Assembly: GCA_945883495.1 (NCBI GenBank)
Contig: CAMCXS010000050.1
Span: forward strand, 1 to 43,130
Direction of reading: 5' to 3'
From: Akkermansia muciniphila
GTDB taxonomy: Bacteria; Verrucomicrobiota; Verrucomicrobiia; Verrucomicrobiales; DEV007
DNA: 43,130 nucleotides
The position numbers and the translations under genes were made by a program. Shown here one piece after another: positions 1 through 43,130 of this stretch. The stretch's first letter is position 1, and the number at the start of each line of letters is the position of its first letter. Under the pieces are notes generated by a model, which had not been told where the DNA came from, did not search any database, and worked only from the letters and a program-made list of their open reading frames with translations.

Positions 1-2410
1 TCCAGGCGGCATGTTGACGCGGGTCCAGGGCGGGATCGCGAGGCGAGGCTCCTTGGGCAAGGAGCTCCTCGGCGGCGGCTGGATCGCTCGTGAACGCCGA
101 CTCCGCCCGGCGCAAGCCTCGATCCCAAACCGCGATCTCGGCGGGAGCGGGCGAACGCGCCCAGAGGAGATTCGCGGCGAGTTGGAAGCGCGAGGGATCG
201 CTGCGGCCTTGCTGAAGGAGACGTTGTGCCAGCGCTCGCGAAGCCTCCACGTAGGTGACGTCGTTGAGAATCGTCAGCGCGTGCATCGGCGTGTTGGTGC
301 GCAGCGGCTTGACTTGGCAGACTTGGCGCTTCGCGGAGTCGAAGAAAAGCGTGGGGCCGACGATGCGTCGCCAAAAGGTATAGAGACTGCGGCGGAGCAG
401 GTCATCCCCGGACGCCATGACGTATTTACGGCTCCCAAAGGTCGCTTCCTCCCAAATGCCGGGCGGTTGGTAGCCGTTCACACTAGGGCCGCCGGGGAAA
501 GGACGCAGAAGGCCAGAGGCGGCGAGCGCCTGATCACGAATCATCCAAGAAGGCATGCGAAATCTTGGGCCGCGGGCCAACAGGCGATTCTCCGGGTCCT
601 GTTCGTAGGCCTGGGCCGAGGAGATCACCGACGAACGCTGGTAGGCCTCGCTGGTCACGATCGTCCGGAGCAAATGTTTTACGTCCCAACCGCTCTCCAT
701 AAATTCGGTGGCCAACCAGTCGATCACCTCGGGTTGGGGCGGCGGCTCGGCTTGGAGGCCGAAGTCTTCCGCGGTCTTCACGAGGCCAATCCCGAAGAGC
801 ATCTGCCAGATGCGATTGACCGTCACTCGCGCGGTCAGCGGATGATCGCGACGCACCAGCCATTGCGCCAAGGCGAGCCGATTCGCGGGAATGCCTTCCG
901 TCATCGGCGGCAAGGCGGAGGGAACACCGGCGCTGACCGCTTCGCGAGGTTGATCGTAGAGACCGTGATCGAGGACGTGAGTGGGCCGGATGGTTTTCAG
1001 GTCCTCCATGACCATGACTCGCGGAATCGACGCATTGACCCGGTCGCGGGCATCGCGTTTGGCCGTCCATTCGGCTTGGATCCGGGCCCAATCCGGATGG
1101 GGGGCGTTCAGATGAGAGGTCAGAACCGACCAGTCGTCCTTGGTGCGGAACGTAGGCTCCTTCGACAGCGCCGCCAGTACCGGACCGGGCAATGCTTGGA
1201 GAGCGTCGCTTCCAGTTGGCCACGCCGTGGACTCCTTCTCTTTTAAGAGCGCCGTAGCGGTATCGAACGCTTGTGTGGCAGCAGCGAGTTCTGCATCCAG
1301 GGCGGCGTTGGACCACGCTTGGGCTGGCGCAGTTTGCGGACTTCCGCCGGCTCCGGTCACGGGAGTCTGATTGAAGAACGCGGTGAGCTGGTAATACTCT
1401 TTCTGGGTGAGTGGATCGAATTTGTGATCGTGGCACCGGCAGCAGTTGAGCGTAAGGCCGAGCCAAACTGTGCCCATCGTTTCGGTCATGTCCATGACGT
1501 AATCGACGCGGTTTTCTTCCGCGATCCGGCCGCCTTCGCCGTTGATCATGTGGTTGCGGTTGAAGGCCGTGGCCAGGATTTGCTCCCGGGTCGGATTCGG
1601 CAGCAGATCGCCGCCCAGCTGCCAAATCGTGAACTGGTCGTAAGGGAGATTCTCGTTGAAAGCGCGGACCACCCAATCCCGCCACGGCCACATCGTGCGG
1701 TCACTGTCTCCCTGATAGCCGTTAGAATCCGCGTAGCGGGCGGCCTCCAACCAATCCCAGGCCATCCGCTCGCCGTATGCCGTACTCTCCAGGACCCGAT
1801 CAACCAGTCGATCCCAGGCTCCGGGTTGGGTGTCGTCGAGAAAGGCTTGCATCTCCTCGGGCGTTGGCGGCAGTCCCGTGAGATCTAGCGTGAGTCGGCG
1901 GATGAGCGCTTCCCGGTTCGCCAGAGGATTGGGCGAAATGCCGGCGGCGGCCAGGCGGCGTTCAATGAGAACGTCGAGTGGGTGCCGGTTGCTCGGTCCG
2001 ATTTCGGGACGCGTTACCGCTTCAAACGCCCAGTGCTTGCCCCAGGGGGCTCCAGCCTCGATCCACTGGTGGATCAGTACTCGCTGCCGTTCGGTTAATT
2101 CTCGGGAGAGGTTGGGCGGTGGCATCCGCTCTTCCGGATCCTCGGTGATGAGGCGGAGCCACAGCTCGCTGTCGTTCGGGCTGCCGCTGGCAATCGCGCG
2201 ATGGCCAGCAGGCCGCTGCCGTTTGGCATCGGTTTCGACATCGAGCCGGAGATCGCCCTTGCGGCCTTTCTTCGCGTCCGGTCCGTGGCACTGGAAGCAA
2301 TTGTCCGAAAGGATGGGGAGGATGTCCCGGGTAAAGTCTGGCGACGGCTCCGCCGCCAAGGCGACGGAAGCGACCGCGAGCAGAAGGAATGGCGGAATCA
2401 GATCGGACAC
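1..2410 (-). CDS. PSD1-type secreted cytochrome-like protein (DUF1549/DUF1553), 3' end beyond the window
   Basis: A single open minus-strand frame runs from a GTG start at 2410 off the left edge, about 803 codons. The first 20 residues form a signal peptide ending near Leu-Ala-Ala-Glu. A haem-type CFQCHG motif follows (planctomycete cytochrome C domain, about residues 35-40). The DUF1549 domain comes next, containing [13 protein letters not shown] near residue 325, and then DUF1553 with [13 protein letters not shown] and a C-terminal stretch around [11 protein letters not shown]. This order defines the PSD1 family that is greatly expanded in Planctomycetota and Verrucomicrobiota, often beside sulfatases; its biochemical role is not settled. 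The export signal and CxxCH suggest a periplasmic redox or carbohydrate-linked role, which is inference. The GTG start was chosen because the only in-frame stop upstream is at 2432-2434 and the signal peptide begins there. Only the last part of the protein should be missing. Family assignment is confident. Confidence 0.88.
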
Positions 2411-2472
2411 AGCAAACAACCGGCCCTTGGATCACGGCCGCTCCTGCGCGGTTCTTACTGAGTCCAGCCGTT

Positions 2473-3021
2473 TTAGAGTCCGAGCATGACTTGGACGAAC
2501 CCATCCCGGACGCGAACGTCCTTGACCAACAGGTTCGCCGCCAGCATCGCGGCTTCGGGGCCCTCGACGGTGTAGATGGGCTCTTTCTCCAAACGAGAGC
2601 GTGTCAATTCCACGGCGACTTGGGTGACCCGGTCCACATAGTCCCTGGGCATGCCATCGATCTCCAGTTTGCGCACCGCCGGATCCGCCAGGAAGAACTG
2701 GCGAGTGTCCGCCTGGTAGCGAATTCCGCTGTCGATGATGGTCGTTCCGGTGAGATTCTTGGCGCCGGGCAGCAGCTTGATGCTCAGCTTGGCGTCCATT
2801 TCTAGTTGCACTCGCTCCGAGCCGGGACGCAGTGTCACGCGGGGATTGGAATAGGCGAGATTGATGATCTGGAGGAAGGTTTGACTGACCGGGAACGATT
2901 TGGCGACCGCCGCATTGATCTGGCTCTCGGAAATGGAAACCGGGACCCCATCCTTCTTAAAGTAGATGTAGCCGAGGATCGCGGCGGCACCGGCGATGAC
3001 GAGCAGAACGAGGTTCTTCAT
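2473..3021 (-). CDS. DUF1439 family (YceB-like) envelope protein
   Basis: A 182-aa protein with an N-terminal hydrophobic segment (about residues 3-20, ending GYIYF) and no lipobox cysteine. The body carries features of the DUF1439 family, to which the E. coli lipoprotein YceB belongs: [15 protein letters not shown] near residue 31, a [20 protein letters not shown] core, and a later stretch on the sign of charge at the end of a beta-sandwich. The molecular function of this family is not known. It is probably membrane-anchored and faces the periplasm. Its ATG overlaps the stop of the upstream sulfite reductase gene by four bases (ATGA, 3018-3021), so the two are translationally coupled in one minus-strand operon. 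Why an envelope protein would be coupled to sulfite reductase is unclear. Confidence 0.7.
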
Positions 3022-4823
3022 GCGTGGAAATCGCGTCCGTCGGTGCTCTCTTTGATATGCCCAGCGCGGATGCAGAAATCGCCGAAGCGTTCTCCGGCAG
3101 TCCGGTTCGCCGCGTAATCGAGAATAATGGGGCGAAGCATGTCCGCGATTTCGTCCGCCTTTGCGGAGTCGCGGTAAAGTTTTCCGAGACGTTGCCCGTG
3201 GAATCCGGCGCCAAGATAAAGGTTGTAGGTGGCGGGATTGCGGCCCACTAAGCCAATTTCAGCGATGTAGGGGCGCGCGCAGCCGTTCGGGCATCCCGTC
3301 ATCCGGATCGTGATCGCATCTTGGCTCAAACCGGCTTCGTCGAGGATTTCTTCGATTTCGCCCACCAAGTCCGGCAAATAGCGTTCGCTCTCCGCCAAGG
3401 CCAAACCGCACGTCGGCAGCGCCACGCAAGCCATCGAATTGAGACGGAGTGCCGAGCGATTGTGGCTGTCCGCGATTCCATACTTGGCGAGCAACTCTTC
3501 AATGCGGCCCCGGTTCTTGGGGGAGACATTGGCGATGATCAGATTCTGGTTCGCCGTCAGCCGGAAATCGCCATCGTGAACCTTTGCGATTTCCCGCAAT
3601 CCCGTGCGCATCGGGTAATCGGCGGTGTCGAGCACTCGGCCGTTCTGGATGAAGAGCGTGAGATGGCTGTTGCCGTTGGCGTCCTTAACCCAACCGTAGC
3701 GATCGCCGTTGTCCTCAAACTCAAACGGACGAGGAGTTTCCAGCTTGTAGCCGAGCCGCTCCTCCACCAATTCGCGGAACCGGTCGATGCCGAGGTCGTC
3801 CACGGTGTACTTCAACCGGGAGTGCTTGCGGTCGGAGCGATCGCCGTAGTCGCGCTGCACGGTGACCACCTTCTCGGCGACGTCCACGGCGTCTTGCGGT
3901 TTGCAGAAGCCGAGCATGCGGGCCAGCTGTGGGTAAGTCTGCTCGTTCCCGTGGGTCATCCCGAGTCCGCCCCCGACGGTGACGTTGTAGCCGACGACCT
4001 TCCCGTCCTCGACGATCGCGATGAAGCCGAGACAATGGGCGAAGATGTCCACGTCGTTGCTCGGCGGAATCGCCACCACGGTCTTGAACTTGCGGGGAAG
4101 GTACTGCGCCCCGTAAATCGGCTCCTCCTCAACCGGATCCTTGGTCACTTGGACCTTTTCTCCGGATCCATCATCAAGCCAAATTTCGTGATACGCCCGC
4201 GTCCGGGGCGTGAGGTGATCGCTGATGGCTTGAGCGACTCCGAGCACTTCGGCGTGGACCGTGGAAAGGTAGGGGTTGGGATTGCACATCACGTTGCGGT
4301 TCACGTCGCCGCAAGCCGCGATGGTATCGAGCAGAGCCTGATTGATCTCCTTGATCGTGGTCTTCAGGTTCGACTTTATAACCCCGTGAAACTGGAAGGC
4401 TTGGCGGGTGGTCAGCTTGATCGTGCCGTTGGCGTAATCCGACGCGAGACGATCCATGTCGAGCCATTGCTGCGGGGTGCAGACGCCTCCGGCGACCCGC
4501 ACACGAATCATAAAGGAGTAGGCCGGTTCCAGCTTCTGCTTGCGGCGTTCCCGGCGAACGTCCCGATCGTCCTGCTGGTAGATGCCGTGAAATTTGGTCA
4601 GCTGGGTGTCGGACTCGGCCAGCGCACCGGTGCTCATGTCCGCCAGTCCGTCCAAAAGGGTCCCGCGGAGGTAATCGCTGGCGATCTTGATCGATTCGTT
4701 GGCGTGCAGTTTCGCCAAATCCGTTTCGTGCTGGGGACGCGGAGACGGGCGGTGCAGCTCGCCCGGGGCATCAGAGGGATTCTTCGGGGCGGGGGACTTA
4801 CGGGGCTTGGCTGTAGAGGCCAT
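3018..4823 (-). CDS. cysI: Assimilatory sulfite reductase, sirohaem/4Fe-4S hemoprotein subunit
   Basis: A 601-aa protein of the nitrite/sulfite reductase family, which performs the six-electron reduction of sulfite to sulfide for cysteine synthesis in the cytoplasm. Two ferredoxin-like halves are visible, with [10 protein letters not shown] near residue 176 typical of the substrate/sirohaem region. The four cysteines that bind the 4Fe-4S cluster and bridge to sirohaem are present as C466-x5-C472 (CVALPTC) and C511-x3-C515 (CPNGC). The length suits the CysI/Sir class. No flavoprotein partner (CysJ) is adjacent, so the electron donor may be ferredoxin or a CysJ encoded elsewhere. The Lys/Pro/Ser-rich first 35 residues are low complexity and may be partly untranslated; a later start is possible. 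It is the first gene of an operon with the DUF1439 gene. Confidence in the enzyme class is high; sulfite rather than nitrite specificity is inferred from overall CysI likeness. Confidence 0.9.
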
Positions 4824-5166
4824 GAGGGATAGCGGAAAGGGACTTACGAACGGGGAAACACCCTACTCGCGTTGGGCGCGGTTGCAAACAGTGAGACGCA
4901 AAGGCGAGTCGCGAACTTACTCGTGGTTGCACCGGGATTACTGATTTTCTGGTGGAACGGACATTCTTGATGCTCGAAAGGGCGCGGCGCCGTAGCCCGT
5001 AGAAAGGGTTAAGTAAATACACTTTCTATGTATATAGTACGGCTGTGTTGTGTTGCGATGTCCTGTATAAAATGAAGTAAAGCCGTACGAATTCGCTATT
5101 CATATTGCTGGTGGCACAAAAACAATCGATGTCCGATAGTTGGGGAGCTCTCAACCCAGTAATGAT
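4824..5166. other. Divergent intergenic region between cysI and the cysteine-rich protein gene
   Basis: A 343-bp divergent intergenic region. No coding frame is convincing and no known riboswitch pattern was recognised. It becomes AT-rich toward 5010-5100, as expected for promoters, and contains the GTACGGCT/AGCCGTAC inverted repeat described separately. A near-palindromic GTTGCAAAC occurs about 50 bp upstream of cysI. Confidence 0.6.
5037..5088. promoter_or_regulatory. Inverted repeat GTACGGCT...AGCCGTAC, possible regulator operator
   Basis: Perfect 8-bp arms lie at 5037-5044 and 5081-5088, with centres 44 bp apart (about four helical turns). The site is 79-130 bp upstream of the cysteine-rich protein/kinase genes. 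The same TTAGTACGG/TAGTACGG core occurs as a tight palindrome at 7846-7862 in front of the response regulator gene. Pairs of inverted half-sites suit dimeric NarL/FixJ regulators. The sequence is seen; the role is inferred. Confidence 0.4.
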
Positions 5167-5400
5167 ATGCCAATCTGCGACACCTGCGGCAACTCCTATG
5201 ACAAAACATTCGAAGTTCACTTCGGAGAAGGCGATTACACGTTCGATTCATTCGAATGCGCAATCCACAAGCTGGCTCCCCGGTGTGAACATTGCGGCTG
5301 CCGCGTGATTGGCCACGGGGTGGAGGATAGTGGCCGCCTTTTCTGCTGCGCCCATTGCGCCAGCGAGTCGGGGGTCAAGGGCCTCACGGACCGCATCTGA
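5167..5400 (+). CDS. Small cysteine-rich (zinc-ribbon-like) protein
   Basis: A 77-residue protein with four cysteine pairs: CDTC at residues 4-7, CEHC with an adjacent Cys near 43-48, and CCAHC near 60-64, plus conserved-looking FDSFECAIH and GHGVE segments. The spacing resembles a pair of treble-clef or zinc-ribbon knuckles, so a structural zinc site is likely. Short proteins of this pattern occur in several phyla as uncharacterised genes; I cannot name an experimentally known function. The ATG at 5167 was chosen because the family-like sequence begins there (MPICDTCG). A start at 5140 is possible in the same frame but adds only unremarkable residues. It ends 49 bp before the sensor kinase start, so the two are probably co-transcribed. 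Confidence 0.72.
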   Translation: MPICDTCGNSYDKTFEVHFGEGDYTFDSFECAIHKLAPRCEHCGCRVIGHGVEDSGRLFCCAHCASESGVKGLTDRI

Positions 5401-5449
5401 AGCCAGTAGGCGCCGCTGGCTCGGGGACGACGGGCGCGACCAGAGGGGT

Positions 5450-7081
5450 ATGGACCATTTCGCAGCGAACAAGGTGATGGAGCGTCGCAAGGTAGGGCGG
5501 ACAGTCCCACGACGACGGGATGATGGGGAGATGCTCGTCGGTCCCAGGGCTGAGGACATTCTCAAAGATGTGAGGCGGGCGCTGGATGAGTTGGGTTCGG
5601 CCCTTCAGGGACAACGGCTGGCGGAAGCGCAGCTGCTCAAGCGAGATCAGTCGATGCTGCGAACGCGAAACGAACTGTCCAGGGGGGGGGATTATTGGCA
5701 AGATCTCTATGATCAAGCTCCGGTTGGATACGTTATTACGAATCAAATCGGTCGAGTGCTGGACGCAAATCAAACTGCGCTTGCGATGCTGTCGGTATCT
5801 CGTGCCAAACTGGTGCGGTCGAATCTAAAAAGTTTTTTAGATAGCGCCAGTCAGCGCGTCTTTGTAAGGCAACATCAAGCGGCCTTCACTGAGGGGCGTA
5901 AACAATCGTGTGCAGTGTGTATTCGCGATGGTGCTGGCCGCTGGTTGGAGTTCCGCCTGGAAGTGGTGGGGGGTGAAGAAGTTGGCTCCCGCTCACGGAA
6001 CGTTTGCCGCATTGCCTTGATTGAGATCACCGGGGAAGCGGAGGCGGAACGAAAGCGCGGCGAGGCCGATCGGGCTCGGCTAGCTGCTTTGGTCTCGACG
6101 AGCTCCGCTGCCATCGTGGGCATGGACCTCAGCGGCCGGATAGATCACTGGAATCCGGCGGCGGAAGCACTATTTGGCTACTCTGCCGAGAAGATCATAG
6201 GTCAAGATATCTCTTTATTGGTCCCATCTGACCTGGAGGAGGAGCGCCGGGAGTTGGTTGCTTCCATTCACAACGGCGCTCCTCCCCGACAGATTGAGAC
6301 GGAACGGCTGAACCAAGACGGCGAGCGCATTGAGGTGGCGCTGACTCTCTCTCTGATCAAAGGCCCGGACGGGAATGACATCGGCTATGCGGCGATTCTT
6401 CAGGATATCCGTCAGCGGAGGAGACTCGAAAGACAGGTGACCGCTGCGGCGGAAGCGGAGAAGCAGAGGATCGGGATGGAGTTGCATGACGGCCTTGGAT
6501 CGCTCCTTACGGTCACGGACTGCCGGACAACCAGCTTTTCGAGAACGCTCGAAAAGGCCGGGTATCGAGCGGAGGCAGCGGAAGCGTTGGGGATCGCGAT
6601 TGAGATTCGGGGCGCGATTCGGAGCTTGCGTAGTCTAGCGAGCGGTCTGCAACCTCTCGATGATCAACCTGAGAGTCTCATTGTCGCATTGCGCAACCTG
6701 GCGTCCCGGACGTGCCAGGCCAAGCGGATGCAGTGTCGCTTTCTGGCGCCTCGTCAGCCTTTGGTCTTGCGGGACGCGTCTGTAGCCAATCACTTGCTCT
6801 CCATTGCCAGTGAGGCGGTGCAAAATGCGGTGCGCCACAGTGGCGGAACACGGGTCACCATCCAGCTGAAAGACTGCGGCGGCGGACTTATTTTAAGCAT
6901 CTCCGATAATGGAAACGGGTTTCCAGTGGAGAAAATGGAGTCCGCCGGAATGGGGCTAGGTACGATGCACTGCAGAGCCCACCTGATAGGTGGAAAGTTA
7001 TCGATTCAACGTCGCCGCGGTGGAGGAACCCGGGTTGTTTGCGAGGCGGGCCGGATTGAAAACCAGCCCGCCTCCGCGTGA
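5450..7081 (+). CDS. Soluble PAS-PAS sensor histidine kinase, NarL-partner class (HisKA_3)
   Basis: About 543 residues without a transmembrane segment, so a cytoplasmic sensor. A helical N-terminus (to residue about 78) precedes PAS 1 (about 84-195, with YDQAPVGYVITN) and PAS 2 (about 208-325, with HWNPAAEALFGYSAEKIIG). A HisKA_3 dimerisation domain carries EKQRIGMELHDGLG with the phosphoacceptor His near residue 346. A HATPase_c domain shows the N box (EAVQNAVRHS) and G boxes (DNGNGF, GMGLGTM). HisKA_3 kinases pair with NarL/FixJ regulators, and exactly such a gene faces it 10 bp away. The start is uncertain: 5450 has AGAGGGG just upstream, while ATGs at 5477 and 5531 also fit. The longer frame back to 5309 overlaps the previous gene and was rejected. 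The signal sensed is unknown; PAS domains often bind haem, flavin or small ligands. Confidence 0.87.
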   Translation: MDHFAANKVMERRKVGRTVPRRRDDGEMLVGPRAEDILKDVRRALDELGSALQGQRLAEAQLLKRDQSMLRTRNELSRGGDYWQDLYDQAPVGYVITNQIGRVLDANQTALAMLSVSRAKLVRSNLKSFLDSASQRVFVRQHQAAFTEGRKQSCAVCIRDGAGRWLEFRLEVVGGEEVGSRSRNVCRIALIEITGEAEAERKRGEADRARLAALVSTSSAAIVGMDLSGRIDHWNPAAEALFGYSAEKIIGQDISLLVPSDLEEERRELVASIHNGAPPRQIETERLNQDGERIEVALTLSLIKGPDGNDIGYAAILQDIRQRRRLERQVTAAAEAEKQRIGMELHDGLGSLLTVTDCRTTSFSRTLEKAGYRAEAAEALGIAIEIRGAIRSLRSLASGLQPLDDQPESLIVALRNLASRTCQAKRMQCRFLAPRQPLVLRDASVANHLLSIASEAVQNAVRHSGGTRVTIQLKDCGGGLILSISDNGNGFPVEKMESAGMGLGTMHCRAHLIGGKLSIQRRRGGGTRVVCEAGRIENQPASA

Positions 7082-7091
7082 ACTTGGCGGC

Positions 7092-7784
7092 TCAATGGGC
7101 CGCTTCCGCTGTCTCAAACCAGCGGACCGCAAAACGCAGGAGGGCATTGCTATCGGGGAGACCGAGCTTCTTGCGGATGTGCGCCCGGTGGGCTTCGACG
7201 GTGCGCGGTTCAATTCCAAGTTGCTTGGCGATCTCGCCCTGGCTCTTTCCATTACCGATCAGGCCAAAAATCTCCAACTCGCGATCGGTAAGTCGATCGA
7301 GTGGGAAAACCGGAGAGGTTCCCGCCACCATGCCTCGCAAAAAGACTTCAGAGAGCGACTGGCTCACGTAGGGGCGGCCCCGGAGGACCTGGCGAATGGC
7401 GGTGATGAGCTCTTCGGATGCTACTTCTTTCATCAGGTAACCCCGCCCGCCGGCTTTGAGAACCCTCTCGCCATAGAGCCGTTCATCGTGCATGGAAACA
7501 ACCAGCACTGGCACTTGAGGGTGCAGGCTCCGCAGATCCTTGATCAACTCAAGCCCGCTACGGCCTGGAAGGGAAATGTCCGTGACGACAATGTCCGGAC
7601 GCATCCGTTCCATAAGGCGTAGGGCATCGGACGCGGAGGCCGCCTCTCCACAAATTTCTAGATCCGGTTCTGGATCGATCAGTTGGTGCCAACCGCCCCG
7701 TAGAAGGGCATGGTCATCAACGATGAGGACGCGCTTGCGCTCTGGGGAGGTAGGCTCTGATTGCTGTGTAGGTTCGGTGGCCAT
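7092..7784 (-). CDS. NarL/FixJ-family response regulator
   Basis: A 230-aa two-domain regulator. The receiver domain spans residues 18-135, with acidic residues DD at 23-24, phosphoacceptor Asp69 (VVTDISLPG), a Ser in VVSMHD and Lys in YLMKE. A LuxR-type helix-turn-helix lies at about 165-210 (LTDRELEIFGLIGNGKSQGEIAKQLG, then RTVEAHRAHIRKKLG). It should be phosphorylated by the PAS-PAS kinase encoded convergently 10 bp away. The ATG at 7784 was preferred to a start at 7883 because the extra 33 residues are low complexity and the receiver begins soon after MATEP. Its upstream region, shared with the divergent thiolase gene, holds the palindrome GTACGG-CAGAT-CCGTAC, a candidate autoregulatory site. 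Kinase and regulator are in separate transcripts, which is unusual for a cognate pair. Confidence 0.9.
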   Translation of the reverse strand: MATEPTQQSEPTSPERKRVLIVDDHALLRGGWHQLIDPEPDLEICGEAASASDALRLMERMRPDIVVTDISLPGRSGLELIKDLRSLHPQVPVLVVSMHDERLYGERVLKAGGRGYLMKEVASEELITAIRQVLRGRPYVSQSLSEVFLRGMVAGTSPVFPLDRLTDRELEIFGLIGNGKSQGEIAKQLGIEPRTVEAHRAHIRKKLGLPDSNALLRFAVRWFETAEAAH

Positions 7785-7823
7785 GGGAGACCTAGTAGAG
7801 GAAGGCGCGGTGGATCGCAAACA

Positions 7824-7862
7824 AGAACTAGCGGTTCTCGTATTAGTACGGCAGATCCGTAC
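7824..7862. promoter_or_regulatory. Two palindromes in the divergent regulator/thiolase promoter
   Basis: GTACGG-CAGAT-CCGTAC (7846-7862) is a perfect 6-bp inverted repeat, 62 bp upstream of the response-regulator ATG and about 105 bp upstream of the thiolase ATG. AGAAC-TAGCG-GTTCT (7824-7838) is a second perfect palindrome next to it. The first shares the TAGTACGG core with the inverted repeat at 5037-5088. The palindromes are seen; binding by the adjacent NarL-type regulator is inference. Confidence 0.42.
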
Positions 7863-7967
7863 ATAGCCGTGTCCGGTAGGCACCCGTGTGCGCTAGGCTA
7901 GCTCATAGCTTGCGGGAGTTTAGTTCTCTTTTATTCTTCATCCGCACCATGAGTGTCAGATAGAAGT

Positions 7968-9110
7968 ATGCGAAGCGTAGCTATTTTAGGGGTTGGTCAA
8001 ATCAACGTAGGAAAGCATGAGAACTCCTCTCTCCGCAAGTTGGCGGCGATCGCCTGCGGGCGTGCCATGAAGGACGCCGAGATTGACAGGGTGGAGGCAG
8101 TGTTCATCGGAAACATGATTGCTCCCGAGGCCACTGGGCAAGGGCACCTTGGGCCACTGTTGGCGGCCGAGCTTGGAAGTGGTCCGGTGGAGTCCGTCTC
8201 ACTGAATGCTGCCTGCGCGAGTGGCGCGGCCGCTGTCCGCCAGGCGTATCTCGCTGTCGCGTCTGGCCAATATGAAACGGTCCTTGCAGTGGGGATCGAG
8301 AAGATGAGCTGTCTTGACCGGAAATCTCTGACGAAGCTTCTTGCCACCGCGGCGGATGCCGAGTTGGAAGTCGCGAATCACGCCACCTTTCTGGCCTTAA
8401 ACGCTCTTCTGATGCAAAGGTATATGCATGAATATAATGTTCATAGGGAGGATTTCTATGTATTCGCAAACGTGGCTCACGAGAACGCTCTGACGAACCC
8501 CTACGCTAGGTTGCGAGAACGAGTCACGAAGGATGCCTATCTGAATGCCCGGATGGTGGCGGATCCAATTGCGCTCTACGACTGCTGTCCGACTGGTGAT
8601 GGGGCGGCTGCGATCATTCTCGGGCGTCCCAGAGGGAGCCGAGGGGGGGTGCAAATCACAGGGAGCTCAAGCGCGAGTGACTCGCTAAGTCTACAAGAAC
8701 GCCGTAATCCGCTTTGGCTTCATGCCGCTGAGGAATCCTGCCGCACTGCGCTCAAGGAAGCGAATCGATCCACCCAGGAGATCGATGTCTTCGAGCCACA
8801 TGACGCCTTTACGGTAATGGCGGCGCTCAGTCTGGAGGCTTGCGGGTTCGCCGAGAGAGGGCGAGGGATCGAGTTCGCCCGGGAGGAGGGAGTGGGCCTT
8901 CGCGGACGGCTACCGATTTGCACGGGTGGAGGGCTGAAAGCCAGGGGACATCCCGTGGGCGCGACAGGCGTCTACCAAGTCGTCGAGGCCGCTCTGCAAT
9001 TGCGCTGCGAGGCGGGACCGAATCAGGTTCCCAGACCTGCCGTGGCCATGACCCAGAGTTTCGGGGGCACTGCTGCTACCGTAATTACTCATATCCTTGA
9101 GAAGGATTGA
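7968..9110 (+). CDS. Thiolase-family acyltransferase of the SCP-x/archaeal type
   Basis: A 380-aa thiolase-fold protein. The nucleophilic cysteine is Cys83 in NAACASGAAAV, and the His-containing C-terminal motif is GGLKARGHPVGATG. The sequence differs clearly from the PhaA-type thiolase in this window (13.8-12.6 kb) and resembles the SCP-x/archaeal acetyl-CoA C-acetyltransferase group, which often works with a DUF35 OB-fold protein. Such a gene follows directly. The likely reaction is thiolysis or condensation of acyl-CoA or acetoacetyl-CoA, with substrate unknown. The frame opens at a GTG (7953), but the ATG at 7968 (MRSVAILGVGQ) matches the usual thiolase N-terminus and was chosen. The typical second catalytic Cys of biosynthetic thiolases near the C-terminus is replaced by the TQSFGGTAATV segment, so activity should not be assumed to equal PhaA. 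It is the first gene of a three-gene plus-strand run. Confidence 0.85.
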   Translation: MRSVAILGVGQINVGKHENSSLRKLAAIACGRAMKDAEIDRVEAVFIGNMIAPEATGQGHLGPLLAAELGSGPVESVSLNAACASGAAAVRQAYLAVASGQYETVLAVGIEKMSCLDRKSLTKLLATAADAELEVANHATFLALNALLMQRYMHEYNVHREDFYVFANVAHENALTNPYARLRERVTKDAYLNARMVADPIALYDCCPTGDGAAAIILGRPRGSRGGVQITGSSSASDSLSLQERRNPLWLHAAEESCRTALKEANRSTQEIDVFEPHDAFTVMAALSLEACGFAERGRGIEFAREEGVGLRGRLPICTGGGLKARGHPVGATGVYQVVEAALQLRCEAGPNQVPRPAVAMTQSFGGTAATVITHILEKD

Positions 9111-9157
9111 ATCTAAGTTTCCAGACAACATTACCTAGAATACGTCAATACGAAGTC

Positions 9158-9523
9158 ATGAAGACGCAGACATCTACGCTACCAATTCTAATACAGCATG
9201 CCCGCAATAAGCTGACTCAAGCGAGCGGTCAACCGTTGGGAGTTCCAACCGGCACGGTATACTCTCATACATGTCCTTGTGATGCCAGTGGTCTTCCGGT
9301 TGCCGATGAAATTCTTGTCCTCGTAAAGCTTGCCGGAGGGCCCATGGTCATGGGGTCTTTGGCTTCACCTGAGGCCGGGCGCCTGCGCATTGGCTGCCGA
9401 GTCCGCATGATCCTAGATGAGGCCCACTTGGAAGAACAGCCGACGAGCCATCGGCATCGGTTCGAGCCATTGCAGGCCCCGTCCATTGCTCAGGTGAATC
9501 GACTCGAGATCGCGAGTGTGTAA
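9158..9523 (+). CDS. Stand-alone OB-fold domain protein, DUF35-like thiolase partner
   Basis: A 121-aa protein whose core (GTVYSHTCPC, ILVLVKLAGGPMVMGSL, LRIGCRVRM) looks like the OB-fold half of DUF35 proteins, which bind thiolases and channel acyl-CoA intermediates in archaeal and some bacterial complexes. The usual N-terminal rubredoxin-like zinc ribbon is missing: the first 40 residues contain no CxxC pair. It begins 47 bp after the thiolase stop. A TTG at 9107 would extend it to overlap the thiolase stop, but the ATG at 9158 is favoured because the extra residues show no domain-like character. Assignment rests on pattern and gene order and is moderate. Confidence 0.6.
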   Translation: MKTQTSTLPILIQHARNKLTQASGQPLGVPTGTVYSHTCPCDASGLPVADEILVLVKLAGGPMVMGSLASPEAGRLRIGCRVRMILDEAHLEEQPTSHRHRFEPLQAPSIAQVNRLEIASV

Positions 9524-9528
9524 CAGAA

Positions 9529-9720
9529 ATGAAAACCGAGAGCGTTAAACCAAAGGACAAGCGAGCGGCCATTGGCTGCGCCGGGGATTTATTGACAAAA
9601 GCGGCGCTGCCGATCCTTCCTCCGCATGCTCTTGCCAATTTTGAGCCGCCAGTCGCCAGGGCTCACCACAGTGATTGGGTTGCTCCTTGGGTTGACTGGT
9701 ACCGAGTCAATTTGGATTGA
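9529..9720 (+). CDS. Small 63-aa protein of unknown function
   Basis: An ORF starting 5 bp after the OB-fold gene stop, in the same direction, and ending 21 bp before a strong hairpin. Position and spacing suggest a third gene of the thiolase operon. The sequence is Lys-rich at the N-terminus and ends in an aromatic WVAPWVDWYRVNLD tail. I recognise no family; no cysteine pairs or membrane segment stand out. The ribosome-binding signal is weak. It could be a chance ORF. Confidence 0.4.
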   Translation: MKTESVKPKDKRAAIGCAGDLLTKAALPILPPHALANFEPPVARAHHSDWVAPWVDWYRVNLD

Positions 9721-9741
9721 GAATGGAGGGACGAAAGCTGG

Positions 9742-9769
9742 GCCGGGCGATTTATCCGAATCGCCCGGC
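9742..9769. terminator. Bidirectional hairpin between the thiolase operon and phaC
   Basis: A perfect 11-bp stem: GCCGGGCGATT (9742-9752), loop TATCCG, AATCGCCCGGC (9759-9769). It lies between convergent genes ending at 9720 (+) and 9790 (-). It has no strong T-tract, so it may need Rho or act mainly as an RNA 3'-end stabiliser. Confidence 0.65.
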
Positions 9770-9789
9770 ATCAGCAATCATGAACGGAA

Positions 9790-10902
9790 TTAGCGCTTCG
9801 CCGAAGATCGATCCGCTAGCCACATCGCTGTCCGTGGCCAGAGTCCGCCGTCCTTATGCGCTTTTCGACTGACCGCTAAGCCAATATGTCCGGCGTCAAT
9901 GGATAAGGAGCGGACATCCGAGCTGCCCACTTCCTTCTTCAAGGCCATTGTTGAGAGAGGTGGTACTAAGTGATCGGCATCAGCCGTGAGCAAGAGAAGA
10001 GGACACTTGATGTCCTTGAGGCTAATTCGCTTGCCGTTCAGTACGAACTCGCCTTTCACGAGTTGGTTCCCCTGGTAAAGGGATTTGACGAACTCCCGGA
10101 AGGTCTCCCCTGGAACCGGAATATTGTCATTGGCCCAACGCTCCATTGCGAAGAAATTCTGCAGGAAATCCTCATCGTAAAGACGTTCGTAGAGGTCTCT
10201 GTACTTCTGTACATAGTTGCGAACCGGCTTCATCATCTGGAAGGCGTTCTGAAGAAATGCTCCTGGGCAGTTCCCATAGGTATCGACTAGTGAATCCACA
10301 TCAAAGTACTCCGGATCCGTCCACAGATTCAGAAGTCCCTCTTTGTGATCAAAATCAATCGGAGCGGCCATGAGAATCAGGTTACGGACCTGCTCAGGAT
10401 AGAGGGCTGTGTACATGGTTGACATGGTTCCCCCCATACAATAGCCCAGTAAATTCAGCTGCGCCGAGCCCGTGGACTGGCAGACATAATCCCCTACGTT
10501 CTTCATGAACCCGCATACGTAGTCCTTGATGCGGAGGGTGCGGTCAGCCGCCGTGGGCACTCCCCAATCGATCAGATACACGTCGTGGCCCCGCTTAAGA
10601 AATTGCGATACCACGCTCCGGTCCGACTGAAGATCAAGGATATAAGGACGGTTCACGAGTGCAAAGCATACGAGTAGGGGCTCTGCGTAGTCCACGGTGT
10701 ATCCTAGAGCCCGGCCATTGTATCGAAGCAATCTGAGGGAATCCTCTTCATAGACGACCTCATGCGGCGTCCGCTCCACATCGACGTCACGGAAATAGCG
10801 ACCTAGGGTGGCGCCATTCATCCATCGGCCCCAGTTGCGGAAATACTCGGTCTGTGCCTCGCGCTGAAGCGTGAGGAAGGCATCGAACATTGGATTGGTC
10901 AT
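9790..10902 (-). CDS. phaC: PHA synthase class III subunit PhaC
   Basis: A 370-aa alpha/beta-hydrolase-fold polymerase that links (R)-3-hydroxyacyl-CoA units into polyhydroxyalkanoate on the granule surface. The lipase-box-like motif is GYCMGG, with nucleophile Cys155. The other triad members are Asp310 (TADADHLVPP) and His339 (DAGHIGLAV). The length near 360 aa and the linked phaE gene mark it as class III, which is active as a PhaC-PhaE complex on short-chain monomers. It is the last gene of the minus-strand phasin-phaA-phaE-phaB-phaC operon, 12 bp after phaB. The start ATG (10902) gives the expected N-terminus MTNPMFDAF. Confidence 0.95.
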   Translation of the reverse strand: MTNPMFDAFLTLQREAQTEYFRNWGRWMNGATLGRYFRDVDVERTPHEVVYEEDSLRLLRYNGRALGYTVDYAEPLLVCFALVNRPYILDLQSDRSVVSQFLKRGHDVYLIDWGVPTAADRTLRIKDYVCGFMKNVGDYVCQSTGSAQLNLLGYCMGGTMSTMYTALYPEQVRNLILMAAPIDFDHKEGLLNLWTDPEYFDVDSLVDTYGNCPGAFLQNAFQMMKPVRNYVQKYRDLYERLYDEDFLQNFFAMERWANDNIPVPGETFREFVKSLYQGNQLVKGEFVLNGKRISLKDIKCPLLLLTADADHLVPPLSTMALKKEVGSSDVRSLSIDAGHIGLAVSRKAHKDGGLWPRTAMWLADRSSAKR

Positions 10903-10914
10903 AGAGTCGCTAGG

Positions 10915-11724
10915 TTACCTCATGAGCATGCCGCCATTGACATCGAGAACGTGCCCGGTTATGTAGGAAGCAAGAGGTGAGCTGAGGAAGCTGACCGCAG
11001 CAGCGATTTCCCGTGGTTCGGCCAACCTGCCAATTGGCGTCCGCTCCAAGACCGATTGCATCGCTCGCTCGGGAACTTCAGCTGTCATCCGCGTCGAGAC
11101 AAAGCCAGGGGCAATGGCATTGACCGTGACTCCCTTCCGGGCATACTCAAGGGCAAGTGTTTTGGTGAGAGCAATCACCCCTGCCTTGGCCGCTGCGTAA
11201 TTTGCTTGGCCGAAGCCTCCGGCTTCACCAATGATGCTGGAGATATTGACGATCCGTCCCCACCCACGATCCGCCATGGCGTCAATAAAGCAGCGGGTAA
11301 CAGAGAAAACGCCGGTGAGATTGACCGCAAGGACACCTTGCCACATATCAAGGGTCATCTTCTTGAAACTCCGGTCACGGGTGATGCCGGCATTATTGAC
11401 CAGAATATCAATGCTTGGAAATGCCATTGAAACCTCGCGCGCCATGCGTTCGACGTCCTCGGGTTTGGCAATATCATGACTGTAGCTCGCTGAGCGTCGA
11501 CCCATGTCTTGGATCTCCGCTTGAACGTCGGTCGCAAACTTGCAACCGGTGTAGCAAGTGATCGCGACATCGGCCCCCAGAGAAGCGAGGCTCAGAGCGA
11601 TCGCGCGTCCGATTCCCCGGGAGCCCCCGGTCACAAGAGCGGTTTTTCCGTGCAGACTCCAATCCATCATCCGCACGAACTCGGTGTTGTTGAGTTCGGG
11701 GCTGGGAATCTCGTTGGTATGCAT
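10915..11724 (-). CDS. phaB: NADPH-dependent acetoacetyl-CoA reductase
   Basis: A short-chain dehydrogenase/reductase with the cofactor motif TGGSRGIG, the structural NNAG (NNAGITRDRSF), the catalytic Ser (NISSIIG) and Tyr-x3-Lys (YAAAK), and a C-terminal DVNGGMLMR. Between phaE and phaC it should reduce acetoacetyl-CoA to (R)-3-hydroxybutyryl-CoA. A FabG-type role is formally possible but less likely here. The start is ambiguous: a TTG at 11748 overlaps the phaE stop, the ATG at 11724 is used here, and ATG ATG near 11667-11670 would give about 252 aa, closest to the family length. None has a clear Shine-Dalgarno sequence. Confidence 0.9.
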   Translation of the reverse strand: MHTNEIPSPELNNTEFVRMMDWSLHGKTALVTGGSRGIGRAIALSLASLGADVAITCYTGCKFATDVQAEIQDMGRRSASYSHDIAKPEDVERMAREVSMAFPSIDILVNNAGITRDRSFKKMTLDMWQGVLAVNLTGVFSVTRCFIDAMADRGWGRIVNISSIIGEAGGFGQANYAAAKAGVIALTKTLALEYARKGVTVNAIAPGFVSTRMTAEVPERAMQSVLERTPIGRLAEPREIAAAVSFLSSPLASYITGHVLDVNGGMLMR

Positions 11725-11744
11725 GCTGTCTTTGGAGGTCGAGG

Positions 11745-12563
11745 TCAATTTGAGGACCGGTTGCGAGAGGGTTTGCCTTTGACTTTTGACTTACCGTTGG
11801 GTGGGGGCGGTGTTGAGCTTCGTGATCTCACTGTTGGTTTGTTTGTGCGAGGTTCGGCCGGGCGAGTCCGATTAGCTGCGGGCGCTTCTCTCGCAGTTCT
11901 TGGAGGCGGTCCGTCAGCGGTCATGCTGAGGTGCAGCTCGATGCGCTCCAATGCCGACGAGACGGAGTTCTCGAGGCGCTCCAATCTGGTGTGAAGTTGA
12001 TCAAGTGCTCCATCGACCAGGCGGCGGACGTCTCCCGATCCCTTGTTGGATCGGATAGTCTCCTCAAGCCGGTCCAGACGTTCCTCCAGGCTGCCGTTGA
12101 GGCGGGAGCCAATTCCGCCTTCAACGCCATTCATGCGATGCAATAGCTCTTCGTCGAGCCGCCGGATCAAATTGTCCTCAAAACTATGGAGACGCTCATA
12201 CAGGCCGCTTATGTCACTGGCTGTGGGAATACCCGCGTTGCGCGCGAACTCTTTCGTGATGTTGTCGGACTGCTGCTTGCTTTTTACGATAAAATCGGAT
12301 TGATGTCGCATCCACTCCAGAAACTGAGGCGTGCTTAGGTAGGTCTCTAGACTGTCGCTCATTGCGTCCATCCAGCGTCGCTCCCAGTCACGGAAGTAGC
12401 TTGAGGGGTTCATCATGTTCATGGGCAGGGTGACCGACTGCCAGGCGGCGCCAGTGGTCTCCTTTGCAAAATTCGCCCATAGATCCATGAAAGGACGCAT
12501 CATCGGATTGTCGAAAGCAGGATGGTCCGCCGGGAGCGGATGCTTGGATTTTGGAGTAGACAT
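11745..12563 (-). CDS. phaE: PHA synthase class III subunit PhaE
   Basis: A 272-aa protein that lacks a catalytic domain. It shows the PhaE-like N-terminal region (FMDLWANFAKE near residue 27; YFRDWERRWMDAM and PQFLEWMRHQSDF), then long amphipathic helices with coiled-coil character (residues about 110-215), and a basic Pro/Ser-rich disordered tail ending RNRSSN. PhaE stabilises and activates class III PhaC. The ATG at 12563 was chosen because the longer frame (12623) would start inside phaA; the gap to the phaA stop is then 13 bp. The stop overlaps a potential TTG start of phaB. The basic tail may contact granule-associated DNA or the synthase; that is inference. Confidence 0.85.
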   Translation of the reverse strand: MSTPKSKHPLPADHPAFDNPMMRPFMDLWANFAKETTGAAWQSVTLPMNMMNPSSYFRDWERRWMDAMSDSLETYLSTPQFLEWMRHQSDFIVKSKQQSDNITKEFARNAGIPTASDISGLYERLHSFEDNLIRRLDEELLHRMNGVEGGIGSRLNGSLEERLDRLEETIRSNKGSGDVRRLVDGALDQLHTRLERLENSVSSALERIELHLSMTADGPPPRTAREAPAANRTRPAEPRTNKPTVRSRSSTPPPPNGKSKVKGKPSRNRSSN

Positions 12564-12576
12564 AAGGAGTTGCGGG

Positions 12577-13782
12577 TTAGGGTTCGATAGCTTCCAAGGC
12601 CAGAGCGATGGCTTCGCCTCCACCGATACACAAGCAGGCGAGGCCGCGACGGCCGCCGGTACGGCGCAAACCTGTCAGCAGGGTGACCAGTAAGCGGGCG
12701 CCACTGCAACCGATGGGATGCCCGAGGGCCACTGCTCCGCCATAGATATTGAGCTTTGAGCGAGGAATCGCGAGTTCTTGTTCAGCAGCCATGGGTACTG
12801 CGGCGAAAGCCTCGTTGATTTCAAACAGATCAACGTTGGCTACTGTCCAGTTCAATTGATCGAGCAGCATATTGATCGCGCCGATTGGGGCCAGTGTGAA
12901 CCACTCTGGTTCGCGGCTGAAGGTGGCGTGGCCAACAATCTTTGCGAGGGGGCGCAGTCCGAATTGCGCGCAAGCACCGCCCGAGGCGATTGCGACGGCG
13001 GCCGCTCCATCATTGATGCTGGAGGCATTCCCAGCGGTGACGGTTCCATCTGGTGAAAACGCTGGACGTAGTTCGCGGAGCTTGGTGGCGTCAAATCTGG
13101 CCGGTTCTTCATCCTCTGCCACAATTGTGGACTTCTTGCGAATCATGACCTCCACCGGGACGATCTCATCGTCGAAGATGCCTTCTTTCACTGCCCGCCG
13201 GGCACGGAGATAGCTCTCTTCGGCGTAGTCATCCTGCTGCTGCCTTGTGAATCCATATTTGGCTGCGCATCGATCTCCGTAGAGGCCCATGTGTTTGTCG
13301 CCATAAACGTCCCAAAGACCATCATGGACCATGGCATCAATCACCTCTCCGTTGCCCATTCGGTAGCCATCGCGGGCTCTCAAGAGGAGGTAGGGCGCGC
13401 AGCTCATGCTTTCCATCCCGCCAGCGACGATTAACCGCGCCAGTCCGGTTTGGATAGATTGCATTCCCCAAATCACGGACTTCAATCCAGAGCCGCAAAC
13501 CTTGTTGACCGTGGTCGCTCCCACGGCGGGTGGGAGCCCGGCATAGATGGACGCTTGCCTTGCTGGGTTTTGGCCCAATCCAGCGGAGATGACATTTCCC
13601 ATAATGACTTCGTCAACTTCGCATTGGTCAATGCGTGCTTGCTCGACGACGGCCCGGATCACGGTCGCCCCAAGTTGTGGCGCCGACACGGTGGCCAAGC
13701 TGCCGCAAAAGGAGCCCATGGGCGTACGGGCGGCCGCCACAACAAACACTTCTTTTTCGATTAGGTCTCTAGATGCAGGCAT
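12577..13782 (-). CDS. phaA: Acetyl-CoA C-acetyltransferase (biosynthetic beta-ketothiolase)
   Basis: A 401-aa thiolase with the full set of motifs: nucleophilic Cys96 in NKVCGSGLKSV, NEAFAAVPM, GGAVALGHPIGCSGAR with the catalytic His, and the second Cys in CLCIGGGEA. It condenses two acetyl-CoA to acetoacetyl-CoA, the first step of PHB synthesis. It is the second gene of the PHA operon, 32 bp after the phasin stop. The length and both catalytic cysteines mark it as a true biosynthetic thiolase, unlike the SCP-x-type paralogue at 8-9.1 kb. Confidence 0.95.
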   Translation of the reverse strand: MPASRDLIEKEVFVVAAARTPMGSFCGSLATVSAPQLGATVIRAVVEQARIDQCEVDEVIMGNVISAGLGQNPARQASIYAGLPPAVGATTVNKVCGSGLKSVIWGMQSIQTGLARLIVAGGMESMSCAPYLLLRARDGYRMGNGEVIDAMVHDGLWDVYGDKHMGLYGDRCAAKYGFTRQQQDDYAEESYLRARRAVKEGIFDDEIVPVEVMIRKKSTIVAEDEEPARFDATKLRELRPAFSPDGTVTAGNASSINDGAAAVAIASGGACAQFGLRPLAKIVGHATFSREPEWFTLAPIGAINMLLDQLNWTVANVDLFEINEAFAAVPMAAEQELAIPRSKLNIYGGAVALGHPIGCSGARLLVTLLTGLRRTGGRRGLACLCIGGGEAIALALEAIEP

Positions 13783-13814
13783 ATCGTCATGGTGACGCGG
13801 CGTTCACCGCGTCC

Positions 13815-14318
13815 TTAGGCCTCTACTTTCCCGAACGACGAGGACATCTCCATCCAGGATTTTGCGGCGTCTTGAAACTCCTTTAGCTGGGCCTCAGAAC
13901 TCTTCTGCCAAGCCGCAAGACTGGTGCGATAGAAGTCCTCCATCTTCTCCGCGAACGCTTCAGGGCTGGTAGTCTGCGTCAAGCGCATAGCTCCCTCGAC
14001 AGCCTCGACAGCGCTGCGATACTGGAGCTCAAGAACTTCGCGGCGCTTGGTCAACATGTGGTCGATCGTCTCTGCCCAACCGCTGTGGACCTTCTCCATG
14101 TCATCGGTGACGTTGGAGAAGGTCTGGGCGGTTGCCGACGTCCCATTAGTTCCTTGCCAACGGCCAGTCCATGTCTTTAGGAGGTCGCTCTGCATCCTAA
14201 GGAACTCCCGCTGCATTTCGACAGTGGTGTCGGCGGCTTTTCCTAGATATTCAAAGCTCTCGTTGAATACTTTCCGGCTTGTTTTTTGTGCGTGGTGCAT
14301 TGTTTCCTGATTGTCCAT
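13815..14318 (-). CDS. phaP: Phasin-family PHA granule protein
   Basis: A 167-aa protein that is all-helical, rich in Ala, Glu, Gln and Lys, with no cysteines. The pattern (VFNESFEYLGKAADTTVEMQREFLRMQ, AVEAVEGAMRLTQTTSPEAFAEKMEDFYRTSLAAW, ending FGKVEA) is typical of phasins, which coat PHA granules and set their size and number. It is the first gene of the PHA operon, and the divergent neighbour is phaR. In other bacteria PhaR represses phaP until granules appear. TGC-rich palindromes lie in the shared upstream region. Confidence is good from composition and context; family choice within phasins is not resolved. Confidence 0.82.
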   Translation of the reverse strand: MDNQETMHHAQKTSRKVFNESFEYLGKAADTTVEMQREFLRMQSDLLKTWTGRWQGTNGTSATAQTFSNVTDDMEKVHSGWAETIDHMLTKRREVLELQYRSAVEAVEGAMRLTQTTSPEAFAEKMEDFYRTSLAAWQKSSEAQLKEFQDAAKSWMEMSSSFGKVEA

Positions 14319-14403
14319 ACATCTACCATTGGCTTTGTTTTTGATTCCTATGAATCGCTCTGTGTAATCACATGCCAGAGACTAAAGATAAAGTCAAATG
14401 TTT

Positions 14404-14513
14404 TTGCTGCATGTGCAACAAAACGGTGAAGGCGTCATGCATATTGCATGATCCGGAATCAGTTGTCGGTTATCTGACGATTCCTCGGTCGGCTGCAGAA
14501 TGCTGCAAGTGCA
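14404..14513. promoter_or_regulatory. TGC-rich operator cluster between phaP and phaR
   Basis: Three elements lie in the 246-bp divergent region. TTGCTGCATGTGCA starts at 14404, and the same stretch extended by one A forms TTGC-N7-GCAA. CATGCA-TAT-TGCATG (14436-14450) is a perfect 6-bp palindrome. TGCAG-AATG-CTGCA (14494-14507) runs into ATGCTGCAAGTGCA (14500-14513). The first and last share TGCTGCA[T/A]GTGCA. TGC-rich inverted repeats are the known type of operator for PhaR in Alphaproteobacteria. The 13-mer ATGCTGCAAGTGC recurs exactly upstream of aceB. Confidence 0.6.
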
Positions 14514-14564
14514 CCTAGATTCTCGCCATTGCTGGAATCCTGAAAAAGGAGTAGAATAGCCACT

Positions 14565-15101
14565 ATGACCGCCGACGGGCCGATCCAAATCAAACGATAC
14601 CCCAATCGGCGTTTCTATGCCCGGCAAGCAAAGGCCTACGTTTCGCTGCAGGATATTGAACAGATGGTGCGCGATGGCCATACTGTGGAAATCACCGACA
14701 GCCAGTCCGGCGAGGAGATCACGAGGACAGTTCTAGCTCAGATCATCATGGAGCAGCACCCGGACAAGTTCTCGCTGTTCCCTACGGCGATGCTTCATTC
14801 CATCCTTCAGGCCAATGAGGCGATGTCTGACTTCCTTAAGGATTATTTTGAACAGTGTCTCACCTATTTAGACTTGCTTCGGGTCCAAGGGGCCTCCGCC
14901 CCGGTGCAGAATCCGATGGAGTGGATGCGGGCGTGGATGGATCGTATGTATCCGGGCACGCCCTTCCCGGTGCCGGGCTGGATGCCGCGGAAACCGGCTG
15001 CTCAAGAGGACGATCTGCGACGGCGCATGGCGGACCTGGAGGCGCGCCTTCGGCAAATGGAAGGCGATGCCCCCAAGCGTGGCGAGAGTCGCGCTGAGTA
15101 G
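14565..15101 (+). CDS. phaR: PHA synthesis regulator PhaR
   Basis: A 178-aa protein with the PHB_acc_N domain at the start (IKRYPNRRFYARQAKAYVSL, then DIEQMVRDGHTVEITDSQSGEEITRTVLAQIIMEQ, residues about 7-65), followed by the accumulation-regulator repeat region with LFPTAMLHSIL and a C-terminal coiled coil. PhaR binds both DNA and PHA polymer and derepresses phasin and PHA genes when granules form. AGGAG sits 12 nt upstream of the ATG, a slightly long spacing. It is divergent from the phasin operon and convergent with aceA (5-bp gap). Its likely targets include its own promoter. Confidence 0.93.
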   Translation: MTADGPIQIKRYPNRRFYARQAKAYVSLQDIEQMVRDGHTVEITDSQSGEEITRTVLAQIIMEQHPDKFSLFPTAMLHSILQANEAMSDFLKDYFEQCLTYLDLLRVQGASAPVQNPMEWMRAWMDRMYPGTPFPVPGWMPRKPAAQEDDLRRRMADLEARLRQMEGDAPKRGESRAE

Positions 15102-15106
15102 GGTAT

Positions 15107-16405
15107 TTAGGAGTGGCAGAACTGATCTGACTCGGTCGATTCGGCAAGAGCGGTCGTGGAGCTGGTTCCTCCCGAGACCACTTTGGACACCTCGTCAAAG
15201 TATCCGGTGCCGACTTCCTGCTGGTGCCGTGTGGCCGTGTAACCTCTCTGCTCCTGGGCAAATTCGCGTTGTTGAAAATCGCTGTAGGCCTTCATTCCGG
15301 CGCTGAGATAGTCCTTGGCCAGCTCAAACATGGAGAAATTCAGACTGTGAAAGCCCGCCAGCGTGACGAATTGGTATTTGTATCCGAGGCGGCCCAATTC
15401 GACTTGGAAATCCGCGATCTCCCGCTCGTCGAGATTGTGCTTCCAGTTGAACGATGGGGAGCAGTTGTAGGCGAGGAGCTTGCCGGGGAATTCGGCGTGG
15501 ATCGCCTCGGCGAAGGTTCGGGCGCGCTCCAGGTTTGGGGTTGAGGTCTCACACCAAATGAGGTCGGCGAAGGGGGCGTAGGCCTTGGCTCGGGCGATCG
15601 CCATTTCAAGCCCTCCTTCGATCCGGAAAAAACCGTCGGGGGTGCGTTGGCCGTTGAGGAAGGGTTTATCGACGGGGTCCGCGTCGCTGGTGATGAGCCG
15701 GGCGCTCTCGGCATCGGTTCGAGCGATGAGAACTGTCGGTACGTTCAAAACGTCTGCGGCGAGGCGCGCGGCGATGAGGGTGCGCAGGAATTGGGAGGTG
15801 GGGATCAGGACTTTGCCGCCGAGATGGCCGCATTTCTTCTCGGACGAGAGTTGGTCCTCGAAGTGGACGGCGGCGGCGCCAGCTTCGATCATCGCCTTCA
15901 TCATCTCAAAGGCATTGAGCGGACCGCCGAACCCTGCTTCCGCGTCTGCGACAATCGGAGTATACCAATCGATCCGGTTTTTAGCGCCCGAGGTTCGTTC
16001 AATTTGATCGGCGCGCATCAAGGCCTGGTTGATTCGCCTGACCAGGGTAGGAACGCTATTGGATGGGTAGAGGCTCTGGTCGGGATACGTTTGGCCAGAG
16101 AGGTTGGCATCCGCCGCCACCTGCCACCCGCTGCAGTAGATCGCCTGGAGCCCAGCCCGGACCATTTGCACTGCCTGCTGCCCGCTCAGGGCGCCCAGAC
16201 TACGGACCGCTGGTTCCGAGTGAAGGAGGTTCCAAAGCCGCTCGGCGCCGAGTCTGGCGAGTGTGTACTCAATCTGAACCGAGGTTCGCAGCCGCTCGAC
16301 ATCGCGATTGGAGTAAGGGCGTTGAATTCCCTGCCAGCGGTTTTGCGGCTCGGCGGAGGTTCCTCGATTTGATGCTTTGGATTTGGCCGCGGTCGATGAT
16401 TTCAT
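15107..16405 (-). CDS. aceA: Isocitrate lyase
   Basis: A 432-aa enzyme that splits isocitrate to succinate and glyoxylate in the glyoxylate bypass. The catalytic loop KKCGHLGGK is at residues 190-198 with Cys192. The metal/substrate region includes DAEAGFGG, and the C-terminus holds [16 protein letters not shown]. The length matches bacterial class isocitrate lyases. Its ATG overlaps the aceB stop by four bases (ATGA), so it is the second gene of aceB-aceA. It ends 5 bp from convergent phaR with no obvious terminator hairpin between them. Needed for growth on acetyl-CoA, including that released from stored PHB. Confidence 0.96.
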
Positions 16406-18036
16406 GGCGTTGGAGCGGGTTCGTCTTGGTACGTGTCGCGGGTTAAAAGATCGTAGGCTGGAATGGTAAGAAAATCGACGAGGGTTGGTGATGTGACGAG
16501 CTCGTCGATGAGGCGAGCGGCTTGCTCACGGCGGCTGGTAAGGTTGCGCTCGTCGCCGTTGAGGACTCTCAATCCGGCAAGTTCTTCGGCGAGAATCCTA
16601 CGGAACAGGGCCGCATCCACGACTCTGCCATCCTCCAGCTTCGCGCCATGCCGGATCCACTGCCAGAGTTGGGAGCGTGAGATCTCAGCTGTGGCGGTAT
16701 CTTCCATCAGGTTAAAGAGCGGCACGCATCCGAGTCCTCCAAGCCACGCTTGGACGTACTGCAGGGCGACGTTGACGTTCTGGCGTAGACCGGCCTCGGT
16801 TCTGGTGCCTCTCGGTGGCTCAATCAGGTCAATCGGCGTGGCTTCAAAGACTTCTAGAAGTTTGTGGATCTGGTTCCCCTGGTCCAAGGTTCCGAAGATC
16901 TCGCGAGCGAGCGGGACTAGGCCCGGATGCGCGACCCATGTCCCGTCGTGCCCGTCGGCTACCTCGCGACGTTTGTCTGCTGCGACCTTTTCCATTGCGG
17001 CTATGTTAGCTTCCGGATCATCCTTGATGGGAATCTGTGCCGCCATCCCGCCCATGGCATGGATGCCGCGGCGGTGACAAGTCTTTACTACCAAACGGGT
17101 GTAGGCCCGCAGGAACGGTTGGGTCATGGTGACTTGACTGCGATCGGGAAGAACGAAGTCAGGGTGTTCCCGGAACGTTTTGATGAAGCTAAACATGTAG
17201 TCCCATCGGCCGCAGTTCAGACCTGCGGAGTGCTCCCTGAGTTCATAAAGGATTTCGTCCATCTCGAAGGCCGCAGGCAGCGTCTCGATGAGAACGGTAG
17301 CGCGGATACTGCCACGGGGGAGATCGAGGTGATCCTGGGCAAAAAGGAAGACCTCATTCCAAAGGCGCGCCTCAAGGTGAGATTGTAACTTGGGAAGGTA
17401 AAAGTAAGGGCCGCTCCCTCGCTCCTGGAGCAGATGACGGGCATTGTGAAAGAAAAAGAGACCGAAATCCACCAACGCAGCGGGGATGGGGCATCCATCG
17501 CACCAGAGGTGGCGCTCGATCAAATGCCATCCCCGGGGTCTGACCATCAACGTGGCCGGATTATCGCCTAAGCGGTAGCACTTGCCGCTGGGACCATGAA
17601 ACTCGATGTCGCCCCGGACAGCAGCGAGAAGGTTGATTTGGCCTTGGATGCAGTTGTCCCAAGTAGGCGAATTCGCATCCTCGAAGTCCGCCATATACAC
17701 GTTGGCACCGGAATTGAGGCCGTTGATAATCATCTTCCGGTCAACAGGCCCGGTGATCTCCACACGGCGATCCACCAAATCAGCAGGAATTGGGGCTACC
17801 TTCCAGTCACTCTGGCGGATCCATGCGGTCTCTTCGATGAAATCGGGGCGAACGCCGGCGTCGAATTGGCGTTGCCGTTCCTGGCGTGCCTGGAGCAGCG
17901 TTGAGACACGTGGGGCGAATTCGCGTGATAAACTGGTGAGAAATTCTTGGGCACCACCATCGAGCACCTGGCTCACGTCGGCATTCCGGGGGCTTCGAAT
18001 TTCCAGTCCGGCAGGATTTTTTGCAACGTTCGCCAT
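16402..18036 (-). CDS. aceB: Malate synthase A
   Basis: A 544-aa enzyme that condenses glyoxylate and acetyl-CoA to malate. Family features include [29 protein letters not shown]-type sequence (residues about 94-122), the substrate/metal region around [16 protein letters not shown], and [16 protein letters not shown] with [10 protein letters not shown] further on. The length fits class A. First gene of the glyoxylate operon; aceA follows with a 4-bp overlap. Its leader (18037-18153) carries boxes matching the phaP/phaR intergenic region, one 23-36 bp before the ATG, where a repressor would block transcription. Function is confident; regulation is inference. Confidence 0.96.
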
Positions 18037-18379
18037 GGAAAGAATCGGTTTCCCTTAGATGCTGCAAGTGCGAGATAAATGCAAGCTAGACTTTTGCGCT
18101 TGCAATAGAGACCGAGGACGGCTCAGCGGAGTTTATGCAATGCTGCAATCGCGAAATACGGAGCTCGACGACCATGCCCGTAACTATTAGTACAGGTATT
18201 GATGACGCTTCGTACGAGCTTTCCACATAGCATGGTGATCGATCGGTTTAACAGAGTAAGTGCGAGGATCAAGCTTGCGCCCCAGTCGAGCCGGGAATAG
18301 ATTGTTCGCTAGAATAGGTAACTAACCCGATTTGAGGAATGTGCCGCGGGGACGGGTGGGGCTCGTAGGCCGGTGGCAA
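18037..18379. other. Divergent intergenic region between aceB and the DUF1353 gene
   Basis: A 343-bp divergent region. The half next to aceB holds the operator-like boxes listed separately. The distal part (18180-18379) contains ACTATTAGTACAGG and a CGTACG, but no clear promoter or gene is seen. A weak TTG (18332) or GTG (18341) start for the DUF1353 gene would shorten it. Confidence 0.5.
18059..18152 (-). promoter_or_regulatory. Operator-like boxes upstream of aceB, shared with phaP/phaR
   Basis: ATGCTGCAAGTGC (18059-18071) is identical to 14500-14512 in the phaP/phaR region. ATGCTGCAA recurs at 18140-18148 within AATGCTGCAATCGCG. TTGCGCTTGCAA (18094-18105) is a TTGC...GCAA element like the one at 14404. 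They lie about 23 to 115 bp upstream of the aceB ATG. Identity is seen; a common regulator is inferred. Confidence 0.55.
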
Positions 18380-19084
18380 ATGCACTTCCCTATTTCAACT
18401 CACAGCGGCGGCACTTCCAAACTCAGTGTCCATGAGTCCATTGGTCTGTTTGGATTCTTGACTGGCTCGTGCCTTTTGGTTGCTGGTGGCGCGGCGATCG
18501 TGATTTACGCCTGCACGGTGACAGGCGGAGACTTCCAGGCGTCTGCGGCCGTGTTTCGACGGTCCTTCGCGGGTGGAGATGGGTGGATGTGGGGATTTTT
18601 CTGGATGCTCTCTATCTCGATCTGGGGGGGGGCTGGATTGAGTCTGATATTTCACCCGCGGGAGGCCGGGCGGTTCGTTGGGGGGGCGGTGATTGAATGC
18701 GGAGAGGATGAGGAGGCTCTGCGGTTGAGTGAAGATCTCGCTTTTCGCGATGCCTCAGGAAGGCTTTGGAGTGCTCCTTGTGGAAGCGTCTTTCGAGGCG
18801 AAGCCCTGCCCAGCAGCGTATGGAAGATTCTAGGGCATCCCTTCGTCGGAGCGCATAGAGATGCGGCCATTATTCACGAGCATTATTGCCGGATGCGTGC
18901 AGGCCTGCCGGGCGAAGTTCATCAGATGTTCTATGAAGGGTGCCGATCCAGAGGAGTTCCTGAACCGATAGCGCGGCTGGCCCGCTGGGAGCTGGAGCAG
19001 CACGGACCTTCTTGGGGGCACGAACCTAGTGTGGAGAGGGGGCTTCCTTGGAATGGAACGAAGGTGAAGGGGCAGACGTGGTGA
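18380..19084 (+). CDS. Membrane protein with C-terminal DUF1353-like domain
   Basis: About 234 aa from the ATG at 18380 (TTG at 18332 and GTG at 18341 are possible earlier starts). Two transmembrane segments are visible, about residues 18-46 (IGLFGFLTGSCLLVAGGAAIVIYACTV region) and 66-90 (WGFFWMLSISIWGGAGLSLIF region). The C-terminal part has the DUF1353 layout: a LPSSVWKILG segment where DGASIP is usual, then RDAAIIHEHYCRMR, then a VHQMFYEGCRSRGV helix. DUF1353 proteins are uncharacterised and often phage-linked, but no phage genes are nearby. The 3' end overlaps the TreS-Mak frame by 37 bp (or just 4 bp if TreS starts at GTG 19081), so coexpression is likely. Family call is moderate because the central motif is degenerate. 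Confidence 0.65.
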   Translation: MHFPISTHSGGTSKLSVHESIGLFGFLTGSCLLVAGGAAIVIYACTVTGGDFQASAAVFRRSFAGGDGWMWGFFWMLSISIWGGAGLSLIFHPREAGRFVGGAVIECGEDEEALRLSEDLAFRDASGRLWSAPCGSVFRGEALPSSVWKILGHPFVGAHRDAAIIHEHYCRMRAGLPGEVHQMFYEGCRSRGVPEPIARLARWELEQHGPSWGHEPSVERGLPWNGTKVKGQTW

Positions 19085-22000
19085 CGGGACGTGATTCTGC
19101 ATCAGGCTGGTATAAGGACGCCGTGATTTACCAGTTACACGTGCGATCCTTTTGCGATAGCAACGAGGATGGCGTAGGAGATTTTCGCGGTCTAGTCACA
19201 AAGCTAGACTATTTGCAGGGCTTGGGAGTGACTGCGATTTGGCTGCAGCCGTTTTTCGTTTCGCCGATGCGGGATGACGGCTACGACATTGCAGATTACA
19301 CCGCCATCAATCCCGTTTATGGAGATCTGGATGAGTTTACACGATTTCTAGAGGAAGCTCACCAACGCGATCTTCGGATTATTACGGAGATGGTGATGAA
19401 TCATACTTCGGATCGTCACGACTGGTTCCAAAAGTCGCGTCGAGCGCAGCCCGGGGAAGAGTGGCGAGATTTTTATGTTTGGAGCCATGATGATCGACGC
19501 TATGCGGAAGCTCGGGTGGTTTTCGGAGAGTTTGAGACTTCGAACTGGACCTGGGACCCGGTGGCGCAGGCCTATTTCTGGCACCGGTTCTATCATCACC
19601 AGCCGGATCTAAACTTCGATCATCCTCCCGTCCGGGCTGCGATGATGGACGCGGTTGATTTCTGGCTAGGACTTGGCGTGGATGGCTTGCGTCTGGATGC
19701 GGTGCCGTATTTGTTCGAGCGGGAGGGTACCACCTGTGAGAATTTGCCGGAGACGCATGCGTTCTTGAGGGAACTGCGCAAGCATGTGGACGAGCGGCAC
19801 TCGGAGAAGGTGCTGCTGGCGGAGGCAAATCAGTGGCCAGAGGACGCCGCGGCGTACTTCGGAGATGGCGATGAATGCCACATGAATTTCCACTTCCCGC
19901 TCATGCCGAGACTCTTTATGGCGGTGGAGAGGGAAGATCGATTTCCGGTGATCGACATCTTGGAACAAACGCCGCCGATCCCGGAGAATTGTCAGTGGGG
20001 CGTCTTCCTTCGAAATCATGATGAACTTACGCTAGAAATGGTCACGGATGAGGAGCGGGACTATATGTATCGAACCTATGCTGGGAACCAAAGGGCGAGG
20101 GTGAACCTTGGCATCCGTCGCCGCCTTGCGCCATTGCTGCGAGACAACCGGCGGAAGATGGAGCTCATGAATGCGCTTTTGCTCTCGCTGCCAGGGACGC
20201 CGATTCTTTACTATGGCGATGAGATCTGCATGGGGGATAATGTCTACCTTGGGGATCGAGACGCGGTGCGGACACCGATGCAGTGGAGCGACGATCGCAA
20301 CGGCGGTTTTTCGCGAGCCAATCCTCAGCAGGTCTACTTGCCTACCATCGTAGATCCTTTGTTTCATTATGCCTCGCGAAATGTCCAAGTGGAGCACAGC
20401 CGTCCACACTCAATGTTGTGGTGGGTTCGGCGAATTATTTCCCTGCGGAAGCGATTTTTGGCGTTTGGCCGGGGCGACATCAGGTTCCTGGCTCCGACGA
20501 ACCCCAAGGTTCTGGCGTATTTGCGGAGATCGGGAGAAGAGATTATTCTGGTGGTGGCCAATCTGTCCCGCTATTCCCAATTTGCGGAGTTGGATCTCGT
20601 TGATTATCGAGGACGCGTGCCATTGGAGCTGTTTGGGCAGACGAGGTTTCCGCCGATCGGTGAGCTGCCGTATCTCTTGACACTGGGGCCTTATTCCTTT
20701 CATTGGTTTCAGCTGAAGTGGCTCCGGGAGGATAGTGAAGCGATGGACGTGAAAACCCCCGAGATTCAGTTGGCCGGCGCCTGGAGTAGCCTCTTCACTG
20801 GGAGGTGGCAGAAAGAGTTCGAGGCGACACTGCCCCAGTTTCTGAATCGTGCGCGATGGTTTGCTGGCAAGGCTCGGCAGATTCGGAGAATCAGTCTTTT
20901 GGATGCTCTGGAGAATTCTGGTCCCGTGGATGGGGAGAGTGGCTGGACGATGATCATCTTTCAAGTCGATTACCTGGAGGGGGAATCTGAAGTTTATACT
21001 CTTCCTCTCGTGTTTGCGTGTGGACGTCTTGAGAGAGATTTGGCAGGAGATCATCCAGGGACGGTGGTTGCGTTGCTCTCCGGCCCCCAGCCAGCGATGC
21101 TGTGTGAGGCGAATTGGACTGATTCGTTCTGGCGAGTGCTTGGGCAGGCGGTGGGCGGCGATCGGTCCCTCGGTCGGGGGAAGGGAACGATTCAAGTTGT
21201 GCGGGAAGCTCTTTCAGAAGGGCTCAGGGGAGATGTTTCCGGAAAGGTTACGATTTTGGGGGCAGAGCAAAGCAACGCCTCCGCGGTGCTGGGTGAGCGC
21301 CTTGTCGTAAAGCTTTTCCGGCAGATTTGGGAAGGGGAGAATCCTGAGCTAGAGATTGGCCGTGTTCTCACGGCAGCTAAATTTCAGGGGGCGCCACGAC
21401 TGGTGGCGGGGGTGAATTACTTAGGGCCAGATGGCACAAAGCGAACGTTGGCGAGCGCTTTTGAGTACATCGATAACGAAGGGAGTGGTTGGAGTTACAC
21501 GTTGGATGAACTCGGCCGATATTTAGAAGCGATTCAGCTGAGCGTAGATGGCTCGATGGGCAACGTTGCGTTGAGTCTTCCAGATGAGTGGGATCTCTCT
21601 TCGTATTTACACAGCATTGAGTTGTTGGGCCGTCGTACGGGAGAGCTGCACGTAGTGCTCGCCGGTGCCCCTGACGCGGCCTTTACGCCAGAAGCGTTTA
21701 CGACGCTTTATCAACGCAACTTGTATGAGGCTATGCGTTCAGAGGCGCGGCGGACGTTGGCGCTCCTCACTTCGGTGCGTCATCATCTTGACGCGGTCTC
21801 GTGCGATCTGGTGGAACGTCTGCTGCGCCGTGAAGATGTGCTGCTGGAGCAATATCGGGTGCTGGCGAGGCATCGAATCCGGGCGAAGCGAATCCGTTGT
21901 CATGGGGACTTTCACTTGGGGCAGGTTCTTTTTACGGGAAGGGAGTTTGTGATCATAGATTTTGAGGGCGAGACGGGGCGTCCCGTCTCAGAAAGAAGGA

Positions 22001-22359
22001 TTAAGGCTTCTCCCCTGAGTGATGTGGCCGGAATGTTGCGATCGTTCCATTACGCGGCCAGTGCGGCGCTTCGACTTCCGCGAAACGAATCGTTGCGGGC
22101 ATCCGTTCCGGCGGGAGTTCTAGAAGCGCGATTGAGGCGCTGGCAGCGGTTGACGACTGACCGGTTCTTGGCGGGCTACTTTCACACCGCTGAGCAGGGT
22201 GCCTTCTTACCAGAGGAGGAGGAGGATCGACAGATAGTCTTGACTGCGTATGTCTTGCGCAAAGCGGTCTATGAATTGCGATACGAGCTTAACAATCGAC
22301 CAGAATGGGTATCGATTCCGCTAGAGGGGCTTCTCGCGATCTTGGAGATTGAAGCGTGA
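19048..22359 (+). CDS. treS: Trehalose synthase fused to maltokinase (TreS-Mak)
   Basis: A 1103-aa bifunctional enzyme. Residues about 20-565 form a GH13 trehalose synthase (maltose/trehalose isomerisation): WYKDAVIYQLHVRSF at the start, nucleophile Asp217 (GLRLDAVPY), acid/base Glu259 (LLAEANQW), transition-state Asp325 (RNHDEL), and a beta-domain. Residues about 590-1103 form an aminoglycoside-kinase-fold maltokinase with the catalytic loop CHGDFHLGQ (Asp954) and IIDFEGE (Asp971), which makes maltose-1-phosphate from maltose and ATP. In other bacteria this product feeds GlgE to build alpha-glucan; no glgE is in the window. Start alternatives: ATG 19048, or GTG 19078/19081, the last giving a GTGA overlap with the previous gene and AAGGGG upstream. 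The stop overlaps treY (GTGA). Confidence 0.95.
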   Translation: MEWNEGEGADVVTGRDSASGWYKDAVIYQLHVRSFCDSNEDGVGDFRGLVTKLDYLQGLGVTAIWLQPFFVSPMRDDGYDIADYTAINPVYGDLDEFTRFLEEAHQRDLRIITEMVMNHTSDRHDWFQKSRRAQPGEEWRDFYVWSHDDRRYAEARVVFGEFETSNWTWDPVAQAYFWHRFYHHQPDLNFDHPPVRAAMMDAVDFWLGLGVDGLRLDAVPYLFEREGTTCENLPETHAFLRELRKHVDERHSEKVLLAEANQWPEDAAAYFGDGDECHMNFHFPLMPRLFMAVEREDRFPVIDILEQTPPIPENCQWGVFLRNHDELTLEMVTDEERDYMYRTYAGNQRARVNLGIRRRLAPLLRDNRRKMELMNALLLSLPGTPILYYGDEICMGDNVYLGDRDAVRTPMQWSDDRNGGFSRANPQQVYLPTIVDPLFHYASRNVQVEHSRPHSMLWWVRRIISLRKRFLAFGRGDIRFLAPTNPKVLAYLRRSGEEIILVVANLSRYSQFAELDLVDYRGRVPLELFGQTRFPPIGELPYLLTLGPYSFHWFQLKWLREDSEAMDVKTPEIQLAGAWSSLFTGRWQKEFEATLPQFLNRARWFAGKARQIRRISLLDALENSGPVDGESGWTMIIFQVDYLEGESEVYTLPLVFACGRLERDLAGDHPGTVVALLSGPQPAMLCEANWTDSFWRVLGQAVGGDRSLGRGKGTIQVVREALSEGLRGDVSGKVTILGAEQSNASAVLGERLVVKLFRQIWEGENPELEIGRVLTAAKFQGAPRLVAGVNYLGPDGTKRTLASAFEYIDNEGSGWSYTLDELGRYLEAIQLSVDGSMGNVALSLPDEWDLSSYLHSIELLGRRTGELHVVLAGAPDAAFTPEAFTTLYQRNLYEAMRSEARRTLALLTSVRHHLDAVSCDLVERLLRREDVLLEQYRVLARHRIRAKRIRCHGDFHLGQVLFTGREFVIIDFEGETGRPVSERRIKASPLSDVAGMLRSFHYAASAALRLPRNESLRASVPAGVLEARLRRWQRLTTDRFLAGYFHTAEQGAFLPEEEEDRQIVLTAYVLRKAVYELRYELNNRPEWVSIPLEGLLAILEIEA

Positions 22360-25202
22360 CGTCAGGCGGACAGCCGCACGAAATGGTGGCGAATTCAACG
22401 TATCGAATCCAGCTGAGTCCAAGTTTTCGGTTGGATGATGTGGGGAGATTGGTGCCATACTTGGCGGGGCTTGGTGTGACGCATCTTTACGCTTCGCCTG
22501 TAATGAGGGCGCGGAAGGGCAGTAGTCATGGGTATGACCAGGTGGATCCCCGCGTAGTGAATCCTGAGCTTGGAGGCGAGAGTGCCCTTGCTGAGCTTGG
22601 TGAGAAGTTGAAACGATATGGCCTCAAGCTGCTCGTGGATATTGTCCCAAATCATATGGCGGCTTGCTTTGAGAATCCGTTTTGGCGGGATGTCCTTACC
22701 TACGGCCGGGCTTCGCCCTACGCTGGATTCTTCGATATCGATTGGCGGATGGAGGAGATGGAGATGCGGGGGAGGGTGTTGCTGCCCGTGCTCGCGGTTC
22801 CTCTCCAGCAGACTCTGGAGCGGGAGCAATTGGTGCTCTTGTGGCAGGATGGTCGCTTTCTCCTGCAATACTTTGATCACATGTTTCCGGTGGATCCAGC
22901 AAGCATTCCACTCATCTGTGGTCCTCTTTTGCCCTGCGCCGGACCGGATACGAAGGCCATTGACGAGGTGAACCGCATCTTGCTTCACCTGCGAGAGCTT
23001 CCAGGAGCGGCTGCGCGTCTCCGGAAGAGAGTCGAGATCAACCGTGAGGAGATAGAGGGGGTTCTCTCCGAGTTTGCGCGTTTGGTGGTGCAGACTCCAC
23101 GCTTGCAAGATTGGATAGCGGAGAGTCTTGGTGCTTTTCATGGACAGAATTGTGGGTTGCTCCGGCTTCGGGGGGTGTTGAAACATCAAGCCTACCGCCT
23201 TGTGCATTGGCGTAGGGCAGCGAGCGCGATCAATTATCGGCGGTTCTTTGCCGTGAATGAGTTGGTCTCGATGCGTCAGGAGGATCCCGTTGTTTTTGAT
23301 ATGACTCATGCAGCGCTGTTTCGGCTTATCTCAGGCGGCGTTGTGAGCGGGGTGCGGGTGGATCACCTCGATGGATTGCGTGATCCGTTGCATTACCTCC
23401 AGCGACTGCGCTCCGTGAAGAGTGACTTGATGATTTATGTGGAGAAGATCCTTGGGCCGCGGGAAGTCTTGCCCAAGGAATGGCCAGTATCCGGGACTAC
23501 GGGCTATGAGTTCCTGAATGAGGTCGAGCGTCTTCTTGTTTCAGCGGGTGGGTTTCGCCGGTTGGAATCGCTCTACAATACGCTGATCAAGCGTGCGCAC
23601 CGCTTTGCGGACGTGGCATTGGACTGTAAACGAATGGTGCTCCGGCGTGAGTTTGCGGTGCCGGTTGAGCGACTATCTGAGGTTTTGCAGAGCTTTGCGG
23701 AGCGGGTGGCGCCGACGGCTTCAGTGGACAAAGTTGACTTTCGCGCCGCCCTTGTAGAATTGATCGCATCGCTACCAGTGTATCGGACCTACGTCTCCCC
23801 TCAGCGCCTGGAATTGAGTGAGCAGGAAGAGCTTCATTTCAGGGAGGCTTTTCACACTGCGGTGATCGAGCGGCCGGACACCGGCTGTGCGATGGAACTG
23901 CTGGCGAAAGTGATTCTGCCGACGGAGCATGGTGGGCGAGGGGAGACTCTGGGTCACGAGAGGGTATGCTTTATGCAGCGTCTTCAGCAGCTGACGGCTC
24001 CCGCCGCCGCGAAGGGAGTTGAAGATACGGCATTGTATGTGCATGTCCCGTTGCTTTCGTTGAATGAGGTCGGTGGGGCGCCTACGGACGTGAACGAGAA
24101 CTCCATGGAATCGCTTCATGAAGCCAACCGGAGGCGTGCGGAGTGCTGGCCGCGAAACCTATTGGCCGTGACCACGCACGATACCAAGCGGAGTGCCGAT
24201 GTTCGCGCGAGATTGGATGTGCTTTCTGAAATTCCGGAGGAGTGGTGGAGAGTGGTGAATCGGTGGCGAGAAATGCATCGACCTTTGTGCTGCTCCACCG
24301 CGGGAGTTCCAGCGCCAGGACCAAACGCTCAATATGTGTTTTATCAGTCCGCTGTTGGCATTTGGCCCTCGGGCGGGGAGATCCCGTCTTCCGAGGAGTT
24401 GGCGGATCTTCGGGAGAGGTTGTGCCGCTATCTTGTGAAAGCGGTGAGGGAAGCAAAGTCTCGTACTTCCTGGGAGAGGCCAAACCGGGGCTATGAGGAC
24501 GCGGTGGACGCATTTGTTCGGGGCGCTTTATCAGCTGGATCTGCGTTTGTCGAAGAATTGAGCGCTTTCACCGCAATGATTGCGCATCAGGGGTATTGGA
24601 ATTCGTTGGCTCGGACGGCCATTCAGTATACCGCACCGGGTGTTCCGGACTTGTATCAAGGGGACGAGCTCTGGAACTTTCGCCTAGTGGATCCGGACAA
24701 CCGGCAAGCCGTGGACTTTGGCTTGAGGGAAAAGCTTCTTGGCGAGATGTTGGATGAGCTGAATCAGAAAAGAACTGAGGATTGGTTGAGGGAGCTGTTG
24801 GAAGCTCCGAGTGATGGCCGCATCAAGCTCTATGTGATTCACCGCCTGTTGCAGTTGCGCAGCGAGCACGGTGCCCTACTGGACGAGGGAAGCTATGAGC
24901 CAGTGCCGGCGATTGGGCCGCTGGCGAGGCATGTCTTCGCCTTTATCCGGCGGTATGGAGATGAGGCTCTGCTGACGGTGGTTCCTCGGCTGACGATGAG
25001 GGTAGGAAGCGGAACGGGCCGACCACCGATTGGGAAGGACTGTTGGCCTGAGGGCAATATGCTCGAACTGCCGCCGGATTTGGCGATCCGACGGTGGACC
25101 TGCGTATTTCGATCCCGGTCAGTGGCTTGGAGTGGGCGGCGGTTGCCGGTGCATCTCGCTCTGGCGAGTTTGCCTGCCGGATGTCTAATTGGGATGGGGT
25201 GA
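22356..25202 (+). CDS. treY: Maltooligosyl trehalose synthase (TreY)
   Basis: A 948-aa GH13 enzyme that converts the reducing end of a maltooligosaccharide to a trehalosyl unit. The N-terminus (STYRIQLSPSFRLDDVGRLVPYLAGLGVTHLYASP) and KGSSHGYDQVDP are diagnostic. Catalytic residues are nucleophile Asp336 (RVDHLDGLRDP), Glu363 (YVEKILG) and Asp in TTHDTKRSADVRARL. The C-terminal GVPDLYQGDELW and DPDNRQAVDF are present. The GTG start at 22356 overlaps the TreS-Mak stop (GTGA), a strong translational link. A second in-frame ATG at 22383 could be the real start. No TreZ, which releases trehalose from the TreY product, is in the window. Confidence 0.94.
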   Translation: MTSGGQPHEMVANSTYRIQLSPSFRLDDVGRLVPYLAGLGVTHLYASPVMRARKGSSHGYDQVDPRVVNPELGGESALAELGEKLKRYGLKLLVDIVPNHMAACFENPFWRDVLTYGRASPYAGFFDIDWRMEEMEMRGRVLLPVLAVPLQQTLEREQLVLLWQDGRFLLQYFDHMFPVDPASIPLICGPLLPCAGPDTKAIDEVNRILLHLRELPGAAARLRKRVEINREEIEGVLSEFARLVVQTPRLQDWIAESLGAFHGQNCGLLRLRGVLKHQAYRLVHWRRAASAINYRRFFAVNELVSMRQEDPVVFDMTHAALFRLISGGVVSGVRVDHLDGLRDPLHYLQRLRSVKSDLMIYVEKILGPREVLPKEWPVSGTTGYEFLNEVERLLVSAGGFRRLESLYNTLIKRAHRFADVALDCKRMVLRREFAVPVERLSEVLQSFAERVAPTASVDKVDFRAALVELIASLPVYRTYVSPQRLELSEQEELHFREAFHTAVIERPDTGCAMELLAKVILPTEHGGRGETLGHERVCFMQRLQQLTAPAAAKGVEDTALYVHVPLLSLNEVGGAPTDVNENSMESLHEANRRRAECWPRNLLAVTTHDTKRSADVRARLDVLSEIPEEWWRVVNRWREMHRPLCCSTAGVPAPGPNAQYVFYQSAVGIWPSGGEIPSSEELADLRERLCRYLVKAVREAKSRTSWERPNRGYEDAVDAFVRGALSAGSAFVEELSAFTAMIAHQGYWNSLARTAIQYTAPGVPDLYQGDELWNFRLVDPDNRQAVDFGLREKLLGEMLDELNQKRTEDWLRELLEAPSDGRIKLYVIHRLLQLRSEHGALLDEGSYEPVPAIGPLARHVFAFIRRYGDEALLTVVPRLTMRVGSGTGRPPIGKDCWPEGNMLELPPDLAIRRWTCVFRSRSVAWSGRRLPVHLALASLPAGCLIGMG

Positions 25203-25481
25203 TCCTTGAAGGAGTTGGACGAGGCTGTCCAGCCTGTTGCTGAGTTCCTCCAATTCTCTCGCTGCCTCATGAAAGTGCTGCCTGTGTGTGGCCTCCAGGT
25301 ACTGCCGGAATGCCTGGCGAGCGCCGTTCGCCATCGCTGTCGCGGAGGGAGGAGCGGATAAGCTCCCCAAGCGGTCGGTGACCTCCGAAGCGATCTCTTT
25401 GGCCCAGCGGGCGGGGTCCTGCTCGAAGTCTTGGAGCAGGGGATCGCCCTGCGTAGAGTAAGATAGAGACTCAATCGGCAT
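25185..25481 (-). CDS. Small helical protein of unknown function
   Basis: A 98-aa ORF starting MPIESLSYSTQG at 25481. Its ATG lies inside the last codons of the glycine-zipper gene (11-bp overlap), and its 3' end overlaps the convergent treY end by 18 bp. The sequence is polar and helix-prone, with WAKEIASEVTDRLGS, GARQAFRQYLEATHRQ and a Leu/Glu-rich coiled-coil-like ELEELSNRLDSLVQLLQG. I recognise no family. The overlaps and sensible amino-acid pattern argue that it is real rather than a shadow of treY. A longer reading of the frame up to 25715 only duplicates the zipper gene region and is rejected. Confidence 0.6.
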   Translation of the reverse strand: MPIESLSYSTQGDPLLQDFEQDPARWAKEIASEVTDRLGSLSAPPSATAMANGARQAFRQYLEATHRQHFHEAARELEELSNRLDSLVQLLQGSPHPN

Positions 25482-25806
25482 ACATGATGCGGCGATGCCG
25501 GGGGTAGACAATGGTGGCTGGAGCATAGGATGCGCGTCCGTAGTAGGGATCTCCGTAGGGTTCGTCATACGCATAGCGTGATCCGTACCGCCGATCTCTG
25601 ACGTCGCCGACGATGGCGCCGGTTGCAGCGCCAATGGCTCCGCCAATAGCCGCGCCCGCTCCAGGAGAATCATCGGCGACGAGGGCTCCGATGCCCGCGC
25701 CTGTAGCGCCGCCAATGAGAGCGCCTGTGCCTGAGCGCGTTTCGCACGAAGCTAGCAAAAGACCGCTCGCGGCGGAAAGGGCGGTGCAGAGTAGTCCCAG
25801 TTTCAT
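25471..25806 (-). CDS. Glycine-zipper outer-membrane lipoprotein
   Basis: A 111-aa protein. The signal peptide ends in a lipobox LLASC with Cys21 as the lipidation site. Residues about 26-68 form a glycine zipper with repeated GxxxG (GALIGGATGAGIGALV, GAGAAIGGAIGAATGAIVG), a membrane-inserting type found in Rickettsia 17-kDa and SlyB/YmgG-like proteins. A Tyr/Asp/Arg-rich tail follows (about 70-111). Such lipoproteins are often envelope-stress induced. A near-perfect sigma54-type sequence lies just upstream (25821-25836), though a start there would leave a leader of only about 4 nt. The downstream small gene overlaps it. Confidence 0.78.
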   Translation of the reverse strand: MKLGLLCTALSAASGLLLASCETRSGTGALIGGATGAGIGALVADDSPGAGAAIGGAIGAATGAIVGDVRDRRYGSRYAYDEPYGDPYYGRASYAPATIVYPRHRRIMYAD

Positions 25807-25820
25807 GAAATCCTTGGTGG

Positions 25821-25836
25821 AGCAAGGAGAGTGCCA
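25821..25836 (-). promoter_or_regulatory. Candidate sigma54 promoter facing the glycine-zipper gene
   Basis: Read on the minus strand, TGGCACTCTCCTTGCT matches TGGCACG-N4-TTGCW at 11 of 12 fixed positions with correct GG-GC spacing. The predicted start would be near 25810, only about 4 nt before the ATG, so the transcript would be almost leaderless and the AAGGA ribosome site would be lost. That weakens the call. Confidence 0.4.
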
Positions 25837-25966
25837 GTGGGTGGCGAGGAGCGGGCCGCTGCAAATGAGGCGGAACGCACCAGAGGCGTTTGCAGCATGC
25901 GGTCAATTCATGCACGATGCAGGAGGGAGGCGAAGGGTAGGTGCGTGGCCAGTGGGGGGGAGTGGC

Positions 25967-25982
25967 TGGCATAAAGCGTGCA
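25967..25982 (+). promoter_or_regulatory. Candidate sigma54 promoter facing DUF1328/activator genes
   Basis: TGGCATAAAGCGTGCA matches 9 of 12 fixed sigma54 positions, with both the GG and GC elements at the right spacing. Predicted start near 25993, with GAAGGGG and then the DUF1328 ATG at 26016. It would drive DUF1328 and possibly the sigma54 activator gene downstream. Inference from sequence only. Confidence 0.38.
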
Positions 25983-26015
25983 TAGAAGGGGTTCAACACA
26001 ACAACACTGATAACT

Positions 26016-26177
26016 ATGCTTCACTGGACGATCACATTTCTTATTTTGGCGCTGATCGCAGCGTTCTTCGGATTTGGCGGAGTGGCTGGGATGGCGGCGA
26101 CGTTGGCGAAGATCTGCTTTGCGGTCTTTCTGATTCTTTTTCTGGTTAGCCTGGTCTCCGGAAGGCGGTCGATCTAG
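26016..26177 (+). CDS. DUF1328 (YtjA-like) small membrane protein
   Basis: A 53-aa two-helix membrane protein ([20 protein letters not shown], then a Gly-rich turn FGGVAGMAA, then a second helix, ending SGRRSI). This matches the DUF1328/YtjA family well in length and pattern. These tiny proteins sit in the inner membrane and are frequent among stress-induced genes; no molecular role is established. It is preceded by GAAGGGG about 25 nt upstream and a candidate sigma54 site. The sigma54 activator gene starts 132 bp downstream in the same direction. Confidence 0.85.
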
Positions 26178-26309
26178 ACCGGAGGCGCGTACGGCCAAGG
26201 ATCGGTGGATTCCATTGGATCCGTACGGCGGACTAGGGCCTGATGGGGGTCGACAGATTGGAAGGAGTGATGTTCGCTATGTTCCGCGCAGAAGCTCGGA
26301 CCACCACTA

Positions 26310-27683
26310 ATGGATATTCTGGTCGTTGATGATGAGCGCAATATTCGAGACGCCGTGGTGATGGCGCTCGAGGCGGACAATCACTATGCGGAGGCGGTGG
26401 GCGGAGGCCCAGCGGCATTGCAGAGGCTTGGGGAGGATCACTTTGACGTGGTTTTCCTGGATCTCCGCCTTGGCGAGCAGAGCGGCCTTGATGTCTTGGC
26501 GGATATCAAGAAGCGGCACCGGACCACGGAAGTTGTGGTGCTGACCGCCTACGGGACGGTGGCGACTGCGGTAAAAGCGATGCATCATGGCGCCTTCGAT
26601 TTTCTGGAGAAGCCGTTTACCCCAGACACCTTGAGAGGGCTGCTCGCGCGGGTGGAGAAGCATCGTCAGATGCAGAGTCGCATTGAGGAGCTTGAGGTCG
26701 AGGTGGCGGAGACGTCGGTTGAGCCGGTGCTGGAGTCTGGCGATCCATCAATGCGAGCGGTATATGATGTCTTGTTCCGCGCTGCCGAGACGCCGGCGTC
26801 GATTCTGATTCTGGGCGAGAGTGGAACCGGCAAGAGCGTGATTGCCAAAGCGGTTCATCAGAAGAGCCCGTTGCGCAATAAGCCTTTCGTGACGGTCAGT
26901 TGTCCGAGCCTTTCCCGAGAACTCTTGGAGAGTCAGTTGTTCGGGCATGTCAAGGGATCGTTCACTGGTGCCATTAAGGACCAATGGGGGAAGGTGCATG
27001 CGGCTCATGGGGGAACCCTGTTTCTTGACGAGATTGGGGAGCTTCCACTGGATATTCAACCGAAGCTGCTCAGGCTGCTGCAGGAGCGCGAATATGAACG
27101 GCTCGGAGAGACCAAGACGCGGCGAGCGGAGGTCAGAGTAATTGCCGCGACAAATCGTGATCTTCGACAGCTGGTGGAGGAGAAAACGTTTCGCGAAGAC
27201 TTGTATTACCGGCTTCATGTGATTGCGGTGGGGCTTCCTCCGTTGCGGGATCGACCTTCGGACTTGGTCGTGTTTGCGGAAGAGTATTTGCGATTCTTCG
27301 CCAAGCGCACGGGACGGAAGATCAGTGGGTTCAGCGAAGGAGCGAAACAGCGGCTTCGCTCTTATCCGTGGCCCGGAAACCTTCGTGAACTGCGCAATGC
27401 GATTGAGCGGGCAGTGATTTTATCGAGGGGCGAGCAGATCGCGGCGGAGGAACTGCCCGCGGACTCTCTAGGCCGCACCTATGCAACTTCTTGCGGGAAT
27501 GCCCCCGCGGTGGACTTCATCGAGCGTCCTGCGCTCGGCGCGGATGTCAGTTTGGAAGCGCTGGAAGAAGAACACTTGAAGCGAGTGTTGGAGCGTTGCA
27601 ATAGCATGGCGGAGGCGGCGCGAATCCTTGGGATCGATCAAGCGACGCTGTACCGGAAGCGGAAGAAGATGGGGTTAAGCTGA
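26310..27683 (+). CDS. NtrC/AlgB-class sigma54-dependent response regulator
   Basis: A 457-aa bacterial enhancer-binding protein. Receiver: DD at 7-8, phosphoacceptor Asp51 (FLDLRLGEQSG), TAYGT and Lys101 (EKPF). AAA+ domain: Walker A GESGTGKS (169-176), sigma54-contact loop GSFTGA (216-221; the family norm is GAFTGA), Walker B LFLDE (237-241), then a WPGNLRELRNAIERAV sensor II segment. A C-terminal Fis-type helix-turn-helix is at about 425-455 (MAEAARILGIDQATLYRKRKKMG). It should open sigma54 promoters when phosphorylated. The partner kinase starts 6 bp downstream. AlgB-KinB and NtrC-NtrB are the closest known layouts. The Ala-to-Ser change in the GAFTGA loop is unusual and could tune sigma54 contact. 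Targets may include its own neighbourhood. Confidence 0.93.
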   Translation: MDILVVDDERNIRDAVVMALEADNHYAEAVGGGPAALQRLGEDHFDVVFLDLRLGEQSGLDVLADIKKRHRTTEVVVLTAYGTVATAVKAMHHGAFDFLEKPFTPDTLRGLLARVEKHRQMQSRIEELEVEVAETSVEPVLESGDPSMRAVYDVLFRAAETPASILILGESGTGKSVIAKAVHQKSPLRNKPFVTVSCPSLSRELLESQLFGHVKGSFTGAIKDQWGKVHAAHGGTLFLDEIGELPLDIQPKLLRLLQEREYERLGETKTRRAEVRVIAATNRDLRQLVEEKTFREDLYYRLHVIAVGLPPLRDRPSDLVVFAEEYLRFFAKRTGRKISGFSEGAKQRLRSYPWPGNLRELRNAIERAVILSRGEQIAAEELPADSLGRTYATSCGNAPAVDFIERPALGADVSLEALEEEHLKRVLERCNSMAEAARILGIDQATLYRKRKKMGLS

Positions 27684-27689
27684 ACGAGC

Positions 27690-29501
27690 TTGAATATTCG
27701 AACCAGTATTCTGACGGGGCTGGGAGTGGTGATTGGGCTGATCGTAGCCGTGGGATTGAGTGGCGTCTTTGTCCTTCGGGAGCAGGCCTCTGGCAGCCGT
27801 GGCGCCGTGGTGGGCCGCTATTATGAGGCGGTGCGGGCGCTTTCCGGGATTCGCTATCATGTGGCGATGATCAATACGGCCTATCTTCCGGCGCTGGCTG
27901 GGCAACCCAATGCATCCGCGAGTCCCAGGACTTTTGAGGTAAGCCGAAGTGGTATCCTCAGTGGCCTTGCCGTTTTGAGGCGAGTGCCATTCAGTCTCGA
28001 GCAGAGCGGGGCGCTGGAACGAATCGAAGGCGGGACTTCGGAGTTGTTGGAGCTACATCAACTGGCGGTGCGGCCGACGATCAGCAACGAGGCAAGGCTG
28101 CTGTTGCATTCCCGGATTCTCAAGCTGACCGGGGACTTTGCGCAAAGTTCCGAGCATCTGCTGAGTTTGATCGATCAGAGTATGCGCGTGGAGTTGGCGC
28201 GGGAATCCGGCGAGTTATCAAGAGCGGTGTTGGTCTTGGTGTTGGTTCTGACGGCGGCGAGCGCTCTGGCGGCCTTTGTGGCGCAACGCCTGGATGCGGC
28301 GATCGTGAGTCCGATTGCGAGGCTTACGGCCGCGGCGCAAGACGTGAGGCATCATCGCTACAACCTGGTGATTCCCCAGAAGCGGACGGACGAGATTGGC
28401 GAATTGACGGTGTGCTTCAACGAGATGGCGGCGGAGATGCGGGAGCTGCTGCAGCCTCTGGATGAAAAGCGGCTGAGATCCAACCGGGAGAGCCGGGCGA
28501 TTTTGGCGACGTTCCCGCATCCGATCGTGATTTTGAACGGAGAGGGCGAGTTGTCCCAGGTGAACCCTAGGGCGGAGGAACTGATGGAGGCCTTGGGGAC
28601 GCCAGACCGGTTGCCGAGTAAAGTGCGCCGGTTGGTTCACCGGGTGCTGGAAGAAGGGGAAGACTATCAGCCGGAGGATCTCAGCGAAGCGATTGCGCTC
28701 CGGGATGACCGCAAGGAGTACTTCTTTCTGCCGGGCATCTTCCGGATTCAGGATGAGAACGAGCGGCCGGCTGGGTGGGCGGTTGTGTTGAACGATGTGA
28801 CGCGGTTCCGTTGGTTGGACACGTTGAAGACGGATCTCATCGCGACGGTGAGCCACGAAATCAAGACGCCGCTCACCAGTATCCGGATGGCGCTGCATCT
28901 GCTGGCGCATGAGAAGCTCGGGACTCTCAACGAGCGGCAGGAGAAGCTGGTGCTATCCTCCCGGGACGATTGTGAACGGCTTTTGCAGACGTTGGGCGAT
29001 CTGTTGCAGATCAGCCGCTGGGAAAGTGGAGCGCGGCAATTGCAGACCGAACCGGTGTCACCGAAATCCCTCGCGGGAGAAGCAGTCGACTTGGCGGGAC
29101 AGGTGGCGCCGACGAAGCGGATCACGATCCAGGTGGACGTGCCCGACGATCTTCCTCCGGTGCTGGCGGACCGGGCGCGCATCCGCCAGGTGTTCGACAA
29201 TCTTCTGTCCAACGCGATGCACTACAGCCCCGAGGGCGAAGTGCTCACGTTGCGGGCGCGCCCGAACGGACCTGAGGCGGTGCGATTCTCGGTGCTCGAC
29301 AAGGGGCGGGGCGTGCCTGAGGAGCACCAGGATCGCATTTTTGAGCGGTTCTACCGATTGGCGGACGATGGCAAAGAGGGCGTTGGCCTGGGTTTGTCGA
29401 TCTGCCGGGAGATTGTGCACGCGCACGGCGGGCAGATTGGGGTTTCGAGCCACGTGGGGGAGCCGACAGAGTTCTTTTTCAGCCTGCCGGTGGCTGCCTG
29501 A
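27690..29501 (+). CDS. KinB-like transmembrane sensor histidine kinase
   Basis: A 603-aa protein. Transmembrane helices lie at about residues 8-29 and 179-198, enclosing a roughly 150-residue periplasmic helical sensor. A HAMP linker (about 200-252), a PAS domain (about 265-375; FPHPIVILNGEGELSQVNPRAEELM), a HisKA domain with phosphoacceptor His389 (VSHEIKTPLTSIRMALHLL), and HATPase_c with N box (FDNLLSNAMHYS), DKGRGVP and GVGLGLSICREIV follow. This order is that of KinB, partner of the sigma54-family AlgB. It starts with TTG at 27690, 6 bp after the regulator stop; an alternative internal start would cut into the first helix, so TTG is accepted. The signal is unknown and envelope-related by position. 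Confidence 0.92.
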   Translation: MNIRTSILTGLGVVIGLIVAVGLSGVFVLREQASGSRGAVVGRYYEAVRALSGIRYHVAMINTAYLPALAGQPNASASPRTFEVSRSGILSGLAVLRRVPFSLEQSGALERIEGGTSELLELHQLAVRPTISNEARLLLHSRILKLTGDFAQSSEHLLSLIDQSMRVELARESGELSRAVLVLVLVLTAASALAAFVAQRLDAAIVSPIARLTAAAQDVRHHRYNLVIPQKRTDEIGELTVCFNEMAAEMRELLQPLDEKRLRSNRESRAILATFPHPIVILNGEGELSQVNPRAEELMEALGTPDRLPSKVRRLVHRVLEEGEDYQPEDLSEAIALRDDRKEYFFLPGIFRIQDENERPAGWAVVLNDVTRFRWLDTLKTDLIATVSHEIKTPLTSIRMALHLLAHEKLGTLNERQEKLVLSSRDDCERLLQTLGDLLQISRWESGARQLQTEPVSPKSLAGEAVDLAGQVAPTKRITIQVDVPDDLPPVLADRARIRQVFDNLLSNAMHYSPEGEVLTLRARPNGPEAVRFSVLDKGRGVPEEHQDRIFERFYRLADDGKEGVGLGLSICREIVHAHGGQIGVSSHVGEPTEFFFSLPVAA

Positions 29502-29540
29502 GGTTCCAAGTGAATTGACTCAGGGCCTCGGTGACGATTT

Positions 29541-29556
29541 TGGCACCAGACCTGCT
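29541..29556 (+). promoter_or_regulatory. Candidate sigma54 promoter just after the kinase gene
   Basis: TGGCACCAGACCTGCT matches 10 of 12 fixed sigma54 positions with correct spacing, in the short gap 40 bp after the kinase stop. Predicted start near 29567, followed by two hairpins, the second terminator-like. No ORF with a good start follows before the terminator. Confidence 0.38.
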
Positions 29557-29566
29557 TACTCAGCCA

Positions 29567-29682
29567 TCAGTCAGTCAGTCGGTGGCCGGTGCTTTGGGGG
29601 GCTCTTTGGTTCAATCACCGGTCCGTTCAGGTAAGTCGCCCCACGGCGCCGCGGTTTCGGCGCTCGTGGGGCGATTGATTTT
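29567..29682 (+). ncRNA. Candidate sigma54-dependent small RNA downstream of the two-component operon
   Basis: The predicted roughly 115-nt transcript runs from the sigma54-like promoter to a terminator. Hairpin 1 pairs CCGGTG (29586-29591) with CACCGG (29616-29621), extended by two pairs, and has a GGGGGG in its loop. Hairpin 2 is the terminator stem at 29636-29674. Position and promoter type recall CrcZ next to CbrAB in Pseudomonas, but the sequence is not a CrcZ homologue (no CA-motif repeats seen). Hypothesis only. Confidence 0.28.
29636..29682 (+). terminator. Strong terminator hairpin
   Basis: Left arm TCGCCCCACGGCGCCG (29636-29651), loop CGGTTT, right arm CGGCGCTCGTGGGGCGA (29658-29674) with a single bulged T, then TTGATTTT. 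About 16 base pairs. It ends either the kinase operon or the candidate small RNA, and insulates coaB. Confidence 0.75.
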
Positions 29683-29722
29683 GGCAGCTGACAAATCACC
29701 GTCCGTCGGGTAGAGACGCCTG

Positions 29723-30409
29723 ATGACTCCACCGGAGCCGCTTCACTTCCTCATCACGGCCGGGCCGACTCGCGAGCCGATCGATCCCGTTCGTTTCATC
29801 AGCAACCGTTCTTCGGGCAAGATGGGCTACGCGATCGCGGAAGCGGCGGCGCGCGCCGGGCACACGGTCGATTTGGTTTCCGGGCCGGTGACCATCGCGG
29901 CTCCGTCTCAGCCGGGCATTCGCTTGGTGGCCGTGGAAAGCACCCGGCAGATGTATGAAGCCGTGGCGGAGCGTTTGGGGGCCGCTGACGTGGCGATCAT
30001 GGCGGCGGCAGTGGCGGATTACCGGCCGGTGTCAGTGAGTCCTCAGAAGATCAAGAAGAGCAAGCAACAGGACTGGGTGCTCCATCTGGAAAAGACCGAG
30101 GACATTCTCGGGAGTGCGCGGGAGCCGTTGGGCTTTGGGGGGCTGCTCGTCGGATTCGCCGCCGAGACGGAGAACGTGGAGGCGCACGCCCGGGACAAGC
30201 TGGTGCGGAAGCGCTGCGACGTAATCGTCGCTAATGACGTGAGCCAGCCGGGGATTGGTTTTGATTCCGACACGAACGAGATTTGCCTGTATCACGCGGA
30301 TGGAAGCGCCGAGGCTTTGCCCCGAGGAGCGAAGTCCGCGCTTGCACGGGACCTAGTCCGCATTATCGAAGGGCTCGCCCGCGACCGGATGCGGGTGCCC
30401 GCTTCATGA
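29723..30409 (+). CDS. coaB: Phosphopantothenate-cysteine ligase (stand-alone CoaB)
   Basis: A 228-aa CoaB-type enzyme that joins 4'-phosphopantothenate and cysteine in coenzyme A synthesis. Diagnostic segments are ITAGPTREPIDPVRFISNRSSGKMGYAIAEAA, AAAVADYRP, KIKKSK and VANDVSQPGIGFDSDTNEI. In many bacteria CoaB is fused to the decarboxylase CoaC; here only the ligase is present, so CoaC is probably encoded elsewhere. The start ATG at 29723 fits the N-terminus. The stop overlaps the next ATG by four bases (ATGA). Confidence 0.93.
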   Translation: MTPPEPLHFLITAGPTREPIDPVRFISNRSSGKMGYAIAEAAARAGHTVDLVSGPVTIAAPSQPGIRLVAVESTRQMYEAVAERLGAADVAIMAAAVADYRPVSVSPQKIKKSKQQDWVLHLEKTEDILGSAREPLGFGGLLVGFAAETENVEAHARDKLVRKRCDVIVANDVSQPGIGFDSDTNEICLYHADGSAEALPRGAKSALARDLVRIIEGLARDRMRVPAS

Positions 30410-31155
30410 GTGCCTATTTAGAAACCGCTGTGACGGCGGCGCGCGCGGCTGGCGCGTTGCTGCGTGAGCATTACGAAGGCGACCTGCACGTCGATGAGAT
30501 GCTGGCGCACGACATCAAACTCCAGTTGGATGTGCGCAGTCAGGAATTGATCACCCAGATCATTCTAGAACGTCATCCGGGACACGCGATTCTCGGGGAA
30601 GAAGGCGTCGCGGGGGAGGCATCGAGCGCATTTCAGTGGATCGTGGATCCGATCGACGGGACGGTGAATTACTTTTTCGGGATTCCCCATTTCTGTGTGT
30701 CGATCGCGTTGCGCGAAGGAGAGGAGATTACCCATGGGGTGATTTATGATCCGATGCTTGATGAGCTTTTCACGGTGGGGCCGGATCAGCCGCCGGCCCG
30801 CAATGGCAGGCCGATCCGGGTCAGTAAGCGCGCGGCGTGGAACGAAGCCGTCATTACCGTGGGTTTTTCGAAGACGAACGAAGCGATCGACATCGGGTTG
30901 GAGCGCTACCGCCGGATCGCGCACCGCGTTCGCAAGACGCGGATGCTGGGGAGCGCGGCGCTTGGGATGGCCTACATCGCGTGCGGGCGGCTCGATGCCT
31001 ATTTCGAAGAAGCGGTGAGCTTGTGGGACATCGCCGCCGGGGAGTTGCTGATTCAGCGGGCGGGCGGAACCGTCTTGCGGTTGCCGAAACCAGGTTCCGA
31101 GAAGTTTGGGGTCATTTCTTCCAACGGCCTGCTTCCGGTGGAGGAGATGAACTGA
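30406..31155 (+). CDS. Inositol-monophosphatase family protein
   Basis: A 249-aa Mg-dependent phosphatase with the metal-binding set: Glu65-Glu66 (GEEG), Asp81 and Asp84 (WIVDPIDGTVNY), and the C-terminal WDIAAGELL Asp. The family acts on inositol phosphate, fructose-1,6-bisphosphate, 3'-phosphoadenosine-5'-phosphate or other small substrates; the sequence alone does not say which. The real start is the ATG at 30406, overlapping the coaB stop; a longer reading from 30283 lies inside coaB. ispF follows 9 bp later, so the three genes form an operon. CoaB/IspF context does not settle the substrate. Confidence 0.9.
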   Translation: MSAYLETAVTAARAAGALLREHYEGDLHVDEMLAHDIKLQLDVRSQELITQIILERHPGHAILGEEGVAGEASSAFQWIVDPIDGTVNYFFGIPHFCVSIALREGEEITHGVIYDPMLDELFTVGPDQPPARNGRPIRVSKRAAWNEAVITVGFSKTNEAIDIGLERYRRIAHRVRKTRMLGSAALGMAYIACGRLDAYFEEAVSLWDIAAGELLIQRAGGTVLRLPKPGSEKFGVISSNGLLPVEEMN

Positions 31156-31164
31156 GGTTCGGCC

Positions 31165-31638
31165 ATGGTTCGTTCCGGCATTGGCTATGACGTTCACCGC
31201 CTTGTTGAAGGGCGGGCGTTGGTGCTCGGCGGCGTCACCATCGAGCATGAAAAGGGGCTTCTTGGCCATTCCGATGCCGATGTCCTGTGTCACGCCATCG
31301 CAGACGCGGTGCTGGGAGCCTTGGGGGAGCCGGATATCGGCTATTGGTTTCCTCCGTCCGATGCGTCGATTGCGGGGATCAGCAGTTTGGAGATTCTCCG
31401 CAAGTGTGCGGAGATCGCCGCGGGGAAAGGGGCGGTGATCCACAACGTGGACGCCACTTTGATCGCCGAGCGGCCGAAGATCCGGCCTCACGTGGAGCAG
31501 ATGAAGGCGAACATCGCCGAAGCTCTGGGGCTCCGGCCCGATCAGGTCGGGGTCAAAGCGACGACAAACGAACGTTTGGGGTTCCCCGGGCGCGAGGAAG
31601 GCATGGCCGCGATGGCGGTGTGCGCGGCGGACGTTTGA
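31165..31638 (+). CDS. ispF: 2-C-methyl-D-erythritol 2,4-cyclodiphosphate synthase
   Basis: A 157-aa enzyme of the MEP isoprenoid pathway, cyclising CDP-ME 2-phosphate. The metal ligands Asp9 and His11 (GIGYDVHRL) and the His in LLGHSDADVL are present, as are LGALGEPDIGYWFPPSD and the C-terminal KATTNERLGFPGREEGMAAMAV. Length is standard. Last gene of coaB-IMPase-ispF, directly followed by the 42-bp repeat array. Confidence 0.96.
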   Translation: MVRSGIGYDVHRLVEGRALVLGGVTIEHEKGLLGHSDADVLCHAIADAVLGALGEPDIGYWFPPSDASIAGISSLEILRKCAEIAAGKGAVIHNVDATLIAERPKIRPHVEQMKANIAEALGLRPDQVGVKATTNERLGFPGREEGMAAMAVCAADV

Positions 31639-32077
31639 TCTGAAATCCGGGAAATCGCTACGAAGGAAGACACGGCGTGCGGAGCGGCCCGATTTTGAAA
31701 TCGAGGCACGCCAACAGTCGGCGAAGCGGCTCGATTTCGAATCGAGGCACGCCAACGGCCTGCGAAGCGGCTTGATTTTAAATCGAGGCACGCCGGCAGT
31801 CTGCGAACGCCGCTCGATTTTGAATCGAGGCACGCCGACGGTCTGCGACCGCCGCTCGATTTTGAATCGAGGCACGCCGATGGTCTGCGAACGCCGGTCG
31901 ATTTTGAATCGAGGCACGCCGACGGTCTGCGAACGCCGGTCGATTTTGAATCGAGGCATGCCGACGGTCTGCAAACGCCGTTCGATTCTAAATCCAGGCA
32001 CGTCAGCAGCCTGTGGATGCCGCTGGATTTCAAATCAACGCACGGCGAAGTCTCATACGCCCGGAAACACAGAAGCC
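31639..32077. other. Convergent intergenic region filled by the repeat array
   Basis: A 439-bp gap between convergent ispF (+) and hemB (-). It is almost entirely the 42-bp tandem array. Because 42 is a multiple of three, open frames run through it on both strands, but none has the start, codon pattern or partner of a gene. Confidence 0.6.
31690..32050. repeat. 42-bp tandem repeat array, about eight units
   Basis: Units start at 31690, 31732 (41 bp), 31773, 31815, 31857, 31899, 31941 and 31983, with a decayed ninth from 32025. Consensus start: CGATTTTGAATCGAGGCACG, then a CGC-rich half ending ACGCCGGT or similar. Each unit contains the hairpin TCGATT-TTG-AATCGA. The central units (31815-31982) are nearly identical, while the outer units drift, as expected from unequal crossing-over. 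It sits between the ends of ispF and hemB. Confidence 0.9.
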
Positions 32078-33049
32078 TCACGCCCCCAGACAAGGAGCGA
32101 TGTCCTTGGCGAAGTAGGTCAGAATCATATCGGCGCCCGCGCGGCGGATGCCGAGGAGTGATTCAAGCACCACGGAGCGCTCATCGAGCCAGCCGGCGGC
32201 GGCGGCGCTCTTGATCATGAGGTATTCCCCACTGACCTGGTAGGCGGCGATCGGCAAGGTGGAGCGATTCGCGATCAGGCTGATGATGTCCAGATACGGC
32301 CCGGCCGGTTTCACGAGGAGGATGTCCGCGCCCTCGGCCTCGTCGAGATCCGCTTCGCGCAAGGCTTCCCGCGCATTCGCCGGGTCCATCTGGTAGGTCT
32401 TTTTGTCGCCGGACTTGGGCGCGGAATCGAGCGCGCCACGGAAGGGGCCATAGTAGGCGCTGGCGTACTTCGCCGCGTAACTGAGGATGGAGACGCTGGT
32501 GAAATCCGCGTTGTCGAGCGCCTCGCGGATGGCGGCGACGCGTCCGTCCATCATGTCGCTGGGCGCGACGATGTCGGCTCCGGCACGGGCGTGGCAGAGG
32601 GCTTGGCGGCAGAGGACGCCGACGGTTTCGTCGTTGAGGATCCGGCCATCTGGCGCCACGAGGCCGTCGTGGCCATCGCTGTTGTAGGGATCCAAGGCAA
32701 TGTCGGTGATGACGGCGACCTCAGGGAACTCCCGCTTCAATCGTTGGATGGCGCGGGGCACCAGACCGGCATCATTCCATGCTTCCTCGGCTCCCTTGGT
32801 TTTCAATTCCGCGGGAATGGCGGGGAAGAGGACCACGGCTCCGATGCCGACGCGGTGGGCGCTTTCCACCTCGCGCATCAAGCCATCGAGGCTCCAACGA
32901 TGGCAGCCGGGCATGGAGGCGATGGGGACGTCCTCCACGCCGTCGTGGAGGAACAGTGGGTAAATCAAGTCGCCCGGGGAGAGGGAGGTCTCGCGGACGA
33001 GCTTGCGGACGGCTGAGGATTTGCGGTTGCGCCGCGGCCGGGATAGCAC
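32078..33049 (-). CDS. hemB: Porphobilinogen synthase (delta-aminolevulinate dehydratase)
   Basis: A 323-aa enzyme making porphobilinogen for haem and corrinoids. Two Schiff-base lysines are present (YAAKYASAYYGPFR and LVKPAGPYLDIIS). The active-site metal loop reads DIALDPYNSDGHDG; the cysteines of zinc-type enzymes are absent, so it belongs to the Asp-rich, magnesium/potassium-type group. Starts with GTG at 33049. Separated from the next minus-strand gene by 15 bp, so possibly cotranscribed. Ends 28 bp from the 42-bp repeat array. Confidence 0.96.
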   Translation of the reverse strand: MLSRPRRNRKSSAVRKLVRETSLSPGDLIYPLFLHDGVEDVPIASMPGCHRWSLDGLMREVESAHRVGIGAVVLFPAIPAELKTKGAEEAWNDAGLVPRAIQRLKREFPEVAVITDIALDPYNSDGHDGLVAPDGRILNDETVGVLCRQALCHARAGADIVAPSDMMDGRVAAIREALDNADFTSVSILSYAAKYASAYYGPFRGALDSAPKSGDKKTYQMDPANAREALREADLDEAEGADILLVKPAGPYLDIISLIANRSTLPIAAYQVSGEYLMIKSAAAAGWLDERSVVLESLLGIRRAGADMILTYFAKDIAPCLGA

Positions 33050-33064
33050 GGGGTGTCGGAGGGA

Positions 33065-33361
33065 TCAGTTCTTCTTGGCCTTGAGCTCTGCGACTTCTTT
33101 GCGGAGTGCTTCCAGCTCTTTCTTCATGGCTTCCATTTCCGTTTTCATCGCGGCGATGGCTTCTCCTTGGGCGGTGTAGTTCGCCTTCATTTCGGAAAGC
33201 TGCTTCGGCAGCGCGGACATGTCGATGTCCTTTACGTTCTCCTTCAGAGAGCTGAAGAGGTTGGAGATGCTGGAAGCCGGGGAGTCATCTTTCTTCTCCT
33301 CGGCGAACACAAGGGCGGGCGCGCACCCCAAGAGGGCGGCGGCCAATGCGAGTTGTTTCAT
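33065..33361 (-). CDS. Small secreted coiled-coil protein
   Basis: A 98-aa protein with a clear signal peptide (first 20 residues, cleavage near VFA-EEKK) and a C-terminal coiled coil from about residue 60 with heptads of Met/Leu (AAMKTEMEAMKKELEALRKEVAEL), ending KAKKN. No family is recognised. It is probably a periplasmic or envelope coiled coil. The frame extends upstream to 33694, but only the ATG at 33361 gives a signal peptide; the longer reading is antisense-like to glgP. Lies between glgP and hemB in the same direction. Confidence 0.72.
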   Translation of the reverse strand: MKQLALAAALLGCAPALVFAEEKKDDSPASSISNLFSSLKENVKDIDMSALPKQLSEMKANYTAQGEAIAAMKTEMEAMKKELEALRKEVAELKAKKN

Positions 33362-33392
33362 GGGGGTCGGGGTTTTTTGTGAATGTTGAAGG

Positions 33393-33416
33393 AGCGGAAT
33401 TCTTGGGAATTCCGCT
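33393..33416. repeat. Dispersed palindromic element, copy 1
   Basis: AGCGGAATTC-TTGG-GAATTCCGCT, a perfect 10-bp hairpin just after the glgP stop. The reverse complement reappears at 42854-42877, and a variant sits at 42811-42833. It may act as a REP-like or terminator element. Confidence 0.7.
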
Positions 33417-33420
33417 ACTC

Positions 33421-35910
33421 TCAGCTCGTGTGCACCGGCTGCAAGCGCCAGATGTCGCGAGCGTATTCCGCGATGGTCCGGTCGCTCGAGAATTTTCCGA
33501 CGCGCGCCGTGTTGAGAATTGCCTTGTGGGCCCAAGAGGATCGATCGCGGAAGGCGGAATCCACGCGGGCTTGGCAGGCGGCGTAGGCATCGAAGTCGGC
33601 CAACACGAGGAAGGGATCGCCGTGATTGAGTAGGCTGGCTTTCACGGCGGCGGTCGCTTCGCGATTCGTCGTGAAGTAGCCGGAGTCGAGCCAATCGATT
33701 GCGTTGCGCAGCTCTTCGTTGGCCCAGTAGATGTCCATGGAGCGGTAACCTTTGGCGATGAGGGCTTCCGCTTCCTCGACGGTAAGGCCGAAGATGAAGA
33801 TGTTGTCATCGCCGACTTCTTCGAGGATCTCGACGTTCGCGCCGTCCAGGGTGCCGATCGTCAACGCGCCGTTGAGCGCCAGCTTCATATTGCCGGTGCC
33901 GCTGGCTTCCTTGCCGGCGGTGGAGATCTGCTCGGAAAGATCGGCCGCCGGAATGATGCGTTCGGCCAAGGAGACAGAATAGTTCGGCAAGAAGGCGACT
34001 TTCAGCTTCCCGTTGATCCGGGTGTCCGCGTTGATCGTGGCCGCGACGGCGTTGATGCAATGGATGATGTGCTTGGCCAGGAAGTAACCCGGCGCGGCCT
34101 TGGCGGCGAAGATGAAGACCCGCGGTGTGATGTCCAGGCCGGGATCATTGAGGAGGCGACGGTAGAGCGCGAGAATGTGCAGCAGGTTCAGGTGCTGCCG
34201 CTTGTACTCGTGGAGGCGTTTGATCTGAACGTCGAAGAGCGCCTGGGGATCGACGGTGACTCCGCAAAGGTTCTGGATGGTGGTGGCGAGACGCACTTTG
34301 TTCTCGGCCTTGATCGCGAGGAAACGCTCTTGGAACGCGGCATCGCCCGCGTAGTTGGCTAGCTGTTGCAGGCGGTCGAGATCGCGCACCCAATCGGCGC
34401 CGATGATTTCATCGATCAGGCCGGAAAGCGCCGGGTTGCAGGCCTTGAGCCAGCGGCGGGGAGTGATCCCGTTCGTCTTGTTTTGGAAGCGCCCGGGGAA
34501 CAGTTCGGCGAAGTCGGGGAACAGCCGTTCCGTGAGCAAACGGGTGTGGAGGGCGGCGACGCCGTTGGTGGTGTGGCTCCCGAGCACGCTGAGGTGGGCC
34601 ATCCGCACCATCTTCGGATTGGTCTCCTCGATCAGCGAGAGCGAGGCTAGTTTCTCCGGGGCATCCGGCCAACGGATCTGGACCACTTCATCGAGGAACT
34701 TCTGATTGATTTGGTAGATCAGTTCCAGGTGACGCGGCACCACTTTGTGCAGGAGTTGCACGCTCCAGCGTTCCAACGCTTCCGGCAGCAAGGTGTGGTT
34801 CGTGTAGGCGAACGTGTTGCGGACGATCTGCCAGGCGTCCTCGAACGACATGCCTTCCTTATCGATGAGGATGCGGAGCAGCTCGACCACGGCGATCGCC
34901 GGGTGGGTGTCGTTGAGCTGGATGGCGACCTTCTCGGCGAAGTTGTGCCAGCCGTTGCCACCGGCTTGGTGACGGCGGATGATGTCCTGCAAGCTGCACG
35001 CCACGAAGAAGTATTCCTGAACGAGACGGAGTTCGCGGCCTTGTGCGGTGTTGTCGTTCGGGTAAAGAACTTTGGAAATGGTCTCGCCTTCCGCCTTGTC
35101 CTTGATGGCCTCGATGTAACCGCCTTCGTTGAAGATCCGCAGGTTGAACTCCGCCGAGGCGTGGGATTCCCAGAGCCGGAGGAAGTTCACGGTGGAAAGG
35201 GCGTAGCCAGCGATCGGGATATCACGGGGAACGCCGATCAAGGAGCGGGTGCCGACCCAGACGGAACGGCCGTTTCCGGAGTCATCGAACTGCTGTTCCA
35301 CCCGGCCGTAAAGCTCCACGGTGACGGAGTAGTAGGGCCGAATGATTTCCCACGGATTGCCGAAGACATTCCAGGCGTCGGGGTTTTCGACCTGATTGAA
35401 GTTCTCGAACTTCTGCTTGAACAGGCCGAACTCGTAGTAAATGCCGTAACCGACGCTGGGAAGGTCGAGCGTGGCCATGGAATCGAGGAAACACGCGGCC
35501 AAGCGGCCCAGACCGCCGTTGCCCAGCCCCATATCGGGCTCGGACTCGAGCAGAGAGGAGAGATCCTGGCCCAGTTCCGCCAGGGCGGCCTGCGTGGTCT
35601 GCCACAGCCCCGAGTTGTGGAGGTTGTTGTCGAGCAACCGCCCCATTAAATACTCCAGGGATAGGTAGTAAACCCGGCGGACGTTGAGGGCCTGGTGAGC
35701 GGAGCGGGTGTGGCTGGAGCGCTCCAAAATCCGGTCGCGGACGGAGAGACAAACCGCGTTCCACCAGTCCTGCGTCGGAGCCACGCTCGGGTCCTGGGCC
35801 AGGGTGTAGCGCAGGTGATTGAGGATGGATTGCTTCATTCCCTGCACCGAGTTGTCCACGCAAAAGCGGAAGTCGCGGGAGAGAGGGGGCGAAATGGCGA
35901 GATCGTTCAT
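33421..35910 (-). CDS. glgP: Glycogen/alpha-glucan phosphorylase
   Basis: An 829-aa GT35 enzyme that releases glucose-1-phosphate from glycogen or maltodextrin. The pyridoxal-phosphate site is in [28 protein letters not shown]. Other hallmarks are [42 protein letters not shown] and [10 protein letters not shown]. The length matches the ~820-aa bacterial/eukaryotic class. ATG at 35910. In the same window as TreS-Mak and TreY it supports active alpha-glucan turnover. The palindromic repeat follows its stop. Confidence 0.97.
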
Positions 35911-35982
35911 TGGCTTGTCCGGCGCTCGCTAGCAGCATTCCTGCCAGGGCCCGGAAACCTGCCGCAGAGTGGGCGGAATTCA

Positions 35983-36000
35983 ACCTTTCTCCGGAAAGGT
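35983..36000 (-). terminator. Weak hairpin after the ChaN-like gene
   Basis: ACCTTTC (35983-35989), TCCG, GAAAGGT (35994-36000), a 7-bp stem at the 3' end of the ChaN-like gene, overlapping one base of its stop. No T-tract follows, so termination is uncertain. Confidence 0.35.
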
Positions 36001-36941
36001 CACTGTTTCGCGGCCTTGGGATTCTGCTCTTTGACGGAGAGATAGTCTCCTACGGGCCTCTGGATGAAGCGGATATCCCGATGGCGGATTTGCACGGCCC
36101 GCCGCATCGCTTCCTCCATTGGCGACAGCACGAGATCGCCGCTTTCGCTGCAAAGGACGATCCGCTCCTGAAGATCGGGCCGGCGCCATTTCACCCGGTC
36201 CGGTGTGCCCAAGCCGAACTGAATGTGCCCGGAGCCAGTCACCGTCATCGCGATCGGCCGCGGTTGGCCTTCCACCGGAACCGGGCCCAAGGCGGCGACG
36301 AGTGCTGAGGCCATGGAATCATCCCGCGCCACCTGGGCTTCGAAGACGTTTTTGAGGAACTTGGGGTCGAACGTGGAGTGGACGCTGAGCAACAAATTGA
36401 GCAAGCGCTCGTACACCGGGTCATCGGTGTGGATTTTCTCGGAGAGAAGTGCGCGCTGCTCGGGTTTGAGGCCGTCGATGCCGACTTTGCCGGTTTCGCG
36501 AATCACTTCGCGTGGGGCGTTCAAACCCACGATGCGACCTTTGCCTTCGCGCACCGTTTCCAAAAGGGCGCGGTAGTCCTCGTAGTTGTCCCACTCTGAT
36601 TTCCAATCGATCTCCTTGGCAAGGCCTTCGAAATCGATCTCGCCATTCGCGTAACGGTCGAGGACGGGCTGATGCCGCGCCTCGATCTGTTCCAGTCCGA
36701 GGACAAACGGGCGCTTCGTGGCCAGGAGCTTTTCCGCGACGATGACCTGGATCCGGTGATGCCTCGCCAATCGATGCGTCTCGCCGACGAACACGACGTC
36801 CACCGATGTCAGGTCCTCCCAAAGATCCGCCTCGTCTTCAATCGGCTCCGCCATGTGCAAATCGAGCCAGAACTCGGCCCGCGGTTTCTCCTCCGCGGTG
36901 GCGGCGGCGAGGGCTAGGATGAGAAAGAGGATGTGGACCAT
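36000..36941 (-). CDS. ChaN-like haem-binding/TIKI-superfamily protein
   Basis: A 313-aa exported protein: signal peptide (first about 17 residues) then an alpha/beta core with VFVGETHRLARHH, FVLGLEQIEARHQPVLDRYANGEIDF, and WDNYEDYRALLE. The pattern matches the ChaN/cofactor-haem-binding branch of the EreA/ChaN-like superfamily. Campylobacter ChaR and related proteins bind haem. The conserved Glu-Thr-His and Glu-Gln-x-x could coordinate haem or a metal. No lipobox is visible, unlike some ChaN lipoproteins. It lies 12 bp after the sulfatase gene, so they are probably co-transcribed, though their functions do not obviously connect. Confidence 0.75.
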   Translation of the reverse strand: MVHILFLILALAAATAEEKPRAEFWLDLHMAEPIEDEADLWEDLTSVDVVFVGETHRLARHHRIQVIVAEKLLATKRPFVLGLEQIEARHQPVLDRYANGEIDFEGLAKEIDWKSEWDNYEDYRALLETVREGKGRIVGLNAPREVIRETGKVGIDGLKPEQRALLSEKIHTDDPVYERLLNLLLSVHSTFDPKFLKNVFEAQVARDDSMASALVAALGPVPVEGQPRPIAMTVTGSGHIQFGLGTPDRVKWRRPDLQERIVLCSESGDLVLSPMEEAMRRAVQIRHRDIRFIQRPVGDYLSVKEQNPKAAKQ

Positions 36942-36953
36942 GGGTTGGGCTGT

Positions 36954-38537
36954 TTAGGGGCGGGGTTTTTTCTGTTTCTCTGGCTCTCCATTGGTATACG
37001 GGGCGTGTTCGAAGACTGGATCGGCAGCAAGCCGGGGATCGTTGGCGGCTTCGAGTTTGCCGGTGAGTTCTTCAGAGAGTTCCTTCTTCTTGGCGGCGTA
37101 TTCGGGGTGATCGGCCACGTTGTCGAGTTGGTCGGGATCTTTGGAGAGATCGTAAAGTTCTTCGCCGGGGCGTTTGCCGAGGGCGCGATCGAAGTATGGT
37201 TTCCATTCGGGATCGTTTTGGTGGCGGATGATCCAGGCTTTCGTAGGGCTGGCGTCCATATCCGCGTAGCCGGCGCGGGTGTTTCCTTCCAGTTCCGCTT
37301 CCGTGGCTTCGGAGGGATCGCCCATGGGCCAACGGTCGGGCTCGAAGTTGCGGATGTAGAGGAAATCCGTTTTGCGCAGGGCACGCATCGGGTAGGGGAG
37401 ATTGCCCTCGCGCGCGCTGGCGACGTGCCGTTCGCGTCCGAGGATGGCCCAGTCGTGCGAAGGGGCGATTTGGCCTTGTTGTTCGGATTTTAAGATGGGC
37501 AGAAGCGAACGGCCGTAGAGAGCGGGCGGGGGATTGACGCCGCCGATTTCCAGGAAGGTTGGGCACAGGTCCGGGATGCGCACGATGTCGTCAATGACTC
37601 GGCCGGGTTTGCCGCCTGGAAAACGGATCGCCAAGGTGACCGAGGTGCCGTGATCGTAGAGATCGCATTTGCCATGAGGAACGCCAGGCATGCCGTGATC
37701 TCCGCTGGCCACGATGACGGTGCGCTCCAGTTCACCACTGGCCTCCAGTTCCGCGAGGAGGACGCCAAGACAGGCATCGACGGCTTGGCATTCGCCGAGG
37801 TAATCGGCCACGTCTTCACGGATCTCAGGGACGTCCGGAAGGAAGCCGGGCATCTTGCCTTTAAGGGCGTCTGGATCGATGCCCCAATGCGCTTTCCCGG
37901 AGCCCTTGATCCAGGTGCGGTGAGTGGTGGTGGTGCCGAATTGGTAGAGCCAGGGCTGGTCGGGTTTCCGGGCGGCGAGGAAGGCGTCGAAGTTGCCGCG
38001 GACTTGATCGAGGATTTGCGAGCGGGCTTGCGCCACGGTGACGCCTTGGGCGAGGAGTTTCTCGGTTTCTTCGGAGAAGTTGTTGGGGGCTCGACCGGCC
38101 TTCTCGTAGGCATACTGCTGGCCGCCGAACGGGGCATCGTTGGGCGTGCCCGGGCTCCAGATTTTATAGCTTTTGCCAATGTGATACCCGGCATCGCGCA
38201 GCAGGAGCGGATAGGAGGGGATCGAGGCATCCCAGACCGCGCCGTTGAGGATGGCGGCTTGGCCGGTGTTGAAGAAATAACGGCCGGAAAGCAGGGAGGA
38301 GCGGCACGGCGTGCAACTCGGGGAATTCACGAAGGCGCGGCGGAAGAGCACGCCTTCGCGGGCGAGCCGGTCGACGTTCGGCGTGGAGATGGCGTCGTTG
38401 AGGGTCGGTTTGCCATCGATCTTGGCGTAGGCGCTGGCGTAGCGGCCCCAGTCATCGGCGAAGACGAAGAGGATATTGAGCCGATCTGCGGCCAGGGCCG
38501 GGGCGCAAAGGAGTAGCAACAGGGCGAGGGGTCTCAT
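36954..38537 (-). CDS. Secreted type I (formylglycine) sulfatase
   Basis: A 527-aa alkaline-phosphatase-fold sulfatase. A signal peptide (about residues 1-17, LLLLLCAPALAA) precedes metal residues ADDWG (Asp28-Asp29). The sulfatase signature is CTPCRSSLLSGR, with Cys75 the formylglycine precursor (C-x-P-x-R). DHGMPGVPHGKCDLYDHG carries the second metal set, and the C-terminus has DLYDLSKDPDQLDN. Substrate is probably a sulfated polysaccharide or proteoglycan. A maturation enzyme must be elsewhere. GGAA precedes the ATG with 6-nt spacing. It is divergent from the DUF4091 protein, suggesting shared control of glycan breakdown. Confidence 0.93.
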   Translation of the reverse strand: MRPLALLLLLCAPALAADRLNILFVFADDWGRYASAYAKIDGKPTLNDAISTPNVDRLAREGVLFRRAFVNSPSCTPCRSSLLSGRYFFNTGQAAILNGAVWDASIPSYPLLLRDAGYHIGKSYKIWSPGTPNDAPFGGQQYAYEKAGRAPNNFSEETEKLLAQGVTVAQARSQILDQVRGNFDAFLAARKPDQPWLYQFGTTTTHRTWIKGSGKAHWGIDPDALKGKMPGFLPDVPEIREDVADYLGECQAVDACLGVLLAELEASGELERTVIVASGDHGMPGVPHGKCDLYDHGTSVTLAIRFPGGKPGRVIDDIVRIPDLCPTFLEIGGVNPPPALYGRSLLPILKSEQQGQIAPSHDWAILGRERHVASAREGNLPYPMRALRKTDFLYIRNFEPDRWPMGDPSEATEAELEGNTRAGYADMDASPTKAWIIRHQNDPEWKPYFDRALGKRPGEELYDLSKDPDQLDNVADHPEYAAKKKELSEELTGKLEAANDPRLAADPVFEHAPYTNGEPEKQKKPRP

Positions 38538-38591
38538 GGCGGTTCCTGAATAAAGCGGGCAGGGCGGGCCGTGAAAAGCCTAGAATCAACA

Positions 38592-40952
38592 ATGCACCGC
38601 TCCCTCCTCACCGCTCTGCTGATCGCCAATCTCCCAGCCCAAGAGGCGCAACGCATCGAAGTCTCCCGGGATGCCTGGATTTCCGCTTACGAATCGGAGC
38701 GGGAAGGCAACAACGGCGGTTCGCCGAAACTCAAGCTGAAAGGCATTCAGGAATTTTTCCTCATCGACTTCGATCCCGCGCCGTTGCAGGGGCAGCGTTG
38801 TCTGCGGGCGCAACTTCACCTGCATCTGGAAGGATCGGAAACCTTGGGCCGGATGACGGTTTCCACGGTGGCGGAGGAGTGGGTGGAAGGAAATGGAACG
38901 GGTTATGCCAAGGTTCCGGGGGCGACCTCCTTTCTCTGGTTGCGCACGGACGAGCAACGCTGGCGGGATCTGGACGTGACCGGTTCCACTCTCGGGCAGG
39001 CGGGGACGATCTGGAGCTTCGGAGACGCCACCAAACCAGATGCGGAGGGATGGCAAGTGATCCCGATCGATCCAGCGGTGATTCAGGCGCGGATCGATGG
39101 CCAGAGCCACGGCTTTTTTGTGATGGATGACGTGGGAAGCGAATATACCCGCACTGGAAACACAATTGATTATAAGCATTTTCCGAATCGCTATGTAGCA
39201 AGCCGGGATGGGAAGAAAGCGGCGCGGCCCTATTTCACGTTGTGGATGGAGCACGGTGCGCCGTCTGAGGCGGTAGCGTGGCCCCCAGAGGAAGCCAAGA
39301 AGGTCGATCCAGGGAAGTACGCATTGCCTGCGATAGACGTTGCTCCGCCAGCCGGGAAACTGCCGGTCGAGTGCCGGGATGAGCTTGGCGAGCCATTGCC
39401 GGCGTTGGAATTCTTCGCCGCCCGTGGTGAGGCGATCGGTTTTGCGGTCATGGGAGCGGATCCGAAGGAGGTGAAGCTCGAACTCCCCGGCATCGCTCCC
39501 AAAGTCTATGCGATGCCGAAGATCGCGGGGAAAGTGGATCCGCTGGTGCCGGTTGGGTGGACCGGCGCGCCGGAAGGATTGGAGAACGGCGGGACGTTTC
39601 TCGATCTCCATGTGCCCAAAGCGGCCAAAGCTGGCCGGATCGAGGGCGTCTTGAACGCCGGGGCGATCAAGCTTCCCGTTGTGCTCACGGTTGGGAACTT
39701 CACGCTGCCGGACACGCTCTCGTTCCTGCCGCAAATGAATTGCTACGGGCTGCCGGAAGGACAGGAACGGGCCTACTACCGGTTGGCGCACGAGCATCGC
39801 ACGGTCTTGAATTGCCTTCCGTATGGCTGGACCGGCAAAGTTCGCGCCGCGCCGAAGGTCAACGCCGATGGGAGTTGGGACTGGACTGCTTGGGATGCCG
39901 CCTACGGTCCGCTTTTCGACGGCTCCGCCTTTGCCGATCTTCCCCGCGGCGCGGTGCCCATCGAAGCGTTCTACCTGCCGCTGAACGAGAACTGGCCGAT
40001 GGACCACGAGAAGCTCTTCCGGGGCGGGTATTGGATCGAGTCCGCTTACGAGAACGAATATTGGACCCAGTTCCGCGCCGCCGCCGCCAAGTTCGCCGAG
40101 CATGTGGAGGCGAAGCAGTGGAAGGGGACGATGTTCGAGTTTTATCTGAACAACAAAGTCTACTTCAAGCGCGACCGGGGGAACCGCTGGGACGCTTGTT
40201 CCGCGCCGTGGATTTTCGATGAGCCGATGCATACCCAGGATTTTTGGGCGTTGCGGCGCTTTGGATTGGAGTTCTGGAACGGCGTGGCGCCGTATCCATC
40301 CCGGGAGTTCTTTGCCTACCGCGCGGATATTTCGCGTCCCGAATGGCAACGCGAGTTACTCGACGGAATCACCACCGCGGAGGTGGTCAGCGGCGTGCTG
40401 CGCACCTACCGGGACCGGGTCATCGGCCGCGCGGAACGTCTGGGGAACTTGGTCTACATGTATGGCTCCGCCAATCCGATCGGCACGCCGAACGTGGTGC
40501 CGGCGGCGTGGTGCGTGGAGACCTGGGCGCTGGGGGCGGACGGTGTGGTGCCGTGGCAAACCGTGGGCAAGCAAGACTCGTGGACGGAGCCAGACACGCT
40601 GTCGCTCTTCTATCCGACCGCAAATGGACCGGTGCCGAGCCTCCGCCTGAAATCCTTCCGCGCCGGGCAGCAGTTGGTGGAGTATCTCAATCATTCCGGC
40701 ATCGACCGGCGCCAACTCGGCGAAGCGATCCTGGCGGAACCGGGGATGCGAGCGAAGCTTCAGAAGACGTCCGAGGACGATGCCGGCAGCTCGCTCTTCG
40801 ACGCCACCACGCATCAGTCCCTCACGGCGTTGCGCCGTTCGCTGCATCCCAACAACCGAGAGGTGGTGAAATCGCTCCATCATGCGGGACGGGATCCCAG
40901 TCGAGTGCGCCCCATCACGCCCCTTCCCGTGCCATTGCCGGTGGCGCGGTGA
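38592..40952 (+). CDS. Secreted DUF4091 protein with N-terminal carbohydrate-binding-like domain
   Basis: About 786 aa. The signal peptide is short (MHRSLLTALLIANLPAQE). Residues about 20-215 resemble a DNRLRE/CBM96-like beta-sandwich: AWISAY, FFLIDFDPAPLQGQRCLRAQLHLHLEG and VAEEWVEGN are typical. The C-terminal half (about 420-715) has the DUF4091 pattern, a TIM-barrel-like region found in glycoside-hydrolase-like proteins, with WPMDHEKLFRGGYW, EFYLNNKVYF, IFDEPMHTQDFWALR and WALGADGVVPW. Catalysis is not proven. The ATG at 38592 was chosen over the GTG at 38571. It is divergent from the sulfatase, consistent with degrading a sulfated glycan. A 9-bp tandem repeat begins two bases after its stop. 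Confidence 0.82.
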   Translation: MHRSLLTALLIANLPAQEAQRIEVSRDAWISAYESEREGNNGGSPKLKLKGIQEFFLIDFDPAPLQGQRCLRAQLHLHLEGSETLGRMTVSTVAEEWVEGNGTGYAKVPGATSFLWLRTDEQRWRDLDVTGSTLGQAGTIWSFGDATKPDAEGWQVIPIDPAVIQARIDGQSHGFFVMDDVGSEYTRTGNTIDYKHFPNRYVASRDGKKAARPYFTLWMEHGAPSEAVAWPPEEAKKVDPGKYALPAIDVAPPAGKLPVECRDELGEPLPALEFFAARGEAIGFAVMGADPKEVKLELPGIAPKVYAMPKIAGKVDPLVPVGWTGAPEGLENGGTFLDLHVPKAAKAGRIEGVLNAGAIKLPVVLTVGNFTLPDTLSFLPQMNCYGLPEGQERAYYRLAHEHRTVLNCLPYGWTGKVRAAPKVNADGSWDWTAWDAAYGPLFDGSAFADLPRGAVPIEAFYLPLNENWPMDHEKLFRGGYWIESAYENEYWTQFRAAAAKFAEHVEAKQWKGTMFEFYLNNKVYFKRDRGNRWDACSAPWIFDEPMHTQDFWALRRFGLEFWNGVAPYPSREFFAYRADISRPEWQRELLDGITTAEVVSGVLRTYRDRVIGRAERLGNLVYMYGSANPIGTPNVVPAAWCVETWALGADGVVPWQTVGKQDSWTEPDTLSLFYPTANGPVPSLRLKSFRAGQQLVEYLNHSGIDRRQLGEAILAEPGMRAKLQKTSEDDAGSSLFDATTHQSLTALRRSLHPNNREVVKSLHHAGRDPSRVRPITPLPVPLPVAR

Positions 40953-40954
40953 CC

Positions 40955-40999
40955 TTTGGGAGCTTTGGGAGCTTTGGGAGCTTTGGGAGCTTTGGGAGC
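40955..40999. repeat. 9-bp tandem repeat (TTTGGGAGC)x5
   Basis: Five exact copies of TTTGGGAGC, then a truncated TTTGAGC, starting two bases after the DUF4091 stop. Copy number is likely variable by slippage. The minus reading makes a Lys-Ala-Pro repeat that is not considered a gene. Confidence 0.9.
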
Positions 41000-41033
41000 T
41001 TTGAGCAAAGCCCTGACCGGCCTCATTTCACTT

Positions 41034-41075
41034 TCGAAATCGAAATCGAAATCGCCGTCGCAATCGCAATCGCAA
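41034..41075. repeat. Hexamer tandem repeat TCGNNN x7
   Basis: Seven units: TCGAAA three times, TCGCCG once, TCGCAA three times. It lies 34 bp after the nonamer repeat. Such short runs of TCGNNN hexamers are prone to slippage. Confidence 0.85.
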
Positions 41076-41259
41076 GCGTCCCCTTTCCAATCCGTGCCCA
41101 TCCGTTCCATCCGTGGTTCCCAGAAGAAGGGAAGTCCGCCCTTCCACACCGTAGGATGGGCATTCCTGCCCGTCCGCATAACGCCCTTTTTCGACATCGA
41201 GATCGTCATCGAGCTCGATTCCCTTCCTTCACGGAAACAACCCAACGCCTGGAAAACGC

Positions 41260-41296
41260 AAAAGGGACGCTGCCCTCCTGGACAGCGCCCCCTTTT
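41260..41296. terminator. Bidirectional terminator hairpin
   Basis: AAAAGGG (41260-41266) pairs with CCCTTTT (41290-41296), and CGCTG (41268-41272) pairs with CAGCG (41283-41287). On the minus strand it ends in CTTTT, 35 bp after the stop of the helical protein gene, as a good intrinsic terminator. On the plus strand it also ends in CTTTT. Confidence 0.75.
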
Positions 41297-41331
41297 CCGA
41301 AACGTATGCGATGTGGAAACGAGAAAAGTCC

Positions 41332-42276
41332 TCAGCTAGCCAGATCCAGTGCCGCATCCCCCACCGGCGCTTCCACGGTCTGTCCTGGCATCGAGATGAT
41401 CCTCGGTGCGCTGGCCAGTTCGGGAGCTAGAACCACCGGCTTCATTACCGTGGATTGGCTCAACTGCCTGGACCGGGCTAACAACGCCTCCCGGCGCTGA
41501 CGGCGGGCCGTCGTGATGGCTGTCTCGGACGTCTTCTTCGTCGCGGCTTTCCGGGACCGCGTTTGCTTCTTCTGCTGTGCCGTCTCCTTTTTGACAATGC
41601 TCCGCTCCAAAATGGTTTCTATGGAGGTGCGGCCCGGGCGCACCACTTTGCGCGCATTCGTATACGCGGTATAAAACTCCGGCGCCGTGTTTTCAAACTG
41701 CAGCATCAGCGGATCCACGACTCCATCCAGCATCTCCTGCAGCCCATCGATCTCCCGCTTCAAAAGCTCCGTCAGGGTCTTCTTGCGGGTAATGGCATTG
41801 CGAGGTGATATCACAATTACATCATAGACTTCGATCCGCGTCGCCAGTTGCTTGATCGACTCCGCCGTGAGGCCCAGTGAAGTCAAAGCGCCTTGATGTT
41901 CCTGGGCCAACGTATGCACCGTCTTCAAGCGATCCAAAAGCACCGCTTGCGGGATGCGCTTCAGCTCACTGCGGGACAGCTGAACCGATTGCAAAACTTC
42001 CTCCTGTCCATTCTCCCGGGCCCATGCCGCCACGATCCCAGCGACGCCGAGCACCGCCTCGATCGCGAGGTCACGAACCCGGTTCTTCTGGGCCGTCACT
42101 CCGGTCCCACAAGCTTCCTGTTCTTGACCCAAGGCTTCAATCGTATCCAGGCGCTCCTGGATCCGCTTCACATAACCCACCAGAAAGCTGATCCCAGCAA
42201 ATCTAGCAGCGTGGTCCGCAAACGTGCGCAACGTATTGCGGAAGGAGAGCACAACGGCTCGTTGCAATGTCGTCAT
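41332..42276 (-). CDS. Helical protein of an uncharacterised Verrucomicrobia/Bacteroidetes-type family
   Basis: A 314-aa protein starting MTTLQRAVVLSFRNTLRT at 42276 (a TTG at 42354 would add 26 residues that do not look conserved). It is mostly alpha-helical: IQERLDTIEAL, QKNRVRDLAIEAVLGVAGIVAAWA, LDRLKTVHTLAQEHQGAL, a VYDVIVISPRNAITRKKTLTELL segment, LQEMLDGVVDPLMLQF and PEFYTAYTNARKVV. Proteins of this pattern recur, unnamed, in Verrucomicrobia and Bacteroidetes, in the latter often near carboxypeptidase-like-domain proteins. A Lys/Arg/Thr-rich basic linker (about residues 215-275) and a Pro/Ala tail follow. No signal peptide or enzymatic motif is visible. AT-rich DNA and two palindromes lie upstream. 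Confidence 0.7.
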   Translation of the reverse strand: MTTLQRAVVLSFRNTLRTFADHAARFAGISFLVGYVKRIQERLDTIEALGQEQEACGTGVTAQKNRVRDLAIEAVLGVAGIVAAWARENGQEEVLQSVQLSRSELKRIPQAVLLDRLKTVHTLAQEHQGALTSLGLTAESIKQLATRIEVYDVIVISPRNAITRKKTLTELLKREIDGLQEMLDGVVDPLMLQFENTAPEFYTAYTNARKVVRPGRTSIETILERSIVKKETAQQKKQTRSRKAATKKTSETAITTARRQRREALLARSRQLSQSTVMKPVVLAPELASAPRIISMPGQTVEAPVGDAALDLAS

Positions 42277-42404
42277 ATAATATGTGGTGTGTAGTAGTTT
42301 TTCGTAAAACAACGCCTTACGCAGGGAAGATAAAATACCACAATCAATAAACAATTAATATTTGTAATACATAATGTAACGTTTACGTCACATTTCTCAC
42401 CCGG

Positions 42405-42448
42405 TGCGTCATGAGACGCAGCTGCGGGAATGTCACGCAATTGTGACA
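42405..42448. promoter_or_regulatory. Two adjacent palindromes upstream of the helical protein gene
   Basis: TGCGTC-ATGA-GACGCA (42405-42420) and TGTCAC-GCAATT-GTGACA (42431-42448), both perfect 6-bp arms, about 130-170 bp before the minus-strand ATG. The second is CRP/FNR-like in layout but not in consensus. Possible operator or transcript hairpins. Confidence 0.35.
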
Positions 42449-42810
42449 TCCGAAGTCTTCGGGCACCGAATTGAGCCTCCAGCGGTGCGGCGAGGGGGAA
42501 TCACTTTTGGCTTTTCAATCTCGGCGCTCAGCCTGGAACGGTCCGCGTAAATAGCTTTAGTCGCTTGGAGGGGGCGACCGCCGCTCCCAGAGAGACGGAA
42601 AGGCGGCGTCACTTCGCCAACGTCGGGTAAGGTGTGTCCCAACGGCCCGGGAGAAGGAGCCCAGGGCCCGGCGTCGCGGAGTGTCTCAACAGGCTCCGCT
42701 AAGGCCACAACCTGATCACCGCTTGCCTGCGTGCCACCAAAGGGATAGTCTCCACTCATGTCAAGTTGCGCCTTCGGATGGGATGTGAATGGAACTGATG
42801 GTCAGAAAGG

Positions 42811-42833
42811 GCGGAATGCGTGGGCGATTCCGC
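42811..42833. repeat. Dispersed palindromic element, variant copy
   Basis: GCGGAAT (42811-42817), a 9-nt loop, ATTCCGC (42827-42833), then TAC as in the other copies. A diverged relative of the element at 33393-33416, next to a further copy at 42854. Confidence 0.55.
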
Positions 42834-42853
42834 TACGAGAATGAATTCTGAGT

Positions 42854-42877
42854 AGCGGAATTCCCAAGAATTCCGTT
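42854..42877. repeat. Dispersed palindromic element, copy 2
   Basis: AGCGGAATTC-CCAA-GAATTCCG then TT: the reverse complement of the 33393-33416 element with one arm eroded. GTAG precedes it as in copy 1. Part of a small dispersed hairpin family. Confidence 0.65.
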
Positions 42878-42922
42878 CCAGTGTCCGTCACAATCATTCA
42901 CATGGCGCCAGCCAAAGCCCTG

Positions 42923-43079
42923 AGAGGCGGGGATGGTGCTCGCAACACCAACAAACCGAAAGGAGAAGTTGAAGCAACGAACAACAGAAAGCCTCTATCG
43001 AGACCCGGCGGGTTTCGACCCGCTCGGCAAGGATTGACCATCCACCGGAAGCGAGCCTTGGCTGGCGATCAGAAATGAC
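42923..43079. other. Possibly structured RNA-like segment
   Basis: AGAGGC (42923-42928) can pair with GCCTCT (42991-42996), and GCGGG-TTTCGA-CCCGC (43008-43023) is a tight hairpin; AGCC-TT-GGCT follows near 43053. Alternatively a chance arrangement. No family is recognised, and an overlapping 65-codon frame is unconvincing. Confidence 0.25.
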
Positions 43080-43130
43080 GCCTTCAAGCGTAGGCAGCGA
43101 ACCACAAAGCCGTGTGATTGAGCCTCGAAA

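Follow-up and report, generated by a model that had tools for sequence, protein, structure and literature searches.

We analysed a stretch of 43,130 nucleotides, referred to below as the window, which carries a run of PHB synthesis genes, a divergent regulator gene and an aceBA operon. The genes of the locus are as follows.

9790..10902, minus strand: phaC, class III PHA synthase subunit (TIGR01836, 377.4 bits, cut-off 365.3)
10915..11748, minus strand: phaB/fabG-type reductase (Pfam adh_short_C2)
11745..12623, minus strand: phaE-like gene, named by position only, with the class III phaC downstream; no family match in Pfam or NCBIfam
12577..13782, minus strand: phaA, thiolase (Pfam Thiolase_N and Thiolase_C)
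13815..14318, minus strand: phaP-position gene, phasin-like by position only, first in the pha run and divergent from phaR; no match in Pfam or NCBIfam
14565..15101, plus strand: phaR homologue, the proposed regulator (PF07879 DNA-binding domain, E 4e-23, 81.7 bits, cut-off 25)
15107..16405, minus strand: aceA, isocitrate lyase (NF011645, 743.8 bits, cut-off 562)
16402..18036, minus strand: aceB, malate synthase A (TIGR01344, 797.5 bits, cut-off 594.5)

The phaR homologue adjoins the PHB synthesis genes, with class III PhaC, thiolase and reductase encoded in the divergent run, and shares invariant DNA-binding-domain residues with the PhaR proteins of S. meliloti and Azospirillum. It scores 80.9 bits against the NCBIfam PhaR equivalog TIGR01848, under the cut-off of 109.45, and is therefore named a PhaR homologue rather than a certified equivalog. 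The aceA gene, convergent with phaR, shares 4 bp with the end of aceB, and the order phaR, aceA, aceB is retained in G001 and G002, the genomes of two other species of the genus. Crotonyl-CoA carboxylase/reductase (CCR) was not found above its family cut-off in any of the three genus genomes, so the genus may depend on the glyoxylate bypass alone to turn PHB-derived acetyl-CoA into C4 compounds. Outside the genus, PF07879 genes occur in G177 and G273, two genomes of the same phylum, beside a gene resembling an acetyl-CoA hydrolase/transferase gene; no PF01274 match was found in either.

The original prediction concerned a 13-mer, ATGCTGCAAGTGC, said to occur exactly both in the phaP/phaR region and before aceB. 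It does so at 14500-14512 and 18059-18071, the only two exact copies in the 6,456,236-base (6.46-Mb) genome, and the second begins 23 bp upstream of the aceB start (18036, minus strand). The related copies reported at 14404 (TTGCTGCATGTGC) and 18140 (ATGCTGCAATCGC) are likewise present, each two mismatches from the 13-mer. The chance of about 0.002 given for the shared word agrees with a simple calculation (about 234 x 283 pairs of positions, times 2 strands, / 4^13), and its whole-genome context is stronger than that estimate. The special feature of the motif is its placing, not its number. The whole genome contains 12 matches with up to one mismatch, against 7 for the reversed pattern, and the window contains 20 with up to three mismatches where 12.85 are expected, a mild excess equalled in 2 of 100 shuffles. 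The flanks of the two exact copies differ, so no longer duplication is seen.

The 13-mer is one form of a 16-bp element, TTTGCTGCANNTGCAA, which is kept before phaP, phaR and aceB in both G001 and G002. A position weight matrix (PWM) was built solely from the six phaP/phaR sites of the three species, and the aceB sites were excluded from it. The candidate sites, and a conserved block beside the first of them, are listed here.

14385..14399, minus strand: 15-bp block beside operator P (ATTTGACTTTATCTT on the minus strand), all 15 columns invariant across the three species
14403..14418, plus strand: candidate PhaR-type operator P (TTTGCTGCATGTGCAA), 84 bp upstream of the phaP-position gene
14499..14514, plus strand: candidate PhaR-type operator R (AATGCTGCAAGTGCAC), 50 bp upstream of phaR
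18058..18073, plus strand: aceB site 1 (GATGCTGCAAGTGCGA), -22 to -37 from the aceB start; PWM score 16.2
18094..18109, minus strand: aceB site 2 (TCTATTGCAAGCGCAA), -58 to -73, in reverse orientation; PWM score 10.1
18139..18154, plus strand: aceB site 3 (AATGCTGCAATCGCGA), -103 to -118; PWM score 17.4

Absence of the motif from close relatives had been named beforehand as refuting the proposed link, and both genus relatives keep it before all three genes. Operator P (PWM score 25.1, a model site) is found at the same place in G001 and G002, and operator R (22.3, also a model site) is retained in G001 and has a degenerate right half in G002. The three aceB sites lie at matching distances in all three species. 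Counterparts of site 1 score 8.3 in G001 and 15.7 in G002 (-21 to -36 in both, after a 3-bp start correction in G002), those of site 2, on the same strand, 20.2 and 10.5, and those of site 3 13.4 and 19.2. The best aceB scores in the three species (17.4, 20.2 and 19.2) were reached by none of 383 control tiles, which have a maximum of 13.4, and by 0, 0 and 1 of 500 shuffles. The lowest site in each species (10.1, 8.3 and 10.5) scores under the best control tile, and another G001 site, the site 3 counterpart, only equals it; the support for such sites comes from their position. Invariant columns across the three species make up 25/32 within the sites and 75/220 in the surroundings of the phaP-phaR region, and 26/48 and 21/94, respectively, in the aceB region. 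Site 2, on the opposite strand, and the conservation in two related species are additions to the earlier description of the locus.

Upstream regions of 15 aceB genes from other genera of the phylum scored low, at most 10.5. Of the 20 other genomes with PF01274 matches, 15 supplied these genes (G284 and four with weak matches were omitted), and their starts were placed by tblastn guidance; the start codon of L076 is uncertain, and L083, only 24% identical to the query, may not be aceB.

We then considered the motif across whole genomes. A strict pattern, WTGCTGCANNYGCR, has 13, 7 and 2 matches in G000 (the genome of the window), G001 and G002, against 11, 4 and 9 for its reversed control, and 3, 7 and 7 in G003, G014 and G018, where the PhaR search gave no match; in G000 there is thus no genome-wide excess over the reversed control. 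Matches inside the pha-ace region number 4, 3 and 1 in the three genus genomes, and the remaining 14 fall within ORFs of at least 80 aa. This location offers weak support for coding, as GC-rich DNA often contains long ORFs by chance. When the pattern was loosened, the matches numbered 28, 16 and 26. Of those examined outside the pha-ace cluster, about a dozen were ambiguous and the rest coding-like by a crude coding score, which is rough and miscalled the G001 phaR site as coding; by eye, no neighbour gene common to the species was seen. A facing pair of copies on contig C27 was set aside as a PhaR target, since it looks like a separate inverted repeat; the gene after it resembles that of a VapB antitoxin.

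Short TGC-rich words are common, and the absence of strict-pattern enrichment, the matches inside ORFs elsewhere in the genome and the merely mild excess of the loose motif in the window speak for the shared 13-mer being a coincidence or a duplication relic. We regard this as very improbable, given the matching distances of the three sites in three species whose DNA has otherwise diverged, scores unmatched in any control tile, differing 13-mer flanks and the recurrence of the boxes in Paracoccaceae described below.

The motif also fits PhaR operators defined in other bacteria, which is consistent with the original reading of TGC-rich repeats as the PhaR operator type. An independent model of PhaR-bound sites from S. 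meliloti scores 28.1 (at operator P), 24.6 and 23.6 in the phaP-phaR regions of the three species, above all 797 control tiles (99% point about 7, maximum 16.5); its best aceB scores, 14.3, 11.9 and 20.0, are less extreme. The TGC and GCA triplets are present in the genus element as an inverted pair in PhaR-type flanks, with four bases between them rather than the three expected of a PhaR box. The spacer is three bases in the PhaR operators of S. meliloti, B. diazoefficiens, H. seropedicae and R. sphaeroides, one fewer than here, and N3-4 in that of P. denitrificans.

Individual systems show both likenesses and differences. The H. seropedicae PhbF/PhaR operator, TG[N]TGC[N]3GCAA, lies within a footprint and has identical triplets in the same order (TGCTGC...GCAA), with a spacer of N3 against N4 here; the protein represses its own gene and phaP, as proposed here, and glyoxylate goes unmentioned in the available part of that source (PMC3206438). 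The B. diazoefficiens operator, TGCRNYGCASMA, comes from footprints and is a TGC/GCA palindrome with the same half-sites and an N3 spacer (PMC6201568). Proposed targets of that PhaR extend to central carbon (pdhA and pckA), whereas isocitrate lyase and glyoxylate have no occurrences in the available parts of the two sources (PMC6201568, PMC10888616). S. meliloti PhaR/AniA is a PF07879-type regulator with a palindromic half-site (TGCTGCA in several sites, YGCR core) and one base between TGCA half-sites where the genus element has two. Its regulon takes in phasins plus central-carbon genes and is large and dispersed, whereas the strict motif here lies outside ORFs only at the pha-ace cluster (PMC12542648).

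Operons for aceBA often have a dedicated regulator, as a gene for an ScfR, XRE or other HTH regulator is divergent to the operon at 15 of 17 annotated proteobacterial plasmid aceA/aceB loci (19 were fetched and 2 unannotated ones left out). Another factor that senses acetyl-CoA, short-chain acyl-CoA or fatty acids might bind the element and control phaP, phaR and aceBA, with PhaR as a target; the regions also contain a few stretches of TTTGCAA, the corynebacterial RamB core. We consider such a factor quite unlikely. The regulator search covered the usual aceBA family, ScfR/RamB (PF09856), which was found in 0/3 genus genomes, of which G001 is only 81% complete, against 2/14 control genomes. 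In P. denitrificans the RamB site comprises a pair of boxes separated by 18 bp and lying 82 bp upstream of aceB. Like the proposed system, RamB, an ScfR-family protein, acts locally on the aceB-aceA operon according to carbon state, but it differs in family (PF09856), DNA boxes, CoA-ester ligands and action as an activator; PhaR goes unmentioned in the available part of that source (PMC10370305). Furthermore, Paracoccaceae carry a PhaR-like palindrome downstream of TTACAA/GTGACA repeats, taken as RamB boxes, and the motif itself fits PhaR operators.

Strong PhaR-type boxes (score at least 14) precede aceB in 7/12 Paracoccaceae plasmids and 6/58 alphaproteobacterial genomes, compared with 1/180 control upstreams; the other 52 of the 58 sampled alphaproteobacterial upstreams lack one. 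Scored with the S. meliloti model, taking the best over spacers 0-3, aceA/aceB upstreams reach 12.6 in S. meliloti, 9.7 in Shinella, 3.3 in R. tropici, 3.0 in Azospirillum, 0.4 in Mycetohabitans, -1.7 in Aureimonas and -3.3 in Sphingomonas, which indicates no general box in these seven proteobacteria.

The motifs in relatives, the operator fit and the failure to find ScfR lend support to the original suggestion that PhaR may also control aceBA. We propose that the five elements (at 14403, 14499, 18058, 18094 and 18139) are PhaR operators, through which the pha run, phaR and aceBA are repressed until PHB titrates PhaR, and we hold this to be likely. From sequence we infer the binding of PhaR, repression as its direction, and the sensing of polymer. 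When PHB is scarce, free PhaR would bind all five elements and repress phaR itself, the pha run (phaP-A-E-B-C) and aceBA. As PHB formed, PhaR would move to the polymer and repression of the three units would be lifted, so that the making and reuse of PHB would be switched together with the glyoxylate bypass.

The direction of control could differ at aceB, where bound PhaR might activate or only modulate aceBA, with polymer lowering the bypass. PhaR does activate some genes in B. diazoefficiens (PMC6201568) and S. meliloti (PMC12542648), and one aceB site lies far upstream (-103 to -118). We nevertheless think this unlikely, since the nearest site lies at about -21 to -37 from the start in 3/3 species, where a bound protein would be expected to hinder transcription, not to promote it. 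In S. meliloti, moreover, it is module 1, considered repressed by the authors, that is enriched in the motif; only seven activated genes carry it, and an isocitrate-lyase-family protein belongs to module 1 (PMC12542648).

That last observation makes the earlier statement that no description of the link was known too strong. Table 3 of the same study does not have aceA, aceB or SMc01727 among the PhaR-box-bearing promoters, and aceA goes unmentioned in its available part (PMC12542648). PhaR control of central carbon is already known, and operators at aceBA appear to be new.

PHB carbon reaches cell material via acetyl-CoA assimilation, and one regulator that reads the polymer would solve the problem of coordinating the two. 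PhaR control would also explain why aceBA adjoins phaR in the genus, and would provide a PhaR regulon in a probable member of the Verrucomicrobiota. The target of the verrucomicrobial probe EUB338-III occurs in 5 of 8 genomes examined, among them G002 but not G000, which makes that phylum likely. We see an even chance that in the genus a polymer sensor has replaced the usual acyl-CoA sensor, ScfR/RamB, at aceBA and that the same wiring overlays RamB in Paracoccaceae and scattered Alphaproteobacteria. If so, acetate assimilation in much-studied PHB producers would be gated by the amount of PHB as well as by acetyl-CoA esters. PhaR control predicts that aceBA in Paracoccus and its relatives is under additional regulation; for P. 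denitrificans Pd1222, icl-mCherry and ramB-deletion reporter strains are available (PMC10370305).

A sigma-70 consensus scan found no promoter, including at the 15-bp block beside operator P. The block, ATTTGACTTTATCTT, is a candidate phaP promoter element.

The sequence of the locus suggests a PhaR regulon that reaches the aceBA operon through separate, candidate operators at aceBA. The genes and sites concerned are:

14318, leftwards: phaP-phaA-phaE-phaB-phaC
14565, rightwards: phaR
18036, leftwards: aceB-aceA, probably a single operon because the two genes overlap by 4 bp
18058-18073 (+), 18094-18109 (-) and 18139-18154 (+): candidate operators before aceB (sites 1, 2 and 3)

The enzyme calls are sound by Pfam and NCBIfam and comprise malate synthase A, isocitrate lyase, a class III PhaC, a thiolase and a reductase. 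Neither Pfam nor NCBIfam has a family matching the genes called phaP and phaE, whose names are positional only. The regulator carries the PF07879 DNA-binding domain and falls under the cut-off of the NCBIfam PhaR equivalog, so we call it a PhaR homologue and not a certified PhaR. It shares 29-30% identity with the S. meliloti and Azospirillum PhaR proteins over the whole alignment, and its DNA-binding half retains the residues common to both. The aceA gene ends 5 bp past phaR, on the opposite strand.

An exact 13-mer had been noticed in both promoter regions, and it is indeed present at 14500-14512 and 18059-18071; looser copies were likewise confirmed at 14404 and 18140. Without mismatch, the 13-mer has no further copy in the 6.46-Mb genome. 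The underlying element, TGCTGC-N4-GCAA, has triplets identical to those of published PhaR operators with a spacer one base longer. These operators are given as TG[N]TGC[N]3GCAA inside a footprinted region in H. seropedicae and CTGC[N]3GCAG in R. sphaeroides (both PMC3206438), the footprint-derived TGCRNYGCASMA in B. diazoefficiens (PMC6201568), and YGCRNYGCR in S. meliloti (PMC12542648). We built a half-site model solely from S. meliloti, using 16 sites whose promoters are listed as bound efficiently and leaving aside the four exoH sites. Across the three species of the genus it scores 28.1, 24.6 and 23.6 on the phaP-phaR regions, each at the longer spacer, and 14.3, 11.9 and 20.0 on the aceB regions, against a 99th percentile of about 7 and maxima of 16.5 (spacer 2) and 11.6 (spacer 1) on 797 control tiles. 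By these scores PhaR is a strong match for the pha sites and a good one for the aceB sites, some of which score under the single best control tile.

The arrangement is conserved in the other two genomes of the genus that were searched (G001 and G002). Both retain the order phaR, aceA, aceB and a phaP-like gene divergent from phaR, within which the G001 contig stops. A search of 57 genomes, counting this one, gave AceB matches in the three genus members only. PhaR matched those three as well, and beyond them gave a single weak, partial hit, interrupted by three stops, in an order-level relative. The phaP and phaR sites of the three species, six in all, gave a 16-bp matrix that contains no aceB site, and this was run over the aceB upstream regions. 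Every species has three hits, at about -22, -57 and -102 and in the orientations +, -, +. Their scores are, by place, 16.2, 10.1 and 17.4 in this genome (G000), 8.3, 20.2 and 13.4 in G001, and 15.7, 10.5 and 19.2 in G002. The top score among 383 control tiles is 13.4; one aceB site per species falls below it and one G001 site equals it, so these sites are supported by position. Dinucleotide shuffles matched the best aceB score in 0, 0 and 1 of 500 cases (G000, G001 and G002). Invariant columns make up 25/32 within sites versus 75/220 outside in phaP-phaR, and 26/48 versus 21/94 at aceB. The motif is thus found in relatives, as the original prediction anticipated, before phaP, phaR and aceB in both G001 and G002, the G002 phaR site having lost its right half. 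Beside the phaP operator, a 15-bp block, AAGATAAAGTCAAAT (14385-14399), is invariant in the three species and is likely promoter sequence; a sigma-70 consensus scan found no promoter in the phaP-phaR or aceB region.

With the genus matrix, no upstream region among 15 aceB genes from other genera of the phylum exceeds 10.5; these came from a 387-genome draw, and one is a weak match that may not be aceB. A PF07879 search of a 387-genome draw of the phylum gave matches in G000 and two other genomes (G177 and G273) only. Presence of the motif thus seems to track phaR and not aceB per se. A dedicated aceBA regulator would be the alternative: of 17 annotated proteobacterial plasmid loci examined, 15 carry a gene for ScfR, XRE or another HTH regulator, transcribed divergently from aceA or aceB. 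The usual family, ScfR/RamB, has no match in any of the three genus genomes (G001 being only 81% complete), and 2 of 14 control genomes do match.

The PF07879 gene of G177 (L066, 7515-7949) and G273 (L067) is a second, different one. It adjoins a gene resembling acetyl-CoA hydrolase/transferase, neither genome has a malate synthase match, and its product is possibly a PhaR-type regulator tied to acetate metabolism. At L053 (about 1521-1551), a similar word is present as two copies facing each other; the resulting inverted repeat precedes a VapB-antitoxin-like gene and is probably an unrelated operator.

The candidate operator motif also occurs outside the phylum. In Paracoccaceae, the same palindrome precedes aceB, downstream of presumed RamB-box repeats (for example, ATGCTGCATCTGCGGCAT in Paracoccus alcaliphilus; ATGCTGCAACAGCAGCAT in P. 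methylovorus). In Paracoccaceae plasmid aceB promoters, PhaR-like palindromes are flanked by likely RamB boxes on one side and a conserved TGACATTACTA-like block on the other (L155, L162, L163, L164, L166, L156, L159, L165, L167 and L169). Scored with the S. meliloti model on promoter sequence alone, irrespective of PhaR presence in the genome, 9/12 Paracoccaceae regions reach at least 12 (shuffles: mean 0.18, maximum 2/12) and 7/12 at least 14 (mean 0.09, maximum 2). With two near-identical pairs merged, 7/10 reach 12 and 6/10 reach 14. Upstream regions from P. aminophilus, Thioclava and Cereibacter stay below 12 at spacers 1-2. From the class of Croceibacterium (Alphaproteobacteria) we also drew 385 genomes, of which 169 have a malate-synthase N-terminal match, and picked 58 aceB upstreams from these. 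On the same promoter-only basis, 6/58 aceB upstreams score at least 14, against 1/180 control upstreams of other genes (gap at least 60 bp; 19 genomes of the draw, 16 among the 58; Fisher one-sided p = 0.001, and 0.0002 to 0.004 over five thresholds, all uncorrected) and a shuffled mean of 0.29 (maximum 3/58). A strong box is absent from the other 52, so the link would be recurrent rather than general. No title or abstract opening in the literature searched, which lay mostly outside subscription journals, describes PhaR operators at aceA or aceB. In S. meliloti an isocitrate-lyase-family protein belongs to module 1, a set that its authors regard as repressed (PMC12542648). The available text of that paper gives no PhaR box for this gene and leaves aceA unmentioned, and that of a P. 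denitrificans RamB paper (PMC10370305) leaves PhaR unmentioned.

By analogy, the best-supported reading is that free PhaR would sit on the operators and repress, and that polymer would release it and so derepress the genes, as a review describes for phasin genes in several bacteria (PMC9049629). In all three species one aceB site lies at about -21 to -37, a position where bound protein would more readily block transcription than activate it. Since none of the three genus genomes has a CCR above the family cut-off (weaker relatives only), PHB-derived acetyl-CoA may have the glyoxylate bypass as its sole path to C4 compounds; if so, joint control of PHB and the bypass would be useful.

Beyond aceB, a divergent gene for a DUF1353 protein (18332-19084) lies about 180 bp from site 3 and could share the aceB operator array. 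Glycogen/trehalose genes also adjoin the PHB and glyoxylate genes: positions 19048-25202 hold two genes that overlap by a few bases, one for a fused alpha-amylase/maltokinase protein (trehalose synthase type) and one for another member of the alpha-amylase family, possibly TreY.
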